A stretch of DNA of 64,000 nucleotides from an uncultured Bacteroidota bacterium (GTDB lineage Bacteria; Bacteroidota; Bacteroidia; Flavobacteriales; Flavobacteriaceae). The translations under genes and the position numbers were made by a program. A model generated the notes under the pieces. It made no database searches. It saw only the letters and a program-made list of their open reading frames with translations, and was not told where the DNA came from. Location of the stretch: contig CACHNE010000005.1 of the NCBI GenBank assembly GCA_902581145.1, positions 16,616 to 80,615 on the forward strand. Reading direction: 5' to 3'. Below are positions 1 through 64,000 of this stretch, one piece after another. How positions within the stretch are numbered: position 1 is the first letter of the stretch; the number at the start of each line of letters is the position of its first letter.

Positions 1-1
1 T

Positions 2-835
2 GATATTGATATTTTATTAGTAGATGATATGATAATTAACTCCGAAGAATTAACTATCCCACATAAAGAAATGTGCAATAGAAGATTTGTACTAGACCCT
101 TTAATTGAGATTGATCCAAATATAATACATCCTGTAAATAAAATGTCGATTAAAGAAATTTTGAATTCTCTTGAATCTAAACAGAAAATTCAAAATAAAG
201 ATATAATTCTTCAAAACCCTGCTCATTCAGTTTCAATAAACAACTATAGCTATATTGCAATTGAAGGGAATATTGGATCTGGAAAAACAAGCTTATCAAA
301 ATTGATTTCAAGTGACTTCAACACAAAATTAATGTTGGAAAGATTTATTGACAATCCATTTTTAGCCAAATTTTATAAAAACCCTAAGGAATTTGCATTC
401 AAACTAGAAATGTCTTTTTTGGCTGATAGATATCAGCAAACAAACGAGGATTTATCCCAATTAAATTTTTTTAGTCAAAATATTATTAGTGATTATGATA
501 TTCATAAATCACTAATTTTTTCAAAAATTAATTTAAATGAGGATGAATTTAATTTATACAGAAAACTATTTTATTCTTTATATAAAAGTATTGTAAAACC
601 AGACTTAATTATTTTCTTAAATCAGACTATTGAAAATTTAAAAATAAATATAGAAAAAAGAGGTAGGGAATATGAGTCAAAAATATCAGAAGAGTATTTA
701 AAAAAAATAAATCAAAGTTATTCTGATTTTTTTAAATCAAGGCCTGATTTAAATGTTAAATTTATAGATGTTTCAGAGATAGATTTTGTAAAAAATAGAT
801 TAGATTACTTATCTATAATTAATGGAATTAGTTAG
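2..835 (+). CDS. folK: HPPK (FolK) C-terminal part fused to deoxynucleoside kinase; 5' truncated by window edge
   Basis: The frame stays open to the window edge: DIDILLVDDMIINSEELTIPHKEMCNRRFVLDPLIEIDPNIIHP is HPPK C-terminal sequence. It is followed by the P-loop IEGNIGSGKTSLSK and dNK-type motifs (KRGREYESKIS). Confidence 0.85.
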   Translation, partial: DIDILLVDDMIINSEELTIPHKEMCNRRFVLDPLIEIDPNIIHPVNKMSIKEILNSLESKQKIQNKDIILQNPAHSVSINNYSYIAIEGNIGSGKTSLSKLISSDFNTKLMLERFIDNPFLAKFYKNPKEFAFKLEMSFLADRYQQTNEDLSQLNFFSQNIISDYDIHKSLIFSKINLNEDEFNLYRKLFYSLYKSIVKPDLIIFLNQTIENLKINIEKRGREYESKISEEYLKKINQSYSDFFKSRPDLNVKFIDVSEIDFVKNRLDYLSIINGIS

Positions 836-1361
836 CGTTAATTTTTAAAAAAAAATCCCAAACCACAATCCCTGCGGAAACAGAAACATTTAAAGAATGT
901 TTAGTTCCATATTGAGATATTTCAACTACATCATCACTAAGATCAATCACGTTTTGACTAACTCCTTTTATTTCATTACCAAAAATTACAGCATATTTTT
1001 TACTTGAATCAAGGCTGAAATTTTCTAAAGGTGTTGATTTATCAGCTTGCTCAATAGAAATAATATTGTAATTTTCACTCTTTAGTTTTAAAATGGCATT
1101 TTCAATTTCTTCGACATAGATCCATTTTAAAGATTCGGTGCTGCCAAGTGCAGTTTTTCGAATCTCATTATTTGGTGGTACAGCGGTAATGCCACATAGA
1201 ATTATTTCGTCGATTAGAAAAGCGTCACAGGTTCTAAAAATACTACCAACATTATGTGCACTTCTAATATTATCTAGTACAACTTTAATAGGCGTTTTAG
1301 ATGAATTTTTAAACTCCTCTAAAGAAATCCTATTTAATTCACTATTTTTTAGTTTTTTCAT
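828..1361 (-). CDS. TrmH/SpoU family RNA 2'-O-methyltransferase
   Basis: Motifs VLDNIRSAHNVGSIFRTCDAF, IFGNEIKGVS and HSLNVSVSAGIVVWDFF. Confidence 0.88.
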   Translation of the reverse strand: MKKLKNSELNRISLEEFKNSSKTPIKVVLDNIRSAHNVGSIFRTCDAFLIDEIILCGITAVPPNNEIRKTALGSTESLKWIYVEEIENAILKLKSENYNIISIEQADKSTPLENFSLDSSKKYAVIFGNEIKGVSQNVIDLSDDVVEISQYGTKHSLNVSVSAGIVVWDFFLKINAN

Positions 1362-1454
1362 TTGAGCTTACTTTAAACATTTGTTTTCTAAACAACTAAA
1401 TAATAATTACATTAGTAAAGATGTAGTGGTAAAAATAGTATATAAGTTATCCAA

Positions 1455-4040
1455 TTGAAAAAAGACGCAAAAAAAATTACACCTTTAATGCAGCAGTATA
1501 ATGCTATTAAGGTAAAGTATCCTGATGCTTTACTACTTTTTCGAGTAGGTGATTTTTATGAAACTTTTGGACAAGATGCAATTCAGGCTTCCAAAATCTT
1601 AGATATTATTTTGACTAAACGAGGTGCTGGAAGTCAAAGTGAAACAGAGCTTGCCGGATTTCCTCACCATTCTTTAAATCTGTATTTACCCAAACTTGTG
1701 AAGGCTGGTCATCGTGTGGCAATTTGTGATCAATTGGAAGACCCAAAAAAAACAAAAAAAATTGTAAAGAGAGGAGTAACTGAGCTTGTAACCCCAGGCC
1801 TAGCCTCTGTAGATGGAGTGCTGAATCCAAAGAAAAATAATTTTTTAGCTTCAATTTATTTTAGCAACAATATTGGGATTTCATTTTTAGATATTTCAAC
1901 TGGAGAGTTTTTATTATCTCAAGGAGATTCTGAGTATATAGCTAAATTAATATCAAACTTCAAGCCGAGTGAGATACTAATTGCAAAACAACAAAAGAAA
2001 ATTTTCAAAGAGCAGTTTGGAGAATTACATAATCTCTTTTTTTTAGAGGAATGGGTTTATAATTCTGATTTTGCTAATGAGTTAATACAAAAACAATTTG
2101 AAACTAATTCACTTAAAGGTTTTGCTATTAGTGATTTACACGAAGGGATAATTTCTACCGCAGGTATTTTACATTACTTAAGTGAAACTCAACATCATCA
2201 GCTGAATCATATAACAACAATTAAGAGGATTCCGTTCGAAGGTCACGTTTGGTTAGATAGATTTACCATTAGAAATCTAGAAATATTTTCTCCGAATACT
2301 GTTGAAGGAAAATGCTTAATTGATATTATTGATCATACGATTTCGCCAATGGGAGGAAGATTATTGAAAAGGTGGTTGGCATTACCATCTACGAATAATG
2401 AACTTATTTTTAAACGACACAATATTGTTGAATATTTTATTAATAAAGACAAACATAGAAGTTTTTTAATCGAAACCCTTTCCTCGCTTAGTGATTTGGA
2501 AAGATTGGTTTCTAAAGTTGCAACTAAAAAAATTAATCCTCGAGAACTTTTTACACTTAATGAATCTCTAAAAAATATTAAACCATTAAAAAATGAGTTT
2601 AAAAAAACCACATCTGATGATTTAAATTCATTGTTTAAATCATTAAGTAATTGCGACGAAATAATAAACCTAATAGGCTCTACACTTTCTGAAACTCCAC
2701 CGGTGAATATTATTAAAGGAAATACAATTTCTTCAGATTTTTCAAATGAACTAAAGGAACTTAGAAGTTTATCCAAGAATAATAAAGATTTTCTAGACGA
2801 CATGTTAAAAGAACAGTCTGAGATTACAAATATTCCGTCTTTGAAAATCTCATCTAATAATGTTTTTGGTTATTACATAGAAGTAAGAAATACGCATAAA
2901 GATAAAGTTCCTGAAAATTGGATTAGAAAACAAACCTTAGTAAATGCGGAAAGATATATTACTGAAGAACTCAAGGAATATGAGTCAAAAATATTAGGTG
3001 CTGAACAGAGAATAATGGAACTAGAAATAAAATTTTTTGATGAATTATTAAACTCTTGCCAGTCATATATTAAAGAAATACAAAATAATTCTTCGATTAT
3101 AGCGGAGTTGGATTGCCTTGTTTCTTTTTCCAGTCTATCAGCTCTAAAAAATTATGTAAGACCTGAAATTGATGAATCTTTTGATATCGAAATTATTAAT
3201 GGTAGACACCCTGTAATTGAAAGCCAGTTGCCGATAGACAAACCTTATATTCCTAACAGTATTTATCTTAATAAAAAAAACCAACAAATTATAATGATTA
3301 CTGGACCAAATATGTCTGGTAAATCTGCAATTTTACGACAAACAGCAATAATTTGTTTACTTGCTCAGATTGGATGCTTTGTTCCTGCCGAAAAATTAAA
3401 AATGGGTATAATTGATAAAATTTTTACTCGTGTAGGCGCTTCTGATAATATTAGTATGGGTGAATCTACTTTTATGGTTGAAATGAATGAGACAGCGTTG
3501 ATTCTCAATAATATTTCCGAGAGAAGCCTAATATTATTAGATGAAATTGGAAGAGGAACAAGTACTTATGATGGTATTTCAATTGCTTGGGCAATTTCAG
3601 GATATCTACATCAACACCATTCAAAACCAAAGACCTTATTTGCAACTCACTATCATGAATTAAATCAAATGAAGGATTCATTTGAAAGAATTAAAAATTT
3701 TAACGTGTCAATAAAAGAAGAAAATAATCAAATATTATTTTTAAGAAAATTAATTCCTGGTAGTAGTGAACATAGTTTTGGAATTCATGTTGCAAAAATG
3801 GCTGGAATGCCTAAAGATGTATTAAACAAAGCAAATGATATGCTAAAGCAACTTGAACAGTCCCGCTCATCAAAAGAGTTAATTGTTAATGAAATTTCTC
3901 CTCAGTTGGAGTTTTTTAATATCAGTGATCCTATTCTTGAGGAATTGAAAAATGATTTAGAAAATTTAAATTTGGATGAATTAACTCCAATTGAAGCACT
4001 TCTTAAATTAAATGAACTTAAAAGAAAGATAAATAATTAG
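1455..4040 (+). CDS. mutS: DNA mismatch repair protein MutS (TTG start likely)
   Basis: 861 aa; MQQYNAIKVKYPDALLLFRVGDFYETFG, TGPNMSGKSAILRQ, LLDEIGRGTSTYDG, FATHYHEL. Confidence 0.97.
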   Translation: MKKDAKKITPLMQQYNAIKVKYPDALLLFRVGDFYETFGQDAIQASKILDIILTKRGAGSQSETELAGFPHHSLNLYLPKLVKAGHRVAICDQLEDPKKTKKIVKRGVTELVTPGLASVDGVLNPKKNNFLASIYFSNNIGISFLDISTGEFLLSQGDSEYIAKLISNFKPSEILIAKQQKKIFKEQFGELHNLFFLEEWVYNSDFANELIQKQFETNSLKGFAISDLHEGIISTAGILHYLSETQHHQLNHITTIKRIPFEGHVWLDRFTIRNLEIFSPNTVEGKCLIDIIDHTISPMGGRLLKRWLALPSTNNELIFKRHNIVEYFINKDKHRSFLIETLSSLSDLERLVSKVATKKINPRELFTLNESLKNIKPLKNEFKKTTSDDLNSLFKSLSNCDEIINLIGSTLSETPPVNIIKGNTISSDFSNELKELRSLSKNNKDFLDDMLKEQSEITNIPSLKISSNNVFGYYIEVRNTHKDKVPENWIRKQTLVNAERYITEELKEYESKILGAEQRIMELEIKFFDELLNSCQSYIKEIQNNSSIIAELDCLVSFSSLSALKNYVRPEIDESFDIEIINGRHPVIESQLPIDKPYIPNSIYLNKKNQQIIMITGPNMSGKSAILRQTAIICLLAQIGCFVPAEKLKMGIIDKIFTRVGASDNISMGESTFMVEMNETALILNNISERSLILLDEIGRGTSTYDGISIAWAISGYLHQHHSKPKTLFATHYHELNQMKDSFERIKNFNVSIKEENNQILFLRKLIPGSSEHSFGIHVAKMAGMPKDVLNKANDMLKQLEQSRSSKELIVNEISPQLEFFNISDPILEELKNDLENLNLDELTPIEALLKLNELKRKINN

Positions 4041-4090
4041 TATTTTTTTTTAATTTTAACACCCTAATAAAAACTAACTAAAACGATTAA

Positions 4091-6241
<2,151 letters not shown>

Positions 6242-6264
6242 GTTTCATATTTGAAAATTTATAT

Positions 6265-6272
6265 TAAATTTG
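6265..6272 (+). promoter_or_regulatory. Candidate Bacteroidota -7 element upstream of tRNA-Gly
   Basis: TAAATTTG matches the TAnnTTTG consensus, 36 nt before the tRNA 5' end. No convincing -33 box at the usual spacing. Confidence 0.4.
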
Positions 6273-6307
6273 CATCCGCACTTAAGGTGCATGATCTTTT
6301 AAATATT

Positions 6308-6379
6308 GCGAAAGTAGCTCAGGGGTAGAGCATCACCTTGCCAAGGTGAGGGTCGCGGGTTCAAATCCCGTCTTTCGCT
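6308..6379 (+). tRNA. tRNA-Gly (GCC)
   Basis: Cloverleaf read by eye: acceptor GCGAAAG/CTTTCGC, anticodon loop in CCTTGCCAAGG, T-arm GCGGGTTCAAATCCCGT. Confidence 0.95.
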
Positions 6380-6393
6380 CACATACAATATAA

Positions 6394-6479
6394 GCTGAAG
6401 TGGTGGAATTGGTAGACACGTTGGACTTAAAATCCAATGGATAGTAATATCCGTGCGGGTTCAAGTCCCGCCTTCAGTA
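6394..6479 (+). tRNA. tRNA-Leu (UAA)
   Basis: Class II tRNA with long variable arm; acceptor GCTGAAG/CTTCAGT, anticodon stem-loop TTGGACTTAAAATCCAA, T-arm GCGGGTTCAAGTCCCGC. Confidence 0.95.
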
Positions 6480-6480
6480 C

Positions 6481-6519
6481 AAAACGGAAGATTTCATATT
6501 GATTTCTTCCGTTTTTTTT
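6481..6519 (+). terminator. Rho-independent terminator after the tRNA pair
   Basis: ACGGAAGA...TCTTCCGT stem followed by an 8-T run. Confidence 0.85.
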
Positions 6520-6618
6520 ATCAAAAATCTAATAAAATTTTAAAAAACATAATTATTTTATACTAAAAAACAAATATATTTATCATTTTATTAATATATA
6601 CTCAAAATAATTGATAAT

Positions 6619-7782
6619 ATGAAAAGAATTAGTTCGTTAGATATTTTAAAGGGAATCATAATAGTAGTAATGTCTTTAGACCATTTTAGAGACTATTTTC
6701 ACTACGAAGCCTTCTTTTTTAATCCAACTGACCCTCAACAAACTAATAATGCTACATTTTTTATCAGATGGATAACTCATTATTGTGCACCTGTCTTTGC
6801 ATTTCTTGCAGGTGTTTCAGCTTATATTGTGGGTAATAAGTATGATAAAAAATATTTATCAAAATTTCTTCTATCAAGGGGTGTTTGGTTAATTTTTGTA
6901 GAGATTGCAATAATGAATTTCGGATGGAGATTTGATATTGAGTTCAATTTTCTTGTTTTACAGGTTATTTGGATGTTAGGAATATGTATGATTTTACTTT
7001 CCGGATTGATTTGGTTTTCATTAAATAAAATTTTGATTTTTAGCTTATTAATTATTTTTGGACATAATTTGTTAGATTCTTTTGATATTTCAGGAAATTT
7101 CATTTGGGCTGTAATTCATAAGTTCGACTTCTTTACCTATTATGAAACAAAAACTCTTGTTGTCGCATATCCGATAATACCTTGGATAGGTGTAATGTCT
7201 CTTGGATATTTCTTTGGTCAATATTTTCAGAAAGATTTTTCTCAACATTTAAGAATTGACATTTTAAAAAGAGTCGGAATCATTTCAATTATTGGTTTTT
7301 TTATTGTCAGGTTTATAAATTCCTACGGAAATTCAAAAATGTGGATTAATTATGATTTATTTTCTCAAACTTTTTACTCATTTATGGATCCACAAAAATA
7401 CCCCCCATCCCTATCATATCTGTTAATGACACTAGGTCCAATGTTTTTGCTTTTAGCAGTTTTTGAATTAATCAAGAAATCATACTTTTTAAATATTTTC
7501 ATAGTATTTGGTAAGGTTCCTTTTTTCTTTTACATTTTACATGTTTATTTTATACATTTCTTTGCTATGATCGCTGCAGAATTTTCAGGCTTTGGATGGG
7601 AAATAATGATTTTAAAACAGCCAATTTGGATGCTGCCTTCTAATCTAGAAGGTTTCGGATTTAATACACTTATAATGTTAATATTGTGGATTTGTTTTGT
7701 TGCTTTTATGTACCCTATGTGTAAAAAATTTGGGGAATATAAGATGAACAATAAACAAAAAAAATGGCTTAGTTACTTATAG
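6619..7782 (+). CDS. DUF1624 / heparan-alpha-glucosaminide N-acetyltransferase-like membrane protein
   Basis: MKRISSLDILKGIIIVVMSLDHFRDYFHYEAFFFNPTD and multiple TM segments match this family's N-terminus. Confidence 0.8.
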   Translation: MKRISSLDILKGIIIVVMSLDHFRDYFHYEAFFFNPTDPQQTNNATFFIRWITHYCAPVFAFLAGVSAYIVGNKYDKKYLSKFLLSRGVWLIFVEIAIMNFGWRFDIEFNFLVLQVIWMLGICMILLSGLIWFSLNKILIFSLLIIFGHNLLDSFDISGNFIWAVIHKFDFFTYYETKTLVVAYPIIPWIGVMSLGYFFGQYFQKDFSQHLRIDILKRVGIISIIGFFIVRFINSYGNSKMWINYDLFSQTFYSFMDPQKYPPSLSYLLMTLGPMFLLLAVFELIKKSYFLNIFIVFGKVPFFFYILHVYFIHFFAMIAAEFSGFGWEIMILKQPIWMLPSNLEGFGFNTLIMLILWICFVAFMYPMCKKFGEYKMNNKQKKWLSYL

Positions 7783-9486
7783 TTATCTAAATCTAGATTT
7801 TTTCTTTTTCTTTGATTTTTTTCTAGAGCTAGTTTTCTTTCTTGTTTTTCTTCTTTCTTTTCTTGGTCTAGGTCTTTCTTCATTCAAATCAATTGAAGTC
7901 CCCAAAACAATATCATTACCTCTAAAATCAATCTTTTTAATATTTGACGTTAATTGGTCTGCAAAATCTTTGTCAATTTCAAAAAAAGTTTGGTATCGGT
8001 TGAGTTCAATTTTTCCGATTTCAATATCGTTAGATTTAAGAGCTCTGTTAATAATTGAAATAATATCAATAGGTGTTGCTCTGTGTTTTCTTCCAATATT
8101 AATCGAAAACCCAGTCATTGATTTTTTGTTTCCTCTTTTTTTCTCTGATTTTTTACTTCTTTTAGATTGTAGTTTATTAGCCTCTTTGTAATAGTTTAAA
8201 AATCTATTAAATTCTACAGAAACAAATCTTTTGATTAACTCATCTCTGTCAAGCCATTCAAGTTTTTGATAGATGTCCTTTAAAAATGGTTTTATTTGTT
8301 TTTCATCAACTTCAACATTTTCAATTTTATCTATCATTTTATAAAGTTGATTGGAACAAATTTCCACTCCGGTTGGAACGTCCTTATTTACAAATTTAAT
8401 CCCTCCCTTTTTTTCAATTGATTTTATTTTTCTTCTTTCACTTTCATTTGAGATAGCAATTGAAATCCCGCTTTTTCCTGCTCTTGCAGTTCTACCACTT
8501 CGGTGGATATAAACTTCTGGATCATCAGGAAGTGAGTAATTAATTACGTGCGTTATATCATCTACATCTAAGCCACGCGCAGCCACATCAGTTGCAATTA
8601 AAATTTGTAGTGACTTATTTCTAAATCTTTGCATGACCTCATCTCTTTGATTTTGAGATAAATCTCCGTGTATAGCATCTGCATTATATCCCTCAGCGAT
8701 AAATTTATTTGCAATATCTTTTGTGTGCCTTTTTGTCCTACAGAATACTATACCATATATATTAGGATTAAAATCGGCAATTCTTTTTAATGCCTCATAT
8801 TTATTTCTAGAACTAACATTGTATATATGATGCTCAATATTTTTTGCGCCTGAATTAATTTTGGATACGCTAATTTCTTTTGCGTCACTCATGTATCTTT
8901 TAGAGATACTTTTAACTTCCTTGGAAATAGTTGCAGAAAAAAGCATAGTTTGTCGATCGGCTCTTGTTCTTTCTAATATAAAATCTAAATCATCTTTAAA
9001 GCCCATACTTAACATTTCATCAGCTTCATCCAATACGACCTTGTCAACCAATTCTAATTTTAAAACTTTTCTTTTGATTAAATCTTTGGTTCTTCCAGGT
9101 GTACCAACAACTATATGAACCCCTTTATTTAAAGATTTAATTTGTGTGTCAATATTGGTCCCACCATAAACTGCTAAAATTTTTATTCCAGATACATATT
9201 TTGAGTAAGTTTCTAAGTCTTTACATATTTGAATACAAAGTTCTCTGGTGGGGCATAATATTATAGTTTGTACGTATTTATTTTTTAATTCGGTTTTTTG
9301 AATTACTGGTAGTCCAAATGCTGCTGTTTTTCCTGTACCTGTTTGAGCCAGTGAAATTAAATCTCTGTTTTCAAGTAATAAAAACGGTATTGATTGTTCT
9401 TGAACTTCAGTCGGGTTGATAAAGCCCATTTCATTTATGCCTTTACATAAATCTTTTGCTACACCAATTTCTTTAAATTTTGACAT
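7783..9486 (-). CDS. DEAD-box RNA helicase with DbpA-like C-terminal domain and basic tail
   Basis: AQTGTGKTAAF, PTRELCIQI, DEADEM, SAT, HRSGRTARAGK; C-terminal RKERRKTRKKTSSRKKSKKKKKSRFR. Confidence 0.95.
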   Translation of the reverse strand: MSKFKEIGVAKDLCKGINEMGFINPTEVQEQSIPFLLLENRDLISLAQTGTGKTAAFGLPVIQKTELKNKYVQTIILCPTRELCIQICKDLETYSKYVSGIKILAVYGGTNIDTQIKSLNKGVHIVVGTPGRTKDLIKRKVLKLELVDKVVLDEADEMLSMGFKDDLDFILERTRADRQTMLFSATISKEVKSISKRYMSDAKEISVSKINSGAKNIEHHIYNVSSRNKYEALKRIADFNPNIYGIVFCRTKRHTKDIANKFIAEGYNADAIHGDLSQNQRDEVMQRFRNKSLQILIATDVAARGLDVDDITHVINYSLPDDPEVYIHRSGRTARAGKSGISIAISNESERRKIKSIEKKGGIKFVNKDVPTGVEICSNQLYKMIDKIENVEVDEKQIKPFLKDIYQKLEWLDRDELIKRFVSVEFNRFLNYYKEANKLQSKRSKKSEKKRGNKKSMTGFSINIGRKHRATPIDIISIINRALKSNDIEIGKIELNRYQTFFEIDKDFADQLTSNIKKIDFRGNDIVLGTSIDLNEERPRPRKERRKTRKKTSSRKKSKKKKKSRFR

Positions 9487-9536
9487 AAAATATTTTCTCG
9501 CTGCAAATGTCGACTATTTAATTCGGTATTCAATCA

Positions 9537-9590
9537 AAAAAAATAGATTAAAATTTTTCGATTTCATTTTTTATTTAAAAAAATAGATTA
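9537..9590. repeat. Pair of 14-nt direct repeats AAAAAAATAGATTA (9537-9550, 9577-9590)
   Basis: Identical 14-mers exactly 40 nt apart, just upstream of the trp leader. Confidence 0.6.
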
Positions 9591-9604
9591 TTATATTTAC
9601 ATCA

Positions 9605-9661
9605 ATGAAAAAATTACAATTAAATATGTGGTGGTGGAAACATGAAATATTCATTTCGTGA
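9605..9661 (+). CDS. trpL: trp operon leader peptide MKKLQLNMWWWKHEIFIS
   Basis: 18-codon ORF with three consecutive TGG codons, located between a candidate promoter and a Rho-independent terminator upstream of trpE. Confidence 0.93.
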   Translation: MKKLQLNMWWWKHEIFIS

Positions 9662-9698
9662 GGTAGTCGCTATATTTTAATTTGAAAAAAAGCTTATC
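9662..9698 (+). promoter_or_regulatory. Candidate antiterminator helix of the trp attenuator
   Basis: GGTAG(tc)GCT at 9662-9671 can pair with AGCTTATC at 9691-9698 (two G-U pairs, one 2-nt bulge), competing with the terminator's 5' arm. Hand-folded. Confidence 0.55.
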
Positions 9699-9719
9699 AT
9701 CACGATAAGCTTTTTTTTT
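9685..9719 (+). terminator. trp attenuator terminator
   Basis: AAAAAAAGCTTATC-ATCAC-GATAAGCTTTTTTTTT: 7-bp core extended by A/T pairs, ending in a 9-T run. Confidence 0.92.
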
Positions 9720-9746
9720 GTTCATGATTGGTTTTAGTTTGTTTTT

Positions 9747-9774
9747 TTAACGGGGGTGTAAAAGCCCCCATTAA
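9747..9774 (+). promoter_or_regulatory. Second hairpin in trpE 5' UTR
   Basis: TTAAcGGGGG-tgtaaaag-CCCCCaTTAA, ending 9 nt before the trpE ATG. Confidence 0.55.
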
Positions 9775-9783
9775 GAATTAAAA

Positions 9784-11181
9784 ATGAAAAAATTTAGATT
9801 AAAGACATATAAAAAGAAATTTTTAGTAGACACAATTACGCCTGTAAGCGTTTATTTAAGAATTAGAGATAAATATCCTAATAGCCTTCTCTTAGAGAGT
9901 AGCGATTACAACTCAAATAATAACAGTTTCTCATATATATGCTTTAATCAGATTGCATCTTTTGAAGTTTTTGAAGATATTCTATCAACGAAATTTCCTG
10001 ACAAGTCAAACAATGAAATTTCTTGCTCTAAAGAAAATTTAATCATTGAACTGCAAAATTTCATAAATCGATTTAAAGTTGAATCTTCTGAATTACCATT
10101 CATTAGCAACGGTCTTTTTGGATACACCTCTTATGATGCTGTAAAATATTTTGAGGATATAGAAATTAGTGTGAAAGATGATTCAGTAAAAATTCCTGAT
10201 ATGTATTATGGTATTTATAAAAATATTATTGCAATTAATCATTTCAAGAACGAGGCATATATTTTTTGTCATTCTTCAGATGAGCAAAATAATATTGACA
10301 AAATATATCAACTTATAAAAGTATCTAGTTCAAGTAATTATAAATTTAATTCTATTGATGATATAAATTCAAATCTAACTGACAAAGAATTTATAAAACA
10401 AGTTAATTACGCCAAGAATCATTGTAAAAGGGGAGACGTTTTTCAACTGGTTTTATCTAGGCGATTTTCTCAAAAATTTTCTGGAGATGACTTCAATGTA
10501 TACAGAGCACTAAGAAGTATAAACCCCTCTCCATACTTATTTTATTTTGATTATGGAGGTTACAAAATTTTTGGTAGTTCACCGGAAGCCCAACTTGTTA
10601 TCAAGGAAAAGTTAGCTGAAATTCACCCTATCGCAGGTACTTTTAAAAGAACTGGAAATGAAACAGAGGATAAAATACTTGCTGAAAAATTGCTAAATGA
10701 CCCAAAAGAAGGAAGTGAGCATGTTATGTTAGTCGATCTAGCTAGAAATGATTTAAGTAGGAATTGTCAGCTTGTTAAGGTTGAAAAATTTAAAGAAGTT
10801 CAATATTTCTCTCATGTTATTCATTTAGTAAGTAAAGTCACAGGTAAGCTGGATAACAATGATAAAAATTTAAAAATAATTGCAGACACTTTTCCTGCTG
10901 GAACTCTTTCTGGAGCACCAAAACACATGGCTATGACATTAATCGAAAAATATGAAAAAACTAATAGAGGATATTATGGAGGTGCAATAGGAATATTAGA
11001 TTTCAATGGGGATTTTAATCATGCTATAATGATAAGAACTTTCCTAAGTAAAAATAACTTTTTGTATTGGCAAGCAGGTGCTGGGATCGTAGATAAGTCT
11101 GATGAAAATAATGAATTACAAGAGGTTTATAATAAATTAAATGCATTAACAAAGTCAATTAAAATGGCTGATAAATTATAA
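9784..11181 (+). CDS. trpE: Anthranilate synthase component I
   Basis: Chorismate-binding motifs GDVFQLVLSRRFSQKF, FGSSPEAQL, HPIAGTFKRTGNETED, PAGTLSGAPK; first gene of the trp operon. Confidence 0.96.
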   Translation: MKKFRLKTYKKKFLVDTITPVSVYLRIRDKYPNSLLLESSDYNSNNNSFSYICFNQIASFEVFEDILSTKFPDKSNNEISCSKENLIIELQNFINRFKVESSELPFISNGLFGYTSYDAVKYFEDIEISVKDDSVKIPDMYYGIYKNIIAINHFKNEAYIFCHSSDEQNNIDKIYQLIKVSSSSNYKFNSIDDINSNLTDKEFIKQVNYAKNHCKRGDVFQLVLSRRFSQKFSGDDFNVYRALRSINPSPYLFYFDYGGYKIFGSSPEAQLVIKEKLAEIHPIAGTFKRTGNETEDKILAEKLLNDPKEGSEHVMLVDLARNDLSRNCQLVKVEKFKEVQYFSHVIHLVSKVTGKLDNNDKNLKIIADTFPAGTLSGAPKHMAMTLIEKYEKTNRGYYGGAIGILDFNGDFNHAIMIRTFLSKNNFLYWQAGAGIVDKSDENNELQEVYNKLNALTKSIKMADKL

Positions 11182-11182
11182 A

Positions 11183-11746
11183 ATGAATAAGGTTTTAGTA
11201 ATAGATAATTACGATAGTTTTACTTATAATTTGGTACACCTAATTAAGGAAATGAATTATGATGTAACCGTTGTTAGAAATGATAAATTTGATTTAGATG
11301 ATATCTCAAAATTTGATAAAATTTTATTATCGCCTGGCCCTGGGATTCCCGACGAGTCAGGTCTATTGAAAAAAGTAATTGAAAAGTATGGTCCAACAAA
11401 AAGTATTCTTGGAATATGTCTTGGCCAACAAGCTATCGCTGAAGTTTATGGTGGATCTTTGAAAAACTTAGATGAAGTATTTCACGGAATTTCATCTAAC
11501 ATAAACCTTTGTGTAAAAGACGAATCAATTTTTCATGGAATCAAAAATAATTTTCAGGCAGCTAGGTATCATTCATGGGTCGTAGACAATATTTCTGATG
11601 AACTTGAAATAACATCTGTCGATGACAATAATCAAATTATGTCGATAAGACACACCCAATATGACGTTAAGGGAGTTCAGTTTCATCCTGAATCTATTTT
11701 AACCCCCTATGGAAAAAAAATTATAGAAAACTGGATTAATAACTAA
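11183..11746 (+). CDS. trpG: Anthranilate synthase component II
   Basis: DNYDSFTYNLVH, LSPGPGIP, GICLGQQAI, GVQFHPESI. Confidence 0.97.
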   Translation: MNKVLVIDNYDSFTYNLVHLIKEMNYDVTVVRNDKFDLDDISKFDKILLSPGPGIPDESGLLKKVIEKYGPTKSILGICLGQQAIAEVYGGSLKNLDEVFHGISSNINLCVKDESIFHGIKNNFQAARYHSWVVDNISDELEITSVDDNNQIMSIRHTQYDVKGVQFHPESILTPYGKKIIENWINN

Positions 11747-11747
11747 A

Positions 11748-12743
11748 ATGAAAGAAATTTTAACAAGATTAATAAATCATGAAAATTTAGATGAAAAAGA
11801 ATCTAAAGAAATTCTTATTGATATTTCAATGGGAAAATATAATCACGAACAGGTTGCTTCTTTTTTGACAGTTTTTATGTTAAGAAGAACATCAACAAAT
11901 GAGCTTATTGGATTTAGAGATGCATTGCTAGAATTATGTGTAAAATTGGATTTTAGTGATTTTGAAACCATTGATTTGTGTGGTACCGGGGGTGATAATA
12001 AAAACACATTTAATATCTCTACCTTGTCATCTTTTGTTACAGCTGGTGCAGGAATTCATGTTGCAAAACATGGTAATTATTCTGTTTCTTCAGCTTGTGG
12101 CTCATCCAATGTGTTAGAGTATTTTGGTATAAAATTTACAAATGAAGAAGACTATTTAAAAACCTGTTTAAATAAGGCTCATATTTGTATCTTACATGCC
12201 CCATTATTTCATCCTGCTATGAAAAATGTTGCACCTGTGAGGAAGGCACTTGGAATGAAAACATTTTTTAATATTTTAGGTCCATTGGTAAATCCTTGTC
12301 GACCAAATAATCAACTTGTTGGTGTATATGGATTGGATATTCTAAGACTTTATAAATCTGTTTTTGAAACAACTAACGGATTTAAGTATTCAATTGTCCA
12401 TTCTTTAGACGGCTACGATGAAATTTCATTAACAGGATATTCAAAAATTGTTTCAAATAATAATGAGTTATTAATAAAACCTAAAGATTTTGATTCAAAG
12501 ATAATTTCCCCTGAAAAAATCTTTGGTGGTAATACTATTGAGCAAGCTGCTTCAATTTTTCTTGATGTTTTAAATTTGAGATCTACGAAAGAGCAAACTG
12601 ATGTGGTTCTTGCAAACTCTGCTTTGGCAATTTCTACTGCAAAGGAAATTGGAATTTCTGAAGCTTTTGACTTAGCAAAAGACTCATTATTTAGTAAAAA
12701 AGCCCTTAAATCATTTAACACATTAATTGAACTAAGTAAATGA
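11748..12743 (+). CDS. trpD: Anthranilate phosphoribosyltransferase
   Basis: DLCGTGGDNKNTFNIST, KHGNYSVSSACGS, FNILGPLVNP. Confidence 0.97.
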   Translation: MKEILTRLINHENLDEKESKEILIDISMGKYNHEQVASFLTVFMLRRTSTNELIGFRDALLELCVKLDFSDFETIDLCGTGGDNKNTFNISTLSSFVTAGAGIHVAKHGNYSVSSACGSSNVLEYFGIKFTNEEDYLKTCLNKAHICILHAPLFHPAMKNVAPVRKALGMKTFFNILGPLVNPCRPNNQLVGVYGLDILRLYKSVFETTNGFKYSIVHSLDGYDEISLTGYSKIVSNNNELLIKPKDFDSKIISPEKIFGGNTIEQAASIFLDVLNLRSTKEQTDVVLANSALAISTAKEIGISEAFDLAKDSLFSKKALKSFNTLIELSK

Positions 12744-13525
12744 ATGTTTTGAATAAAATAATTCGTCACAAAAAAAATGAGATAAGCCATCTCAAACTAA
12801 ATTACTCTACAAGTCAATTAGAGTCTTCTTTATTTTTTGATAGAGAAACTATTTCTTTAAAAAGCAAATTAAAATCAAGCAGCTCTGGAATAATTGCAGA
12901 GCATAAAAGAAAATCTCCATCAAAAGATATCATCAACAATAAACTAAAAATACAAGAGGTTATTAGCGGATATCAAGATGCAGGAGTTTGTGGAATTTCA
13001 GTTCTAACAGACTTTGATTTCTTTGGTGGGACAAATGATGATTTAAAAATTGCTAGAGAAATTTTTGAAGGACCAATTTTAAGAAAAGATTTTATTTTAG
13101 ATGAATTTCAAATTGTTGAATCAAAATCATTAGGCGCTGATGTAATTTTATTAATCGCTTCAGTTTTAAGTAAACAGGAAATTTTCAAGTTGTCCAAGCT
13201 AGCTAATGAGTTGCATCTAGAAGTCTTGGCAGAAATTCATAATGAGAATGAACTAGAAAAGGTAATGAATCCATATATAGATTTAATCGGAGTGAATAAT
13301 AGGGATTTAAAAATATTTAAAACAGATATAAACATCTCAAAAAAAATCTCAAAAAAAATTCCTAATGATTTTTTAAAGATTTCAGAGAGTGGAATTGACA
13401 ATTATAATACCGTCAAAGATTTAAGGAAATATGGATTCAATGGTTTTTTAATTGGAGAAAATTTTATGAAAACAATAAATCCAGGCTTAGCTGCAAGGGA
13501 GTTTATAAAAAAAATTGAAATATGA
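12740..13525 (+). CDS. trpC: Indole-3-glycerol phosphate synthase
   Basis: IIAEHKRKSPSK, ILRKDFILDEFQI, IGVNNRDLKIF, ISESGI. Confidence 0.96.
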   Translation: MNVLNKIIRHKKNEISHLKLNYSTSQLESSLFFDRETISLKSKLKSSSSGIIAEHKRKSPSKDIINNKLKIQEVISGYQDAGVCGISVLTDFDFFGGTNDDLKIAREIFEGPILRKDFILDEFQIVESKSLGADVILLIASVLSKQEIFKLSKLANELHLEVLAEIHNENELEKVMNPYIDLIGVNNRDLKIFKTDINISKKISKKIPNDFLKISESGIDNYNTVKDLRKYGFNGFLIGENFMKTINPGLAAREFIKKIEI

Positions 13526-14130
13526 AATTAAAAATATGTGGCATGAAATATAATGATAATATCAGATTAATTTCAAAATTAAATCCTGATTATATGGGTT
13601 TTATATTTTACAATAAATCAAAAAGATTTTTCGATAATGAACCAATACCAAGGGTTAATAATAACATTAAAAAAGTAGGTGTTTTTGTTGATCCTGAAAT
13701 TGAATACCTAAACTTTATTATTAAAAAAAATAATTTAGATATGGTGCAATTACATGGAAATGAGAAACCTGATTTTATATCACAAATTCGAGGTGTTAAA
13801 ATAATAAAAGCCTTTTCAATTGATAAAAATTTCAATTTTAATTCAATCGAAAATTATATGAAATGCGATTATTTTCTTTTTGATACAAAAGGAAAATTTC
13901 CGGGTGGTAATGGAATATCTTTTGACTGGAAAATTTTAACAAACTATAAATTTAATAAACCATATTTCTTAAGTGGTGGTATAGGTTTACACAATATAAA
14001 GGAACTAAAAGACTTTTTTAGTTCAACAATTTCAAAATACTGTTTTGCATTAGATATTAATAGTCACTTTGAAATTGAGTATGCAAAAAAAGATTATGAA
14101 TTAATTAAAAATTTTAAAAATGAGCTATAA
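13522..14130 (+). CDS. trpF: Phosphoribosylanthranilate isomerase
   Basis: [38 protein letters not shown]. Confidence 0.95.
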
Positions 14131-15301
14131 TGTAAATTTTAAAGGTTACTATGGAGATTTTGGAGGTGCATATATTCCAGAAATGCTCTTACATAATATT
14201 GACGAGCTTAAAAAAAATTATATTAAAATAATGAGTGATGATAGTTTTCAGCAAGAATTTAATCAATTGCTTAAAGACTATGTTGGCAGGCCATCTCCGC
14301 TATATTTTTCAAAAAATTTATCTGAAAAATATTCAGCTAAAATATATTTAAAAAGAGAAGATCTAAATCACACAGGAGCTCATAAAATTAACAATACAAT
14401 AGGACAAATAATCCTTGCAAAAAGATTAAATAAATCGCGGATTATTGCTGAAACTGGAGCAGGACAACATGGAGTGGCTACAGCAACAGTTTGTGCTTTA
14501 ATGGGTTTAAAATGTATCGTATATATGGGTGCTACTGATGTAAAAAGACAGGCCCCAAATGTTGCAAGAATGAAAATGTTAGGTGCTGATGTCATACCTG
14601 TAAAATCCGGAAGTTCAACCTTAAAAGATGCGACAAATGAAGCAATGAGAGACTGGATTAACAATCCAATTGATACTCATTATATTGTTGGGAGCGTTGT
14701 TGGACCGCATCCTTTTCCTGACATGGTTGCTAGATTCCAGTCTGTTATTTCAAAAGAGATAAAAGAGCAACTTCTTTTAGTTGAAGGAAGAAATTATCCA
14801 GATTATTTAATCGCCTGTGTAGGTGGAGGAAGTAATGCCGCAGGAACGTTTTATGATTATTTGGATGATGAAAGAGTGAAAATTATTTGTGTTGAGGCAT
14901 CTGGAAAAGGAGTGAATTCTGGAAAATCAGCTGCGACTACAAAATTGGGTAAAACGGGAATTATACATGGTAGCAAGACATTACTTATGCAAACAGATGA
15001 TGGTCAAATTACCGAACCCTATTCAATTTCAGCTGGATTAGATTATCCAGGAATAGGGCCTATGCATGCTAATTTATTTACCACGGGAAGAGGAGAGTTT
15101 ATTTCAATTGATGATGATGAGGCAATGTCAGCTGGTTTGCAATTGTCACAACTTGAAGGAATTATTCCTGCTATTGAAACCTCGCATGCTTTAGCAGTAT
15201 TTGATCATAAAAAATTTAATTCGACTGATATAATTGTTCTAAACCTTTCAGGTAGAGGTGATAAAGATCTAGAGAATTATATAAATTATTTTAATATATA
15301 A
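14120..15301 (+). CDS. trpB: Tryptophan synthase beta chain
   Basis: [47 protein letters not shown]. Confidence 0.98.
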
Positions 15302-16071
15302 TGAACAGAATTAGCAAAACCCTTAAAGAAAAAGACAATATTTTGTCAATATATTTTACTGCAGGATTTCCTGAATTAAATAGTACAATTGAAATAATTG
15401 AAAATTTAGTTTCTGCTGGTGTGGATATGATTGAAATTGGTTTACCATTTAGCGATCCATTAGCTGATGGTGAGACTATTCAGATGAGTTCAAAAATTGC
15501 ATTAGATAATGGAATATCAACAAATATTTTATTTGAACAACTCAAAGAAATTAGAAATAATGTCAGTATTCCTTTAATAATTATGGGGTATTTCAATCCT
15601 ATTTTCCAATTTGGAGTTGATGAATTTTGTAAAAAGTGCAATGAAATTGGAATTGATGGCTTGATAATTCCCGACTTACCAATTGATATTTACCTCTCAA
15701 ATTATAAAAGAATTTTTGAGAAAAATCAACTTCAAAATATATTTTTAATAACTCCACAAACCAGTAAAGAAAGAATAGAATACATAGATAATAACAGTAA
15801 TGGATTTCTATATGTAGTCAGTTCATCAAGTATAACTGGCTCCACAAATAAATTTGATAAAAACAGTATAAATTACTTCAGAAAATTAGAAAAAATGAAT
15901 TTATCTAATCCTAAAATTATTGGTTTTGGAATTTCAAATAATGAAAATTTCTCAATTGCTAGTAAATACTCAAAGGGTTGTATTGTGGGCAGTGCGTTTA
16001 TTAAATATATTCAAACTAATGGAATTAAATCTGTAGGAAAATTTATCAATGAGATTAAAATTGGAAATTAA
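15301..16071 (+). CDS. trpA: Tryptophan synthase alpha chain
   Basis: FTAGFPELNSTI, MIEIGLPFSDPLADGETIQ, DGLIIPDLP, GFGIS. Confidence 0.97.
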   Translation: MNRISKTLKEKDNILSIYFTAGFPELNSTIEIIENLVSAGVDMIEIGLPFSDPLADGETIQMSSKIALDNGISTNILFEQLKEIRNNVSIPLIIMGYFNPIFQFGVDEFCKKCNEIGIDGLIIPDLPIDIYLSNYKRIFEKNQLQNIFLITPQTSKERIEYIDNNSNGFLYVVSSSSITGSTNKFDKNSINYFRKLEKMNLSNPKIIGFGISNNENFSIASKYSKGCIVGSAFIKYIQTNGIKSVGKFINEIKIGN

Positions 16072-17300
16072 TTTCTTAGTTTAAAATCATTTAGTATTAT
16101 TTCAACAGCACCCTTTTTTTTATTAAAATACTCTGTACATTTTTTTGACATTTCTAGTAATAAATTTTCATTGTCGATAAGTGATTCACACGCACTATAA
16201 AATTCATTATAATCTGAAACACTAATCATATTTCCGTTTTTAATCATCTCTTTTGCCTCGTCAAATTTTTGATAGTTTTTTCCGATAATTATCGGCTTAG
16301 AAAAGTATGCAGGCTCCAAAGTATTATGTAATCCTTTTTTACCCATACCACCCCCTACATAAGAAATTGAACTGTAATTGTAAAGAGACGACAACATACC
16401 TATATTATCAACTATTAAGCAGGAGAATTCTTTCAAATTAGTTTTTAATTTAATTTTTGAATAAAGAATTGATTTATCTCCTAAATATTTTTTTATCCTC
16501 AGAGGGTTTTTAGAAATTTCATGAGGAGCAATAATATATTTTATTTTTCTCTCGGACTTTTTAATATAACGTAAGATTATGTCTTCATCTTCCCTCCATG
16601 TACTACCAAATACAATACATTTCTTATTATCTATAAATTTCTTGATATTTTCAGAAGTTTTTTTCGTTAATTTTGGAATATCAGCATCAAATCTTAAATC
16701 ACCACAAACGATTGTATTTTGATTTCCGATAGATTCAATTACTTTTTTAGATTTTTTGTTTAATGTATAAATTGTATCAAACTGGTTAATCCCTAAATTT
16801 ATTTTTAAAAGTTTTTTCAAGAAATTTGTTCTAAAATTACCACCCACAGAATAAACCTTTGACCCATTCAGTTTGGCATGTTTAATATAATTTGGCCAAA
16901 CTTCATTTTTAATAAAAAATGTAGCTGTTGGTTTAATTATATTATAAAATTTAACACAATTTTTATTTGATGCCAGAGGAAGATATATAATACAATCAAA
17001 TAAATCATTTTCTATATTTTCGTAACCTGACGGAGAAATGAACGAAAGTAAAAACTTGTGATTTTCAAATCTCTTTTTAAGATTCTCGATTAACTTTTTT
17101 GATAGCAAATACTCTCCGTGAGATGCACAGTGAATATGTATAATCCTGTCACCTTTCTTAAAACAAATATTCAGTTTTTTAAAGCAATTTTTTCTCCCGA
17201 TTATTCCTTTTTCAATTTTATTTGAAAAAGGGGCACAGATGTATAATAGAGCTTCAAATATTTTAATTAATAGAGAGTTAATATTATAAATTTTAAACAA
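16068..17300 (-). CDS. waaA: 3-deoxy-D-manno-octulosonic acid transferase
   Basis: IHIHCASHGEYLLSKKLIENL, NEVWPNYIKHAK, VFGSTWREDED, YVGGGMGKKGLHNTLEPA. Confidence 0.92.
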   Translation of the reverse strand: MFKIYNINSLLIKIFEALLYICAPFSNKIEKGIIGRKNCFKKLNICFKKGDRIIHIHCASHGEYLLSKKLIENLKKRFENHKFLLSFISPSGYENIENDLFDCIIYLPLASNKNCVKFYNIIKPTATFFIKNEVWPNYIKHAKLNGSKVYSVGGNFRTNFLKKLLKINLGINQFDTIYTLNKKSKKVIESIGNQNTIVCGDLRFDADIPKLTKKTSENIKKFIDNKKCIVFGSTWREDEDIILRYIKKSERKIKYIIAPHEISKNPLRIKKYLGDKSILYSKIKLKTNLKEFSCLIVDNIGMLSSLYNYSSISYVGGGMGKKGLHNTLEPAYFSKPIIIGKNYQKFDEAKEMIKNGNMISVSDYNEFYSACESLIDNENLLLEMSKKCTEYFNKKKGAVEIILNDFKLRN

Positions 17301-17350
17301 AAGTAACCAAAAATAAATATTATATTAGTTAGTCCTTAATCAATGTTATT

Positions 17351-18625
17351 ATGAAAAAATTATTATTCATATTTTTATTTATTCCCTTAATAATTAATGC
17401 TCAGGACTATTACTTACATGCAGGTAAGTTATTTGATTCAAAAGATGGAAAAATTTTAAAAAATATGACCATAATTGTCACGGGAAAAAAAATTAAAGCC
17501 GTAAAAAAAGGTTTTGAATATCCAAAAAATGATACTGATATAGTAATTGATTTAAAGGATTCTACTGTAATGCCAGGATTTATCGATTTACATGTTCATA
17601 TAGAAAGCGAATATAATCCTGAAAAATATCTTAATGAATTTACCGCTGAAGAATCAGAAATAGCTTTTAGCTCTTTAAAATTTGCAAAGCGAACTTTAAT
17701 GGCTGGATTCACAACAGTCAGAGATTTAGGGGGGAGTGGAGTAAATATTTCATTAAGAAATGCTATAAATAAAGGTGAAGTTGATGGCCCACGAATTTTT
17801 ACAGCTGGTAAGGCTATTGGAACAACAGGTGGTCATGCTGATCCTACTAATGGTTGGAAAAAAAATATTGCCGGAAATCCGGGTCCTAGTGAAGGAGTTA
17901 TAAACGGAACAGATGATGCGAGAAAAGCGGTTCGTCAACGCTACAAGAATGGAGCAGATGTTATTAAGATTACTGCTACTGGAGGTGTGATGAGCATTGC
18001 AAAAAATGGTCAGAATCCACAGTTTACAATTGAGGAGATAAAGGCAATATGTGAAACTGCTAAAGATTATGATATGATAGTTGCAGCTCATGCTCATGGT
18101 GATGAAGGAATTCAAAGAGCGGTGAAGGGTGGAGTAAATACAATTGAACATGGAACCTTATTGAGCGAAAAGTCAATGGAATTAATGAAGCAATATGGCA
18201 CTTATTATGTACCAACAATTACAGCTGGTAAAGAAGTAGCATCCAAAGCAAAAATTGCTGGATACTATGACGAGTTGGTTGTTCCAAAAGCATTAGCAAT
18301 AGGACCAAAAATTCAAAGTACTACAGCTAAAGCATACAAGGCTGGTGTCAATATCGCATTTGGTTCAGATGCAGGTGTTTTTCCACATGGGGAAAATGCA
18401 AAAGAATTTAGATATATGAATGAAGCTGGTATTCCTATTATTGAATGTCTTCAGGCAGCAACAATTGTAAATTCAAAAATTCTATCAATGGAATCTGAAA
18501 TAGGTCAAATAAAAAAAGGTTTTATTGCAGATATTGTAGCAACTAAAATCAACCCAATTGATGACATTACGTCTTTGGAGAATGTACAATTTGTAATGAA
18601 GGAAGGTAAAATTTATAAAAATTAA
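17351..18625 (+). CDS. Secreted amidohydrolase (imidazolonepropionase/Xaa-Pro dipeptidase-like)
   Basis: Signal peptide; VMPGFIDLHVHIESEYNP, TTVRDLGGSG, VAAHAHGDEGIQRAVKGGVNTIEHG, AFGSDAGVFPHGENAKEF. Confidence 0.9.
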   Translation: MKKLLFIFLFIPLIINAQDYYLHAGKLFDSKDGKILKNMTIIVTGKKIKAVKKGFEYPKNDTDIVIDLKDSTVMPGFIDLHVHIESEYNPEKYLNEFTAEESEIAFSSLKFAKRTLMAGFTTVRDLGGSGVNISLRNAINKGEVDGPRIFTAGKAIGTTGGHADPTNGWKKNIAGNPGPSEGVINGTDDARKAVRQRYKNGADVIKITATGGVMSIAKNGQNPQFTIEEIKAICETAKDYDMIVAAHAHGDEGIQRAVKGGVNTIEHGTLLSEKSMELMKQYGTYYVPTITAGKEVASKAKIAGYYDELVVPKALAIGPKIQSTTAKAYKAGVNIAFGSDAGVFPHGENAKEFRYMNEAGIPIIECLQAATIVNSKILSMESEIGQIKKGFIADIVATKINPIDDITSLENVQFVMKEGKIYKN

Positions 18626-19107
18626 TGTTTCTTTTTAAAGCTAGAAATCAAAATTAAAATCATTCCGATTGTAACAGATAAGTCAGCAATATTAAAAATT
18701 CCTGTTTTAAAAAACTCAAAATTTAAATAAAGAAAGTCTGTAACTGATCCGTAGACGATTCTATCAAAAATATTACCGATTCCACCTCCAATTATTAATG
18801 AAAATCCGATAATTGATGTTTTGTCCAACGATTTCTCCAAGTAAGTATAAACAGTTATGCCAACCAAAACTATAACAGGTACAACAATTAACAATAAGAC
18901 CCGTAGTGTTTCTGGTAATTCACTACCCATTCCTAAAAATGCTCCAGTGTTTTCAACTTTTATTAATGTGAATATATCCCCAACAATACTTGTTTCTATA
19001 TAACTTTCAAAGTTATTTCTTACCCAAACTTTTGAAATTTGATCAAAGGCAATAGCTAATAAAACAATTATTGATATTAATATGTTCCGTTTTCTTCTAT
19101 CAATCAT
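18622..19107 (-). CDS. lspA: Lipoprotein signal peptidase
   Basis: AFDQISKVWVRNNF, VENTGAFLGMG, GGGIGNIFDRIVYGSVTDFLYLNF, FNIADLSVTIG. Confidence 0.96.
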   Translation of the reverse strand: MIDRRKRNILISIIVLLAIAFDQISKVWVRNNFESYIETSIVGDIFTLIKVENTGAFLGMGSELPETLRVLLLIVVPVIVLVGITVYTYLEKSLDKTSIIGFSLIIGGGIGNIFDRIVYGSVTDFLYLNFEFFKTGIFNIADLSVTIGMILILISSFKKKH

Positions 19108-19990
19108 TTTCTAAATTTAGTGAACCTGCCTCAATATCCCTATTAATTTTCCTTACCAAACCTTGTAAAACTTTTCCGGGTCCAACTTCTATAAATTCAC
19201 TTGCACCATCATTAATCATATTATTGATTGATTGGGTCCATCTCACAGGGCTAGTGAGTTGAGAAATTAAATTTTCTTTTATTTCATTTTCAGTTGATAA
19301 AGCAAGCCCACCAACATTTTGGTATATTGGACAAATTGGATTTGAAAAAAGGGTTTTATTGATAACATCTTCTAGTTCTTTTTTTGCTTCTTCCATTAGA
19401 GGAGAATGAAATGCTCCACCAACAGGTAAAACTAGGGCTCGTCTTGCTCCAATTTCTTTTAATTTATCACATGCTATTTCTATAGAGTTTAATTCTCCTG
19501 AAATAACCAATTGTCCTGGACAATTATAATTCGCTGCCACAACAGTTCCATTAATTTCTTCACAAACCCTTTCAACAATATTATCTTCAAGACCCAAAAC
19601 AGCTGCCATTGTCCCCGGATTATTTTCACAAGCTTTTTGCATAGCATTCGCTCTGATTGAAACTAATTTTAAACCATCTTCAAAAGAGATTGATTTATTT
19701 ACAACTAATGCTGAAAATTCTCCTAACGAATGGCCTGCAACCATATCAGGCAATACTCCGTTTTCCTTACTTAAGGCTAATATAACCGAGTGTAAAAAAA
19801 TTGCTGGCTGAGTTACCGAGGTTTGTTTTAAATCTTCAGCAGAACCATTAAACATAATATCACTTATACTAAATCCTAAAATTTCATTTGCAATATTAAA
19901 TAAATCATATGCTGTTTTTGAATTATGAAATAAATCATTACCCATCCCTGGAAATTGAGCTCCCTGTCCCGGAAAAATATATGCTTTCAT
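19100..19990 (-). CDS. fabD: Malonyl-CoA:ACP transacylase
   Basis: FPGQGAQFPGMG, VAGHSLGEFSAL, GGAFHSPLMEEA. Confidence 0.97.
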   Translation of the reverse strand: MKAYIFPGQGAQFPGMGNDLFHNSKTAYDLFNIANEILGFSISDIMFNGSAEDLKQTSVTQPAIFLHSVILALSKENGVLPDMVAGHSLGEFSALVVNKSISFEDGLKLVSIRANAMQKACENNPGTMAAVLGLEDNIVERVCEEINGTVVAANYNCPGQLVISGELNSIEIACDKLKEIGARRALVLPVGGAFHSPLMEEAKKELEDVINKTLFSNPICPIYQNVGGLALSTENEIKENLISQLTSPVRWTQSINNMINDGASEFIEVGPGKVLQGLVRKINRDIEAGSLNLEND

Positions 19991-20487
19991 TATCTAATTT
20001 TAATATAAGTTTTATATGTGAATGAAAACTGATGTCTTTCATCTTTTTCATTAAATTCCTCATGAATAAGTTCCCATTCATTATCATCAATTTTTGGGAA
20101 AAAAGTATCAGCTTTAAATTCTTCATGAACTCTCGTAAGTTCAATTTTATCAACTATGTCCATGGCTAATTTATAAATTTGTCCACCTCCTATAATGAAA
20201 GGATTTTCATCATCACCTGTTACTTTTATTGCATCTTTAAAGTTATTTACAACTGTAACTTCATCAGAAAAAGAAATATTTTTATTTCTAGAGATAACAA
20301 TGTGTTTTCTGTTTGGTAACAAGCCTGGAAATGAATCAAAAGTTTTTCTTCCCATTATGATGCTGTGTCCAGAAGTTAATTTTTTAAATCTTTTTAGGTC
20401 ATTGGGTAAACTCCAAATAAGGTCATTGTCTTTACCAATTGCATTATTTTCAGCAGCAGCAACAATAATAGTAATAGATTTTTTCAT
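19990..20487 (-). CDS. folA: Dihydrofolate reductase
   Basis: IVAAAENNAIGKDNDLIWSLPNDLKRFK, IMGRKTFDSFP, IGGGQIYKLAM. Confidence 0.97.
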   Translation of the reverse strand: MKKSITIIVAAAENNAIGKDNDLIWSLPNDLKRFKKLTSGHSIIMGRKTFDSFPGLLPNRKHIVISRNKNISFSDEVTVVNNFKDAIKVTGDDENPFIIGGGQIYKLAMDIVDKIELTRVHEEFKADTFFPKIDDNEWELIHEEFNEKDERHQFSFTYKTYIKIR

Positions 20488-20496
20488 TAAAATAAA

Positions 20497-21321
20497 TTAA
20501 ACGGCAACTTTACCTTTTATATGCGGATGAGGGTCATAATTTTCTAAAATGAAATCTTCAAATTTAAAGTCAAAAATATTTTTAACCTCATTATTTATTT
20601 TAATAGTTGGTAATTTCCTTGGTTCCCTTGTTAATTGCAATTTCATCTGCTCGAAATGATTGCTATAAATATGCGCATCACCAAATGTATGAATGAAATC
20701 ACCTGGCTCTAAATCGCAAACCTGAGCTATCATAAGGGTTAATAGTGAATAGGAGGCAATATTAAAGGGCACACCCAGAAAGATATCTGCACTTCTTTGA
20801 TATAATTGACATGAAAGTTTACCATTAATAACATGAAATTGAAAAAAAGCATGACAAGGGGGTAAAGCAGCTTTTCCATTAGCAACATTAGTTTCAAATG
20901 ATTTAGAAGTATCAGGTAAAACAGAAGGATTCCAAGCTGAAATCAAGTGCCTTCTGCTACTTGGATTATTTTTTAAATCGTTAATCAAATTTGAAATCTG
21001 ATCAATTCCATCATTATTCCAATTTCTCCATTGAAAACCATAAACTGGGCCAAGGTCACCGTTAGAATCAGCCCACGCGTTCCATATATTTACTCCATTA
21101 TCTTTTAAGTATTTTATGTTTGTGTCACCTTTTAAGAACCATAAAAGTTCATAAATTATTGATTTCATATGAAGTTTTTTGGTTGTAACCATAGGAAATC
21201 CATCCGAAAGATTGAATCTCATTTGATATCCAAACACACTTTTAGTTCCAGTTCCGGTTCTATCTTCTTTAAGTTCTCCATTTTCAAGAACATGTTTAAC
21301 TAAGTCTAAATATTGTTTCAT
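20497..21321 (-). CDS. thyA: Thymidylate synthase
   Basis: [59 protein letters not shown]. Confidence 0.98.
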
Positions 21322-21392
21322 AAAATTCAGTTAGTAAAAATAATTAATAGTGAGAATCTTAATTAAAAAGAAAACTAAAAGTTATTAACTTT

Positions 21393-22796
21393 TTAGCCAA
21401 TAATCATACCCGCAATTGTTGCTGATAAAAGGGAAGCTAAAGTACCACCGATTAGTGCTTTAAATCCAAATTTTGAAAGGTTTTTTCTTTGTTTAGGTTC
21501 AAGAGCTCCAATTCCACCAATTTGAATTCCTATAGATGCAAAATTTGCAAAACCACATAGCATATAAGTGGCAATAATTATTGATTTCTGATAATTCAAA
21601 TGAATTAAATTTGTTGCATCTTTTAAATCAGACAACTGTATATATCCAATAAATTCACTTGCTGCTAATTTTATTCCTAATAGTTGCCCCATCAGTGTAA
21701 CATCCTCTTTAGCAACTCCAATCAACCACATAACTGGAGCAAAAATATATCCCAATATTAATTCTAAGGACAATTCAGAGTAAACAGTTTTGTCACTGAT
21801 CCAATCGTTTAAATTTGTTAGTTCTCCAAAGCCACTTAATATATAATTGATTAATGCAATGAAGGCGATAAATACTAAAAGCATCGCAGCAATATTAGCA
21901 GCTAACTTTAAACCTTCTGATGTTCCTATAGAAATAGCATCTAAAAAATTTGAACCTATTTTATCTTGGGATACTTCAACATTTGAATCAATTTTTTCTG
22001 TTTCAGGATAAAGAATTTTAGAAATTACAATTGCACCAGGAGCAGCCATGACCGACGCAGTTAATAGATGTTTTGCGTAATAAACCTTAAGCTCTGGATC
22101 ATCCCCACCAAGAAAACCAATGTAAGCAGCTAGTACACCTCCTGCTACTGTAGCCATTCCCCCAATCATCACCAGCAAAATTTCTGATTTAGACATTTTT
22201 TCAAGATATGCTTTAATCATTAGCGGAGACTCGGTTTGACCAAGAAAGATATTTCCCGCTACACTTAAACTTTCTGGACCAGAAACACCTAAAAGTTTAG
22301 ATAAGAGCAATGCCATAACTCTTACTATTTTTTGTATGATACCAAGATAAAATAGAATAGATGTTAATGCTGCAAAAAATATTACTGTAGGTAAAATGGA
22401 AAAAATAAATACATTTCCAAAATTTTCTGCACTTACTAAATCACCAAATAAAAATTTAGTACCCTCCATTGTGAAATCCAGAATTTTTACAAAAACCTTA
22501 CCTGCACTTTCAAAAATCATCTTAACCCAAGAAATTTTTAAAACTCCAACTGCAAGAATAAGCTGAAGAAGTAATCCTGTCGATGCAGTTTTCCAGTTAA
22601 TAGCCTTTTTATTGCTTGAAAGTAGATAAGTTGTTAAAATTAAAAATGATATCCCCAAGAGACCTCTTAGAAACCCTTCAAGTGTAAACCCGTTACTGGG
22701 AATTATGTCTTGCTGTTGAGCAAAAACAAAAGTATTTGCAGCAATAAATAACAAGCTAGTTAAAAATATCTTTTTTTTATCTGTTAGAAATTTCAT
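21393..22796 (-). CDS. Concentrative (NupC-family) nucleoside transporter
   Basis: FLGQTESPLMIKAYLEKMSKSEILLVMIGGMATVAGGVLAAYIGFL, LMGQLLGIKLAASEFIGYIQL, CGFANFASIGIQIGGIG. Confidence 0.93.
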   Translation of the reverse strand: MKFLTDKKKIFLTSLLFIAANTFVFAQQQDIIPSNGFTLEGFLRGLLGISFLILTTYLLSSNKKAINWKTASTGLLLQLILAVGVLKISWVKMIFESAGKVFVKILDFTMEGTKFLFGDLVSAENFGNVFIFSILPTVIFFAALTSILFYLGIIQKIVRVMALLLSKLLGVSGPESLSVAGNIFLGQTESPLMIKAYLEKMSKSEILLVMIGGMATVAGGVLAAYIGFLGGDDPELKVYYAKHLLTASVMAAPGAIVISKILYPETEKIDSNVEVSQDKIGSNFLDAISIGTSEGLKLAANIAAMLLVFIAFIALINYILSGFGELTNLNDWISDKTVYSELSLELILGYIFAPVMWLIGVAKEDVTLMGQLLGIKLAASEFIGYIQLSDLKDATNLIHLNYQKSIIIATYMLCGFANFASIGIQIGGIGALEPKQRKNLSKFGFKALIGGTLASLLSATIAGMIIG

Positions 22797-23376
22797 CTCT
22801 TATTTTTGCTGCTGACTCGTAATTTTCATTTTGAACGGCAATTTTTAATAATTCCTCTAATTCTTTCTTTGACTTATCCTTTAGATCATCAATTGTTGTT
22901 GTTTCAGCTTTTTCTTCTGAAAACATCTCTTTAAGCAGAGACTTTTCGTCAATTTCTTTTTCAATTTTTAATACAACCCCAGCTTTTTCAAGAATGTTTT
23001 CATAGGTATATATAGGCGCCTCAAATCTTATAGCCAAGGCGATAGCATCACTAGATCTGGAATCTATTATTTCCTCTATCCCATCTCTTTCACAAATAAC
23101 ACTAGAGTAAAAAACTCCGTCAACAAGCTTATGAATAATTACCTGTTTAATTTTTATGTCAAATCTCACGCAAAAATTTTTAAATAAATCATGAGTTAAA
23201 GGTCTCGGGGGTTTGATTTCTTTTTCAATAGCAATAGCTATTGATTGCGCTTCATTTGTCCCAATTACAATGGGTAATTTTCTTTCGCCTTCAATTTCAC
23301 TTAAAATTAACGCATAGGCACCATTTTGAGTTTGACTGTATGAAATACCATTAATTAGTAATTGAACAAGATTCAT
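22777..23376 (-). CDS. Bifunctional nuclease domain (BFN/DUF151) protein with C-terminal UVR motif
   Basis: LILSEIEGERKLPIVIGTNEAQSIAIAIEK, RPLTHDLF, DSRSSDAIALAIRFEAPIY; UVR-like LLKIAVQNENYESAAKIRDEI. Confidence 0.9.
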   Translation of the reverse strand: MNLVQLLINGISYSQTQNGAYALILSEIEGERKLPIVIGTNEAQSIAIAIEKEIKPPRPLTHDLFKNFCVRFDIKIKQVIIHKLVDGVFYSSVICERDGIEEIIDSRSSDAIALAIRFEAPIYTYENILEKAGVVLKIEKEIDEKSLLKEMFSEEKAETTTIDDLKDKSKKELEELLKIAVQNENYESAAKIRDEISNR

Positions 23377-23418
23377 ATTGTAAAACTAGTATTATGTTTT
23401 AAGTAAAAAAAATTAACC

Positions 23419-24384
23419 CTAATCATTTACTGATTTAAATTCCTTCAGCTTATCAATCAGATTAGGAACAACATCAAATGCATCTCCAACAATTCCATAG
23501 TCAGCTGCTTTGAAAAAAGGAGCATCAGGATCTGTATTTATTACAACTTTTACTTTTGACGAATTAACTCCAGCCAAATGCTGAATTGCACCTGAAATTC
23601 CTATAGCAATATACAAATTCGATGAAACAGGCTTTCCAGTTTGTCCAACATGTTCACTATGAGGTCTCCAGCCTAAATCTGAAACAGGCTTTGAACACGC
23701 TGTAGCTGCACCTAAAACTTCAGCTAAATTTTCAATGAGATACCAATTTTCGGGCCCCTTTAAACCTCTTCCCCCAGAAACAACAATATCTGCATCAGCG
23801 ATTGTGACTTTATTTGATGTTTTTTCAATAGAAGATACTTTATTTCTTCTTTCTGAAATGTTAAAATTAAAGTCTGAAATTTCAGTTTTTGTAGGATTTT
23901 CCTTTAGGCCAAAAGAATTTTTTGAAACGGCCAAAATACTATTACTTTTAGTTATTTCTACAGTCTCAAAAGCCTTATTCGTAAATGTGTTTCTCACAAC
24001 AACTAAATTATTATCCTTAACCGGTATTGAAATTATATTAGTGACGTAGCCAGCATCAATTTTTACCGAAAGTATTCCGCCAATGTATTTTGAATTTGAA
24101 CTCGAGCTTAAGACAAGCATACTACAATTCTCACTCTTGAAAACATCACTTATACAATCAGAATAAATTCCAGCATCAAAATTTTTTAGTTCATCATTTT
24201 CTGAGTTAATTATTTTTTTAACTCCATAATCAGATAATTTTTCAGGAATTTTTGAATTAAAACATATTGCCTTCACATTACCTCCAGTTTGAGATGAAAT
24301 CTGATATGCATAGGAGGCAATTTCAAAAGCATCTTTTTTAAAATTACCCTTATCATCAGTTTCTGCAAAAATTAGTATATCCAT
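23419..24384 (-). CDS. etfA: Electron transfer flavoprotein alpha subunit
   Basis: VVSGGRGLKGPENWYLIENLAEVLGAATACSKPVSDLGWRPHSEHVGQTGKPVSSNLYIAIGISGAIQHLAG. Confidence 0.96.
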   Translation of the reverse strand: MDILIFAETDDKGNFKKDAFEIASYAYQISSQTGGNVKAICFNSKIPEKLSDYGVKKIINSENDELKNFDAGIYSDCISDVFKSENCSMLVLSSSSNSKYIGGILSVKIDAGYVTNIISIPVKDNNLVVVRNTFTNKAFETVEITKSNSILAVSKNSFGLKENPTKTEISDFNFNISERRNKVSSIEKTSNKVTIADADIVVSGGRGLKGPENWYLIENLAEVLGAATACSKPVSDLGWRPHSEHVGQTGKPVSSNLYIAIGISGAIQHLAGVNSSKVKVVINTDPDAPFFKAADYGIVGDAFDVVPNLIDKLKEFKSVND

Positions 24385-24385
24385 A

Positions 24386-25132
24386 TTATATTGCCTTTGC
24401 TTCGTTGTGTAATAAATCGATTAGCTTATCTATTTCATCTGCCGAAATGAGAGTTACTTCACCTTTTGGGAGAGGTTTTTCAAAACTTTTAGAGTTTGTA
24501 GATTGATAATCTTTGTTAACCTCAACTACTTCAAGTTCTTTTTTTCTTGCCATCATAATTCCTCTCATGTTGGGAATTCGTAAATCACTTTCTTCAACTA
24601 GCCCTTTTTGTCCACCTATAATCAATGGTAATTTTGTCGAAATATTTTCTTTACCTCCTTCAATTTCTCGAGAAGCCTCAACTGAATCACCAGAAATATT
24701 CAAATCAATGCACTTATCAATAAAGTTAATATCTGTAAATGCTGATATCATTCCAGGGACCATTCCCCCATTGTAATCAATCGACTCTCTTCCTGCAATA
24801 ATTAAATCATAGGAATTGTTTGAAATATAATTTGAAATATACTTAGCAACAGAATGCCCATCTTTAGGATTGTGATTGATTCTTATTGCTTTGTCTGCAC
24901 CAATCGCAAGTGCTTTTCTAAGTGTTGACTCTGTATCTGAAAGACCAACATTGATGACATGGACAACAGCATTATTTTTTTCTTTAAACCAAATAGCTCT
25001 TGTTAACCCGAATTCATCATTTGGATTTATAACAAATTGAACACCAGTTTTATCAAAAACTGTGTTATTTTCAGAGAAATTTATCTTTGATGTTGTGTCT
25101 GGAACATGACTAATACAAACAAGAATTTTCAT
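24386..25132 (-). CDS. etfB: Electron transfer flavoprotein beta subunit
   Basis: MKILVCISHVPDTTSKI, VINPNDEFGLTRAI, IIAGRESIDYNGGMVPGMISA. Confidence 0.95.
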   Translation of the reverse strand: MKILVCISHVPDTTSKINFSENNTVFDKTGVQFVINPNDEFGLTRAIWFKEKNNAVVHVINVGLSDTESTLRKALAIGADKAIRINHNPKDGHSVAKYISNYISNNSYDLIIAGRESIDYNGGMVPGMISAFTDINFIDKCIDLNISGDSVEASREIEGGKENISTKLPLIIGGQKGLVEESDLRIPNMRGIMMARKKELEVVEVNKDYQSTNSKSFEKPLPKGEVTLISADEIDKLIDLLHNEAKAI

Positions 25133-25240
25133 AATAATTGAATTGAAAAGTTGTTTATCAAAGTTACTAATTTGAGAAATAAAAATCTGTGATTAGTAAA
25201 TATTTTTAACTTAATTAATGTTTAATTTTAACCGCTTTAT

Positions 25241-25248
25241 TATTTTTG
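25241..25248 (+). promoter_or_regulatory. Candidate -7 element upstream of pdhB
   Basis: TATTTTTG matches TAnnTTTG, 17 nt before the ATG. Confidence 0.4.
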
Positions 25249-25264
25249 TCAAAAATTACATTTT

Positions 25265-26242
25265 ATGAGGACTATTCAATTTAGAGAAGCTGTCTGTGAG
25301 GCAATGAGCGAGGAAATGAGAACTGACGAAAGTATCTTTCTTATGGGTGAAGAAGTTGCTGAATACAATGGTGCTTATAAAGCATCAAAAGGTATGCTAG
25401 ATGAATTTGGACCAAAAAGAGTTATTGATACCCCAATTTCTGAACTTGGATTTGCTGGTGTAGCAATTGGTTCAACTATGACTGGGAACAGACCTATTGT
25501 CGAATATATGACTTTTAATTTTTCTCTTGTTGGAATAGATCAGATTATTAATAATGCCGCAAAGATTAGACAAATGTCTGGCGGTCAGTTTAATTGTCCA
25601 ATCGTTTTCAGAGGCCCTACGGCATCTGCTGGACAGTTAGCTGCAACTCATTCTCAAGCTTTTGAAAATTGGTTTGCAAATACTCCAGGTTTAAAGGTTA
25701 TTGTTCCTTCTAACCCATATGATGCTAAAGGTTTGTTGAAATCAGCAATACGTGACGATGATCCTGTAATTTTCATGGAAAGTGAACAGATGTATGGGGA
25801 TAAAGGTGAGGTGCCGGATGGTGAATATACAATTCCCATAGGTGTTGCGGATATTAAAAGAGAAGGAACTGATGTTACAATTGTATCATTTGGAAAGATT
25901 ATAAAAGAGGCATACAAGGCAGCTGATGAATTAGACAAAGAAAATATTTCATGTGAAATAATTGACCTAAGAACTGTTAGGCCAATGGATCATGAAACAA
26001 TTCTTAACTCTGTAAAAAAGACAAATAGGCTTGTCATTTTGGAGGAAGCATGGCCTTTTGGAAATGTTGCAACTGAGATTACTTACCAAGTTCAATCACA
26101 AGCATTTGATTATTTGGATGCTCCGATTGAAAAAATTAATACAGCTGATACTCCTGCTCCTTATTCACCCGTTTTACTGAAAGAGTGGCTTCCTAACAGT
26201 GAAGATGTAATCAAAGCAGTTAAAAAGGTATTGTACAAATAA
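25265..26242 (+). CDS. pdhB: Pyruvate dehydrogenase E1 beta subunit
   Basis: REAVCEAMSEEMRTDESIFLMGEEVAEYNGAYKASKGML, DTPISELGFAGVAIGSTM, DLRTVRPMD. Confidence 0.94.
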   Translation: MRTIQFREAVCEAMSEEMRTDESIFLMGEEVAEYNGAYKASKGMLDEFGPKRVIDTPISELGFAGVAIGSTMTGNRPIVEYMTFNFSLVGIDQIINNAAKIRQMSGGQFNCPIVFRGPTASAGQLAATHSQAFENWFANTPGLKVIVPSNPYDAKGLLKSAIRDDDPVIFMESEQMYGDKGEVPDGEYTIPIGVADIKREGTDVTIVSFGKIIKEAYKAADELDKENISCEIIDLRTVRPMDHETILNSVKKTNRLVILEEAWPFGNVATEITYQVQSQAFDYLDAPIEKINTADTPAPYSPVLLKEWLPNSEDVIKAVKKVLYK

Positions 26243-26275
26243 TCCGTGAGTTTTCCGTAATTAACTCTATTTCAC

Positions 26276-26283
26276 TATTTTTG
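26276..26283 (+). promoter_or_regulatory. Candidate -7 element upstream of hppA
   Basis: TATTTTTG matches TAnnTTTG, 24 nt before the ATG. Confidence 0.45.
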
Positions 26284-26306
26284 CCAACTAATTAAAAAAA
26301 TTAACT

Positions 26307-28712
26307 ATGGATTCAATGATGATATACATGCCAATAATCATGTCCGCTTTAGGATTAGCTTATGTTTTTATAAGAAGATCTTGGGTTATGAAACAAGATG
26401 CCGGAGACGGAAAGATGAAAGAAATTTCTGATCATATTTATGAAGGGGCTTTAGCTTTTTTGAATGCTGAATATCGATTATTATCAGTATTTGTATTGGT
26501 TGTAAGTGCTGTTCTAGCAGGTATTTCTTTTATTGTACCCACAACACATATACTAATAGTAGTTTCATTTATTTTTGGAGCATTTTTCTCTGCTTATGCT
26601 GGAAACATAGGGATGAAGATAGCAACCAAAACCAATGTGAGAACAACTCAAGCTGCTAAAACATCATTACCAAATGCGTTAAAAATTTCTTTTGCTGGAG
26701 GAACAGTAATGGGATTAGGTGTGGCTGGATTAGCTGTTTTGGGATTGACTGCTTTCTTTATAATATTCTTCAATTATTTTATGGGTGGAGTATGGTCAGC
26801 TACTGATTATGGATCGGCAAGTGATACAATGACAGTTGTTCTTGAAACATTAGCAGGCTTTTCGCTAGGAGCTGAATCTATTGCTTTATTTGCCAGAGTT
26901 GGTGGTGGAATTTACACAAAAGCTGCAGATGTTGGAGCAGATTTAGTAGGTAAAGTTGAAGCTGGTATTCCAGAAGATGACCCGAGAAATCCAGCTACTA
27001 TTGCTGATAATGTTGGAGATAATGTTGGAGATGTTGCCGGTATGGGAGCAGATCTTTTTGGTTCATATGTTGCGACAGTACTTGCTGCAATGGTTCTTGG
27101 AAATTATGTAATTACTGACATGGGAGGATCAATTAATGATACTTTCGGTGGAATAGGACCAATTCTTTTACCAATGGCTATTGCAGGTGTTGGTATTATA
27201 ATATCATTAATAGGTACCCTATTTGTTAAGATAAACTCCAATGATGCAAAAGAGGCTGAAGTGATGGGGGCTTTAAATAAAGGAAATGGTATTTCTATTT
27301 TATTAGTTGCTGTTTCATGTTTTGTATTGGTTGATTACATGCTGCCTGGAACATTAAGAATGGAATTTTTTGGGGAAGGTATCAAAGAAATTTCATCGAT
27401 GAATGTTTTCTTTGCGACATTGACAGGTTTAATTGTTGGTTGGTTTATTTCTGCAATTACTGAATATTATACAGGATTAGGTAAAAAACCTGTTCTTGAA
27501 ATCGTTCAAAAGTCTAGTACTGGGGCGGCTACAAATATTATTGCTGGTCTAGCTACAGGTATGATTTCTACTTTTGGATCTGTTATATTATTTGCTGCTG
27601 CAATTTGGGCTGCTTATGCATTTGCTGGATTTTACGGAGTAGCGTTGTCTGCATCAGCTATGATGGCAACCACCGGTATGCAATTAGCAATTGATGCATT
27701 TGGACCAATCTCGGATAATGCTGGAGGGGTAGCAGAAATGAGTGGTCAAGATCCAATTGTCAGAGAAAGAACAGATATTTTAGACTCAGTTGGTAATACT
27801 ACCGCTGCAACTGGTAAAGGATTCGCAATTGCATCAGCAGCGCTTACTTCTCTTGCTTTATTTGCAGCGTATGTAACATTTACTGGAATTGAGGGTATAA
27901 ATATATTTAAGGCGCCAGTTCTTGCTATGTTATTTGTTGGAGGAATGGTTCCAGTGGTATTTTCAGCATTAGCCATGAATGCCGTTGGTAAAGCTGCAAT
28001 GGAAATGGTTTACGAAGTAAGAAGACAGTTTAAAGAAATTCCTGGAATTATGAAGGGTAAGGCAAAGCCTGAATATGATAAATGTGTTGATATTTCTACA
28101 AAAGCGTCTCTTAAAGAAATGATGTTACCTGGAATATTAACCATTGGAACACCAATAATCATTACAGTTTTACCAATGTTATTTGGGATAGATAATCAGT
28201 TAATCGCTGAAATGCTTGGTGGATATATGGCGGGAGTTACCGTTAGTGGAGTCCTTTGGGCAATATTTCAAAATAATGCTGGAGGTGCCTGGGATAATGC
28301 AAAAAAATCTTTTGAGGCAGGAGTTGAAATAAATGGAGAAATGACTTACAAAGGTTCTGAAGCTCACAAAGCCTCTGTTACCGGTGATACTGTTGGTGAT
28401 CCTTTTAAAGACACCTCTGGACCATCAATGAATATTTTAATAAAACTTACTTGCTTAATTGGTCTTGTAATAGCTCCAATTTTAGGTGGTCACTCGACAG
28501 GACATCATGATTCTCATGAGGTGTCAACTAAAGAAATTCAGATATCTGTTGATATGAATAAATTAGATGAGTCAGATAAAGTCTCAGCAACTGTAAAACT
28601 TACTAAAGATTACGACGGTAAAATCACAGCTGATGAGTTTGAGATTTCAGGCTTTGAAGACGAGGTAAAGGAAAAAGTTGATAAGATTGTTGAAGAAAAC
28701 AAAAAGTCTTAA
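26307..28712 (+). CDS. hppA: Membrane-bound ion-translocating pyrophosphatase
   Basis: [85 protein letters not shown]. Confidence 0.97.
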
Positions 28713-28715
28713 ATA

Positions 28716-28744
28716 AAAAAAAGCCTCATATGAGGCTTTTTTTT
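28716..28744. terminator. Bidirectional Rho-independent terminator between hppA and dNK
   Basis: Perfect palindrome GCCTCATATGAGGC (28723-28736) flanked by an A-run and a T-run. Confidence 0.92.
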
Positions 28745-29348
28745 ATTTCATTTTTTTATCAATCAATGAGATAATCTCTTTGAGGTCCTCTTTATTTTCA
28801 ACAAAATCTAAATCGTCTATATCAATAATTAATAAGGGACCTTTTTTATAATTGTGAATCCAAGCTTCATATCTCTCATTTAACCTACTTAAATACTCAA
28901 TGCTTATAGAATTTTCGTACTCACGTCCACGTTTATGAATTTGTGAAACAAGATTTGGAATGGAACTTCTTAAATATATTAAAAGATCAGGCGCTGCAAC
29001 ATTCTCTTCCATTAAATCAAATAATGACCTGTAGTTTTCAAAATCACGATTAGTCATCAGACCCATAGCATGTAAATTAGGTGCAAAAATATTTGCATCT
29101 TCATAAATAGTTCTGTCTTGAATGACATTTTTATTTTTTTCATGAATTTCTTTTACTTGCCTAAACCTGCTGTTTAAAAAATAAATTTGAAGATTGAAGC
29201 TCCATCTTTCCATCTGATTATAAAAATCATCTAGGTATGGATTCTTAACTACATCTTCTAATTGCTTGTTGAACTTATAATGTTTAGCCAGAAGCTTTGT
29301 CAATGTAGTTTTTCCGGCACCAATATTTCCCGCTATTGCTATGTGCAT
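28743..29348 (-). CDS. Stand-alone deoxynucleoside kinase
   Basis: IAIAGNIGAGKTTLTKLLAKHY, DRTIYEDANIFA, YLRSSIPNLVSQIHKRGREYE. Confidence 0.93.
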   Translation of the reverse strand: MHIAIAGNIGAGKTTLTKLLAKHYKFNKQLEDVVKNPYLDDFYNQMERWSFNLQIYFLNSRFRQVKEIHEKNKNVIQDRTIYEDANIFAPNLHAMGLMTNRDFENYRSLFDLMEENVAAPDLLIYLRSSIPNLVSQIHKRGREYENSISIEYLSRLNERYEAWIHNYKKGPLLIIDIDDLDFVENKEDLKEIISLIDKKMK

Positions 29349-29349
29349 T

Positions 29350-30144
29350 TTAGTTACTTAAAATTAAATATTTGTTTAAATGATCCTTGTCATAAATATA
29401 CAAGGTTTCATTGATTACGAAAAAATCTTTTATAAATAATTTTTCAAGTTTAATTTTTGTGAATAATTCTTTGTTATTTTCTAAATGATACAACTCTGAT
29501 TCATTCGAAAGTAAGATATCATTTTTATAGAATCCCATTTTTTTGGATTCAATTTTATTTTCTTTTTTAAAAATTATTAAACCGTTATAATTTATTTTGT
29601 AAAGGTATTTTTCTGTTAAAACCCACAAGTAATTATAATTACTTTTCATATCAATTAGATTACCATCAATTTGGGTTTGGATGTTTTCAGTGAAAAATTG
29701 ATTAAAAAAATCAAATTTTTTTATTCTCATGTCAGTTTCGTCATAAACCCATATGTCATTTTCATTCGCAGATGATATGTCAGAGATTTCAAAGACTGAT
29801 GAGGTTTTATTAAACTGAATCCTTGTTATTTCGTTTAAATAATTATCTAAAATTACTAGAGTATTAAAATCTTGGTACCAAACTTTTAATTTGAAGTTAT
29901 TATAAAAATCAACTTTAGAAATAGGGCCTAATGATGAATCTGAAAAAAAATAATCTTCTCCTTTTCTTAAATTATTATCTTCTAAAAAATATAATTCACC
30001 TAAACTATCAACTGAAATTAATTGATAACTGTCGTTGGTTTTGATACTATCAATTTTATTTAAAATAATCTGATTATGAGCTAAAAAAAAATTAAAAAAA
30101 ACAATAAGGAACAATAATTGTGCTCTCATAATATCAATGTACAA
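29350..30144 (-). CDS. Hypothetical secreted protein (no family recognised)
   Basis: Intact 264-aa ORF with hydrophobic N-terminus, ending one base from the dNK start; repetitive beta-rich composition. Confidence 0.7.
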   Translation of the reverse strand: MYIDIMRAQLLFLIVFFNFFLAHNQIILNKIDSIKTNDSYQLISVDSLGELYFLEDNNLRKGEDYFFSDSSLGPISKVDFYNNFKLKVWYQDFNTLVILDNYLNEITRIQFNKTSSVFEISDISSANENDIWVYDETDMRIKKFDFFNQFFTENIQTQIDGNLIDMKSNYNYLWVLTEKYLYKINYNGLIIFKKENKIESKKMGFYKNDILLSNESELYHLENNKELFTKIKLEKLFIKDFFVINETLYIYDKDHLNKYLILSN

Positions 30145-30218
30145 AAATATTATGATTAATTTAACTCCATATTAACAGTTGATTTGGGGTGTAGTTTCTA
30201 AATTTAAAACAAAAAAAT

Positions 30219-31106
30219 ATGAATAAAATCTTTTACTTATTTTCTCTTTTATTTTCGTTGACAATTAGTTCTCAGGACTTTCAAGGTCAGGCTTTTTATA
30301 AGACACAAACAGCTATGGATTTTGGATCTTGGGGAGATAGAATGTCTGCCGAACAAAAGAAATCAATGAAAGAAAGGATGAAACCTTTTTTAGAACCAGT
30401 TTACATATTAACCTTTGACAAGACTAAATCTATTTATCAACAAGAGGAAAGGTTAGATGCACCAGGAAGTGGTGGTGGAAGAGGATGGGGAAGAATGTGG
30501 GCATCTGCGGGTGGTCCGGTTTTTAAGGATATTTCAACAAAAAAATCACTGCAAAGCACAGAGTTTATGGGTAAAAAGTTTTTGATTTCAAATGACCCAA
30601 ATAAAATCAAGTGGGTGATGGAAAAAGAAACAAAGATGATTGGTAATTATCTGTGTTTTAAAGCGACTGCACAGGTGAAAAAACCAAAAACAATGACTAG
30701 TGTTTGGAGACAATCTGAAAAGGAGTCAAAAGAAACTAAAGTTAATGAGAATAATAAGGAAAGTTCAGATGATAACTCTGATAAAAAAGTCGAAGAGCTG
30801 GATGAAGTAATTGTTAAAGCAGATGTTGAAACTATTACGGCGTGGTACACCCCTCAAATTCCCGTAAGCCATGGTCCTGCTCAATATGGTGGACTTCCAG
30901 GTCTAATTTTAGAACTTACAACAGACAAAACGGTTATGTTATGCACTAAAGTTGTAATGAATCCTGAAAAAAGAATTCAGATTTCAGAACCAACTAAAGG
31001 GGAATTTGTATCAAGATCTGAGTTTGAAAATATTGTTGAGGTAAAAACTAAAGAAATGAGAGAAATGTGGAGAGGTGGCAGATCGAAATCAATGAGAAAA
31101 AACTAA
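30219..31106 (+). CDS. GLPGLI family protein
   Basis: Signal peptide; signature region AQYGGLPGLILELTTDKT. Confidence 0.88.
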   Translation: MNKIFYLFSLLFSLTISSQDFQGQAFYKTQTAMDFGSWGDRMSAEQKKSMKERMKPFLEPVYILTFDKTKSIYQQEERLDAPGSGGGRGWGRMWASAGGPVFKDISTKKSLQSTEFMGKKFLISNDPNKIKWVMEKETKMIGNYLCFKATAQVKKPKTMTSVWRQSEKESKETKVNENNKESSDDNSDKKVEELDEVIVKADVETITAWYTPQIPVSHGPAQYGGLPGLILELTTDKTVMLCTKVVMNPEKRIQISEPTKGEFVSRSEFENIVEVKTKEMREMWRGGRSKSMRKN

Positions 31107-31113
31107 GTTCCAA

Positions 31114-32208
31114 ATGTATAAAAGTGATTTGAAATTGTTTAATGGATTTCTGTTTTCAGATTTTAAATATTTGATGGCGTATTCTATCCCCTTAACAGCA
31201 TTAATCGGAATTTATTTTGGGGGTTATTGGTTATTTTTAACGCCTGCTTACATATTTGTCATTATTCCGATTGTTGAATGGATTCTTACAACCCTTGGAA
31301 TAGACGAATTGGAAACAAAAAGGTCAGAGAAGGCAATTCATTGGATTTTTGATACGATGCTTTATTTGAATATTCCAATAGTTTTTGGATTACTATTTTT
31401 TTCTCTTAAAAAAATTATAATCTATGATTATTTTACACTTGAATTTATAGGTTCACTAATTACAGTTGGTCTGGTTATAGTCTCTAACGGAATCAATGTA
31501 GCCCATGAATTATGTCATAGGACAAAAACATTTGAAAGGTTTTTAGGAAAATTTCTTTTAATACCATCTCTTTATATGCATTTTTATTTAGAGCATAACT
31601 TTGGCCACCATCTTAATGTAGCAACAAAAGAAGATCCTGTAACTGCTAAATATAACGAGCCAATATATTCTTTTTGGATTAGTGCAATAAGGGGAGAACT
31701 CTTGAGTGCTATCAAAATTCAGAAGAACAGATTATCAAAGAAAAAAATTTCATTCTTTTCGATTTATAATGATATGTTTTGGTATGCTATAATTCAACTG
31801 TCTTATTTACTTTTAATTTTATTTCTTTTTACGACAAAAGGATTGGTATTCTGTCTACTAGCTGCTCTTTTTTCAATTTTAATGTTTGAAAGCGTTAATT
31901 ACATTGAACATTATGGATTACTTAGAAAAAAACTACCATCTGGAAGATATGAAAGAGTTCAACAGAGACATTCATGGAATTCAAATCATATTCTTGGGAG
32001 AATTGTTCTATATGAATTAACAAGACATAGCGATCATCATAGGATAGCTGAAACTGAATATCAAAATTTAAGCTCGATTGATGATTCCCCTCAATTACCA
32101 TACGGGTATCCGACAAGTATTTTACTTTCTTTTATTCCAGTGATTTGGTTTAAATTAATGAATCCTAGGGTTCCTAAGGACATGTATGAATTATCATTAA
32201 AAAATTAA
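31114..32208 (+). CDS. AlkB-type alkane 1-monooxygenase (membrane di-iron hydroxylase)
   Basis: His boxes HELCHR, EHNFGHH and RHSDHH, plus the AlkB-type NYIEHYGL motif. Confidence 0.82.
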   Translation: MYKSDLKLFNGFLFSDFKYLMAYSIPLTALIGIYFGGYWLFLTPAYIFVIIPIVEWILTTLGIDELETKRSEKAIHWIFDTMLYLNIPIVFGLLFFSLKKIIIYDYFTLEFIGSLITVGLVIVSNGINVAHELCHRTKTFERFLGKFLLIPSLYMHFYLEHNFGHHLNVATKEDPVTAKYNEPIYSFWISAIRGELLSAIKIQKNRLSKKKISFFSIYNDMFWYAIIQLSYLLLILFLFTTKGLVFCLLAALFSILMFESVNYIEHYGLLRKKLPSGRYERVQQRHSWNSNHILGRIVLYELTRHSDHHRIAETEYQNLSSIDDSPQLPYGYPTSILLSFIPVIWFKLMNPRVPKDMYELSLKN

Positions 32209-32211
32209 ATA

Positions 32212-34965
32212 ATGAAAAAATATACAATAATTCTTTATTTACTAATAAGCTCAATGACATTTTCTCAAATAAAGATGAGCGGTAAAGTAACAGATAGTTT
32301 AGGTGCTCCATTAGAATTGGCTAACATCATTCTTATAGATTCTGAATCAAATACCCTTGAGACTTTTGCCATGTCTGATAATCAAGGGTTTTACAAATTA
32401 AATTTAAAGAAGAATAATAATTATAATCTCCAGGTTAGTTACATAGGTATGGCTACATTTTCTCAAACATTTAAATCAGGAGAAACTGATATATCCAAAG
32501 ACTTTCTACTTAGACCTGATAATCAACTTGACGCTGTCGAGTTGACTTATGAAATGCCAGTAGTGGTTAGTGGTGACACACTTGTTTATGATGCTGATTC
32601 TTTTAAAACTGGTACAGAGAGAAAGCTCGAAGATGTTTTAAAAAATCTTCCAGGAGTTGAGGTTAACGACGATGGAGAAATTGAAGTTGAAGGTAAAGCT
32701 GTCACAAAAATCATGGTTGAAGGAAAAGATTTTTTTGATGGTGATTCAAAAATCGCTTCTAAGAATATTCCTTCAAATGCTGTTGATAAGGTTCAAATTT
32801 TAAAGAATTATGCAGAAGTTGGTCAACTTAGTTCACTTCAAAATAATCAGGATAATATTGCAATTAATATCAAGTTAAAAAAAGGAAAAGATAAATTTTG
32901 GTTTGGGAATATACTTGCAGGAGCTGGTGAATCACCTGCTGATACACAAAACCAAAATCTGGACCTACATATTTTTCAACCAAAGCTTTTTTATTATAGC
33001 CCAACCTACAGTATAAATGTAATTGGTGATCTGAATAATATTGGTGAACAGGCCTTCACAAGAAGAGATTATTGGAATTTTTCAGGTGGATTCAACAGGC
33101 CAAGTGGAAAAAGTGGCACAAATATTTCTCTGGGAAATAATAATCTTAGTTTTTTACAGCTTCAAAATAATAGAGCAAAGGATATTAATACTGAGTTTAT
33201 TGCAATAAATTCAAGTTATTCACCAGATAAGAAAATTGACTATTCTGCCTTTTTAATTCTGACAAATAGTGAGACTGAAATACAACAAAATAACAGTACT
33301 CAATATGTTGGTTTACCTCAAAATATTCCAGATGAATTTACCCAAACAAATACTTCTCAAATTAGTGAGCTTGGAATTGGTAAGTTTTCATTAAAATATA
33401 TCCCAAATGTCAATAATCAGCTTGATTACGAGATTTTAGGTAGATTAACAAATGAATCTCAAGATCAAAATTATTTATCATCCGTAATCGGAACTATTGA
33501 TCAATTAGATGATGCTGAAACATTTAGCATAAATCAGAATCTAAATTATTATTACACACTTAATGAAAAAAATATTTTTGCTTTAGAAGCTCAGCATTTA
33601 ATCAAGGATGAAGATCCTTTTTACAATGCTATTTTGGAAAATAACGAGAACTATCAAACTACAGCTACTGGATTAGGACTAGATAATTCTCTTCCCTTTT
33701 ATAATATTGTACAGGAAAAAAAGGTCAAGTCAAATCAATTAGATGCTAAAGTTGATTACTGGAATATTATAAATAAAAAGAGCGATATTAATCTGACTTT
33801 TGGAACAATTTACAGTAAGCAAGAATTTGATTCAGATATTTTTCAGTTTATCTCCGGTTCAAATGATGATATATATAACCCAACTCCTTTAATAAATAAC
33901 GGTTTAGATTATAATGATGTTAGCTATGTTTTTAATGACGTTTATCTGGGATTACATTACAGACTAAAAACTGGAAAATTTACAATCAGCCCTGGATTTA
34001 CAGCTCATTCATACAATTCTGAAAATTCTCAGAATGAGGATTTTGACGCAGGATTTGTAAATTATAAAAAATCATTTTTTAAACTTCTTCCTGATTTTAA
34101 TATGATTATTCAACTGAAGGATAGCGAGACACTTAGATTAAATTATGCAATGAGAACGCAATTTACAGATGTTAGTAAAATTGCTAGAGGATTAGTATTA
34201 AACAACTATAACTCGATTTTTATCGGTACACAGGATTTACAAAATGCCATTACGCATAATATCAGTTTAAATTATTACAGTTTTAATCTTTTTAATTACA
34301 CAAATGTTTATGCTGGAATTAACTATAATAAATCTATTGATCAAATAAGAAATCTAACCAGTTTTGAAAGTGTAATTGCTACAAGCAGCCCCTTTAATTC
34401 TGGATTCGCAGATGAAAATTTATCTGCATACGGAAGATATCAAAGATCCTTTGGTAAAATAAGAGGGACTTTAGGAACAAACTTTAATTTATCTAAATTT
34501 AACCAATTCATTCAGGACACCACAAGGCCAAGTTTAAGTGAAACTTTCTCTCAAAATTATAATGCATCTGTTAGGACTTTATTTAAGAATGCTCCTAACT
34601 TCGAAGCCGGTATGAAGTACTCTGTCAGTGAAACAAATATTGGTGATCTGGAAACTAAGTATTTCACAGAAAGCCCGTTTATTGAAATAGATGCACTTAT
34701 ACTAAAATCATTTACTTTCAGATCAAATTATTCTACAACCAAGTTTAAAGATCAAAATTCAATTATTAACGATTATGAATTTTTTGATGCAGCTATTTCT
34801 TACAGAAGGGATAAGGACAGTAAATGGGAGTTTGAATTAAGAGCAACTAACTTATTAGACACAAAATCCCAAAGTCAATCAAATGTTTCTAATATCTCTG
34901 TTAGTACTAATGAATACTTTATTCAACCAAGATTTATCACATTAAGACTAATTTATGGTCTTTAA
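32212..34965 (+). CDS. Outer-membrane beta-barrel protein with carboxypeptidase-like regulatory (CarbopepD_reg) domain, TonB-receptor-like
   Basis: Signal peptide; MSGKVTDSLGAPLELANIIL; plug-like LEDVLKNLPGVEVNDDGEIEVEGKAVTKIMVEGKDFFDGD; long C-terminal barrel. Confidence 0.88.
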   Translation: MKKYTIILYLLISSMTFSQIKMSGKVTDSLGAPLELANIILIDSESNTLETFAMSDNQGFYKLNLKKNNNYNLQVSYIGMATFSQTFKSGETDISKDFLLRPDNQLDAVELTYEMPVVVSGDTLVYDADSFKTGTERKLEDVLKNLPGVEVNDDGEIEVEGKAVTKIMVEGKDFFDGDSKIASKNIPSNAVDKVQILKNYAEVGQLSSLQNNQDNIAINIKLKKGKDKFWFGNILAGAGESPADTQNQNLDLHIFQPKLFYYSPTYSINVIGDLNNIGEQAFTRRDYWNFSGGFNRPSGKSGTNISLGNNNLSFLQLQNNRAKDINTEFIAINSSYSPDKKIDYSAFLILTNSETEIQQNNSTQYVGLPQNIPDEFTQTNTSQISELGIGKFSLKYIPNVNNQLDYEILGRLTNESQDQNYLSSVIGTIDQLDDAETFSINQNLNYYYTLNEKNIFALEAQHLIKDEDPFYNAILENNENYQTTATGLGLDNSLPFYNIVQEKKVKSNQLDAKVDYWNIINKKSDINLTFGTIYSKQEFDSDIFQFISGSNDDIYNPTPLINNGLDYNDVSYVFNDVYLGLHYRLKTGKFTISPGFTAHSYNSENSQNEDFDAGFVNYKKSFFKLLPDFNMIIQLKDSETLRLNYAMRTQFTDVSKIARGLVLNNYNSIFIGTQDLQNAITHNISLNYYSFNLFNYTNVYAGINYNKSIDQIRNLTSFESVIATSSPFNSGFADENLSAYGRYQRSFGKIRGTLGTNFNLSKFNQFIQDTTRPSLSETFSQNYNASVRTLFKNAPNFEAGMKYSVSETNIGDLETKYFTESPFIEIDALILKSFTFRSNYSTTKFKDQNSIINDYEFFDAAISYRRDKDSKWEFELRATNLLDTKSQSQSNVSNISVSTNEYFIQPRFITLRLIYGL

Positions 34966-34993
34966 CTTTTCTGAATAATTCTTTTTTTAATTC

Positions 34994-35010
34994 AAGAAAA
35001 AGTTTTTCTT
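34994..35010 (+). other. Small perfect inverted repeat AAGAAAAA-G-TTTTTCTT
   Basis: 8-nt arms around one base, 29 nt after the barrel gene's stop. Confidence 0.4.
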
Positions 35011-35020
35011 TACAGATTAG

Positions 35021-35064
35021 ATTATCTATTTAAATTTATTTACATAGATAATTTTCTTTTTTTT
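35021..35064 (+). terminator. Terminator-like hairpin immediately upstream of ilvD
   Basis: ATTATCTAT - 14-nt loop - ATAGATAAT followed by TTTTCTTTTTTTT; ends 4 nt before the ilvD ATG. Confidence 0.6.
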
Positions 35065-35068
35065 ATAG

Positions 35069-36748
35069 ATGGAAAAATTAAATAAATATAGTTCCTCGAT
35101 TACACAGGATAATTCACAACCTGCTGCACAGGCAATGTTGTATGCTATTGGATTCTCAGATGAAGATTTTAATAAACCTTTGATAGGAATTGCGAGTACA
35201 GGATACGAAGGCAACCCTTGTAACATGCATCTTAATAATATAGCTTTAGAAGTAAAATCGGGAGTTAATAGTATTGATTTTGTTGGCTTAATTTTTAATA
35301 CAATCGGGGTAAGTGATGGAATTTCTATGGGAACACCAGGCATGAGATATTCTTTACCATCCAGAGATATAATTGCAGATTCTGTTGAAACAGTAGTACA
35401 AGCGATGAGTTATGACGGTTTAATTACAGTTGTTGGATGTGATAAAAATATGCCAGGTGCATTAATGGGCATGATAAGGCTAAATAGACCATCAATTTTA
35501 CTTTATGGGGGGACAATTGATTCTGGCTGCCACAAAAACAAAAAATTAGATATTGTTTCTGCATTTGAAGCGTGGGGAGAGAAAGTTTCTGGCTCAATTG
35601 ACAATAAAGAATATAAAGAAATAATCAGAAAATCATGTCCTGGGTCTGGAGCCTGTGGAGGAATGTATACTGCAAATACTATGGCTTCGGCTATTGAAGC
35701 ACTTGGTATGTCTTTACCATTTTCCTCTTCGATACCTGCCAATAATAATACAAGAAATAAAGTTTCAATCGAGACAGGAAAGTCGATGAAGAAACTATTA
35801 GAAGCTGATATTAAACCGTTGGATATAATAACCAAAAAATCAATCGAAAATGCTGTAACAACTGTTGTTGCTCTTGGTGGATCAACAAATGCAGTTTTAC
35901 ATTTTCTTGCAATTGCAAGAGCTGCAAAAATTGATTTTACGCTTGATGATTTTCAAAGAATTAGTGAAAACACCCCTTTTATCGCTGATTTAAAACCTAG
36001 TGGAAAGTATCTAATGGAAGATTTACATGATATTGGAGGAATTCCTATTGTACTTAAATATTTACTTGAAAAAGGTTTTTTACAAGGTGATTGTTTAACT
36101 GTAACTGGAAAAACTTTGAGAGAGAATTTAGATGATGTTGCAAATCTAAACTTTCAACAAGATGTAATCAGACCATTTGAAAACCCCATAAAAGAATCTG
36201 GTCATATAAGGATACTATACGGAAATTTAGCTAGTGAAGGTAGTGTTGCTAAAATAACTGGAAAGGAAGGGCTTCATTTTAGTGGTTTAGCAAATGTATT
36301 TGATTCTGAAGCAGAAGCAAATATTGGCATAAAAAATGGAAGTGTTAAAAAGGGTGATGTTGTAGTAATCAGGTATGTGGGTCCAAAGGGTGGCCCTGGA
36401 ATGCCAGAAATGTTAAAGCCAACTGCTGGAATTATGGGTGCTGGTTTAGGAAAAGATGTTGCGTTAATTACGGACGGAAGATTTTCAGGTGGCACACACG
36501 GTTTTGTTGTTGGCCACATAACCCCTGAGGCACAGGTGGGTGGAAATATTTCTGTAGTAAAAAATGGAGATAGAATATCAATTGATGCTGAAAGTAATAC
36601 TATAACTTTACATGTTTCTGATCAGGAATTGGAAACAAGGAGAAAAAACTGGAAAACCCCTCCGTTAAAGGCTGAAAAAGGATCATTATACAAATATGCT
36701 AATATTGTTTCTTCAGCTTCTATGGGATGTGTAACTGATGAATTTTAA
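35069..36748 (+). CDS. ilvD: Dihydroxy-acid dehydratase
   Basis: [81 protein letters not shown]. Confidence 0.98.
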
Positions 36749-36758
36749 TTAAAATATT

Positions 36759-38447
36759 ATGTCAAAAATTACCGGTAGCGAGGCTGTTATAAAATGTTTA
36801 CTAGAGGAGCAAGTAGATATTATTTACGGATATCCTGGAGGAGCAATAATGCCTGTTTATGATGAATTGTATAAATATCAAGATAAAATACATCATGTGC
36901 TCACCAGACACGAACAAGGTGCTACTCATTCAGCACAAGGTTTTGCAAGAATTTCAGGAAGAGTAGGAGTTGCTATAGCTACTTCAGGACCAGGAGCTAC
37001 AAACTTAGTAACTGGATTAGCAGATGCTCAAATAGATTCTACTCCAATGGTTTGTATTACTGGTCAAGTTAGTTCACACTTACTTGGTAGTGATGCATTT
37101 CAAGAAACTGATATTATCGGAATTTCAACCCCCATTACAAAATGGAACTATCAAATAACCAAAGCATCAGAAATTCCTGAAATATTTGCTAAGGCATTTT
37201 ACATAGCTAAAAGTGGAAGACCTGGACCTGTGTTAATTGATATAACCAAAGATGCCCAATTTGAAAAAATTAATTTTTCGTACAAGAAAATTGTGGGTAT
37301 CAGAAGTTATAAGGCAGCACCAAAAATTAATCATAACAATATTAAACTTGCCGCTGAATTAATAAATAATGCAAAAAAACCTCTTATCGTTTGGGGTCAA
37401 GGGGTTATTTTAGGTAATGCTGAGAAAGAGCTAATTAAATTTGTTGAAAAATCTGGAATTCCTGCCGCTTGGACGATTTTAGGAGCTTCCGCAATTCCAA
37501 CAAGTCATCCACTTAATGTTGGAATGCTTGGAATGCATGGAAATTATGCTCCAAATATTCTTACAAATGAATGTGACGTACTTATTGCGATAGGAATGAG
37601 ATTTGACGATAGAGTTACAGGTGATATAAATAGATATGCAAAGCAGGCAAAAATTATCCACTTTGAAATTGATCCCGCTGAAGTAAATAAAAATATTGAA
37701 GTTGATGTTGCAGTATTAGGTGATGCTAAACAAACTTTAAATGAAATTTTAAAAATAACAGAAAACAAATCTCACAAAAAATGGCATGAAAAGTTTAAAG
37801 AATTATACGAAATTGAATACGAAAAAGTAATACATGATGACTTAAACCCACAGAAAGAAGGTTTAACAATGGGTGAAGTAATGAAGGAAATTAATATTCA
37901 AACCAAAGGTGATGCAGCTATTGTTTCAGATGTTGGGCAGCACCAGATGATTGCTTGTAGATATTCAAACTTCAATAAAACAAAAAGCAATATAACATCA
38001 GGTGGGCTAGGAACAATGGGATTTGCATTACCAGCAGCAATTGGAGCCAAAATGGCTTGTCCTGAAAGAGAAGTTGTTGCAGTAATTGGTGATGGTGGTT
38101 ATCAAATGACTATTCAGGAATTAGGTACTGTTTTTCAAACAAAAGCAGCGGTTAAGATAGTTGTTTTAAATAATGACTTTTTAGGTATGGTGAGGCAATG
38201 GCAGCAATTATTCTTTGATAAAAGATATGCTTCAACTGAAATGGTAAATCCTGATTTTGTAAAAATTGCTGAAGGTTACTATTTAAAAGCTAAAAGGGTA
38301 ACTAAAAGAGAAGATTTAGCTAATGCTGTTGAGGAAATGATAAAATCAGATGAACCATATTTTTTGGAAGTTGTTGTTGAAAAAGAAGATAATGTATTTC
38401 CAATGATACCTACAGGTTCTTCAGTATCAGAAATAAGATTAAGCTAA
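36759..38447 (+). CDS. ilvB: Acetolactate synthase large subunit
   Basis: YGYPGGAIMPVYDELY, VGVAIATSGPGATNLVTGLADA, GLGTMGFALPAAIGAK, VIGDGGYQMTIQEL. Confidence 0.97.
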   Translation: MSKITGSEAVIKCLLEEQVDIIYGYPGGAIMPVYDELYKYQDKIHHVLTRHEQGATHSAQGFARISGRVGVAIATSGPGATNLVTGLADAQIDSTPMVCITGQVSSHLLGSDAFQETDIIGISTPITKWNYQITKASEIPEIFAKAFYIAKSGRPGPVLIDITKDAQFEKINFSYKKIVGIRSYKAAPKINHNNIKLAAELINNAKKPLIVWGQGVILGNAEKELIKFVEKSGIPAAWTILGASAIPTSHPLNVGMLGMHGNYAPNILTNECDVLIAIGMRFDDRVTGDINRYAKQAKIIHFEIDPAEVNKNIEVDVAVLGDAKQTLNEILKITENKSHKKWHEKFKELYEIEYEKVIHDDLNPQKEGLTMGEVMKEINIQTKGDAAIVSDVGQHQMIACRYSNFNKTKSNITSGGLGTMGFALPAAIGAKMACPEREVVAVIGDGGYQMTIQELGTVFQTKAAVKIVVLNNDFLGMVRQWQQLFFDKRYASTEMVNPDFVKIAEGYYLKAKRVTKREDLANAVEEMIKSDEPYFLEVVVEKEDNVFPMIPTGSSVSEIRLS

Positions 38448-38453
38448 CTATTT

Positions 38454-38987
38454 ATGGGAAAAAAATTAATAAAATATACAGTTTCTGTCTACACTGAAGA
38501 TAGTGTAGGTTTACTTAACAGGATTTCAGCTATATTCCAGAGAAGACACATTAATATTGAAAGCTTCAATTCATCAATGACAGAAATTGAAAATGTTCAA
38601 AGATGGACTATTCTTGTCATTACATCTCAATCGTTGATAAAAAAAATAGTTGGTCAAATTAACAGACAAATTGAAGTTATTCAGGCATATTATCACACTG
38701 ATGAAGAAACAATATACCAAGAATCATGTTTGTTTAAAATAAAATCATCGCTGTTATTTGATGACAGAAAAATTCAAAATATAATTAAAGAAAGTAATGC
38801 AATTATAGTAACGGTTAACCCTGAATTTTTTGTAATTGAAAAGTCTGGCAGAACACACGAGTTAGATGACTTATATGAAAAGTTAAATAAATACGGGATT
38901 TTACAATATGTTAGATCTGCGAGAATTGCAGTAACAAAAGCTCCTTTAATGATTTCAGAAATACTAACAGATTTTAAAAAAAAATAA
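38454..38987 (+). CDS. ilvN: Acetolactate synthase small subunit
   Basis: YTVSVYTEDSVGLLNRISAIFQRRHINIESFNSS; between ilvB and ilvC. Confidence 0.93.
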   Translation: MGKKLIKYTVSVYTEDSVGLLNRISAIFQRRHINIESFNSSMTEIENVQRWTILVITSQSLIKKIVGQINRQIEVIQAYYHTDEETIYQESCLFKIKSSLLFDDRKIQNIIKESNAIIVTVNPEFFVIEKSGRTHELDDLYEKLNKYGILQYVRSARIAVTKAPLMISEILTDFKKK

Positions 38988-38993
38988 CACGAT

Positions 38994-40463
38994 ATGAGTA
39001 ATTATTTCAATTCACTTAACGAATCAGAGAAAAAATCACAGTTATCTAAGTGTAGATTTATGAATATTGACGAGTTTCAAAATGAAAATAATATTTTAAA
39101 AGAAAAAAATATTGTCATTGTTGGTTGTGGTGCACAAGGCCTGAACCAGGGTTTAAATATGCGAGATTCTGGTTTAAATATTTCATATGCCTTAAGAGAT
39201 AGTGCAATTTCATCAAAAAGAAAGTCATTTATAAACGCTAGTAGTAATAATTTTAAAGTTGGATCTTTTGATGAATTAATTCCAAATGCTGATATGGTAA
39301 TTAATTTGACCCCTGATAAGAATCATACTCACGTAGTTAACACGGTTATGCCTCTAATGAAACAAAATTCAATTCTTTCATATTCACATGGTTTTAATAT
39401 AGTGGAAGAAGGAATTAAAATCAGAAAAGATATAACGGTAATTATGGTAGCTCCAAAATGTCCAGGAACTGAAGTTAGAGAAGAGTTTAAGAGAGGTTTT
39501 GGTGTGCCAACATTAATTGCAGTACATTATGCAAATGATCCCAATAGTCAAGGGTTAGATTTAGCAAAAGCATATGCGTATTCACTTGGTTCGCACAGAG
39601 CTGGTGTTCTAGAATCATCTTTCGTTGCAGAAGTAAAAAGTGATTTAATGGGGGAGCAGACTATTTTATGCGGTGTACTTCAGACGGCATCAATATTATT
39701 ATTTGAAAAAATGGTTAAAGAGGGTCTGGAAAAAAAATATTCTGCAAAACAAATTCAATATGGTTGGGAGGTCATTACTGAGTCATTAAAGCACGGAGGT
39801 ATTTCTAAAATGATGAATTCGATATCTGACAATGCTAAAATCGAAGCAAACAGAATTGCAGGAGAACTTAAAGAGATTATGAAACCCCTATTTAAAAAGC
39901 ATATGGATGATATAATGTCTGGAGAGTTTTCACAAGTTATGATGGAAGATTGGAATAACGACGACAAAAAACTTCTTAATTGGAGGGAGGAGACTGGTGA
40001 GACAGCATTTGAAAAAACACCTCCAACGAAAGAGGCTATTTCTAATCAAGAATACTTTGAAAAAGGAATCGCCATGATTGCATTTATAAAATCTGGGGTT
40101 GAATTAGCTTTTGAAACAATGGTTGATGCTGGTATCATTGAAGAATCAGCATATTATGAATCTTTACATGAATTACCCTTAATTGCAAATTTAGTTGCAA
40201 GAAAGAAATTATATGAAATGAATAGTATAATTTCTGATACAGCTGAATACGGATGTTACTTATTTACAAATGAAGCAAAACCCCTTTTAAAAAATTATGT
40301 TAGTAAATTAAGCCTATTTTCTTTAGGCATAGAGACTAATAATAATAAAGAAATTGATAAAGACTTACTTAAAAAAATTAACTTTATAATAAACAATCAT
40401 CCTATTGAAAAGATTGGGCTGGAGCTTAGAAAGTCTATGACAGCGATGAAAAATTTATTTTAG
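38994..40463 (+). CDS. ilvC: Ketol-acid reductoisomerase (long, class II type)
   Basis: 489 aa; [69 protein letters not shown]. Confidence 0.97.
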
Positions 40464-41470
40464 TGCATAATTTTATCGGATTAAATGAAATAAAAAAAGC
40501 TAGCCAAATACTGCAGAAAGTAGTAATTGAATCTCCTTTCCAGAAAATTGAAAGTTACTCTCAAAAATATAATTCTAATATTTTTTTTAAAAGGGAAGAT
40601 TTACAAAAAGTTAGATCATTTAAGATAAGAGGTGCTTTTAATAAAATTTCATCTTTAAATCAATCTCAAGTAATAAATGGAATAGTTTGTGCTAGTGCTG
40701 GAAATCATGCTCAAGGTTTTGCTGTAAGCTGTAGTACCCTAGGTTATAAGGGAAAAGTATTTATGCCTACAACTACTTCAAATCAAAAAATTGAACAAGT
40801 AAAAAAATTTGGAAAAACCAATGTTGAGGTTGTTTTGACCGGAGAAAACTTTACCCAAGCATATGAAAAAGCGTTGCAAGAATGTGATAAATATGATAAA
40901 ACTTTTATTCATCCTTTTGACGATAAAAAGGTAATTGCAGGACAGGCTACACTATTTTTAGAAATAATTAGTCAATTTAAAGGTCATCTTGATTATCTAT
41001 TTATACCAATCGGAGGCGGTGGATTAATTTCAGGCGCAATAAATGTATTTAAGCAACTGAGTCCGAATACTAAAATAATAGGAATTGAACCTAAAGGAGC
41101 CCCATCAATGTATAAATCTATTAATAAAAATAAGTTAATTACTTTAAGTAGAATTGATGGTTTTGTTGATGGAGTTGCGGTTAAAAAAGTTGGTAATTAT
41201 AGCTTTGATTATTGTAAAGAACATTTAGATGATTTAATAATTTTGGATGAGAATGAAATTTGTAATTCTATTCTAGAACTAAAATCATATGAAAATATTA
41301 TTGCTGAACCGGCAGGTGCAATGTCAAGTGCTGCTTTAAGACATTACAGACATAAAATCATGAATAAAAATATTGGTTGTATAATTTGTGGAGGTAATAA
41401 TGATAATTCTAGAATGCCTGAAATAATAAAAAGAGCTGATATTTGGAAATCTAATAATCCAAAAAACTAG
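40463..41470 (+). CDS. ilvA: Threonine dehydratase, short form (GTG start)
   Basis: FFKREDLQKVRSFKIRGAFNKI, SAGNHAQGFAVSC, IPIGGGGLISG; 335 aa, no C-terminal ACT-like domain. Confidence 0.92.
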   Translation: MHNFIGLNEIKKASQILQKVVIESPFQKIESYSQKYNSNIFFKREDLQKVRSFKIRGAFNKISSLNQSQVINGIVCASAGNHAQGFAVSCSTLGYKGKVFMPTTTSNQKIEQVKKFGKTNVEVVLTGENFTQAYEKALQECDKYDKTFIHPFDDKKVIAGQATLFLEIISQFKGHLDYLFIPIGGGGLISGAINVFKQLSPNTKIIGIEPKGAPSMYKSINKNKLITLSRIDGFVDGVAVKKVGNYSFDYCKEHLDDLIILDENEICNSILELKSYENIIAEPAGAMSSAALRHYRHKIMNKNIGCIICGGNNDNSRMPEIIKRADIWKSNNPKN

Positions 41471-42434
41471 TTTTTTCTTGCTGTCCTGTGAAGTGAAAGT
41501 ATTTTTCTAAAACCAACAATGATATAAGGTCTTCTCTGTTTTTATTTTTGAATTGTACAACATAGTCATTGGCATTTTTGATAATCCTTTTACATTTTTC
41601 AGGATTCTTAATGTAGTACTCAATTTTACATTCTAAATCGGAATAATCATCCTTTATTTCAATATAATGCTTTTCAGGAATCAGGTTATTTTCCATAAAC
41701 CAAGATTCAATTTTAGGTCTAGGCATCACAGCAATTGAATTTGAAGACATTACCCATTTTAGATTTGTAGCAACATCAACTCCCTCCACACACATAATAA
41801 ATTTATATTTTAAATGATCCTCTATTGATATTTTATTTTTTAGCCATTCTGGGTGTGGTGTATTCTTATTTATTGCTCCAAGATCGCATAACTGATTATT
41901 AAAGTATATTTTAAAAAAATCAATTCTTTTTTTATGCTTTTTAGTTATCGCAGATCTTCCAATTAGTTTATTTATTTTATGATCAAATTCATTCGAATCT
42001 TTTGTATATGTAAAATGCCTGATTTTGTTTAGTTTCAGCAAAATTGAATTTTGATTATTTTCATTGATTGGTCTACTTTTTACAATAGATGGAACATCAG
42101 GGCTGTGAGTGATATCTCCAAATAGCATTTTTAACTTTAATCTTTTTTCAAAGAATCTAGTGTATTGGTAAGTATCAAAAAAATAAGTTCTATGGAAGTT
42201 TTTAATTTTAAAATTATTAAGATTTTCATCATCCTTATTTAGTTTAATTTCTTTGTTTAGTTTGTTGTAATAGTTTACCCTATTTTTAATATAATCAAAA
42301 TCAAAATCAGATAGAGAGTTTAATTTCTTTCTTAAATTATTTCTGTATAAAAAATCAGGAATTAATAAACTTAAGTAATTTAATAAATAATATTTCTGCT
42401 TATTGTTGCGATGTCTAATACTTGAAAGCATCAA
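41451..42434 (-). CDS. CAP10/GT90-like glycosyltransferase (LPS biosynthesis)
   Basis: YKFIMCVEGVDVATNLKWVMSSNSIAVMPRPKIESWFMENNLIPEKHYIEIKDDYSDLECKIEYYIKNPEKCKRI is typical of the family. Confidence 0.8.
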   Translation of the reverse strand: MMLSSIRHRNNKQKYYLLNYLSLLIPDFLYRNNLRKKLNSLSDFDFDYIKNRVNYYNKLNKEIKLNKDDENLNNFKIKNFHRTYFFDTYQYTRFFEKRLKLKMLFGDITHSPDVPSIVKSRPINENNQNSILLKLNKIRHFTYTKDSNEFDHKINKLIGRSAITKKHKKRIDFFKIYFNNQLCDLGAINKNTPHPEWLKNKISIEDHLKYKFIMCVEGVDVATNLKWVMSSNSIAVMPRPKIESWFMENNLIPEKHYIEIKDDYSDLECKIEYYIKNPEKCKRIIKNANDYVVQFKNKNREDLISLLVLEKYFHFTGQQEKTSFLDY

Positions 42435-42511
42435 AAATTATAATTTATGAATTTCAAACTTAGTGATTTATTTTTTTGGAATGGAAATTGCTGATAGATA
42501 AATTAATTATC

Positions 42512-44104
42512 ATGGAATTTAAATTTAAGAAGATACCACAAGAGTTTGAGATAACTGAAAGGATAAAGCAAGATAACTTTCTGATCAATGGAAATTTGGT
42601 TAAGTGGGATGGTGAGTTTTCACCTGTTTATTCTACAATCTCATCAACTCCTGAATATAAGCCTACTAAGCTTGGTGAAATACCAAGTTTGGGTAAAGAT
42701 GAAGCTATTAAGGCGCTAGACTCTGCTTGTAATGCATTTGATAAAGGTAAGGGTTTATGGCCAACGATGAAGGTTGTTGATCGCATTAATGCAATGGAAA
42801 ACTTCGTTAAAGAAATGAAGCAGAAAAGAGATATAGTTGTAAAGTTATTAATGTGGGAGATTGGAAAAAACCATACTGATTCTCAAAAAGAATTTGACAG
42901 AACCGTAGATTACATATACGATACAATAGAAGCTTACAAGAAAATTGATAGAGATTCTGCAAAATTTCAAAAACATAGTGGTATTAATGCACACATTCGT
43001 AGGGGACCACTTGGTGTAGTGCTTTGTTTAGGACCATATAATTATCCATTGAATGAGACATTTTGTCTTTTAATTCCAGCTTTAATTATGGGTAATACAG
43101 TGATATTTAAGCCTGCTAAACACGGTGTGCTATTAATATCTCCATTAATGGAAGCTTTCAAAAAACATTTTCCACCCGGTGTAGTAAATATTTTATTTGG
43201 AAGAGGTAGGGTTTTAGCAACTCCTATTATGGAGTCTGGTAAAGTAAATGTCTTGGCACTAATAGGACACAGTTCATCTGCTAATTCCTTACAAGAATCT
43301 CATCCAAAGAAAAATAGACTAAGATTAGTCTTGGGTCTTGAGGCAAAAAATCCAGCGATTATATTACCAGATGCTGACTTAGACTTAACGATTCAAGAAT
43401 GTATTAATGGATCCCTTTCTTATAACGGACAAAGATGTACCGCTCTTAAAATAATTTATGTCCACGATGAAATTAGAGATGAATTTATCAACAGATTTTC
43501 TAAGGCTGTTGATGAACTAAAATACGGAAATCCATGGGAGGAGAACGTTAGGTTAACTCCGCTACCAGAACCAAATAAACCCAAATACATACAATCACTA
43601 ATTGCTGATGCAAAACAGAAGGGTGCTAAGATAGTTAATCCTAAAGGTGGAGTTCAATGTGAAAATTATGTATATCCAGCTATTTTATACCCTGTCACTA
43701 AAGATATGAGTGTTTATAAAGAAGAGCAGTTTGGACCAGTGATTCCAATAATTTCATTTAAAGATATTAATGAACCTCTTGATGATATGGCAGAATCAAA
43801 TTACGGACAACAGGTTAGTATTTTCGGAAAGGAAACAAAGAAGCTAGGACCTCTAATTGACACCTTAGTTAATTTAGTTTGTAGGGTCAACATAAATAGC
43901 TCATGTCAACGAGGCCCCGATATTTATCCATTTACAGGAAGAAAAGATTCTGCATTCAGTACATTAAGTGTTCATGATGCACTAAGATCATTTTCAATTC
44001 GTACGTTTGTTGCCTCAAAGGATAATAATGAAAATAATAAGATAATCAAAGATTTGTTAAGTTCTGATAATTCTAACTTTGTATCTACAGATTATATTCT
44101 TTAG
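42512..44104 (+). CDS. gapN: NADP-dependent (non-phosphorylating) glyceraldehyde-3-phosphate dehydrogenase-like aldehyde dehydrogenase
   Basis: ALDH fold: [70 protein letters not shown] at 42512 preferred over upstream TTG at 42476. Confidence 0.85.
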
Positions 44105-44161
44105 ATAATTTTCTTTTTTTTAATAAATATTATTTACATTAGACCAATCAATATTTAAAAA

Positions 44162-44221
44162 ATGCTATTTTTTAACTACAACTTTAACTTCTATTACTTC
44201 TTTTATTTAAAAAGGATGTAG
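44162..44221 (+). CDS. Phe/Tyr operon leader peptide MLFFNYNFNFYYFFYLKRM
   Basis: 19-codon ORF with 6 Phe and 4 Tyr (10 of 19), followed by a terminator directly before pheA. Confidence 0.92.
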   Translation: MLFFNYNFNFYYFFYLKRM

Positions 44222-44262
44222 AGGCTGTTGTAATATAACTAATCAAAATTATTTATGGTCTC
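44221..44262 (+). promoter_or_regulatory. Candidate antiterminator helix of the pheA attenuator
   Basis: GAGGCTGT at 44221-44228 can pair with ATGGTCTC at 44255-44262 (8 pairs, 4 of them G-U), competing with the terminator 5' arm. Hand-folded and weak. Confidence 0.4.
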
Positions 44263-44284
44263 GAAATTTCGAGACTTTTTTTTT
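44258..44284 (+). terminator. pheA attenuator terminator
   Basis: Perfect palindrome GTCTCGAAATTTCGAGAC (44258-44275) followed by 9 T; the T-run abuts ATG at 44285. Confidence 0.93.
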
Positions 44285-45112
44285 ATGAAAAAAAATATAG
44301 GTATACAGGGAATAAAGGGTTCATTTCATCACATAGTTGCAAATAACTATTTTGAAGAAGATATTAATTTGATTGAATATCTCTCCTTCGAAGAATTGAT
44401 TTTAAATTTATTTTATGACAAAATAGATTATGCTATTATGGCAATAGAAAATTCTACTGCTGGATCTATTATTCCTAATTATGCATTGATTGATGAATAT
44501 GGAGTAAATATTGTAGGTGAATATTATCTTCAAATAACACATAATTTGATTGCCTTAAAAGGTCAATCAATTGAAGATATAAAAGAAGTTCAGTCTCATC
44601 CCATGGCTCTTCTACAATGCAGAGATTTTTTTAAAGATAATGCTGATATTGTTTTAATTGAGGATAAGGATACGGCTCAGGTAGCAAAGAAAATTTCTGA
44701 AAATAAAATAAAGGGTTTAGGTGCAATTGCAAGTGATTTAGCCTCAAAAATTTATGGGCTTGATATTATAAATGACAATATTCAAACTATAAAAAAGAAT
44801 CAAACAAGATTTGTTATTCTTCAAAAAAAAAGTCTGACTAAAAACTTAAATTTTAATAAGGCATCGGTAAAATTTGAATTGGATCATAAAAGGGGAAGCT
44901 TAGCAGCTATTTTAAATGTTTTAAGTGATTGTAAGTTGAATTTAACAAAGATACAATCAATGCCTATGATTCAAACTCCGTGGAAATACTCATTTTTTGT
45001 TGATGTCACTTTTGATAAATTAGAAGATTATATTAAGGCTAAATCTATAATTGAAATTATGGCTAAAGATTTTAAAGTATTAGGTGAATATAAAAACTCT
45101 AAAGATGATTGA
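44285..45112 (+). CDS. pheA: Prephenate dehydratase (start corrected from 44255)
   Basis: IGIQGIKGSFHHIVANNYF, AIENSTAGSIIPNYALI, TRFVIL, C-terminal ACT region DHKRGSLAAILNVLSDCKLNLTKIQSMP. Confidence 0.95.
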   Translation: MKKNIGIQGIKGSFHHIVANNYFEEDINLIEYLSFEELILNLFYDKIDYAIMAIENSTAGSIIPNYALIDEYGVNIVGEYYLQITHNLIALKGQSIEDIKEVQSHPMALLQCRDFFKDNADIVLIEDKDTAQVAKKISENKIKGLGAIASDLASKIYGLDIINDNIQTIKKNQTRFVILQKKSLTKNLNFNKASVKFELDHKRGSLAAILNVLSDCKLNLTKIQSMPMIQTPWKYSFFVDVTFDKLEDYIKAKSIIEIMAKDFKVLGEYKNSKDD

Positions 45113-46247
45113 ATTTTCAAAAAGAATAGAAGGATTAAGTGAGTATTATTTTTCCTCTAAGCTGAGAGAGGTAAAGTCTTTAATTGACTCTGGAGAAGAT
45201 ATTATCAATCTTGGAATTGGGAGTCCAGATTTATCTCCTCCAAATCCAGTTATAAAAAAATTAAAAGATTCGTTAAATGTTACTGGAGCGCATAAATATC
45301 AAAGCTATATCGGAGTTGAAAGATTTAGAATGGAAATATCAAATTTTTATAAGTTGCATTATGATTGTGATTTAAATTATCAATCTGAAATTTTACCATT
45401 GATTGGAAGTAAGGAGGGAATTTTTCATATTTCAATGTCTTTTCTTTCAGAAGATGATAAAGTCTTAATACCAAATCCCGGATATCCAACATATTCTTCA
45501 ATAACAAAGTTGATTGGAAATGAAATTATATATTATGATTTAAATGAAAAAAATAACTGGTTACCTGACTTGGATCAATTAACTAAACTTGATTTATCTG
45601 GTGTTAAGATAATGTGGATTAATTATCCACATATGCCAACAGGAGCAGTAGCATCCCGTGAGTATTTTTCTAAAATTATAAATTTTGCGAAGTCTAATAA
45701 TATTTTAATCGTAAATGATAATCCATATAGTTTCATTTTAAATGATAATCCGTTAAGCATTATGAATGTTAAAGGAGCAAGAGATATTTGTATTGAGTTA
45801 AATTCTTTAAGTAAAAGTTTTAACATGGCTGGATGGAGATTAGGGTTTGCTGTGTCAAATCCAGAATACATTTCAAATATTTTAAAGGTAAAAAGTAATG
45901 TTGATTCAGGCATGTTTTTTCCTCTTCAAATGGGTGCTGTCTCAGCATTAAGTCAATCAAAGGATTGGTTTAAAAATTTGAACTTTGAATATTCAAAAAG
46001 AAGAAAATTAGTATGGGAATTAGCTGATAAATTAAATTGTGATTTTTCAAGATCTTCATCAGGAATGTTTGTTTGGGCTAAGATTAAAAGTAATAAAACC
46101 TCTATAGATTATGTGGATAATCTTTTAAATGAAAAAGGTATTTTTATTGCACCTGGTAGTATTTTTGGATCAAATGGTGAAGGATATGTAAGGATTTCAC
46201 TCTGCAATTCTGAAACCAATATTAAGAAAGCAATTTCAAGATTATGA
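45105..46247 (+). CDS. Class I/II aminotransferase, probably aromatic/prephenate pathway (start corrected from 45084)
   Basis: NLGIGSPDLSPP, NPGYPTYSSI, NDNPYSFIL, SLSKSFNMAGWRLGFAV; ATG overlaps the end of pheA. Confidence 0.92.
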   Translation: MIEFSKRIEGLSEYYFSSKLREVKSLIDSGEDIINLGIGSPDLSPPNPVIKKLKDSLNVTGAHKYQSYIGVERFRMEISNFYKLHYDCDLNYQSEILPLIGSKEGIFHISMSFLSEDDKVLIPNPGYPTYSSITKLIGNEIIYYDLNEKNNWLPDLDQLTKLDLSGVKIMWINYPHMPTGAVASREYFSKIINFAKSNNILIVNDNPYSFILNDNPLSIMNVKGARDICIELNSLSKSFNMAGWRLGFAVSNPEYISNILKVKSNVDSGMFFPLQMGAVSALSQSKDWFKNLNFEYSKRRKLVWELADKLNCDFSRSSSGMFVWAKIKSNKTSIDYVDNLLNEKGIFIAPGSIFGSNGEGYVRISLCNSETNIKKAISRL

Positions 46248-47098
46248 AAAAGAAAATTTATGTGATTGGTGTTGGTCTCATTGGTGGCAGTTTTGCAATT
46301 GATATGAGAAAGTTATTTCCAAAATCTACAATTATTGGAATAGACAAGTCAGAAATTCACCTTCAGAAAGCTCTTGAGCTAAAGTTAATTGATGAAAAAT
46401 CTGAACTTTCAAAAATAAATAATCCAGATATTATTGTAATTTCAGTCCCTGTTAAATCCATACTTAAAATTCTGCCGATTGTTTTAAAATCTGTTAATAG
46501 TAACAGCTTAGTTATCGATTTTGGTTCCACAAAAAAAAGTATTTGCCAAATTGTAAAAGACCATCCTAATCGTCAAAATTTTCTAGCTACTCACCCGATC
46601 GCTGGAACAGAATTCTCAGGACCCGTGGCTGCTCATGAAGGCTTATTTGAAGGAAAAAATATAATTGTATGCGATAAGGATGAAACAGATAAATCAATAC
46701 TTGAGCTTGGCCTAAAAATATTTAATTTAATGAAAATGAAAATTGGCTATATGGACTCTGATTCTCATGATAAGCATATTGCTTTCGTTTCACATTTATC
46801 CCATATAAGTTCTTTCATGTTAGGTAAAACCGTGATGGATGAAGAAAAAAATGAAAAGAATATTTTTGAAATGGCTGGAAGTGGTTTTGAATCAACAGTA
46901 AGATTGGCAAAAAGCTCACCTGAAACGTGGACAGATATTTTTGAGGATAATAAAAAAAATATTATTAAATCATTAGATGATTACATTGAAAATTTAGTAT
47001 ATATAAATTCTTTGATTAAAAAAGATAGATTCGATGAAGTTGAATCCCAATTAAAGTCAATTAATTATATAAAAACAATTTTAAAAGGAATAAATTAG
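46244..47098 (+). CDS. tyrA: Prephenate dehydrogenase
   Basis: YVIGVGLIGGSFAIDMRK, THPIAGTEFSGPVAA, HDKHIAFVSHLSHISSFML. Confidence 0.94.
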   Translation: MKKKIYVIGVGLIGGSFAIDMRKLFPKSTIIGIDKSEIHLQKALELKLIDEKSELSKINNPDIIVISVPVKSILKILPIVLKSVNSNSLVIDFGSTKKSICQIVKDHPNRQNFLATHPIAGTEFSGPVAAHEGLFEGKNIIVCDKDETDKSILELGLKIFNLMKMKIGYMDSDSHDKHIAFVSHLSHISSFMLGKTVMDEEKNEKNIFEMAGSGFESTVRLAKSSPETWTDIFEDNKKNIIKSLDDYIENLVYINSLIKKDRFDEVESQLKSINYIKTILKGIN

Positions 47099-47101
47099 AA
47101 T

Positions 47102-48184
47102 ATGAAGAATAGTAAAAATTTGAGAAAATGGTTGGATGATATGAATCTTTCACATCCACTTTTAATTGCAGGACCATGTAGTGCCGAAACTGAGAATCAA
47201 GTTTTAGATATTGCCCACCAGCTTAAAGATTCAGATACAATAGTTTATAGAGCAGGTATTTGGAAGCCAAGAACAAGACCTGGAAATTTTGAAGGTGTTG
47301 GTTCCTTAGCATTACAGTGGATGAAAAAAGTAAAAAAAGAGACAGGAATTCTTACTACCACCGAGGTTGCTAATGCTAACCATGTTGACTTAGCACTTAA
47401 AAATGAAATTGATATTTTGTGGATTGGAGCTAGGACAACTGTAAGTCCGTTTATTGTTCAAGAAATTGCAGAATCACTTCGAGGTACCGAAAAAATTGTT
47501 CTAATTAAAAACCCTGTAAACCCTGATTTATCCTTATGGTTAGGAGCAATTGAAAGATTTTTTTCTTCAAACATTAAAAATATTGGAGCAATTCATAGAG
47601 GGTTTTCAACTTATGAAAAAACAAAATATAGAAATAATCCAGAGTGGCAAATTGCTATTGATCTTCAAAGAAGACTTCCTGATTTGCCATTGATTCTCGA
47701 CCCCTCTCACATAGCTGGAAGAAGAGACCTTATTTTTGATTTATGTCAAACTGCACTAGACTTAAATTATGATGGATTGATGATTGAATCACATAATGAT
47801 CCAGATAATGCATGGAGTGATGCTAAACAACAAATAACCCCTGAAAAGTTAAAAGAATTGACTAAAAACCTTACAATCAGACGTGTCACTAATGATGATG
47901 AAGCATATTTAGATAATTTAGATAATTTAAGAGCACAGATTAATGTTCATGACAATCAATTAATCAATATCTTGGGTAACAGAATGAAAGTTGCAGAAAA
48001 AATTGGTCTTTTAAAGAAAAAAAATAATGTCGCTGTACTTCAGTCTAAAAGATGGAATGAAATTTTAGGGAAGATGATTTTAGAAGGCGATGAAAAAAAC
48101 TTAAGTGAAGAATTTATTTTAAAAGTTTTCAAGGCAATTCATCAAGAATCAATAAATCACCAAGAAAAAATATTAAAGAATTAA
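47102..48184 (+). CDS. Bifunctional DAHP synthase / chorismate mutase
   Basis: LLIAGPCSAETENQVLDIA, RAGIWKPRTRPGNFEGVG, LPLILDPSHIAGRR; C-terminal CM helix LRAQINVHDNQLINILGNRMKVAEKIGLLKKKNN. Confidence 0.94.
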   Translation: MKNSKNLRKWLDDMNLSHPLLIAGPCSAETENQVLDIAHQLKDSDTIVYRAGIWKPRTRPGNFEGVGSLALQWMKKVKKETGILTTTEVANANHVDLALKNEIDILWIGARTTVSPFIVQEIAESLRGTEKIVLIKNPVNPDLSLWLGAIERFFSSNIKNIGAIHRGFSTYEKTKYRNNPEWQIAIDLQRRLPDLPLILDPSHIAGRRDLIFDLCQTALDLNYDGLMIESHNDPDNAWSDAKQQITPEKLKELTKNLTIRRVTNDDEAYLDNLDNLRAQINVHDNQLINILGNRMKVAEKIGLLKKKNNVAVLQSKRWNEILGKMILEGDEKNLSEEFILKVFKAIHQESINHQEKILKN

Positions 48185-48190
48185 ACATAT

Positions 48191-49120
48191 TTGAAAGGAT
48201 TAGTCTACAAATCAACAGGTTCATGGTACACGGTTAAGTCAGAAACCGGATACACATTTGATTGTAAGATTAAAGGGAAACTTAGACTGGAAAATATAAA
48301 TAGTACAAACCCAGTGGTAGTTGGAGATTTTGTAGAATTTGATGTTGAAGACCACGATCAGCAAGAAGTTGGTATCATTAAAAAAATATTTGAAAGAAGA
48401 AACTATATTTTAAGAAAGTCTGTTAATCTATCAAAGCAGACACATATTTTAGCATCAAATATAGATCTTCTTTTACTGGTTATTACTTTAAAAAATCCTA
48501 TTACAACTACTAGTTTTATTGATAGATTTTTAGTGAGTGCAGAAGCGTATTCAATCAAAACTCTGCTAGTTTTTAATAAGTGTGATTTATATGATGAAGT
48601 AGATGAAGATTCGTTAAATTCACTTATTAATATTTATGATGGCATTGGTTATGAAACAATTAAAACATGCGCAAATTCAGGTGAAGGTATTAAAGAATTG
48701 GAGAAGAAAATATCAAATAAAACCATAATGTTAGGCGGACATTCCGGTGTGGGTAAAACATCAATAATTAATGCAATAGATGGAGCTTTAAATTTAAAAG
48801 TAGGTAATATTTCTGATCAACATTCACAAGGCAAGCACACAACTACTTACGCAGAACTTCATGAGCTTGACAATAACATTAAACTTATAGATACACCAGG
48901 TATAAAAGGGTTTGGATTAGTTAATTATAATATAGATGAGATTAGTAATTTTTTTCCTGAATTTCTTAATGTTAAATCAAAATGTAAATTTAATAATTGT
49001 ATACATTTAAACGAGCCTAAATGCTATATAAAAGAAAAAGTAAAATCTGGAGAAATTTCTCTGTCTAGGTATGATAGCTATATTCAAATAATAAATGATG
49101 ATAATTTAAAACATAGATAA
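48191..49120 (+). CDS. rsgA: Ribosome small subunit-dependent GTPase A (TTG start)
   Basis: LGGHSGVGKTSIINAI, HTTTYAELHEL, LIDTPGIKGFGL, CKFNNCIHLNEPKC. Confidence 0.96.
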   Translation: MKGLVYKSTGSWYTVKSETGYTFDCKIKGKLRLENINSTNPVVVGDFVEFDVEDHDQQEVGIIKKIFERRNYILRKSVNLSKQTHILASNIDLLLLVITLKNPITTTSFIDRFLVSAEAYSIKTLLVFNKCDLYDEVDEDSLNSLINIYDGIGYETIKTCANSGEGIKELEKKISNKTIMLGGHSGVGKTSIINAIDGALNLKVGNISDQHSQGKHTTTYAELHELDNNIKLIDTPGIKGFGLVNYNIDEISNFFPEFLNVKSKCKFNNCIHLNEPKCYIKEKVKSGEISLSRYDSYIQIINDDNLKHR

Positions 49121-49121
49121 A

Positions 49122-49598
49122 TTGAAATTAGTTATTCAAAGGGTTATAGAATCAAATTTAACAATTGATAAAAAGATATATTCTTCGATTGGATACGGAA
49201 TGGTAATATTCATTGGAATTTCTGTTGAGGATAACGAAAGTTTTTTGAATAACATAGCAAGTAAAGTTTCAAAACTTAGAATATTCAATGACGAATTTGG
49301 GAAAATGAACAAAAACATAAATGATATAAAAGGTGAAATTTTATTGGTTAGTCAATTTACTTTATATGCAGAAATAAAAAAGGGAAATCGTCCAAACTTT
49401 ATTAAAGCAGCCAAACCAGAAAATGCTATTAAAATTTATAATAGTTTTATAAAAGAATTACAAGCGTATACTAAAACAAAAATTAAAACAGGAAAATTTG
49501 GTGCTGACATGAAGATTAATTTAATTAATGACGGTCCTGTCACAATAATTTTAGAAAACAATAAAAATGGAAATAAAAAATTTACAGAAAAAAGTTGA
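49122..49598 (+). CDS. dtd: D-aminoacyl-tRNA deacylase (TTG start)
   Basis: MKLVIQRVIESNL, LLVSQFTLYAEIKKGNRPNFIKAA, KTGKFGADMKINLINDGPVTIIL. Confidence 0.96.
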   Translation: MKLVIQRVIESNLTIDKKIYSSIGYGMVIFIGISVEDNESFLNNIASKVSKLRIFNDEFGKMNKNINDIKGEILLVSQFTLYAEIKKGNRPNFIKAAKPENAIKIYNSFIKELQAYTKTKIKTGKFGADMKINLINDGPVTIILENNKNGNKKFTEKS

Positions 49599-49893
49599 TA
49601 ATTGGATTAAAAATCATGGGGTAAGGTATTTTAATGAATTGACAAATATGGCACAGCTTACTGAAGAAGTTGGTGAAGTAGCTCGTATAATTTCACGTAA
49701 ATATGGAGAGCAAAGTTTTAAAGAATCCGATAAAGAAGTTGATTTAGCTGGTGAACTTTCGGATGTTTTATTTGTTTTATTATGTCTCGCAAATCAAACG
49801 GGAGTGGACCTTCAAACTTCGTTCGACAACAGACTAAATATGAAAGCAAAACGCGATCATGATAGACATCATTCAAATCAAAAACTTGACTAA
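49567..49893 (+). CDS. MazG-like nucleotide pyrophosphohydrolase
   Basis: LTEEVGEVARIISR...LAGELSDVLFVLLCLANQTGVDL; overlaps the dtd 3' end by 32 nt. Confidence 0.9.
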   Translation: MEIKNLQKKVDNWIKNHGVRYFNELTNMAQLTEEVGEVARIISRKYGEQSFKESDKEVDLAGELSDVLFVLLCLANQTGVDLQTSFDNRLNMKAKRDHDRHHSNQKLD

Positions 49894-51107
49894 TGAATCT
49901 TTCATTGAAGAGTGCTCGACTTAAAGATGCTCATATTGTTATTGCAGGATCGAAAAGCGAATCCAATAGGTTATTAATTCTAAGCTCACTTTTCGAAAGT
50001 TTGTCTTTGGAAAATATATCTAATTCAGATGACACAAATTATTTATCGAATGCTCTTAGTTCTAAATCAAGTACTATTGATATCGGTCATGCTGGAACAG
50101 CAATGAGATTTTTAACCTCATACTTTTCTTTAACTACCAAAAAAGACATAGAATTGAGAGGTTCCCAAAGAATGCATGATCGACCAATTAAAATACTTGT
50201 GGATTCTCTTCGTGAAATTGGAGCCTCAATTAATTATATAGATAAGGAAGGTTATCCACCTCTTCTTATAAAACCATCTAAATTAATTGGGAAGAATTTA
50301 ATTATAGATTCCTCAAAAAGTAGTCAATATATATCATCTTTATTATTAATTGCCCCTAAGATTTCGGGTGGACTTAAAATACAATTAACTGGAAGGGAAA
50401 CATCCAAGCCATATATTGATATGACAATTTCTTTACTAAAAAAAATCGGAGTTGAAATTACCACAGCACAGAATCAAATTTCTGTTTTTGAACTTCAGAA
50501 AATTGAATCTAAAAAACATCATATTGAGTCTGACTGGTCTTCAGCCTCTTATTTCTATTCAGTAGTTGCACTAGCAAAAATTGGTTATAGCTTGAAGCTT
50601 TCAAAATTTTGTTTAAAAAGTTTACAAGGCGATTCTAAAGTTGCGGACATTTACAAATCATTTGGAGTTAAAACAACATATTTAGATGATCTTATAATTT
50701 TAAAAAAAATCGAATCAAATACTGATAAATTTTCATTTGATTTAACTTCAAACCCTGATTTAGCACAAACAATTTGTGTTACTTGTTTGGGTCTTGGTAT
50801 TGAATGTAATTTAACTGGTCTGCATACACTAAAAATTAAAGAAACTGATAGACTTTTAGCATTAAAGAACGAGTTAAGTAAGTTTAATTTAAAAGTTAAA
50901 ATTACCCATGATTCCATTTCTTTTGACAATGTTGATTTTTTAAAACCAAATGTAGTAATAGAAACCTATGATGATCACAGAATGGCAATGTCATTCGCTT
51001 GTTTGGCGACTAAAGTGAAAATTATAATTAATGATACTGAAGTTGTAAGTAAATCCTACAATTCCTTTTGGTCAGATTTAGAGAGAATAGCTATATATTC
51101 TGAATAA
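49893..51107 (+). CDS. aroA: 3-phosphoshikimate 1-carboxyvinyltransferase (EPSP synthase)
   Basis: GSKSESNRLLILSSL, HAGTAMRFLTSYF, SSQYISSLLLIAP, KETDRLLALKNEL, YDDHRMAMSFAC. Confidence 0.95.
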   Translation: MNLSLKSARLKDAHIVIAGSKSESNRLLILSSLFESLSLENISNSDDTNYLSNALSSKSSTIDIGHAGTAMRFLTSYFSLTTKKDIELRGSQRMHDRPIKILVDSLREIGASINYIDKEGYPPLLIKPSKLIGKNLIIDSSKSSQYISSLLLIAPKISGGLKIQLTGRETSKPYIDMTISLLKKIGVEITTAQNQISVFELQKIESKKHHIESDWSSASYFYSVVALAKIGYSLKLSKFCLKSLQGDSKVADIYKSFGVKTTYLDDLIILKKIESNTDKFSFDLTSNPDLAQTICVTCLGLGIECNLTGLHTLKIKETDRLLALKNELSKFNLKVKITHDSISFDNVDFLKPNVVIETYDDHRMAMSFACLATKVKIIINDTEVVSKSYNSFWSDLERIAIYSE

Positions 51108-51121
51108 TTTTGTCAAATTAC

Positions 51122-51153
51122 TTGACATCCCCTATTTCCACATTGTATATTTG
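51122..51153 (+). promoter_or_regulatory. Candidate housekeeping promoter upstream of queA
   Basis: TTGAC at 51122, 19-nt spacer, TATATTTG at 51146-51153 matching TAnnTTTG. Confidence 0.6.
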
Positions 51154-51176
51154 CAACTTTTAAAACCCCCTTTAAT

Positions 51177-52232
51177 ATGAGAATGAAACTTTCAGATTTC
51201 AATTACGAACTGCCAAAAGACTTAGTTGCTGAATATCCAAATAAAAATCGAGATGAGGCTAGATTAATGGTGATTGATAGAAAAGACTATTCAATTCAAC
51301 ATAAACAGTTTAAAGACATGATTGAATACTTTGATGAGAATGATGTTATAGTCTTAAACAACACAAAAGTATTTCCAGCTCGTTTATTCGGAAACAAAGA
51401 AAAAACAGGAGCTAGAATTGAAGTTTTTTTACTACGAGAACTAAATGCTGAACAAAGATTATGGGATGTATTAGTTGATCCGGCTAGAAAAATTAGAATA
51501 GGTAATAAGCTGTATTTTGGAAATGATGATACACTTGTCGCAGAAGTTATTGACAATACAACATCTAGGGGGAGAACTCTAAGATTTCTTTGTGATGTAG
51601 GTTATGAAGATTTTAGAAAACTTTTAATTGATTTAGGCGAAACACCCTTACCAAAATATATAAATAGAGAAGTTGAGCCTGAAGATAAGGACAGATATCA
51701 GACTATTTATGCTAAAAATGAAGGGGCTGTTGCAGCTCCAACAGCTGGATTACACTTTTCAAAACATCTTATGAAAAGACTTGAAATAAAAGGTATAAAT
51801 TTCTCAGAAGTTACTTTACATGTTGGTCTTGGTTCATTTTATCCTGTCGAAGTAGAAGATTTATCAAAACACAAGATGGATAGTGAAAGGGTAATTATTG
51901 AAGGTGATTCTGCAGCTACTATTAATAAAGGACTGGCAAATAAAAGACGAATATGTGCAGTTGGAACAACTGTGATGAGAGCAATTGAAAGCTCTGTATC
52001 TTCAATGGGAACACTGAATGAATATGATGGATGGACAAATAAATTTATTTTTCCTCCTTACGATTTTTCAATTGCTAATTCAATGATAACTAATTTTCAT
52101 ATGCCTAAATCAACACTGTTGATGATGACATCTGCCTTTATAGGCAATGATTTTATCAAGAAAGCTTATGAAGAAGCGATTAAGGAAAAATATAATTTCT
52201 TTAGTTATGGAGACTCAATGCTAATTATTTAA
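51177..52232 (+). CDS. queA: S-adenosylmethionine:tRNA ribosyltransferase-isomerase
   Basis: [67 protein letters not shown]. Confidence 0.97.
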
Positions 52233-52236
52233 AATT

Positions 52237-53274
52237 TTGTCTTCTAAAAAGGACATCAGATCGCTTGACGAAGATGAGTTAAAAGAAATTTTAACTATTA
52301 ACTCTTTTAAATCGTTTAGAGCAAATCAAATTTTTCATTGGATTTGGAAAAAATCAGCTCATAGCTTTGATGAAATGTCCAATCTGCCTGAAAGTTTAAT
52401 CAAATTTCTCAAGGATAATTTTGTAATAAATTTTATAAAGGTTCATAGAATGCAAAAAAGCTCGGATGGCACTATAAAAAATGCAATCAAGCTTTTTGAT
52501 GGATATATTGTAGAGTGTGTTCTAATTCCAACAAAAAATAGAATTACCGCATGTGTCTCTTCACAGGTTGGCTGTAGTCTAAACTGTAAATTTTGTGCAA
52601 CTGCAAAACTTAAAAGAATGAGAAATCTAAATCCTGATGAAATTTATGATCAGGTAGTTTTAATCCATCAGCAAAGTATTGAGCATTTTCAGAGACCCCT
52701 AACAAATATTGTTTTTATGGGTATGGGTGAACCATTAATGAATTATAATAATGTTTTGAGTTCAATCGGAAAAATAACTTCAAAATCAGGTTTGGGAATG
52801 TCTCCAAAAAGAATAGTTGTTTCGACTTCAGGAATTCCAAAAATGATAAAAAAAATTGCTGATCAAGGAGTAAAATTTAAACTTGCAGTTTCCTTACATT
52901 CCGCAATTGATGAAAAAAGAACTTCAATTATGCCATTTAATGATAAAATGAATCTAGGTGAATTGGAAAAGGCCTTGAAATATTGGTATGATAAAACAAA
53001 AAAAATTATCACTTATGAATATGTTGTTTGGAAGGGCATTAATGATCGTGATGAGGATATTGCAGCTTTGGTCAAACTTTGTAAAAGAATTCCAAGTAAG
53101 GTTAATCTTATTCAATATAATAGTATTGATGATCCAGGTTTTGTTCAAGCATCAGATGATGTAATTGCTAAATATGTTAAAACCTTAGATTCAAATAAGA
53201 TTAAGGCAACTATCAGAAAATCTAGGGGTCAGGATATTGATGCGGCCTGTGGCCAACTTGCAAATAAGTCGTAA
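52237..53274 (+). CDS. rlmN: 23S rRNA/tRNA adenine C2-methyltransferase (TTG start)
   Basis: ACVSSQVGCSLNCKFCATAKLKRMRNL (radical SAM CxxxCxxC), FMGMGEPLMNYNNV, RKSRGQDIDAACGQL. Confidence 0.97.
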   Translation: MSSKKDIRSLDEDELKEILTINSFKSFRANQIFHWIWKKSAHSFDEMSNLPESLIKFLKDNFVINFIKVHRMQKSSDGTIKNAIKLFDGYIVECVLIPTKNRITACVSSQVGCSLNCKFCATAKLKRMRNLNPDEIYDQVVLIHQQSIEHFQRPLTNIVFMGMGEPLMNYNNVLSSIGKITSKSGLGMSPKRIVVSTSGIPKMIKKIADQGVKFKLAVSLHSAIDEKRTSIMPFNDKMNLGELEKALKYWYDKTKKIITYEYVVWKGINDRDEDIAALVKLCKRIPSKVNLIQYNSIDDPGFVQASDDVIAKYVKTLDSNKIKATIRKSRGQDIDAACGQLANKS

Positions 53275-53343
53275 ACCAATTATCTTATTTATTATTTATC
53301 GAGAATAATTCCTTAAATTAAATGATTCAAATAAATTTTTAAA

Positions 53344-55293
53344 TTGATTTCAAAAAGAACCATAGAAAAAGTTTTTGAAACTGCTCGAGTCGAGGAAGTT
53401 ATCGGAGATTTTGTTCAGCTTAAAAAATCTGGATCAAATTATAAAGGCCTAAGTCCTTTCACCGAGGAAAGAACTCCAAGCTTTATGGTTTCTCCCGCTA
53501 AACAGATTTGGAAAGATTTTTCCAGTGGAAAGGGCGGCACTGTTGTAACATTTTTAATGGAGCATGAACAGTACTCTTATCCTGAGGCCATCAAATATAT
53601 CGCTAATAAATACAATATTGAAGTTGAGGAAACCGAAAGAACACAAGAACAAATCTCTCAGGATAATGAAAAGGAGAGTTTATTTTTAGTATCCGATTTT
53701 GCAAAAAATTATTTTAAAAAAAACCTCTTTGAAGAGGAGGGTAAAACAGTTGCCTTAAGTTATTTAAAGGAAAGAAATTTTAATGATGAAATTATTCAAA
53801 AGTTTGAAATTGGATATTCGGAAAATGCAAAGGATAATTTCTCTAAAGCTGCTATTCATGCAGGATATAAATTAAACTTTTTAGAAAAAACTGGCTTAAC
53901 AATTGTCAAAGAAAATGAAAATATTGACAGATTCAGGGAAAGGGTTGTTTTTCCTATTAGAAGTATGTCTGGAAGAATTTTGGGATTTGGTGGTAGAATT
54001 TTGAGTTCTTCAAAAAATATTGCTAAGTATATTAATTCCCCTGAAAGTTTAATTTACCAAAAGAGTAAAGTTTTATATGGGATATTTGAAAGTAAGCAAT
54101 CAATTGTAAAGAATGACAATTGTTTTTTGGTTGAAGGCTACACTGATGTGATAAAAATGCATCAATGTGGAATTTCTAATGTTGTTGCTTCTTCTGGCAC
54201 AGCGCTGACTGAAAATCAAATCAGATTAATAAATAGGCTTACCAAAAATATTACGGTTGTATTTGACGGTGATGCTGCGGGCTCTAGGGCGGCTCTTAGA
54301 GGTATTGACTTGATATTAGAGCAAGGAATGAACGTAAAAATATGTAATCTACCTGAAGGTGATGATCCTGATTCTTTTGTCTCTAATAAAAATTTAGAAG
54401 AAGTTCAGTCATATTTAAATAAAAATTCCAAAGATTTTATCGTTTATAAAGCATCATTATTATTAGATGATTCAGAAAATGATCCTGTAAAAAAGGCTGC
54501 AGTAATTAGGGATATGGTTGAAAGTATTTCTAAAATCTCTGATTATATTAAACGTGAATTATATATAAAGGAGTGTTCAAGCATAATGAACATTAGCGAG
54601 CAGGTGTTATATAGCACCTTGGCTCAAATTGCTAAGAAAGATTTTAATAATTTAAAGAAGAAGCCTGTAAAAGAATTTGAGCCAATCTCAATTGTTAAAA
54701 GTGATAAAAAGAAAAGTCAGGTTAATAAATTATACGAACTTGAAAGAAAAATAATTGAAATATTAATTTTATATGGAAATGATTTAATTGATTTCGAGGA
54801 AGAGGTTTTTTCACAAAGTAAAGATGGTGGTTCAACTAGAAAAAATTCGACGAGATCATTAAAAGTTTTTGAAAAAATCTATATGGACTTACATATTGAC
54901 GAAATGGAGTTTTCAAATGACAATTTTAAAAATATTTATTTTAGGATAATTGAATGTTTTAATGAAAATAAAGAAATCAATATTGATAAATTTATTAATG
55001 AATTAAGCAGCGAGCAACAGTTAGAGGTGACTAATATCGTTATGGATAACGAAAAGTATTTTTTACATGATTGGGAAAAAAATAATATATACCCCAAAAG
55101 AAAAAAAGACACTCTCGCACAGCTGACTATTGAGACGGTCTTAAATCTAAGGTGTTTCTTAATTGATAAAAAAGTTAACGGATTTAGGGATGAAGTCAAG
55201 GAAAATCAATTGGATAAAAACAATCTTGAGGAGGTCATAAACTATTCCAAATTAAAGAAGCTATTATCCGAAAAGTTAAACAGAGTTTTATGA
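53344..55293 (+). CDS. dnaG: DNA primase (TTG start)
   Basis: NYKGLSPFTEERTPSFMVSPAKQIWKDFSSGKGGTVVTFLM, VEGYTDVIKMHQCGI, VVFDGDAAGSRAALRG. Confidence 0.96.
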   Translation: MISKRTIEKVFETARVEEVIGDFVQLKKSGSNYKGLSPFTEERTPSFMVSPAKQIWKDFSSGKGGTVVTFLMEHEQYSYPEAIKYIANKYNIEVEETERTQEQISQDNEKESLFLVSDFAKNYFKKNLFEEEGKTVALSYLKERNFNDEIIQKFEIGYSENAKDNFSKAAIHAGYKLNFLEKTGLTIVKENENIDRFRERVVFPIRSMSGRILGFGGRILSSSKNIAKYINSPESLIYQKSKVLYGIFESKQSIVKNDNCFLVEGYTDVIKMHQCGISNVVASSGTALTENQIRLINRLTKNITVVFDGDAAGSRAALRGIDLILEQGMNVKICNLPEGDDPDSFVSNKNLEEVQSYLNKNSKDFIVYKASLLLDDSENDPVKKAAVIRDMVESISKISDYIKRELYIKECSSIMNISEQVLYSTLAQIAKKDFNNLKKKPVKEFEPISIVKSDKKKSQVNKLYELERKIIEILILYGNDLIDFEEEVFSQSKDGGSTRKNSTRSLKVFEKIYMDLHIDEMEFSNDNFKNIYFRIIECFNENKEINIDKFINELSSEQQLEVTNIVMDNEKYFLHDWEKNNIYPKRKKDTLAQLTIETVLNLRCFLIDKKVNGFRDEVKENQLDKNNLEEVINYSKLKKLLSEKLNRVL

Positions 55294-56073
55294 TTTTAAT
55301 TCTTTTGGAATTTTACAAATTGGAATACCAATCATTTTGTGTTTGTTAGCCCTATGATGTTTAATATATATATCATATTTTCCCTTTAACTCATCAGCTA
55401 TTTCGTCTGGGTCTACTCCTTTTTCTAAAATATTCATTATTAGTTCTAAATCATTGTATGTTGCCCCTATTTGATCTTCATCAGATCTATCATCATCCCA
55501 TAAACCATCTGTCGGTTTTGCATTTATAATCTCGTCATTGATTTGTAGTGCTTTTGAAATTTTAAATACTTCCGACTTCATTAAATCAGCAATAGGGCTT
55601 ATATCAACTCCACCATCTCCGTATTTTGTATAAAATCCAATTCCAAAATCTTCAACTTTATTACCTGTCCCAACAACTATTGAGTTATTAATTCCTGCAT
55701 AATAATATAGAGTAGTCATTCTAATTCTAGATCTGGAATTGGCAAGCGCTAAGTTATTTTCCGAAGAATTATTTTCAACTGTAAATTTGAACTCGTTAAA
55801 AACTTTTGTTAAATCAACATCAATTGAATTAACATTTTTAAATTTGTTTTTCAACCAATTGATGTGTTTGTTCGATCTATTGTACTGTTCTTCTTTTTGT
55901 CTTATAGGCATATTTAGGCATAATGTACTGATGCCAGTCATTGCACATAATGTTGATGTTAAAGCAGAATCAATACCACCAGAGACTCCTACAACAAAAC
56001 CATTAACTCCGTTGACTTCCTTATAATTTTTAATCCAATTAACAATATAATCTATTGCTTTAGATGTTTTCAT
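55288..56073 (-). CDS. nadE: NAD+ synthetase
   Basis: VVGVSGGIDSALTSTLCAM, VVGTGNKVEDFGIGFYTKYGDGGVDISPIADLMKSEV, PTDGLWDDDRSDEDQIGATY. Confidence 0.96.
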   Translation of the reverse strand: MKTSKAIDYIVNWIKNYKEVNGVNGFVVGVSGGIDSALTSTLCAMTGISTLCLNMPIRQKEEQYNRSNKHINWLKNKFKNVNSIDVDLTKVFNEFKFTVENNSSENNLALANSRSRIRMTTLYYYAGINNSIVVGTGNKVEDFGIGFYTKYGDGGVDISPIADLMKSEVFKISKALQINDEIINAKPTDGLWDDDRSDEDQIGATYNDLELIMNILEKGVDPDEIADELKGKYDIYIKHHRANKHKMIGIPICKIPKELKS

Positions 56074-56101
56074 TTAATAAATATTAGCTCAAAAAGTATA
56101 T

Positions 56102-56109
56102 TATATTTG
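56102..56109 (+). promoter_or_regulatory. Candidate -7 element upstream of gldB
   Basis: TATATTTG matches TAnnTTTG, 24 nt before the ATG. Confidence 0.4.
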
Positions 56110-56132
56110 TAATACAAAAATATATAAAACCT

Positions 56133-57089
56133 ATGTCAATTTCTCTGCCAAACTACACAAAAAATACGTTAATGATTTTATTTTTTTTTATTGTAGTTTC
56201 CTGCAATGAAAAAGTTGATAAAACCGATAAATATATTATTGATAGGTTTGAAAAACAATTTTATAATTCCAATCCAATTGAGTTAAATGAACTGAAAAAA
56301 AAATATCCTTATTTTTTTCCTAAATCGTTCCCAGAGAGTGTTTGGGTAGAAAGACTTAATAACCCCATACAACAAGAAATTTTTAACGAAATTCAGAAAG
56401 AGTATGAATCTGTAAATTTTTTAGAATTAGAAATTTCTGATTTTTTTAATAGAAATTTAGAGATAAATAAAAGCTTTATTAAACCCAAAGTCATAACAGT
56501 TAATACAGATATTGATTACAGAAATAAAATTATTCTTACTGATTCAATATTAATTATAGGTTTAGACAATTATTTAGGCTCAACACATCGTTTTTATGAA
56601 GAAATACCTTTGTACTTAAAAGAAGATTTTACAAGTTTAAATATTATATCAGATATTGCTGAACAATTTGCGATTAACATAGTGCCAAGAATTGAATTTT
56701 ATACATTTCTTGATAAAATAATTTATTATGGGAAAATTTTATATTACAAAGATTTCTGTCTAAACATAGAAGATAGACTTAAAATTGGATATTCTGAAGA
56801 TAAAATGAAATGGGCAAAAGAAAATGAATATTTTGTTTGGACTTATTTCATTGAAAATAATATCTTATTTAATCCAGATAATAATCTGATGAATCAATTT
56901 ATATTTGATGCTCCATTTTCAAAATTTTATTTAGAAATTGATAATGAGTCGTCTGAAAAGATAGGTAAATATATAGGTTGGCAGATTGTTAAATCTTACA
57001 TGAATAACAATGATGTATCATTAACGGAATTACTAAAAACAAGTCCAACAGATATTTACAATAAATCAAAATATAAGCCTAACAAGTAA
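56133..57089 (+). CDS. gldB: Gliding motility lipoprotein GldB
   Basis: Lipobox VVSC; PKSFPESVWVERLNNPIQQEIFNEI, LDNYLGSTHRFY; nadE-gldB-gldC gene order. Confidence 0.9.
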   Translation: MSISLPNYTKNTLMILFFFIVVSCNEKVDKTDKYIIDRFEKQFYNSNPIELNELKKKYPYFFPKSFPESVWVERLNNPIQQEIFNEIQKEYESVNFLELEISDFFNRNLEINKSFIKPKVITVNTDIDYRNKIILTDSILIIGLDNYLGSTHRFYEEIPLYLKEDFTSLNIISDIAEQFAINIVPRIEFYTFLDKIIYYGKILYYKDFCLNIEDRLKIGYSEDKMKWAKENEYFVWTYFIENNILFNPDNNLMNQFIFDAPFSKFYLEIDNESSEKIGKYIGWQIVKSYMNNNDVSLTELLKTSPTDIYNKSKYKPNK

Positions 57090-57421
57090 TGAAAAATAAA
57101 AAATCTAAAATAGAAATTCTTGTGGAATTAGATGAAAATAAAATTCCTGAGAAAATACATTGGTCAGCAAGTGATGCTGGCATAAAAAATAGTGAAACTA
57201 AAGCTACGTTTCTTTCTGTGTGGGATTCAAATAGAAAAGAAAGTTTGAGAATTGACCTTTGGACAAAAGATATGCCATTAGATGAAATGAAAATATTTTT
57301 TTATCAGATACTAACAAGTATGTCTTCAACATTTAAAAGAGCTACACAGGATGAAAAAATGTCACAAACTATGTTAGATTTTTGTGATTACTTTGCTGAA
57401 AAATTAGAGATAAAAAAATAG
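57089..57421 (+). CDS. gldC: Gliding motility protein GldC
   Basis: VELDENKIPEKIHWSASDAG, WTKDMPLDEMKIFFYQ; directly follows gldB. Confidence 0.93.
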   Translation: MKNKKSKIEILVELDENKIPEKIHWSASDAGIKNSETKATFLSVWDSNRKESLRIDLWTKDMPLDEMKIFFYQILTSMSSTFKRATQDEKMSQTMLDFCDYFAEKLEIKK

Positions 57422-57423
57422 TT

Positions 57424-58704
57424 TTACCATTCATTTATTTTGTTACCGTCAAGTCTTAAAAATATCGACAGTAATAAAGTAAATGCTATCAAACTTGAAC
57501 CTCCATAACTTAAGAAGGGTAATGGGATTCCAATTGTTGGGGTTAATCCAAGGACCATCCCAATATTAATCATAAAATGAATAAATAAAATTGAAGCGGT
57601 ACAATAGCCATATACTCTGCTAAATTTGTTTTTCTGATTTTCAGATAAATATATTATTCTAATTATAAGGACTGAGTATAAGAGAATTATAAATACGCTT
57701 CCAAAAAACCCCCATTCTTCACCAACCGTACTAAAAATATAATCACTGTGTTGTGCCGGAACAAAGTTTCCCATGGTACGAGTTCCTTTTAAATAACCCT
57801 TCCCTGTAAGACCCCCAGAACTAATAGCTTTCTTAGATTCATTTAAATTATATAAAATGGTCCTTTCCATTTGCTTAATTTTATTTGGATCCTTTTCTAA
57901 ATTAAGCCATACTTTTATATAGTTTTTTTGATGATTTCTAAGGATATTATCATAACTATATATAGTTCCAAAGCAGGTTATTAAACATAAAGATGATAAA
58001 GAAATTATTTTAATAATTTTATTTCTGACTTTCCTTTTAAATACATAATAGACTAAAATAAAAGATATTGCAACTGTTGCTGTAACTGATGCTGAAAGTT
58101 TTAACGATAGTATCGAGAGGATAATTATACTAAAAATAGCTTTTACATAGTTTTGTGAAATTCCCTCACGATATAAAACAAAAAATAAAGAGAAAAAAAC
58201 AATTGAGCTGCCGGTATCATTTTGAAAAACTATTATAATAATGGGAATAAAAATGATAAGGAAAAGTTTCAGCTGATCATTTGTTTTTTTTAAATCTGTC
58301 TGAAAGTCACTAATATATTTAGAGACTGCAAGTGCTACTGTAATCTTAACAAATTCACTTGGCTGAAGATTAAACCCTCCTATAGGAAACCATGACAGAG
58401 CCCCATTAACTCTTTTTCCAAATAAGAATAGGCACAACAAAACAATCAATGAGATTAAATAAAAAATACTAGAAAATCTTTCATAAAATTTAACCTCAAT
58501 TGAAAGTGTAATAAATCCCAAAAAAATTGAGATTAAGGCATATAAAAGTTGTTTGCTGTAAAGATTAGAAAGATCCAGAAAATTTACTTCTTCACCTGAG
58601 ATACTTGATGATAAAATATTACCTACACCAAAACCAAGTAATAAAAAATAAAGCAGAATTATAACCCAATCTAGTTTAAGTATGTTTTTTCTCTGGCCAA
58701 TCAA
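57424..58704 (-). CDS. rodA: Rod shape-determining protein RodA
   Basis: SEDS family: GFNLQPSEFVKI, FVPAQHSDYIFSTVGEEWGFFGS, LGLTPTIGIPLPFLSYGGSSL. Confidence 0.95.
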   Translation of the reverse strand: MIGQRKNILKLDWVIILLYFLLLGFGVGNILSSSISGEEVNFLDLSNLYSKQLLYALISIFLGFITLSIEVKFYERFSSIFYLISLIVLLCLFLFGKRVNGALSWFPIGGFNLQPSEFVKITVALAVSKYISDFQTDLKKTNDQLKLFLIIFIPIIIIVFQNDTGSSIVFFSLFFVLYREGISQNYVKAIFSIIILSILSLKLSASVTATVAISFILVYYVFKRKVRNKIIKIISLSSLCLITCFGTIYSYDNILRNHQKNYIKVWLNLEKDPNKIKQMERTILYNLNESKKAISSGGLTGKGYLKGTRTMGNFVPAQHSDYIFSTVGEEWGFFGSVFIILLYSVLIIRIIYLSENQKNKFSRVYGYCTASILFIHFMINIGMVLGLTPTIGIPLPFLSYGGSSLIAFTLLLSIFLRLDGNKINEW

Positions 58705-60566
58705 AGTTTATTAATTTTAAATGGTTTATTTGAGAAGGGTTTTTGGTACTCATCGTCTAAACTTTTATTTATGACAAGGTTTTCAATTCTTTGATTACTA
58801 ATATAACCTTTTAAATATTTTTCAATCATTAAGCTTGAAATTCTTCCTGCCCATGTTGAACCATAATACCCATTTTCAACTAAAACAGCTATTGCAATTT
58901 GGGGATTATTTTTTGGTGCATATGCTACAAAAATAGAGTGATCTGTAAGTTGGGTTTTTTTACCGTTTATTTTTGTAAAATTTTCAGCAGTTCCAGATTT
59001 TCCAGATATTTCAATTCCTGGAATATTTAAAAGTTTTCCGGTACCACTTTCGTAAACTTTTGAAAGACCGACTTCAATTATATCAAAATATTTTTTTTCA
59101 ATGTCAATTGTTTTTTTCTCTTTAAACCTCATCGGAATAGAATCTCCCTCGATTTTTTTAATTATATGAGGAGTGTAATAAAATCCTTTGTTTGCAACAG
59201 CAGCTATCATATTAGCTAGTTGAATAGGGGTTACAAGTATCTCTCCCTGACCTATTGAATTTGAAAGGTTTGTTGTTGGGCCCCATCTAAAGTCAGGATA
59301 CCACCTATCATAAAATTCTGAGGTTGGAATCATACCTTTTTTTCCTATCGGCAGGTCATTGTTTAGATAGTTTCCTAAACCAAAACTTTTAACACTTTCA
59401 CTCCATGAATTGAAGTTATCCGAAATTTCATTGTTTTTACTAATAGTTTTTCTGTAAATATCTGCAAAGTATGAATTGCATGATTCAGAAATTGCATTAT
59501 AAATATTTCTGTAACCACCTCCGCAGTGACATTTCATAGATTTTTTATTTCTTCCGTATATATATTGACCTTTGCAAAAAATTGTACTCTTTTCACTGAT
59601 AACCTTCTCCTGCAATGCAATTAATCCAACAATAACTTTAAATGGAGATCCTGCTGGAAATGTAGACAGAAGACCTTTATCTAATAGAGGTTTATAAATA
59701 CTGTCTTGGTATAATTCAAAGTAGTTTTTTGACCTTTCTCTGCCGACCAATAGATTTGGGTTATATGAGGGGGCAGAAACAAGTGTTAATAATTCACCAG
59801 AGCTAGGTTCAATAGCTACAATTGCCCCTTTCTTATTAGACATTAAAAGCTCGCCATATTCTTGAAGCTCCGAATCAATTGTAATAGTCAAATCATTTCC
59901 GGCAATTGAATTAATGTCATTTAGACCATCATTGAAACTCCCGATATCTCTGTTAAATCTGTCTTTTTGAATAAACTTAATTCCTTTTACGCCCCTCAAA
60001 TATTTCTCATATGATAATTCAACTCCTTGTTTACCAATAATATCCCCCTGAGAATAATAGTTATCTTTTTCTAAATTTGATCTATTGACTTCAGCTACAT
60101 ATCCAAGAACATTGGCTCCTATTGTTGTATTATATTGACGTAAATTTCTTTTTTGTATATAAAAACCATCATATTTTCTAATCTTTTCAGCAAGAAAACC
60201 ATAATCTTCTTTAGAAAGATGTGCTAGAAAAACCGATGGAATTCTTGTTGAATATCTTCTTGTTCTTTCAATTTTATTATCAAAATAATCCTTTGATATT
60301 TTTAATAGTTTGCAAAATTCTGTAGTGTCAAGTTCTTTAACTAAACCAGGAATAATCATTACATCATAAGAAGGTTGATTTGATACTAATAGATTGTTAT
60401 TTCTATCATATATATATCCTCTTTTTGGATAAGTAAAAACCTTGCGAATTGCATTATCTTCATAAATAGAATAAGGTTCTGTAGCATATACTTGTAAATA
60501 ATAAAGTCTCAGTATAAAAACCAAAGAGGTGGAAATAACAATTAGAATTAAAAGAGTTTTTCTCAT
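58701..60566 (-). CDS. mrdA: Penicillin-binding protein 2
   Basis: PKRGYIYDRNNNLLVSNQPSYDVMIIPG, FPAGSPFKVIVGLIAL, ISESCNSYFADIY, EISGKSGTAENF. Confidence 0.95.
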   Translation of the reverse strand: MRKTLLILIVISTSLVFILRLYYLQVYATEPYSIYEDNAIRKVFTYPKRGYIYDRNNNLLVSNQPSYDVMIIPGLVKELDTTEFCKLLKISKDYFDNKIERTRRYSTRIPSVFLAHLSKEDYGFLAEKIRKYDGFYIQKRNLRQYNTTIGANVLGYVAEVNRSNLEKDNYYSQGDIIGKQGVELSYEKYLRGVKGIKFIQKDRFNRDIGSFNDGLNDINSIAGNDLTITIDSELQEYGELLMSNKKGAIVAIEPSSGELLTLVSAPSYNPNLLVGRERSKNYFELYQDSIYKPLLDKGLLSTFPAGSPFKVIVGLIALQEKVISEKSTIFCKGQYIYGRNKKSMKCHCGGGYRNIYNAISESCNSYFADIYRKTISKNNEISDNFNSWSESVKSFGLGNYLNNDLPIGKKGMIPTSEFYDRWYPDFRWGPTTNLSNSIGQGEILVTPIQLANMIAAVANKGFYYTPHIIKKIEGDSIPMRFKEKKTIDIEKKYFDIIEVGLSKVYESGTGKLLNIPGIEISGKSGTAENFTKINGKKTQLTDHSIFVAYAPKNNPQIAIAVLVENGYYGSTWAGRISSLMIEKYLKGYISNQRIENLVINKSLDDEYQKPFSNKPFKINKL

Positions 60567-61066
60567 TTCTTTCTATTTAGTATCAATTCAAAAAGAATAT
60601 ATATTACAACAAAAGTAAAAATTGTACTTCCAAAAGTGTTTTTTAAAATCAAGGATATTTTAGAAATATTAAATATTTCCAAACCAAATAAAATTAGATG
60701 ATGAACAAAGATTATTGAAAATAGATATAATAAGTTCTGCTTTAAATCAATTGAATCAAATTTAACAACTTGGTGTTCATATGCTATCCCAAAAAAAAGT
60801 TTTAGTAGATTTGGCCTAAGAAATGAAATTACAAGAGTAGCTGCTGCATGAATAGCGTGAGTGTCAGAAAAAATATCAATAATTAGTCCATAAATAAAAG
60901 CACAAAAAATGAAAAATGTCCTGTTATTTTTTAAAGGAAAATATGCAATAAAAAAAACATATACAAAGGGATTAATTGAGCCTAAAAAATTAATATTGTT
61001 AAAAAATAACCCCTGTGCAAAAATTAATATTAATGCTGTAATTATATTAGAAACAAATTTATTCAT
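60563..61066 (-). CDS. mreD: Rod shape-determining protein MreD
   Basis: Small multi-TM protein between mreC and mrdA; FIYGLIIDIFSDTHAIHAAAT. Confidence 0.88.
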   Translation of the reverse strand: MNKFVSNIITALILIFAQGLFFNNINFLGSINPFVYVFFIAYFPLKNNRTFFIFCAFIYGLIIDIFSDTHAIHAAATLVISFLRPNLLKLFFGIAYEHQVVKFDSIDLKQNLLYLFSIIFVHHLILFGLEIFNISKISLILKNTFGSTIFTFVVIYILFELILNRKK

Positions 61067-61853
61067 CCAATGAATTTATTTCACTTAAGTTATTATTTTT
61101 TAGCACATAAATTTTTTCAATGTTGGCCATGTCTGTAGCTAATTGAATCTCTAATTCAAGATAGTTTTGAGAATTATCTAATTTATATGAGTCAACATAA
61201 CCAATTGGAATCCCCTTTGGGAAAATTAAAGAATTCCCTCCTGTGACAATTGTATCTCCAATAGAAACACTTGCTTGTTTTGGTATATCTTTTAATTGTA
61301 CTTTGTTAATATTTATACCATCCCATGAAAGTATTCCGAAGTAGTTTGATTTTTTAAACTTTGCGTTTAATAAAAAATTAGTGTTTAAAACTGAAATAAA
61401 TCTTGAATAATTGGAGGTGGTTTTATCAATAATTCCAACAACTCCTTTTGATGAAATAACTCCTTGATCAATTTCAACACTGTCCTTTTTTCCGATATCT
61501 ATTGTAATAAAATTATTTGTAAATGAATAGCTGTTTTTTATAACCGATCCCGATGTTACATCAAAGTTAATTTTTTCTAAATCGTCAACTTTTTTATCAT
61601 CCATATTATAAATATGGAGTCTTAATTTTCTATTTTCTTCGGTTAGAATTTTATTTTGATATTCAAGATTGAAATATTTTGAAATTGTAAATTTTGTGTC
61701 GTATAAATAAGAGAAAAGAGAATTGCTTGAGTTTAAAAATTTACTCTTATTGTATTCATTATAATTTATGTTTATAGACAGACAAATTAAAAGCAACGAA
61801 AGAAATAAAATAAAATCCTTATTTCTAATTAAGAAATAAATAATTCTCTGCAT
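61059..61853 (-). CDS. mreC: Rod shape-determining protein MreC
   Basis: N-terminal TM then coiled coil; ISSKGVVGIIDKTTSNYSRFISVLN, VSIGDTIVTGGNSLIFPKGIPIGYV. Confidence 0.92.
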   Translation of the reverse strand: MQRIIYFLIRNKDFILFLSLLLICLSININYNEYNKSKFLNSSNSLFSYLYDTKFTISKYFNLEYQNKILTEENRKLRLHIYNMDDKKVDDLEKINFDVTSGSVIKNSYSFTNNFITIDIGKKDSVEIDQGVISSKGVVGIIDKTTSNYSRFISVLNTNFLLNAKFKKSNYFGILSWDGININKVQLKDIPKQASVSIGDTIVTGGNSLIFPKGIPIGYVDSYKLDNSQNYLELEIQLATDMANIEKIYVLKNNNLSEINSLDE

Positions 61854-61863
61854 ATTTATCTAA

Positions 61864-62892
61864 CTATTTTATAAGCACACTCTTATATTTTGGAATATTT
61901 TTAAGTACGATACCAGTTCCTCTTACAACTGCTCTCAATGGGTCTTCAGCGATGTAAACAGGTAAATCTGTTTTTTTAGAAAGTCTTTTATCAAGTCCTC
62001 TCAACATTGAGCCCCCACCAGCCAAATACATTCCTGTATTATAAATATCTGCTGCAAGCTCGGGAGGTGTCTTTGAAAGTGTTTCCATAACAGAGTCCTC
62101 AACCCTTAGAATAGACTTCTCAAGTGCCTTAACAATTTCCCTATACGATATTTCAATTTGCTTTGGTTTTCCAGTCAATAAATCACGACCTTGAACACTC
62201 ATTTCTTCAGGAGGATCGTCAAGGTCCTCGGTTGCAGCACCTATCTGAATTTTAATCTTTTCTGCGGTTCTATCTCCAACATACAGGTTATGTTGAGTCC
62301 TCATGTAGTAAATAATATCATTGGTAAATACATCTCCAGCTACCTTTAATGATTGATCACAAACAATACCTCCAAGGGCTATAACAGCAATTTCAGTTGT
62401 CCCTCCGCCAATATCAATAATCATGTTTCCTTTGGGCTGCATAATATCTACACCTATACCAATAGCTGCAGCCATAGGTTCATGTATTAAGTATACTTCT
62501 TTTCCGTTAACCCTTTCAGCAGACTCCTTTACAGCTCTCATTTCAACTTCGGTAATTCCAGATGGAATACAAATAACCATGATTAAAGAAGGTGAAAAGA
62601 TTTTATTTTTAAGAGTTGGTATGCTTTTGATAAACAAATTAATCATTTGTTCAGAGGCATCAAAATCAGCAATTACGCCATCTTTTAAAGGTCTAATAGT
62701 TTTTATGTTTTCATGAGTTTTACCTTGCATTAAATTAGCCTCATTTCCAACGGCAATTATTTTACCTGAAATTCTATCTTTGGCAACAATTGAAGGACTG
62801 TCAACTACAACCTTATCATTATGAATAATTAGTGTATTAGCAGTACCTAAATCAATCGCAATTTCTTCCGTTAAAAAATCAAAAAATCCCAT
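61864..62892 (-). CDS. mreB: Rod shape-determining protein MreB
   Basis: IAIDLGTANTLIIHND, IDIGGGTTEIAVIALGGIV, YLAGGGSMLRGLDKRL. Confidence 0.98.
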   Translation of the reverse strand: MGFFDFLTEEIAIDLGTANTLIIHNDKVVVDSPSIVAKDRISGKIIAVGNEANLMQGKTHENIKTIRPLKDGVIADFDASEQMINLFIKSIPTLKNKIFSPSLIMVICIPSGITEVEMRAVKESAERVNGKEVYLIHEPMAAAIGIGVDIMQPKGNMIIDIGGGTTEIAVIALGGIVCDQSLKVAGDVFTNDIIYYMRTQHNLYVGDRTAEKIKIQIGAATEDLDDPPEEMSVQGRDLLTGKPKQIEISYREIVKALEKSILRVEDSVMETLSKTPPELAADIYNTGMYLAGGGSMLRGLDKRLSKKTDLPVYIAEDPLRAVVRGTGIVLKNIPKYKSVLIK

Positions 62893-62983
62893 AGGGTCAA
62901 ATCAAAAAAATCAAGTTTATAATACTTAGGCCTGTAATGTAAATCTATGAATAAAAATTAAATAATAAAACAATAAAATGATA

Positions 62984-64000
62984 TCAATGTTTAAAATGTC
63001 TGACACCTGTAAAAACCATTGCAATATTATTGTTGTTACAGTAATCAATACTTAGGTTATCTTTAATTGACCCACCCGGTTGAATTATAGAATTTATGCC
63101 TTTTTTGTGGGCAATCTCAACGCAATCTGGAAAAGGAAAAAATGCATCACTAGCCATTGATGCACCTGATAAATCAAATCCAAATTTCTCAGCTTTTTCA
63201 ATTGCTTGATTTAAAGCATCAACACGGCTTGTTTGTCCAGTTCCAGACGCTAAAAGTTGTTTGTTTTTTACCAATACTATTGTATTAGATTTTGTGTTTT
63301 TACAAATTTTCGAAGCAAATAGTAAGTCGTCAATTTGTTCATCATTTGGGTTAAGTTTTGTAGGGTAACTCAAAATTTTTCTATCATCAGTAATATTATC
63401 TGAACTTTGTATTAATTTACCGTTCAAACATGATCTCACAATATTATTCTTTTTTGGGAACAATTTAAGTTCTAAAATAATTCTGTTTTTCTTTTGCATT
63501 AATATTTCTAAAGCACTCTCTTCAAATTCAGGTGAAATAACAACCTCGCAAAAAAGACTATTTATTGTTGAAGCTGTTTCACTATTAATTTTGCTGTTTG
63601 ATATAAGTATACCTCCAAATGCTGAAACTGGATCAGCTTCAAGGGCTGCATCATAAGCTTCTTTTATATTATCTCTCATTGCAATACCACATGCATTATT
63701 ATGCTTTAAAATTGCAAAAGTTGGTTTATCCTGTTTAAATTCTGACATTAAATCCATTGCAGAATCAATATCAAGTAAATTATTATAGCTCAAGTCTTTG
63801 CCGTTTAATTTAGTGAACACATCATTTAATTTCCCAGAAAAAATTCCACTTTGATGAGGGTTTTCACCGTATCGCAGGCTTAGGTTTTCTACACCATCAA
63901 AATAATTAAATATCGCTGAATCATATTTGGATGAAGTTAAATATGAATTTCTTGCAAAATATTTTCTTTCATCCAAACTAAGTTGACCATTGTTGTTTTT
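62984..64000 (-). CDS. purH: Bifunctional IMP cyclohydrolase / AICAR transformylase, truncated by window edge
   Basis: LRYGENPHQSGIFSG, ILKHNNACGIA, FGGILISN, ASDAFFPFPDCVEIAHKKGINSIIQPGGSIKD; frame open to the right edge. Confidence 0.95.
   Translation of the reverse strand, partial: KNNNGQLSLDERKYFARNSYLTSSKYDSAIFNYFDGVENLSLRYGENPHQSGIFSGKLNDVFTKLNGKDLSYNNLLDIDSAMDLMSEFKQDKPTFAILKHNNACGIAMRDNIKEAYDAALEADPVSAFGGILISNSKINSETASTINSLFCEVVISPEFEESALEILMQKKNRIILELKLFPKKNNIVRSCLNGKLIQSSDNITDDRKILSYPTKLNPNDEQIDDLLFASKICKNTKSNTIVLVKNKQLLASGTGQTSRVDALNQAIEKAEKFGFDLSGASMASDAFFPFPDCVEIAHKKGINSIIQPGGSIKDNLSIDYCNNNNIAMVFTGVRHFKH

Follow-up and report, generated by a model that had tools for sequence, protein, structure and literature searches.

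The trp leader of Escherichia coli (trpL) combines Trp codons, the alternative pairings 1:2, 2:3, and 3:4, and masking at the stop codon. In Sinorhizobium meliloti, trpL (rnTrpL/peTrpL) serves attenuation of trpE, its RNA has its 5′ end at the leader ATG, and a function in trans has been shown (PMC7298713). Among Bacteroidota leaders, RF01692 (Bacteroid-trp) was described by Weinberg et al. 2010 (PMC2864571). Two papers on Flavobacterium psychrophilum note Bacteroid-trp upstream of the trp operon (PMC6414381) and signs of attenuation by leader peptides in front of operons for amino acids (PMC9723704).

Here we analysed a 64-kb window (the whole stretch of DNA under study), in which gene-model matches to trpE, trpG, trpD, trpC, trpF, trpB, and trpA form a complete trpEGDCFBA operon. 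Judging from computed structures and spacing, the element in front of it is very probably a ribosome-mediated transcription attenuator of the trp operon, and we infer that its termination depends on Trp. The features are as follows.

9592–9599, + strand: −7 promoter element TATATTTA, matching TAnnTTTG at five of six fixed letters, with a gap of 5 nt to the leader ATG
9605–9661, + strand: leader peptide ORF, MKKLQLNMWWWKHEIFIS and stop codon, read from the sequence
9629–9637, + strand: three regulatory Trp codons
9641–9660, + strand: 1:2 hairpin, 9641–9648 with 9653–9660, predicted to hide the 5′ strand of H1 when the ribosome is absent
9656–9661, + strand: 5′ strand of antiterminator helix H1, TCGTGA, which includes the leader stop codon (from covariation and spacing)
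9662–9671, + strand: GGTAG(tc)GCT, the antiterminator strand of the initial annotation, a local extension of H1 that pairs with 9691–9698 in folds of the window
9684–9718, + strand: intrinsic terminator, 15-bp stem of 9684–9698 with 9704–9718 and loop 9699–9703, running into a T run (from folding)
9700–9705, + strand: 3′ strand of H1, TCACGA, spanning terminator loop bases and the two bases that open the 3′ arm, pairing with 9656–9661
9752–9769, + strand: second hairpin, 9752–9757 with 9764–9769, just 5′ of trpE (compared within the genus only)
9784–16071, + strand: controlled operon, trpE, trpG, trpD, trpC, trpF, trpB, trpA

The 18-codon ORF carrying TGG TGG TGG, which had been picked out in the initial annotation, was the sole WWW ORF of 8–40 aa in the window, against a chance expectation of 0.03 short WWW ORFs per 64 kb (Markov simulation). 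Of the three copies of TGGTGGTGG in the window (0.07 expected), only the one at 9605–9661 lies in a short ORF. As in a classical attenuator, the codons of the leader ORF match the operon product (Trp), and an intrinsic terminator precedes the first gene, trpE starting at 9784, downstream of both ORF and terminator. Apart from tRNA-Gly(gcc) and tRNA-Leu(taa), at 6308–6480, no tRNA genes were found in the window.

The window leader shares with E. coli trpL the Trp codons, the 1:2/2:3/3:4 alternatives, and stop-codon masking. It differs in having three adjacent Trp codons near the middle of the ORF, in an antiterminator core whose partner is the terminator loop together with the beginning of the 3′ arm, and in being predicted to be leaderless, without a Shine-Dalgarno sequence. 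Attenuation of trpE, a 5′ end at the ATG (predicted in the window), and a released RNA with an ORF are common to it and S. meliloti trpL, whereas the phylum and sequence differ and a function in trans is a possibility here. RF01692 and the window leader have in common the phylum, the position before trp genes, an ORF with a Trp run, and an end-to-end alignment; however, the printed structure of RF01692 gives the ribosome-free fold only and ends in the 5′ arm of the terminator, while the window leader adds H1. The F. psychrophilum leader likewise has Bacteroid-trp upstream of the trp operon, but extracts of both papers (PMC6414381, PMC9723704) give no antiterminator helix.

RF01692 matched the window over the whole model length (9585–9698) with 40.6 bits. 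Because this lies below the gathering score of 49, which is a detection cut-off and no biological feature, an Rfam scan at gathering thresholds omits the window copy. The leader stands before trp genes in Bacteroidota and has a short ORF with at least two Trp codons, both features of the family, and the leader before trpE in a genus-mate (G019) scored 51.2 bits, above the cut-off. We also built a covariance model (R1) from 48 leaders, all outside the window's genus, which matched the window with 75.2 bits (E 3.6e-14). On the strength of position and model R1, on which the homology rests, the window leader is an RF01692 homologue below the curated cut-off. The initial annotation had called the attenuator unannotated; this holds for the window copy, missed at the gathering threshold, and not for the class, which is already in Rfam. 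H1 is absent from the RF01692 structure as printed in Rfam, and the supplements of Weinberg et al. may draw it. The attenuator class is already known; the conserved H1 undrawn in Rfam and the operon-less relatives that keep the switch are new.

Some weaker matches were set aside. A weak match of RF04180 (9686–9808) and a minus-strand match of model R1 (9686–9797) probably mirror the palindromic terminator. R1 matches of 29–43 bits in other genomes were regarded as noise: none of the 16 inspected had a plausible leader, and many were coding ends followed by ordinary terminators.

The comparative set, selected by TrpE without use of the RNA, covered trpE upstream regions of about 150 genera within the family and of some beyond it. 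A WW or WWW leader was present upstream of trpE in 166/169 sequences (about one per genus), and a 167th was visible in a cut contig; no leader was found in the stretch taken for the other two. Three Trp codons occurred in 146 of the 166 leaders and two in 20, and the run started at codon 9 in 138. In other Bacteroidia families, WW leaders were found in 11/13. Several of these leaders had an antiterminator at a similar place with unrelated sequence (0/200 shuffles each in L214, L216, L217, L221, and L226); antiterminators outside the family include GGGAAA/TTTCCC and GATGAAC/GTTCATC, which follow the same logic in unrelated sequence. Terminator calls were absent for ten sequences, and two rows are unreliable, L022, in which the automatic terminator search took the second hairpin, and the class-level L218, which was mis-detected. 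The conservation check on trpE upstream regions proposed with the initial annotation thus gave a retained Trp-codon run and a covarying antiterminator and terminator.

Two leader-like matches in tandem were seen upstream of trpE in G037:C26 (L041) and G052:C169 (L039). In G065, the same RNA architecture (L276, minus strand, ca. 1483–1650, 66.9 bits) lies directly before aspartokinase, but its codons are for Lys (NKKDKK) and not for Trp, and its start codon is uncertain; it is a possible codon-swapped lysine attenuator.

The 141-nt leader folded with −34.6 kcal/mol (z −4.05), and 0/200 shuffles were as good. The strong terminator had been noted at 9685–9719, in agreement with the 15-bp stem at 9684–9718; its core stem was 99.5% paired across the set, with double changes in 8/8 pairs tested. 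The second hairpin, 9752–9769, keeps its structure in the genus despite three unrelated sequences, and relatives lacking the operon have a hairpin at a similar place, usually followed by a T run.

In 165 distinct sequences, H1 was 94.4% paired with double changes in 6/6 pairs, and 0/500 shuffles reached any of these measures. Its duplex energy beat 200/200 shuffles in the window and was among the best 5% in 133/156 sequences, and own H1 pairs outscored swapped pairs in 130/156. Like a classical attenuator, the leader therefore has an antiterminator that excludes the terminator and is conserved by covariation; this signal is weaker in a subset of 48 sequences, where double changes appeared in only 2/6 pairs because H1, of only 6 bp, is mostly invariant. 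No RNAalifold consensus was found for the nascent state. The pairing originally proposed, of GGTAG(tc)GCT (9662–9671) with AGCTTATC (9691–9698), is possible and appeared in stalled-ribosome folds, but as a conserved antiterminator it was rejected, since family-wide the pairing after H1 was no better than shuffles. Accordingly, the proposal of ribosome-mediated attenuation stands on conserved leaders, covarying H1 and terminator, and spacing, with its core moved from 9662–9671 to 9656–9661/9700–9705.

The 5′ strand of H1 was paired upstream, in the 1:2 hairpin, in 152/160 leaders (mean −5.1 vs −2.2 kcal/mol for shuffled sequences). In the fixed alignment this hairpin was only 66% paired, probably owing to a shifting register. 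In 136/161 leaders, H1 lay 21–22 nt from the last Trp codon, and the position of the stop codon relative to H1 ranged from −13 to +9. With the downstream edge of the ribosome footprint assumed at 13 nt, a ribosome stalled at Trp left H1 free in 160 of 161 leaders, and a ribosome at the stop codon overlapped H1 in 161/161; the spacing is that of a classical attenuator, letting stalling free, and the stop position mask, the antiterminator strand. In masked folds of the nascent window RNA up to 9706, P(H1) was 0.97–0.98 with a stalled ribosome, 0 with a ribosome at the stop codon, and 0.24 without a ribosome. Since the completed terminator always wins in equilibrium folds, antitermination is kinetic in the model.

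In 146/166 sequences, the leader start has an exact TAnnTTTG no more than 45 nt away, compared with 3 in control stretches. In Flavobacterium johnsoniae, start sites lie 4–5 nt after this box (PMC6847099). The gap in the window is 5 nt, and hence the RNA is predicted to start at 9604–9605, at the ATG or 1 nt before, and the leader mRNA to be leaderless. The gap is 4–5 nt in 56/164 leaders; by this measure about one-third of leaders appear leaderless, whereas for F. psychrophilum the reported share of leaderless mRNAs is 5.5% (PMC9723704).

We propose the following mechanism. Transcription would start at the leader ATG or 1 nt before. With ample charged tRNA-Trp, the ribosome would arrive at the UGA (9659) and cover TCGTGA and the following bases; no antiterminator would then form, the terminator would, and transcription would end near 9718. 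When charged tRNA-Trp is scarce, the ribosome would stall at 9629–9637 and open the 1:2 hairpin, and the free TCGTGA could pair with the emerging TCACGA before the 3′ arm of the terminator is complete, allowing RNA polymerase into trpE. In the absence of a ribosome, the 1:2 hairpin would hide TCGTGA, with termination as the default.

Both trpE and trpB were not found in about half of the genus, and model R1 detected strong leaders in eight genomes without trpE/trpB. In seven of these (G001, G002, G003, G004, G007, G012, and G013; L232–L238), the leader occupies the syntenic site beside the same helicase gene and is not followed by a trp gene; L232 and L234, the two that were read completely, are followed by genes of opposite orientation. 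In the eighth (G020, L239), it stands directly before a TrpB-like gene (PRK12391 family, trpB2-type), as it does in G199 (L277) of another genus, in which trpE was not found; control of indole salvage is possible in these two. G017 (L240) has a leader-operon-leader tandem with both leaders in direct orientation; recombination between the two would remove the operon and leave a single leader behind. Compared with G017 or G006 (the latter being a bin contaminated to 6%, in which trp is present twice), the window had a fourfold-site identity of 0.87–0.88 in trpE (9784–11181), against 0.45–0.46 in the adjacent helicase (7783–9486); the operon has therefore probably moved horizontally between lineages of the genus. 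In G020, the sequence switches from native to foreign near the leader start. These observations suggest that neither retention nor recombination of the leader depends on the operon.

Once released, the leader RNA or peptide might have a function in trans, with attenuation as one of two roles, a reading that we consider possible but doubtful. It draws on the seven operon-less relatives, all of which keep the promoter, 18 codons, WWW, TGA, 6/6 H1 pairs, and the terminator; in three of them (G002, G003, and G013) H1 is re-paired, with both strands TCATGA. Among six operon-less leaders, identity was 0.82 in the ORF and 0.81 up to the terminator end, compared with 0.54 in the spacer after the terminator and 0.48 at fourfold sites of the helicase; the contrast rests on spacer and fourfold sites, because the upstream intergenic stretch was also 0.81 identical. 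Sinorhizobium rnTrpL/peTrpL, also leaderless, is the closest precedent (PMC7298713). However, the operon-less genomes are only 65–86% complete, and operon loss may be recent, or the operon may be gained and lost by recombination, so that the leader would be kept from earlier selection.

The high stability of the stem would also suit a constitutive terminator or small RNA in which the WWW ORF is incidental. This is very improbable, given that the position of WWW, the spacing, and H1 are conserved over about 150 genera and that short WWW ORFs are very rare by chance. T-box and TRAP occur in other phyla, and another tryptophan sensor of this kind could in principle act on the leader; this is scarcely credible, since no T-box model matched in the window at E up to 1, the leader has one GAG and one TAG and no TRAP-type array, and a conserved codon run and covarying H1 were found instead.

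For the ribosome-mediated attenuator preferred here, the analysis gives an RNA motif that was catalogued but little described the form of a three-state switch whose base pairs are named and which can be tested; it holds for about 150 genera, in a phylum that makes no use of Shine-Dalgarno sequences. Tentatively, and with more doubt than confidence, the leader in this marine genus may be a unit of its own, selected without the operon through a trans-acting sRNA or WWW peptide, and its homology may also provide the site of recombination where relatives exchange the trp operon, a trpB2-type gene, or nothing. In view of the operon-less copies, one may ask whether an attenuator can persist after its operon is lost, as an RNA or peptide gene standing on its own.

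Follow-up and report, generated by a model that had tools for sequence, protein, structure and literature searches.

The pheA gene studied here is preceded by a T-rich intergenic region that holds a short aromatic-rich open reading frame (ORF) and a terminator, which raises the question of whether this region controls the genes behind it, and in response to which signal. The window, meaning the whole stretch of 64,000 nucleotides that was analysed, came from a flavobacterial genome of 1.29 Mb that is 68.5% complete. Four genes are tightly packed on one strand and cover the synthesis of both Phe and Tyr:

44285..45112, + strand: pheA, prephenate dehydratase, the gene that would be controlled (NF008865, 187 bits, under the curated cut-off of 219)
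45105..46247, + strand: PLP-dependent aminotransferase, assigned at the level of this class (NF006756, 404 bits, under the curated cut-off)
46244..47098, + strand: tyrA, prephenate dehydrogenase (NF006307, 349.9 bits, over the cut-off of 295)
47102..48184, + strand: DAHP synthase fused to chorismate mutase (NF006421/NF009239 over 18-258; chorismate mutase domain at about 273-350)

The following features were located between the upstream gene and pheA:

44135..44142, + strand: TACATTAG, probable -7 box of a Bacteroidota promoter (TAnnTTTG type)
44162..44221, + strand: leader ORF MLFFNYNFNFYYFFYLKRM with a TAG stop (homologous leaders in about 130 of 132 pheA-bearing genomes of the family)
44177..44232, + strand: 1:2 hairpin of the ribosome-free state (44177-82/44227-32, 44188-94/44218-24, 44198-204/44210-16), from the MFE and centroid folds
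44189..44206, + strand: dense control-codon block, codons 10-15 (F Y Y F F Y), from the aromatic codon profile before strand 2
44221..44228, + strand: strand 2, 5' arm of the antiterminator (GAGGCUGU), which pairs with 44255-44262 when the upstream RNA is masked (-8.5 kcal/mol)
44255..44265, + strand: strand 3, common to the antiterminator and the terminator (AUGGUCUCGAA)
44257..44284, + strand: intrinsic terminator, an 8-bp stem (44257-44276) with T9 (44276-44284), adjoining the pheA ATG

In all likelihood these features make up a ribosome-mediated transcription attenuator that senses the charging of tRNA-Phe and tRNA-Tyr. Direct observation covers the ORF and the operon, the pairings, which are conserved and co-vary across relatives, and the geometry; that the leader is translated, that ribosomes stall on it, that transcription ends there in vivo and that amino acids set the outcome we infer from these. 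RNA polymerase would start just upstream and make the short leader first. When Phe and Tyr are plentiful, the ribosome would reach the stop codon and cover strand 2; strands 3 and 4 would then form the terminator, and pheA and the following genes would be left untranscribed. When Phe or Tyr is short, the ribosome would stall in the F/Y block and open the 1:2 hairpin, and strand 2, now free, would capture strand 3, so that the terminator would be blocked and transcription would go on. In the absence of a ribosome, hairpins 1:2 and 3:4 would both form and the operon would be off.

The earlier note on this DNA had reported the leader sequence, its position and a content of 10 Phe or Tyr among 19 residues, and all of this proved correct: the peptide contains 6 F and 4 Y and no Trp. 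The perfect palindrome followed by 9 T that it had described was recovered at 44258-44284, ending one base before ATG 44285 (palindrome GTCTCGAAATTTCGAGAC, 44258-44275; T9, 44276-44284). As is typical of a ribosome-mediated attenuator, the ORF is short and rich in codons for the amino acids that the operon makes, and an intrinsic terminator lies between it and the first structural gene. Among 638 short ATG ORFs from the two strands of the window, the pheA leader alone combined an aromatic content of 42% or more with 7 or more aromatic residues. The fold of the leader RNA, a long 1:2 hairpin followed by the terminator, had a z score of -4.33 against shuffles, none of which (0/200) was as good. 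Between 43.9 and 49.2 kb, this was the single terminator detected on either strand. No role as a folded protein is anticipated for the leader peptide.

An in-frame ATG is present at 44255, and an annotator could start pheA there and so hide the terminator inside the gene. Relatives speak against this start, as their protein similarity begins at the position of ATG 44285.

In 126 of 146 loci the motif TANNTT[T/A]G was found in the 60 nt that precede the leader ATG, compared with 11% of shuffles; the consensus TAnnTTTG is that given in PMC9723704. The box TACATTAG was identical in 8 sister genomes. With the predicted promoter box close before the leader ATG, a separate transcript would begin here and the leader would be its first ORF.

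To determine how far the leader is conserved, 151 genomes from the same family were examined, almost every one from a different genus. pheA was present in 132 of them, with matches about 43-66% identical to the PheA of the window. Upstream DNA was read and RNA-model matches were collected, and an aromatic-rich leader with a terminator was found in about 130 of the 132; this comparison of pheA upstream regions was the one that the earlier note had named as able to refute its own reading, and the reading was upheld. In total, 142 distinct leader peptides were obtained, of which MTTTVYYTYFNNWFYFFFSKRNETLYV and MTKQYFWNGFYFYFFFKRSTGLF are typical. No leader was seen in two of the 132 genomes (L114 and L117). 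Four losses had been apparent within 450 nt of pheA, and two of these (G013 and G129) turned out to be displaced leaders farther upstream. The closest named records, with PheA 93-97% identical, were uncultured marine Flavobacteriaceae or Bacteroidetes assemblies, and promoter box, leader, strand 2 and terminator were all kept in them.

A covariance model was built from an alignment of 61 relatives (A1). The model matched 129 of the 151 family genomes, and the best match was nearly always beside pheA. In the window's own genome, the pheA-leader locus was the sole match below E 0.8. Apart from the new leaders described below, secondary matches away from pheA were mostly plain terminators. In other families of the same order, leaders were identified by eye in four (f2, f3, f9 and f15), and none was seen in the loci sampled from three others (f5, f12 and f16; 0.6-Mb genomes). 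At the class level, 14 of 25 loci had a leader (by eye), and these fell into seven families (f17, f18, f30, f31, f50, f55 and f71); examples are MKLFNTYYFGYFYYFSKSRG and MHKQYTYTNFWFFYFYDKSRD, accompanied by antiterminator and terminator sequences that match.

The codon content of the leaders points to more than one amino acid. Phe and Tyr were both present in every distinct peptide (142/142), with means of 5.3 and 3.5, respectively. Trp occurred in 92 of the 142, exactly once in 91 of them, where about 32 would be expected at an assumed 1.1% Trp per codon. A response to Phe alone, with Tyr (and Trp) codons present only as a by-product of T-rich coding or RNA pairing, is unlikely. The leader of E. 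coli pheA, which is Phe-only, is a precedent for such a design, and Phe codons prevail at the two positions nearest strand 2 (115 and 113 of 141); however, no peptide lacks Tyr, which is the commonest residue at -24 (82/141), and tyrA belongs to the same operon. Joint sensing of Phe and Tyr, as the earlier note had suggested, would fit both the conservation of the leader and the content of the operon.

The position of the aromatic codons was measured from the first base of strand 2. The aromatic fraction was 0.90-0.99 at -27 to -15, fell to 0.26 at -12, and was 0.04 at -9. In frame the aromatic fraction was 0.84, compared with 0.24 and 0.29 in the other two frames. If the leading edge of a ribosome lies about 12 nt past the first base of the A-site codon, the codon block ends where a stalled ribosome would just clear strand 2; the control codons are thus sited so that stalling would leave the antiterminator strand free. 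The stop codon in most leaders lies 7-28 nt into or past strand 2, so that a terminating ribosome would cover this strand. In the window, the G-rich strand that the earlier note had placed immediately after the leader stop in fact overlaps the TAG. The C-terminal sequence SKRNEALYV, conserved in much of the family, is probably the coding image of the strands that pair with the Phe codons and the terminator arm.

The RNA pairings that the attenuator would need were then found in the relatives. The inner helices of the 1:2 hairpin reappeared in the RNAalifold consensus of the 61 relatives. The 5' arm of the terminator has its complement in strand 2, and the two vary together across terminator types: GTCTC occurs with GAGAC or GAGGC, GTCCC with GGGAC (24/28), ATCCT with AGGAT (9/10), ATCCC with GGGAT (5/7), and GCCTC with GAGGC (4/4). 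The longest exact Watson-Crick match between strands 2 and 3 had a mean of 6.11 nt, compared with 4.76 (sd 0.09) when strand 3 was dealt at random among the sequences, and none of 500 deals was as high, a statistic that is inflated by kinship among the genomes. Exact matching replaced an earlier swap test by duplex energy including G-U pairs, which was blunt (a median of 16% of swapped strands were as good). In A1, the antiterminator paired in 96.7% of cells, compared with 19-42% when it was slid. In an alignment of mixed subgroups (A2), it was paired in 79.9%, compared with at most 52% when slid, and the gain over shuffles was modest; strand 2 is out of register by one column between the subgroups of A2, so its pair counts understate the helix. 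The data show an antiterminator that excludes the terminator by sharing its 5' arm and that is kept by compensating changes, more weakly on A2.

The mean energies in the family were -13.8 kcal/mol for the antiterminator region of the stalled complex and -13.1 kcal/mol for the terminator. The corresponding values in the window were -8.5 and -10.4 kcal/mol, and its antiterminator ranked 138th of 142, in agreement with the weak pairing remarked on in the earlier note. As the terminator of the window wins at equilibrium, switching would have to be kinetic. Such a weak switch would depend on contact between strands 2 and 3 being established before strand 4 has been transcribed.

The T-run of the window ends one base before the pheA ATG, and Shine-Dalgarno sequences are absent in flavobacteria, according to PMC9723704, so that structure at the start site may matter. 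The hairpin might then act mainly on translation, blocking ribosome entry at the pheA AUG until translation of the leader lifts the block. We regard this as rather improbable, because the spacing between the terminator and the pheA match differs widely among relatives (about 6-114 nt, and over 500 nt in two of them), whereas the U-run is retained along with the geometry of strands 1-4.

Transcription attenuation, the reading that we prefer, was also weighed against a simpler origin of the same parts. The hairpin could be a mere terminator of the upstream aldehyde dehydrogenase gene, which is co-oriented and ends about 150 nt before it, and the short ORF a chance product of T-rich DNA; dinucleotide shuffles of the same intergenic region did yield 10 aromatics in 47 of 3000 cases (1.6%), but in only 4 of 3000 at 50% density. 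This is largely refuted and hardly credible, since leader, strand 2 and terminator accompany pheA over some 130 genera, the aromatic codons are frame-specific, and a promoter box lies between the upstream gene and the leader.

At the gathering threshold, Rfam reported only tRNAs in the window and nothing at the pheA leader, where permissive scans gave sub-threshold matches at chance level. The Phe_leader family (RF01859) scored 18.1 bits in the window and at most 29.7 in sampled relatives, against a gathering score of 55, and Bacteroid-trp (RF01692) had no match up to E 5 at 44100-44300. Although the 5' region is structured and associated with a terminator, it is very improbable that a ligand- or protein-binding element (riboswitch, TRAP-like or PyrR-like) controls it, as no Rfam family reached threshold and conservation falls on the codon block and on the alternative helices, with no conserved aptamer seen.

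A flavobacterial transcriptome study from 2021 (PMC9723704) describes structured 5' elements upstream of pheA and hisG that Flavobacteriaceae share and that have no Rfam hit, and it reports strong indications of leader-peptide attenuation before amino-acid operons. Its pheA element, in Flavobacterium psychrophilum and other Flavobacteriaceae, shares with ours the gene, the bacterial family and the lack of an Rfam match, and judged by gene, taxon and description the pheA leader is very probably that element. In contrast, the main text gives no leader peptide, Phe/Tyr/Trp content, alternative pairing, ribosome geometry or range beyond the family. The term unannotated, used in the earlier note, therefore holds for Rfam, but the conserved 5' element upstream of flavobacterial pheA was already in this study.

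The mechanism is classical and of a kind already known. Like the leader described here, the proteobacterial attenuator of pheA/pheST (Phe_leader, RF01859) combines a leader peptide with 1:2, 2:3 and 3:4 logic and has pheA downstream; it differs in its peptide, which is Phe-only in E. coli, and no homology between the two was established. Bacteroid-trp (RF01692) likewise attenuates an aromatic amino acid operon of Bacteroidota by means of a leader peptide, but it has Trp codons, another operon and another RNA sequence. The trp attenuator of E. coli has the same three states (stalled, terminating and absent ribosome), senses Trp via two adjacent codons, and has its stop codon between strands 1 and 2. 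The parallel with the trp leader drawn in the earlier note thus applies to the three-state logic and fails for the stop codon, which in most relatives lies inside or past strand 2 and not before it as in E. coli trpL. Leaders that each carry control codons for several amino acids are known from E. coli ilvGMEDA and thrABC. The Leu/phe leader of Lactococcus (RF01743, listed in PMC2864571) resembles ours in the same way.

What is new, as far as the open-access literature shows, is the Phe and Tyr (and Trp) logic, the three-state anatomy with its geometry, in which the stop lies past strand 2, and the class-wide range. We know of no multi-amino-acid leader that pairs Phe with Tyr, or Phe with Tyr and Trp. 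Proteobacteria and Actinobacteria are the groups from which leader-peptide attenuation is best known, and according to a survey from 2010 (PMC2965389) it had been shown nowhere else before the survey's own case in Firmicutes. With a leader in nearly every pheA-bearing flavobacterial genus and in several families of the class, attenuation of this type would be a main form of amino-acid control in a group of very abundant marine, soil and host-associated bacteria. It would also amount to a natural sensor that reads two or three amino acids together, and its design rule can be tested directly: the codon block ends about 15 nt before the antiterminator. A broader proposal, tentative and somewhat more doubtful than probable, is that one Bacteroidota leader reads Phe and Tyr, joined by Trp in about 65% of leaders, and thereby governs an operon that includes the entry enzyme of the whole aromatic pathway, and that it belongs to a wider leader-peptide system of the phylum, including Tyr-rich leaders before a hydroxylase and Met/Cys-rich leaders before metY.

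Several other leaders were observed. A second leader attenuator lies in the window at 9606-9740, before trpE at 9784; its peptide MKKLQLNMWWWKHEIFIS has three adjacent Trp codons (WWW), its terminator is at 9688-9714, and Bacteroid-trp (RF01692) matched it with 40.6 bits, below the gathering score of 49. Elsewhere, Tyr-rich leaders with terminators were seen before an aromatic amino acid hydroxylase (MKNLNNTYYYYPILTRRIGQ at L219/L235 in G042, and MKTNRIYTIYMYTFYHRWRAR at L239 in G090), and the leader MTNNNTWWSNSKFYLKR with a terminator directly before a DAHP synthase/chorismate mutase (L220 in G033). No pheA was detected in these three genomes. The hydroxylase leaders are possibly Tyr-sensing attenuators of a Tyr-making enzyme. 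Met/Cys-rich leaders (e.g., MNTIFNFLTFMMMCCMRMMCCYMIRYCQT and MKSLLNKMMCCCMMCMCMHPARYVLKGGT) with terminators preceded metY (O-acetylhomoserine sulfhydrylase) in at least three genomes (L265 in G003, L266 in G048 and L281 in G097), and a weaker case was L290; in other genera the same place is taken by SAM-II riboswitch-like sequences (by eye). The hydroxylase, DAHP synthase and sulfhydrylase of these loci were named by eye from the protein sequence. A longer protein (open frames of about 590 aa) occurs widely in the family; its N-terminal part is like an aromatic hydroxylase, and it is about 30% identical to the short hydroxylase.
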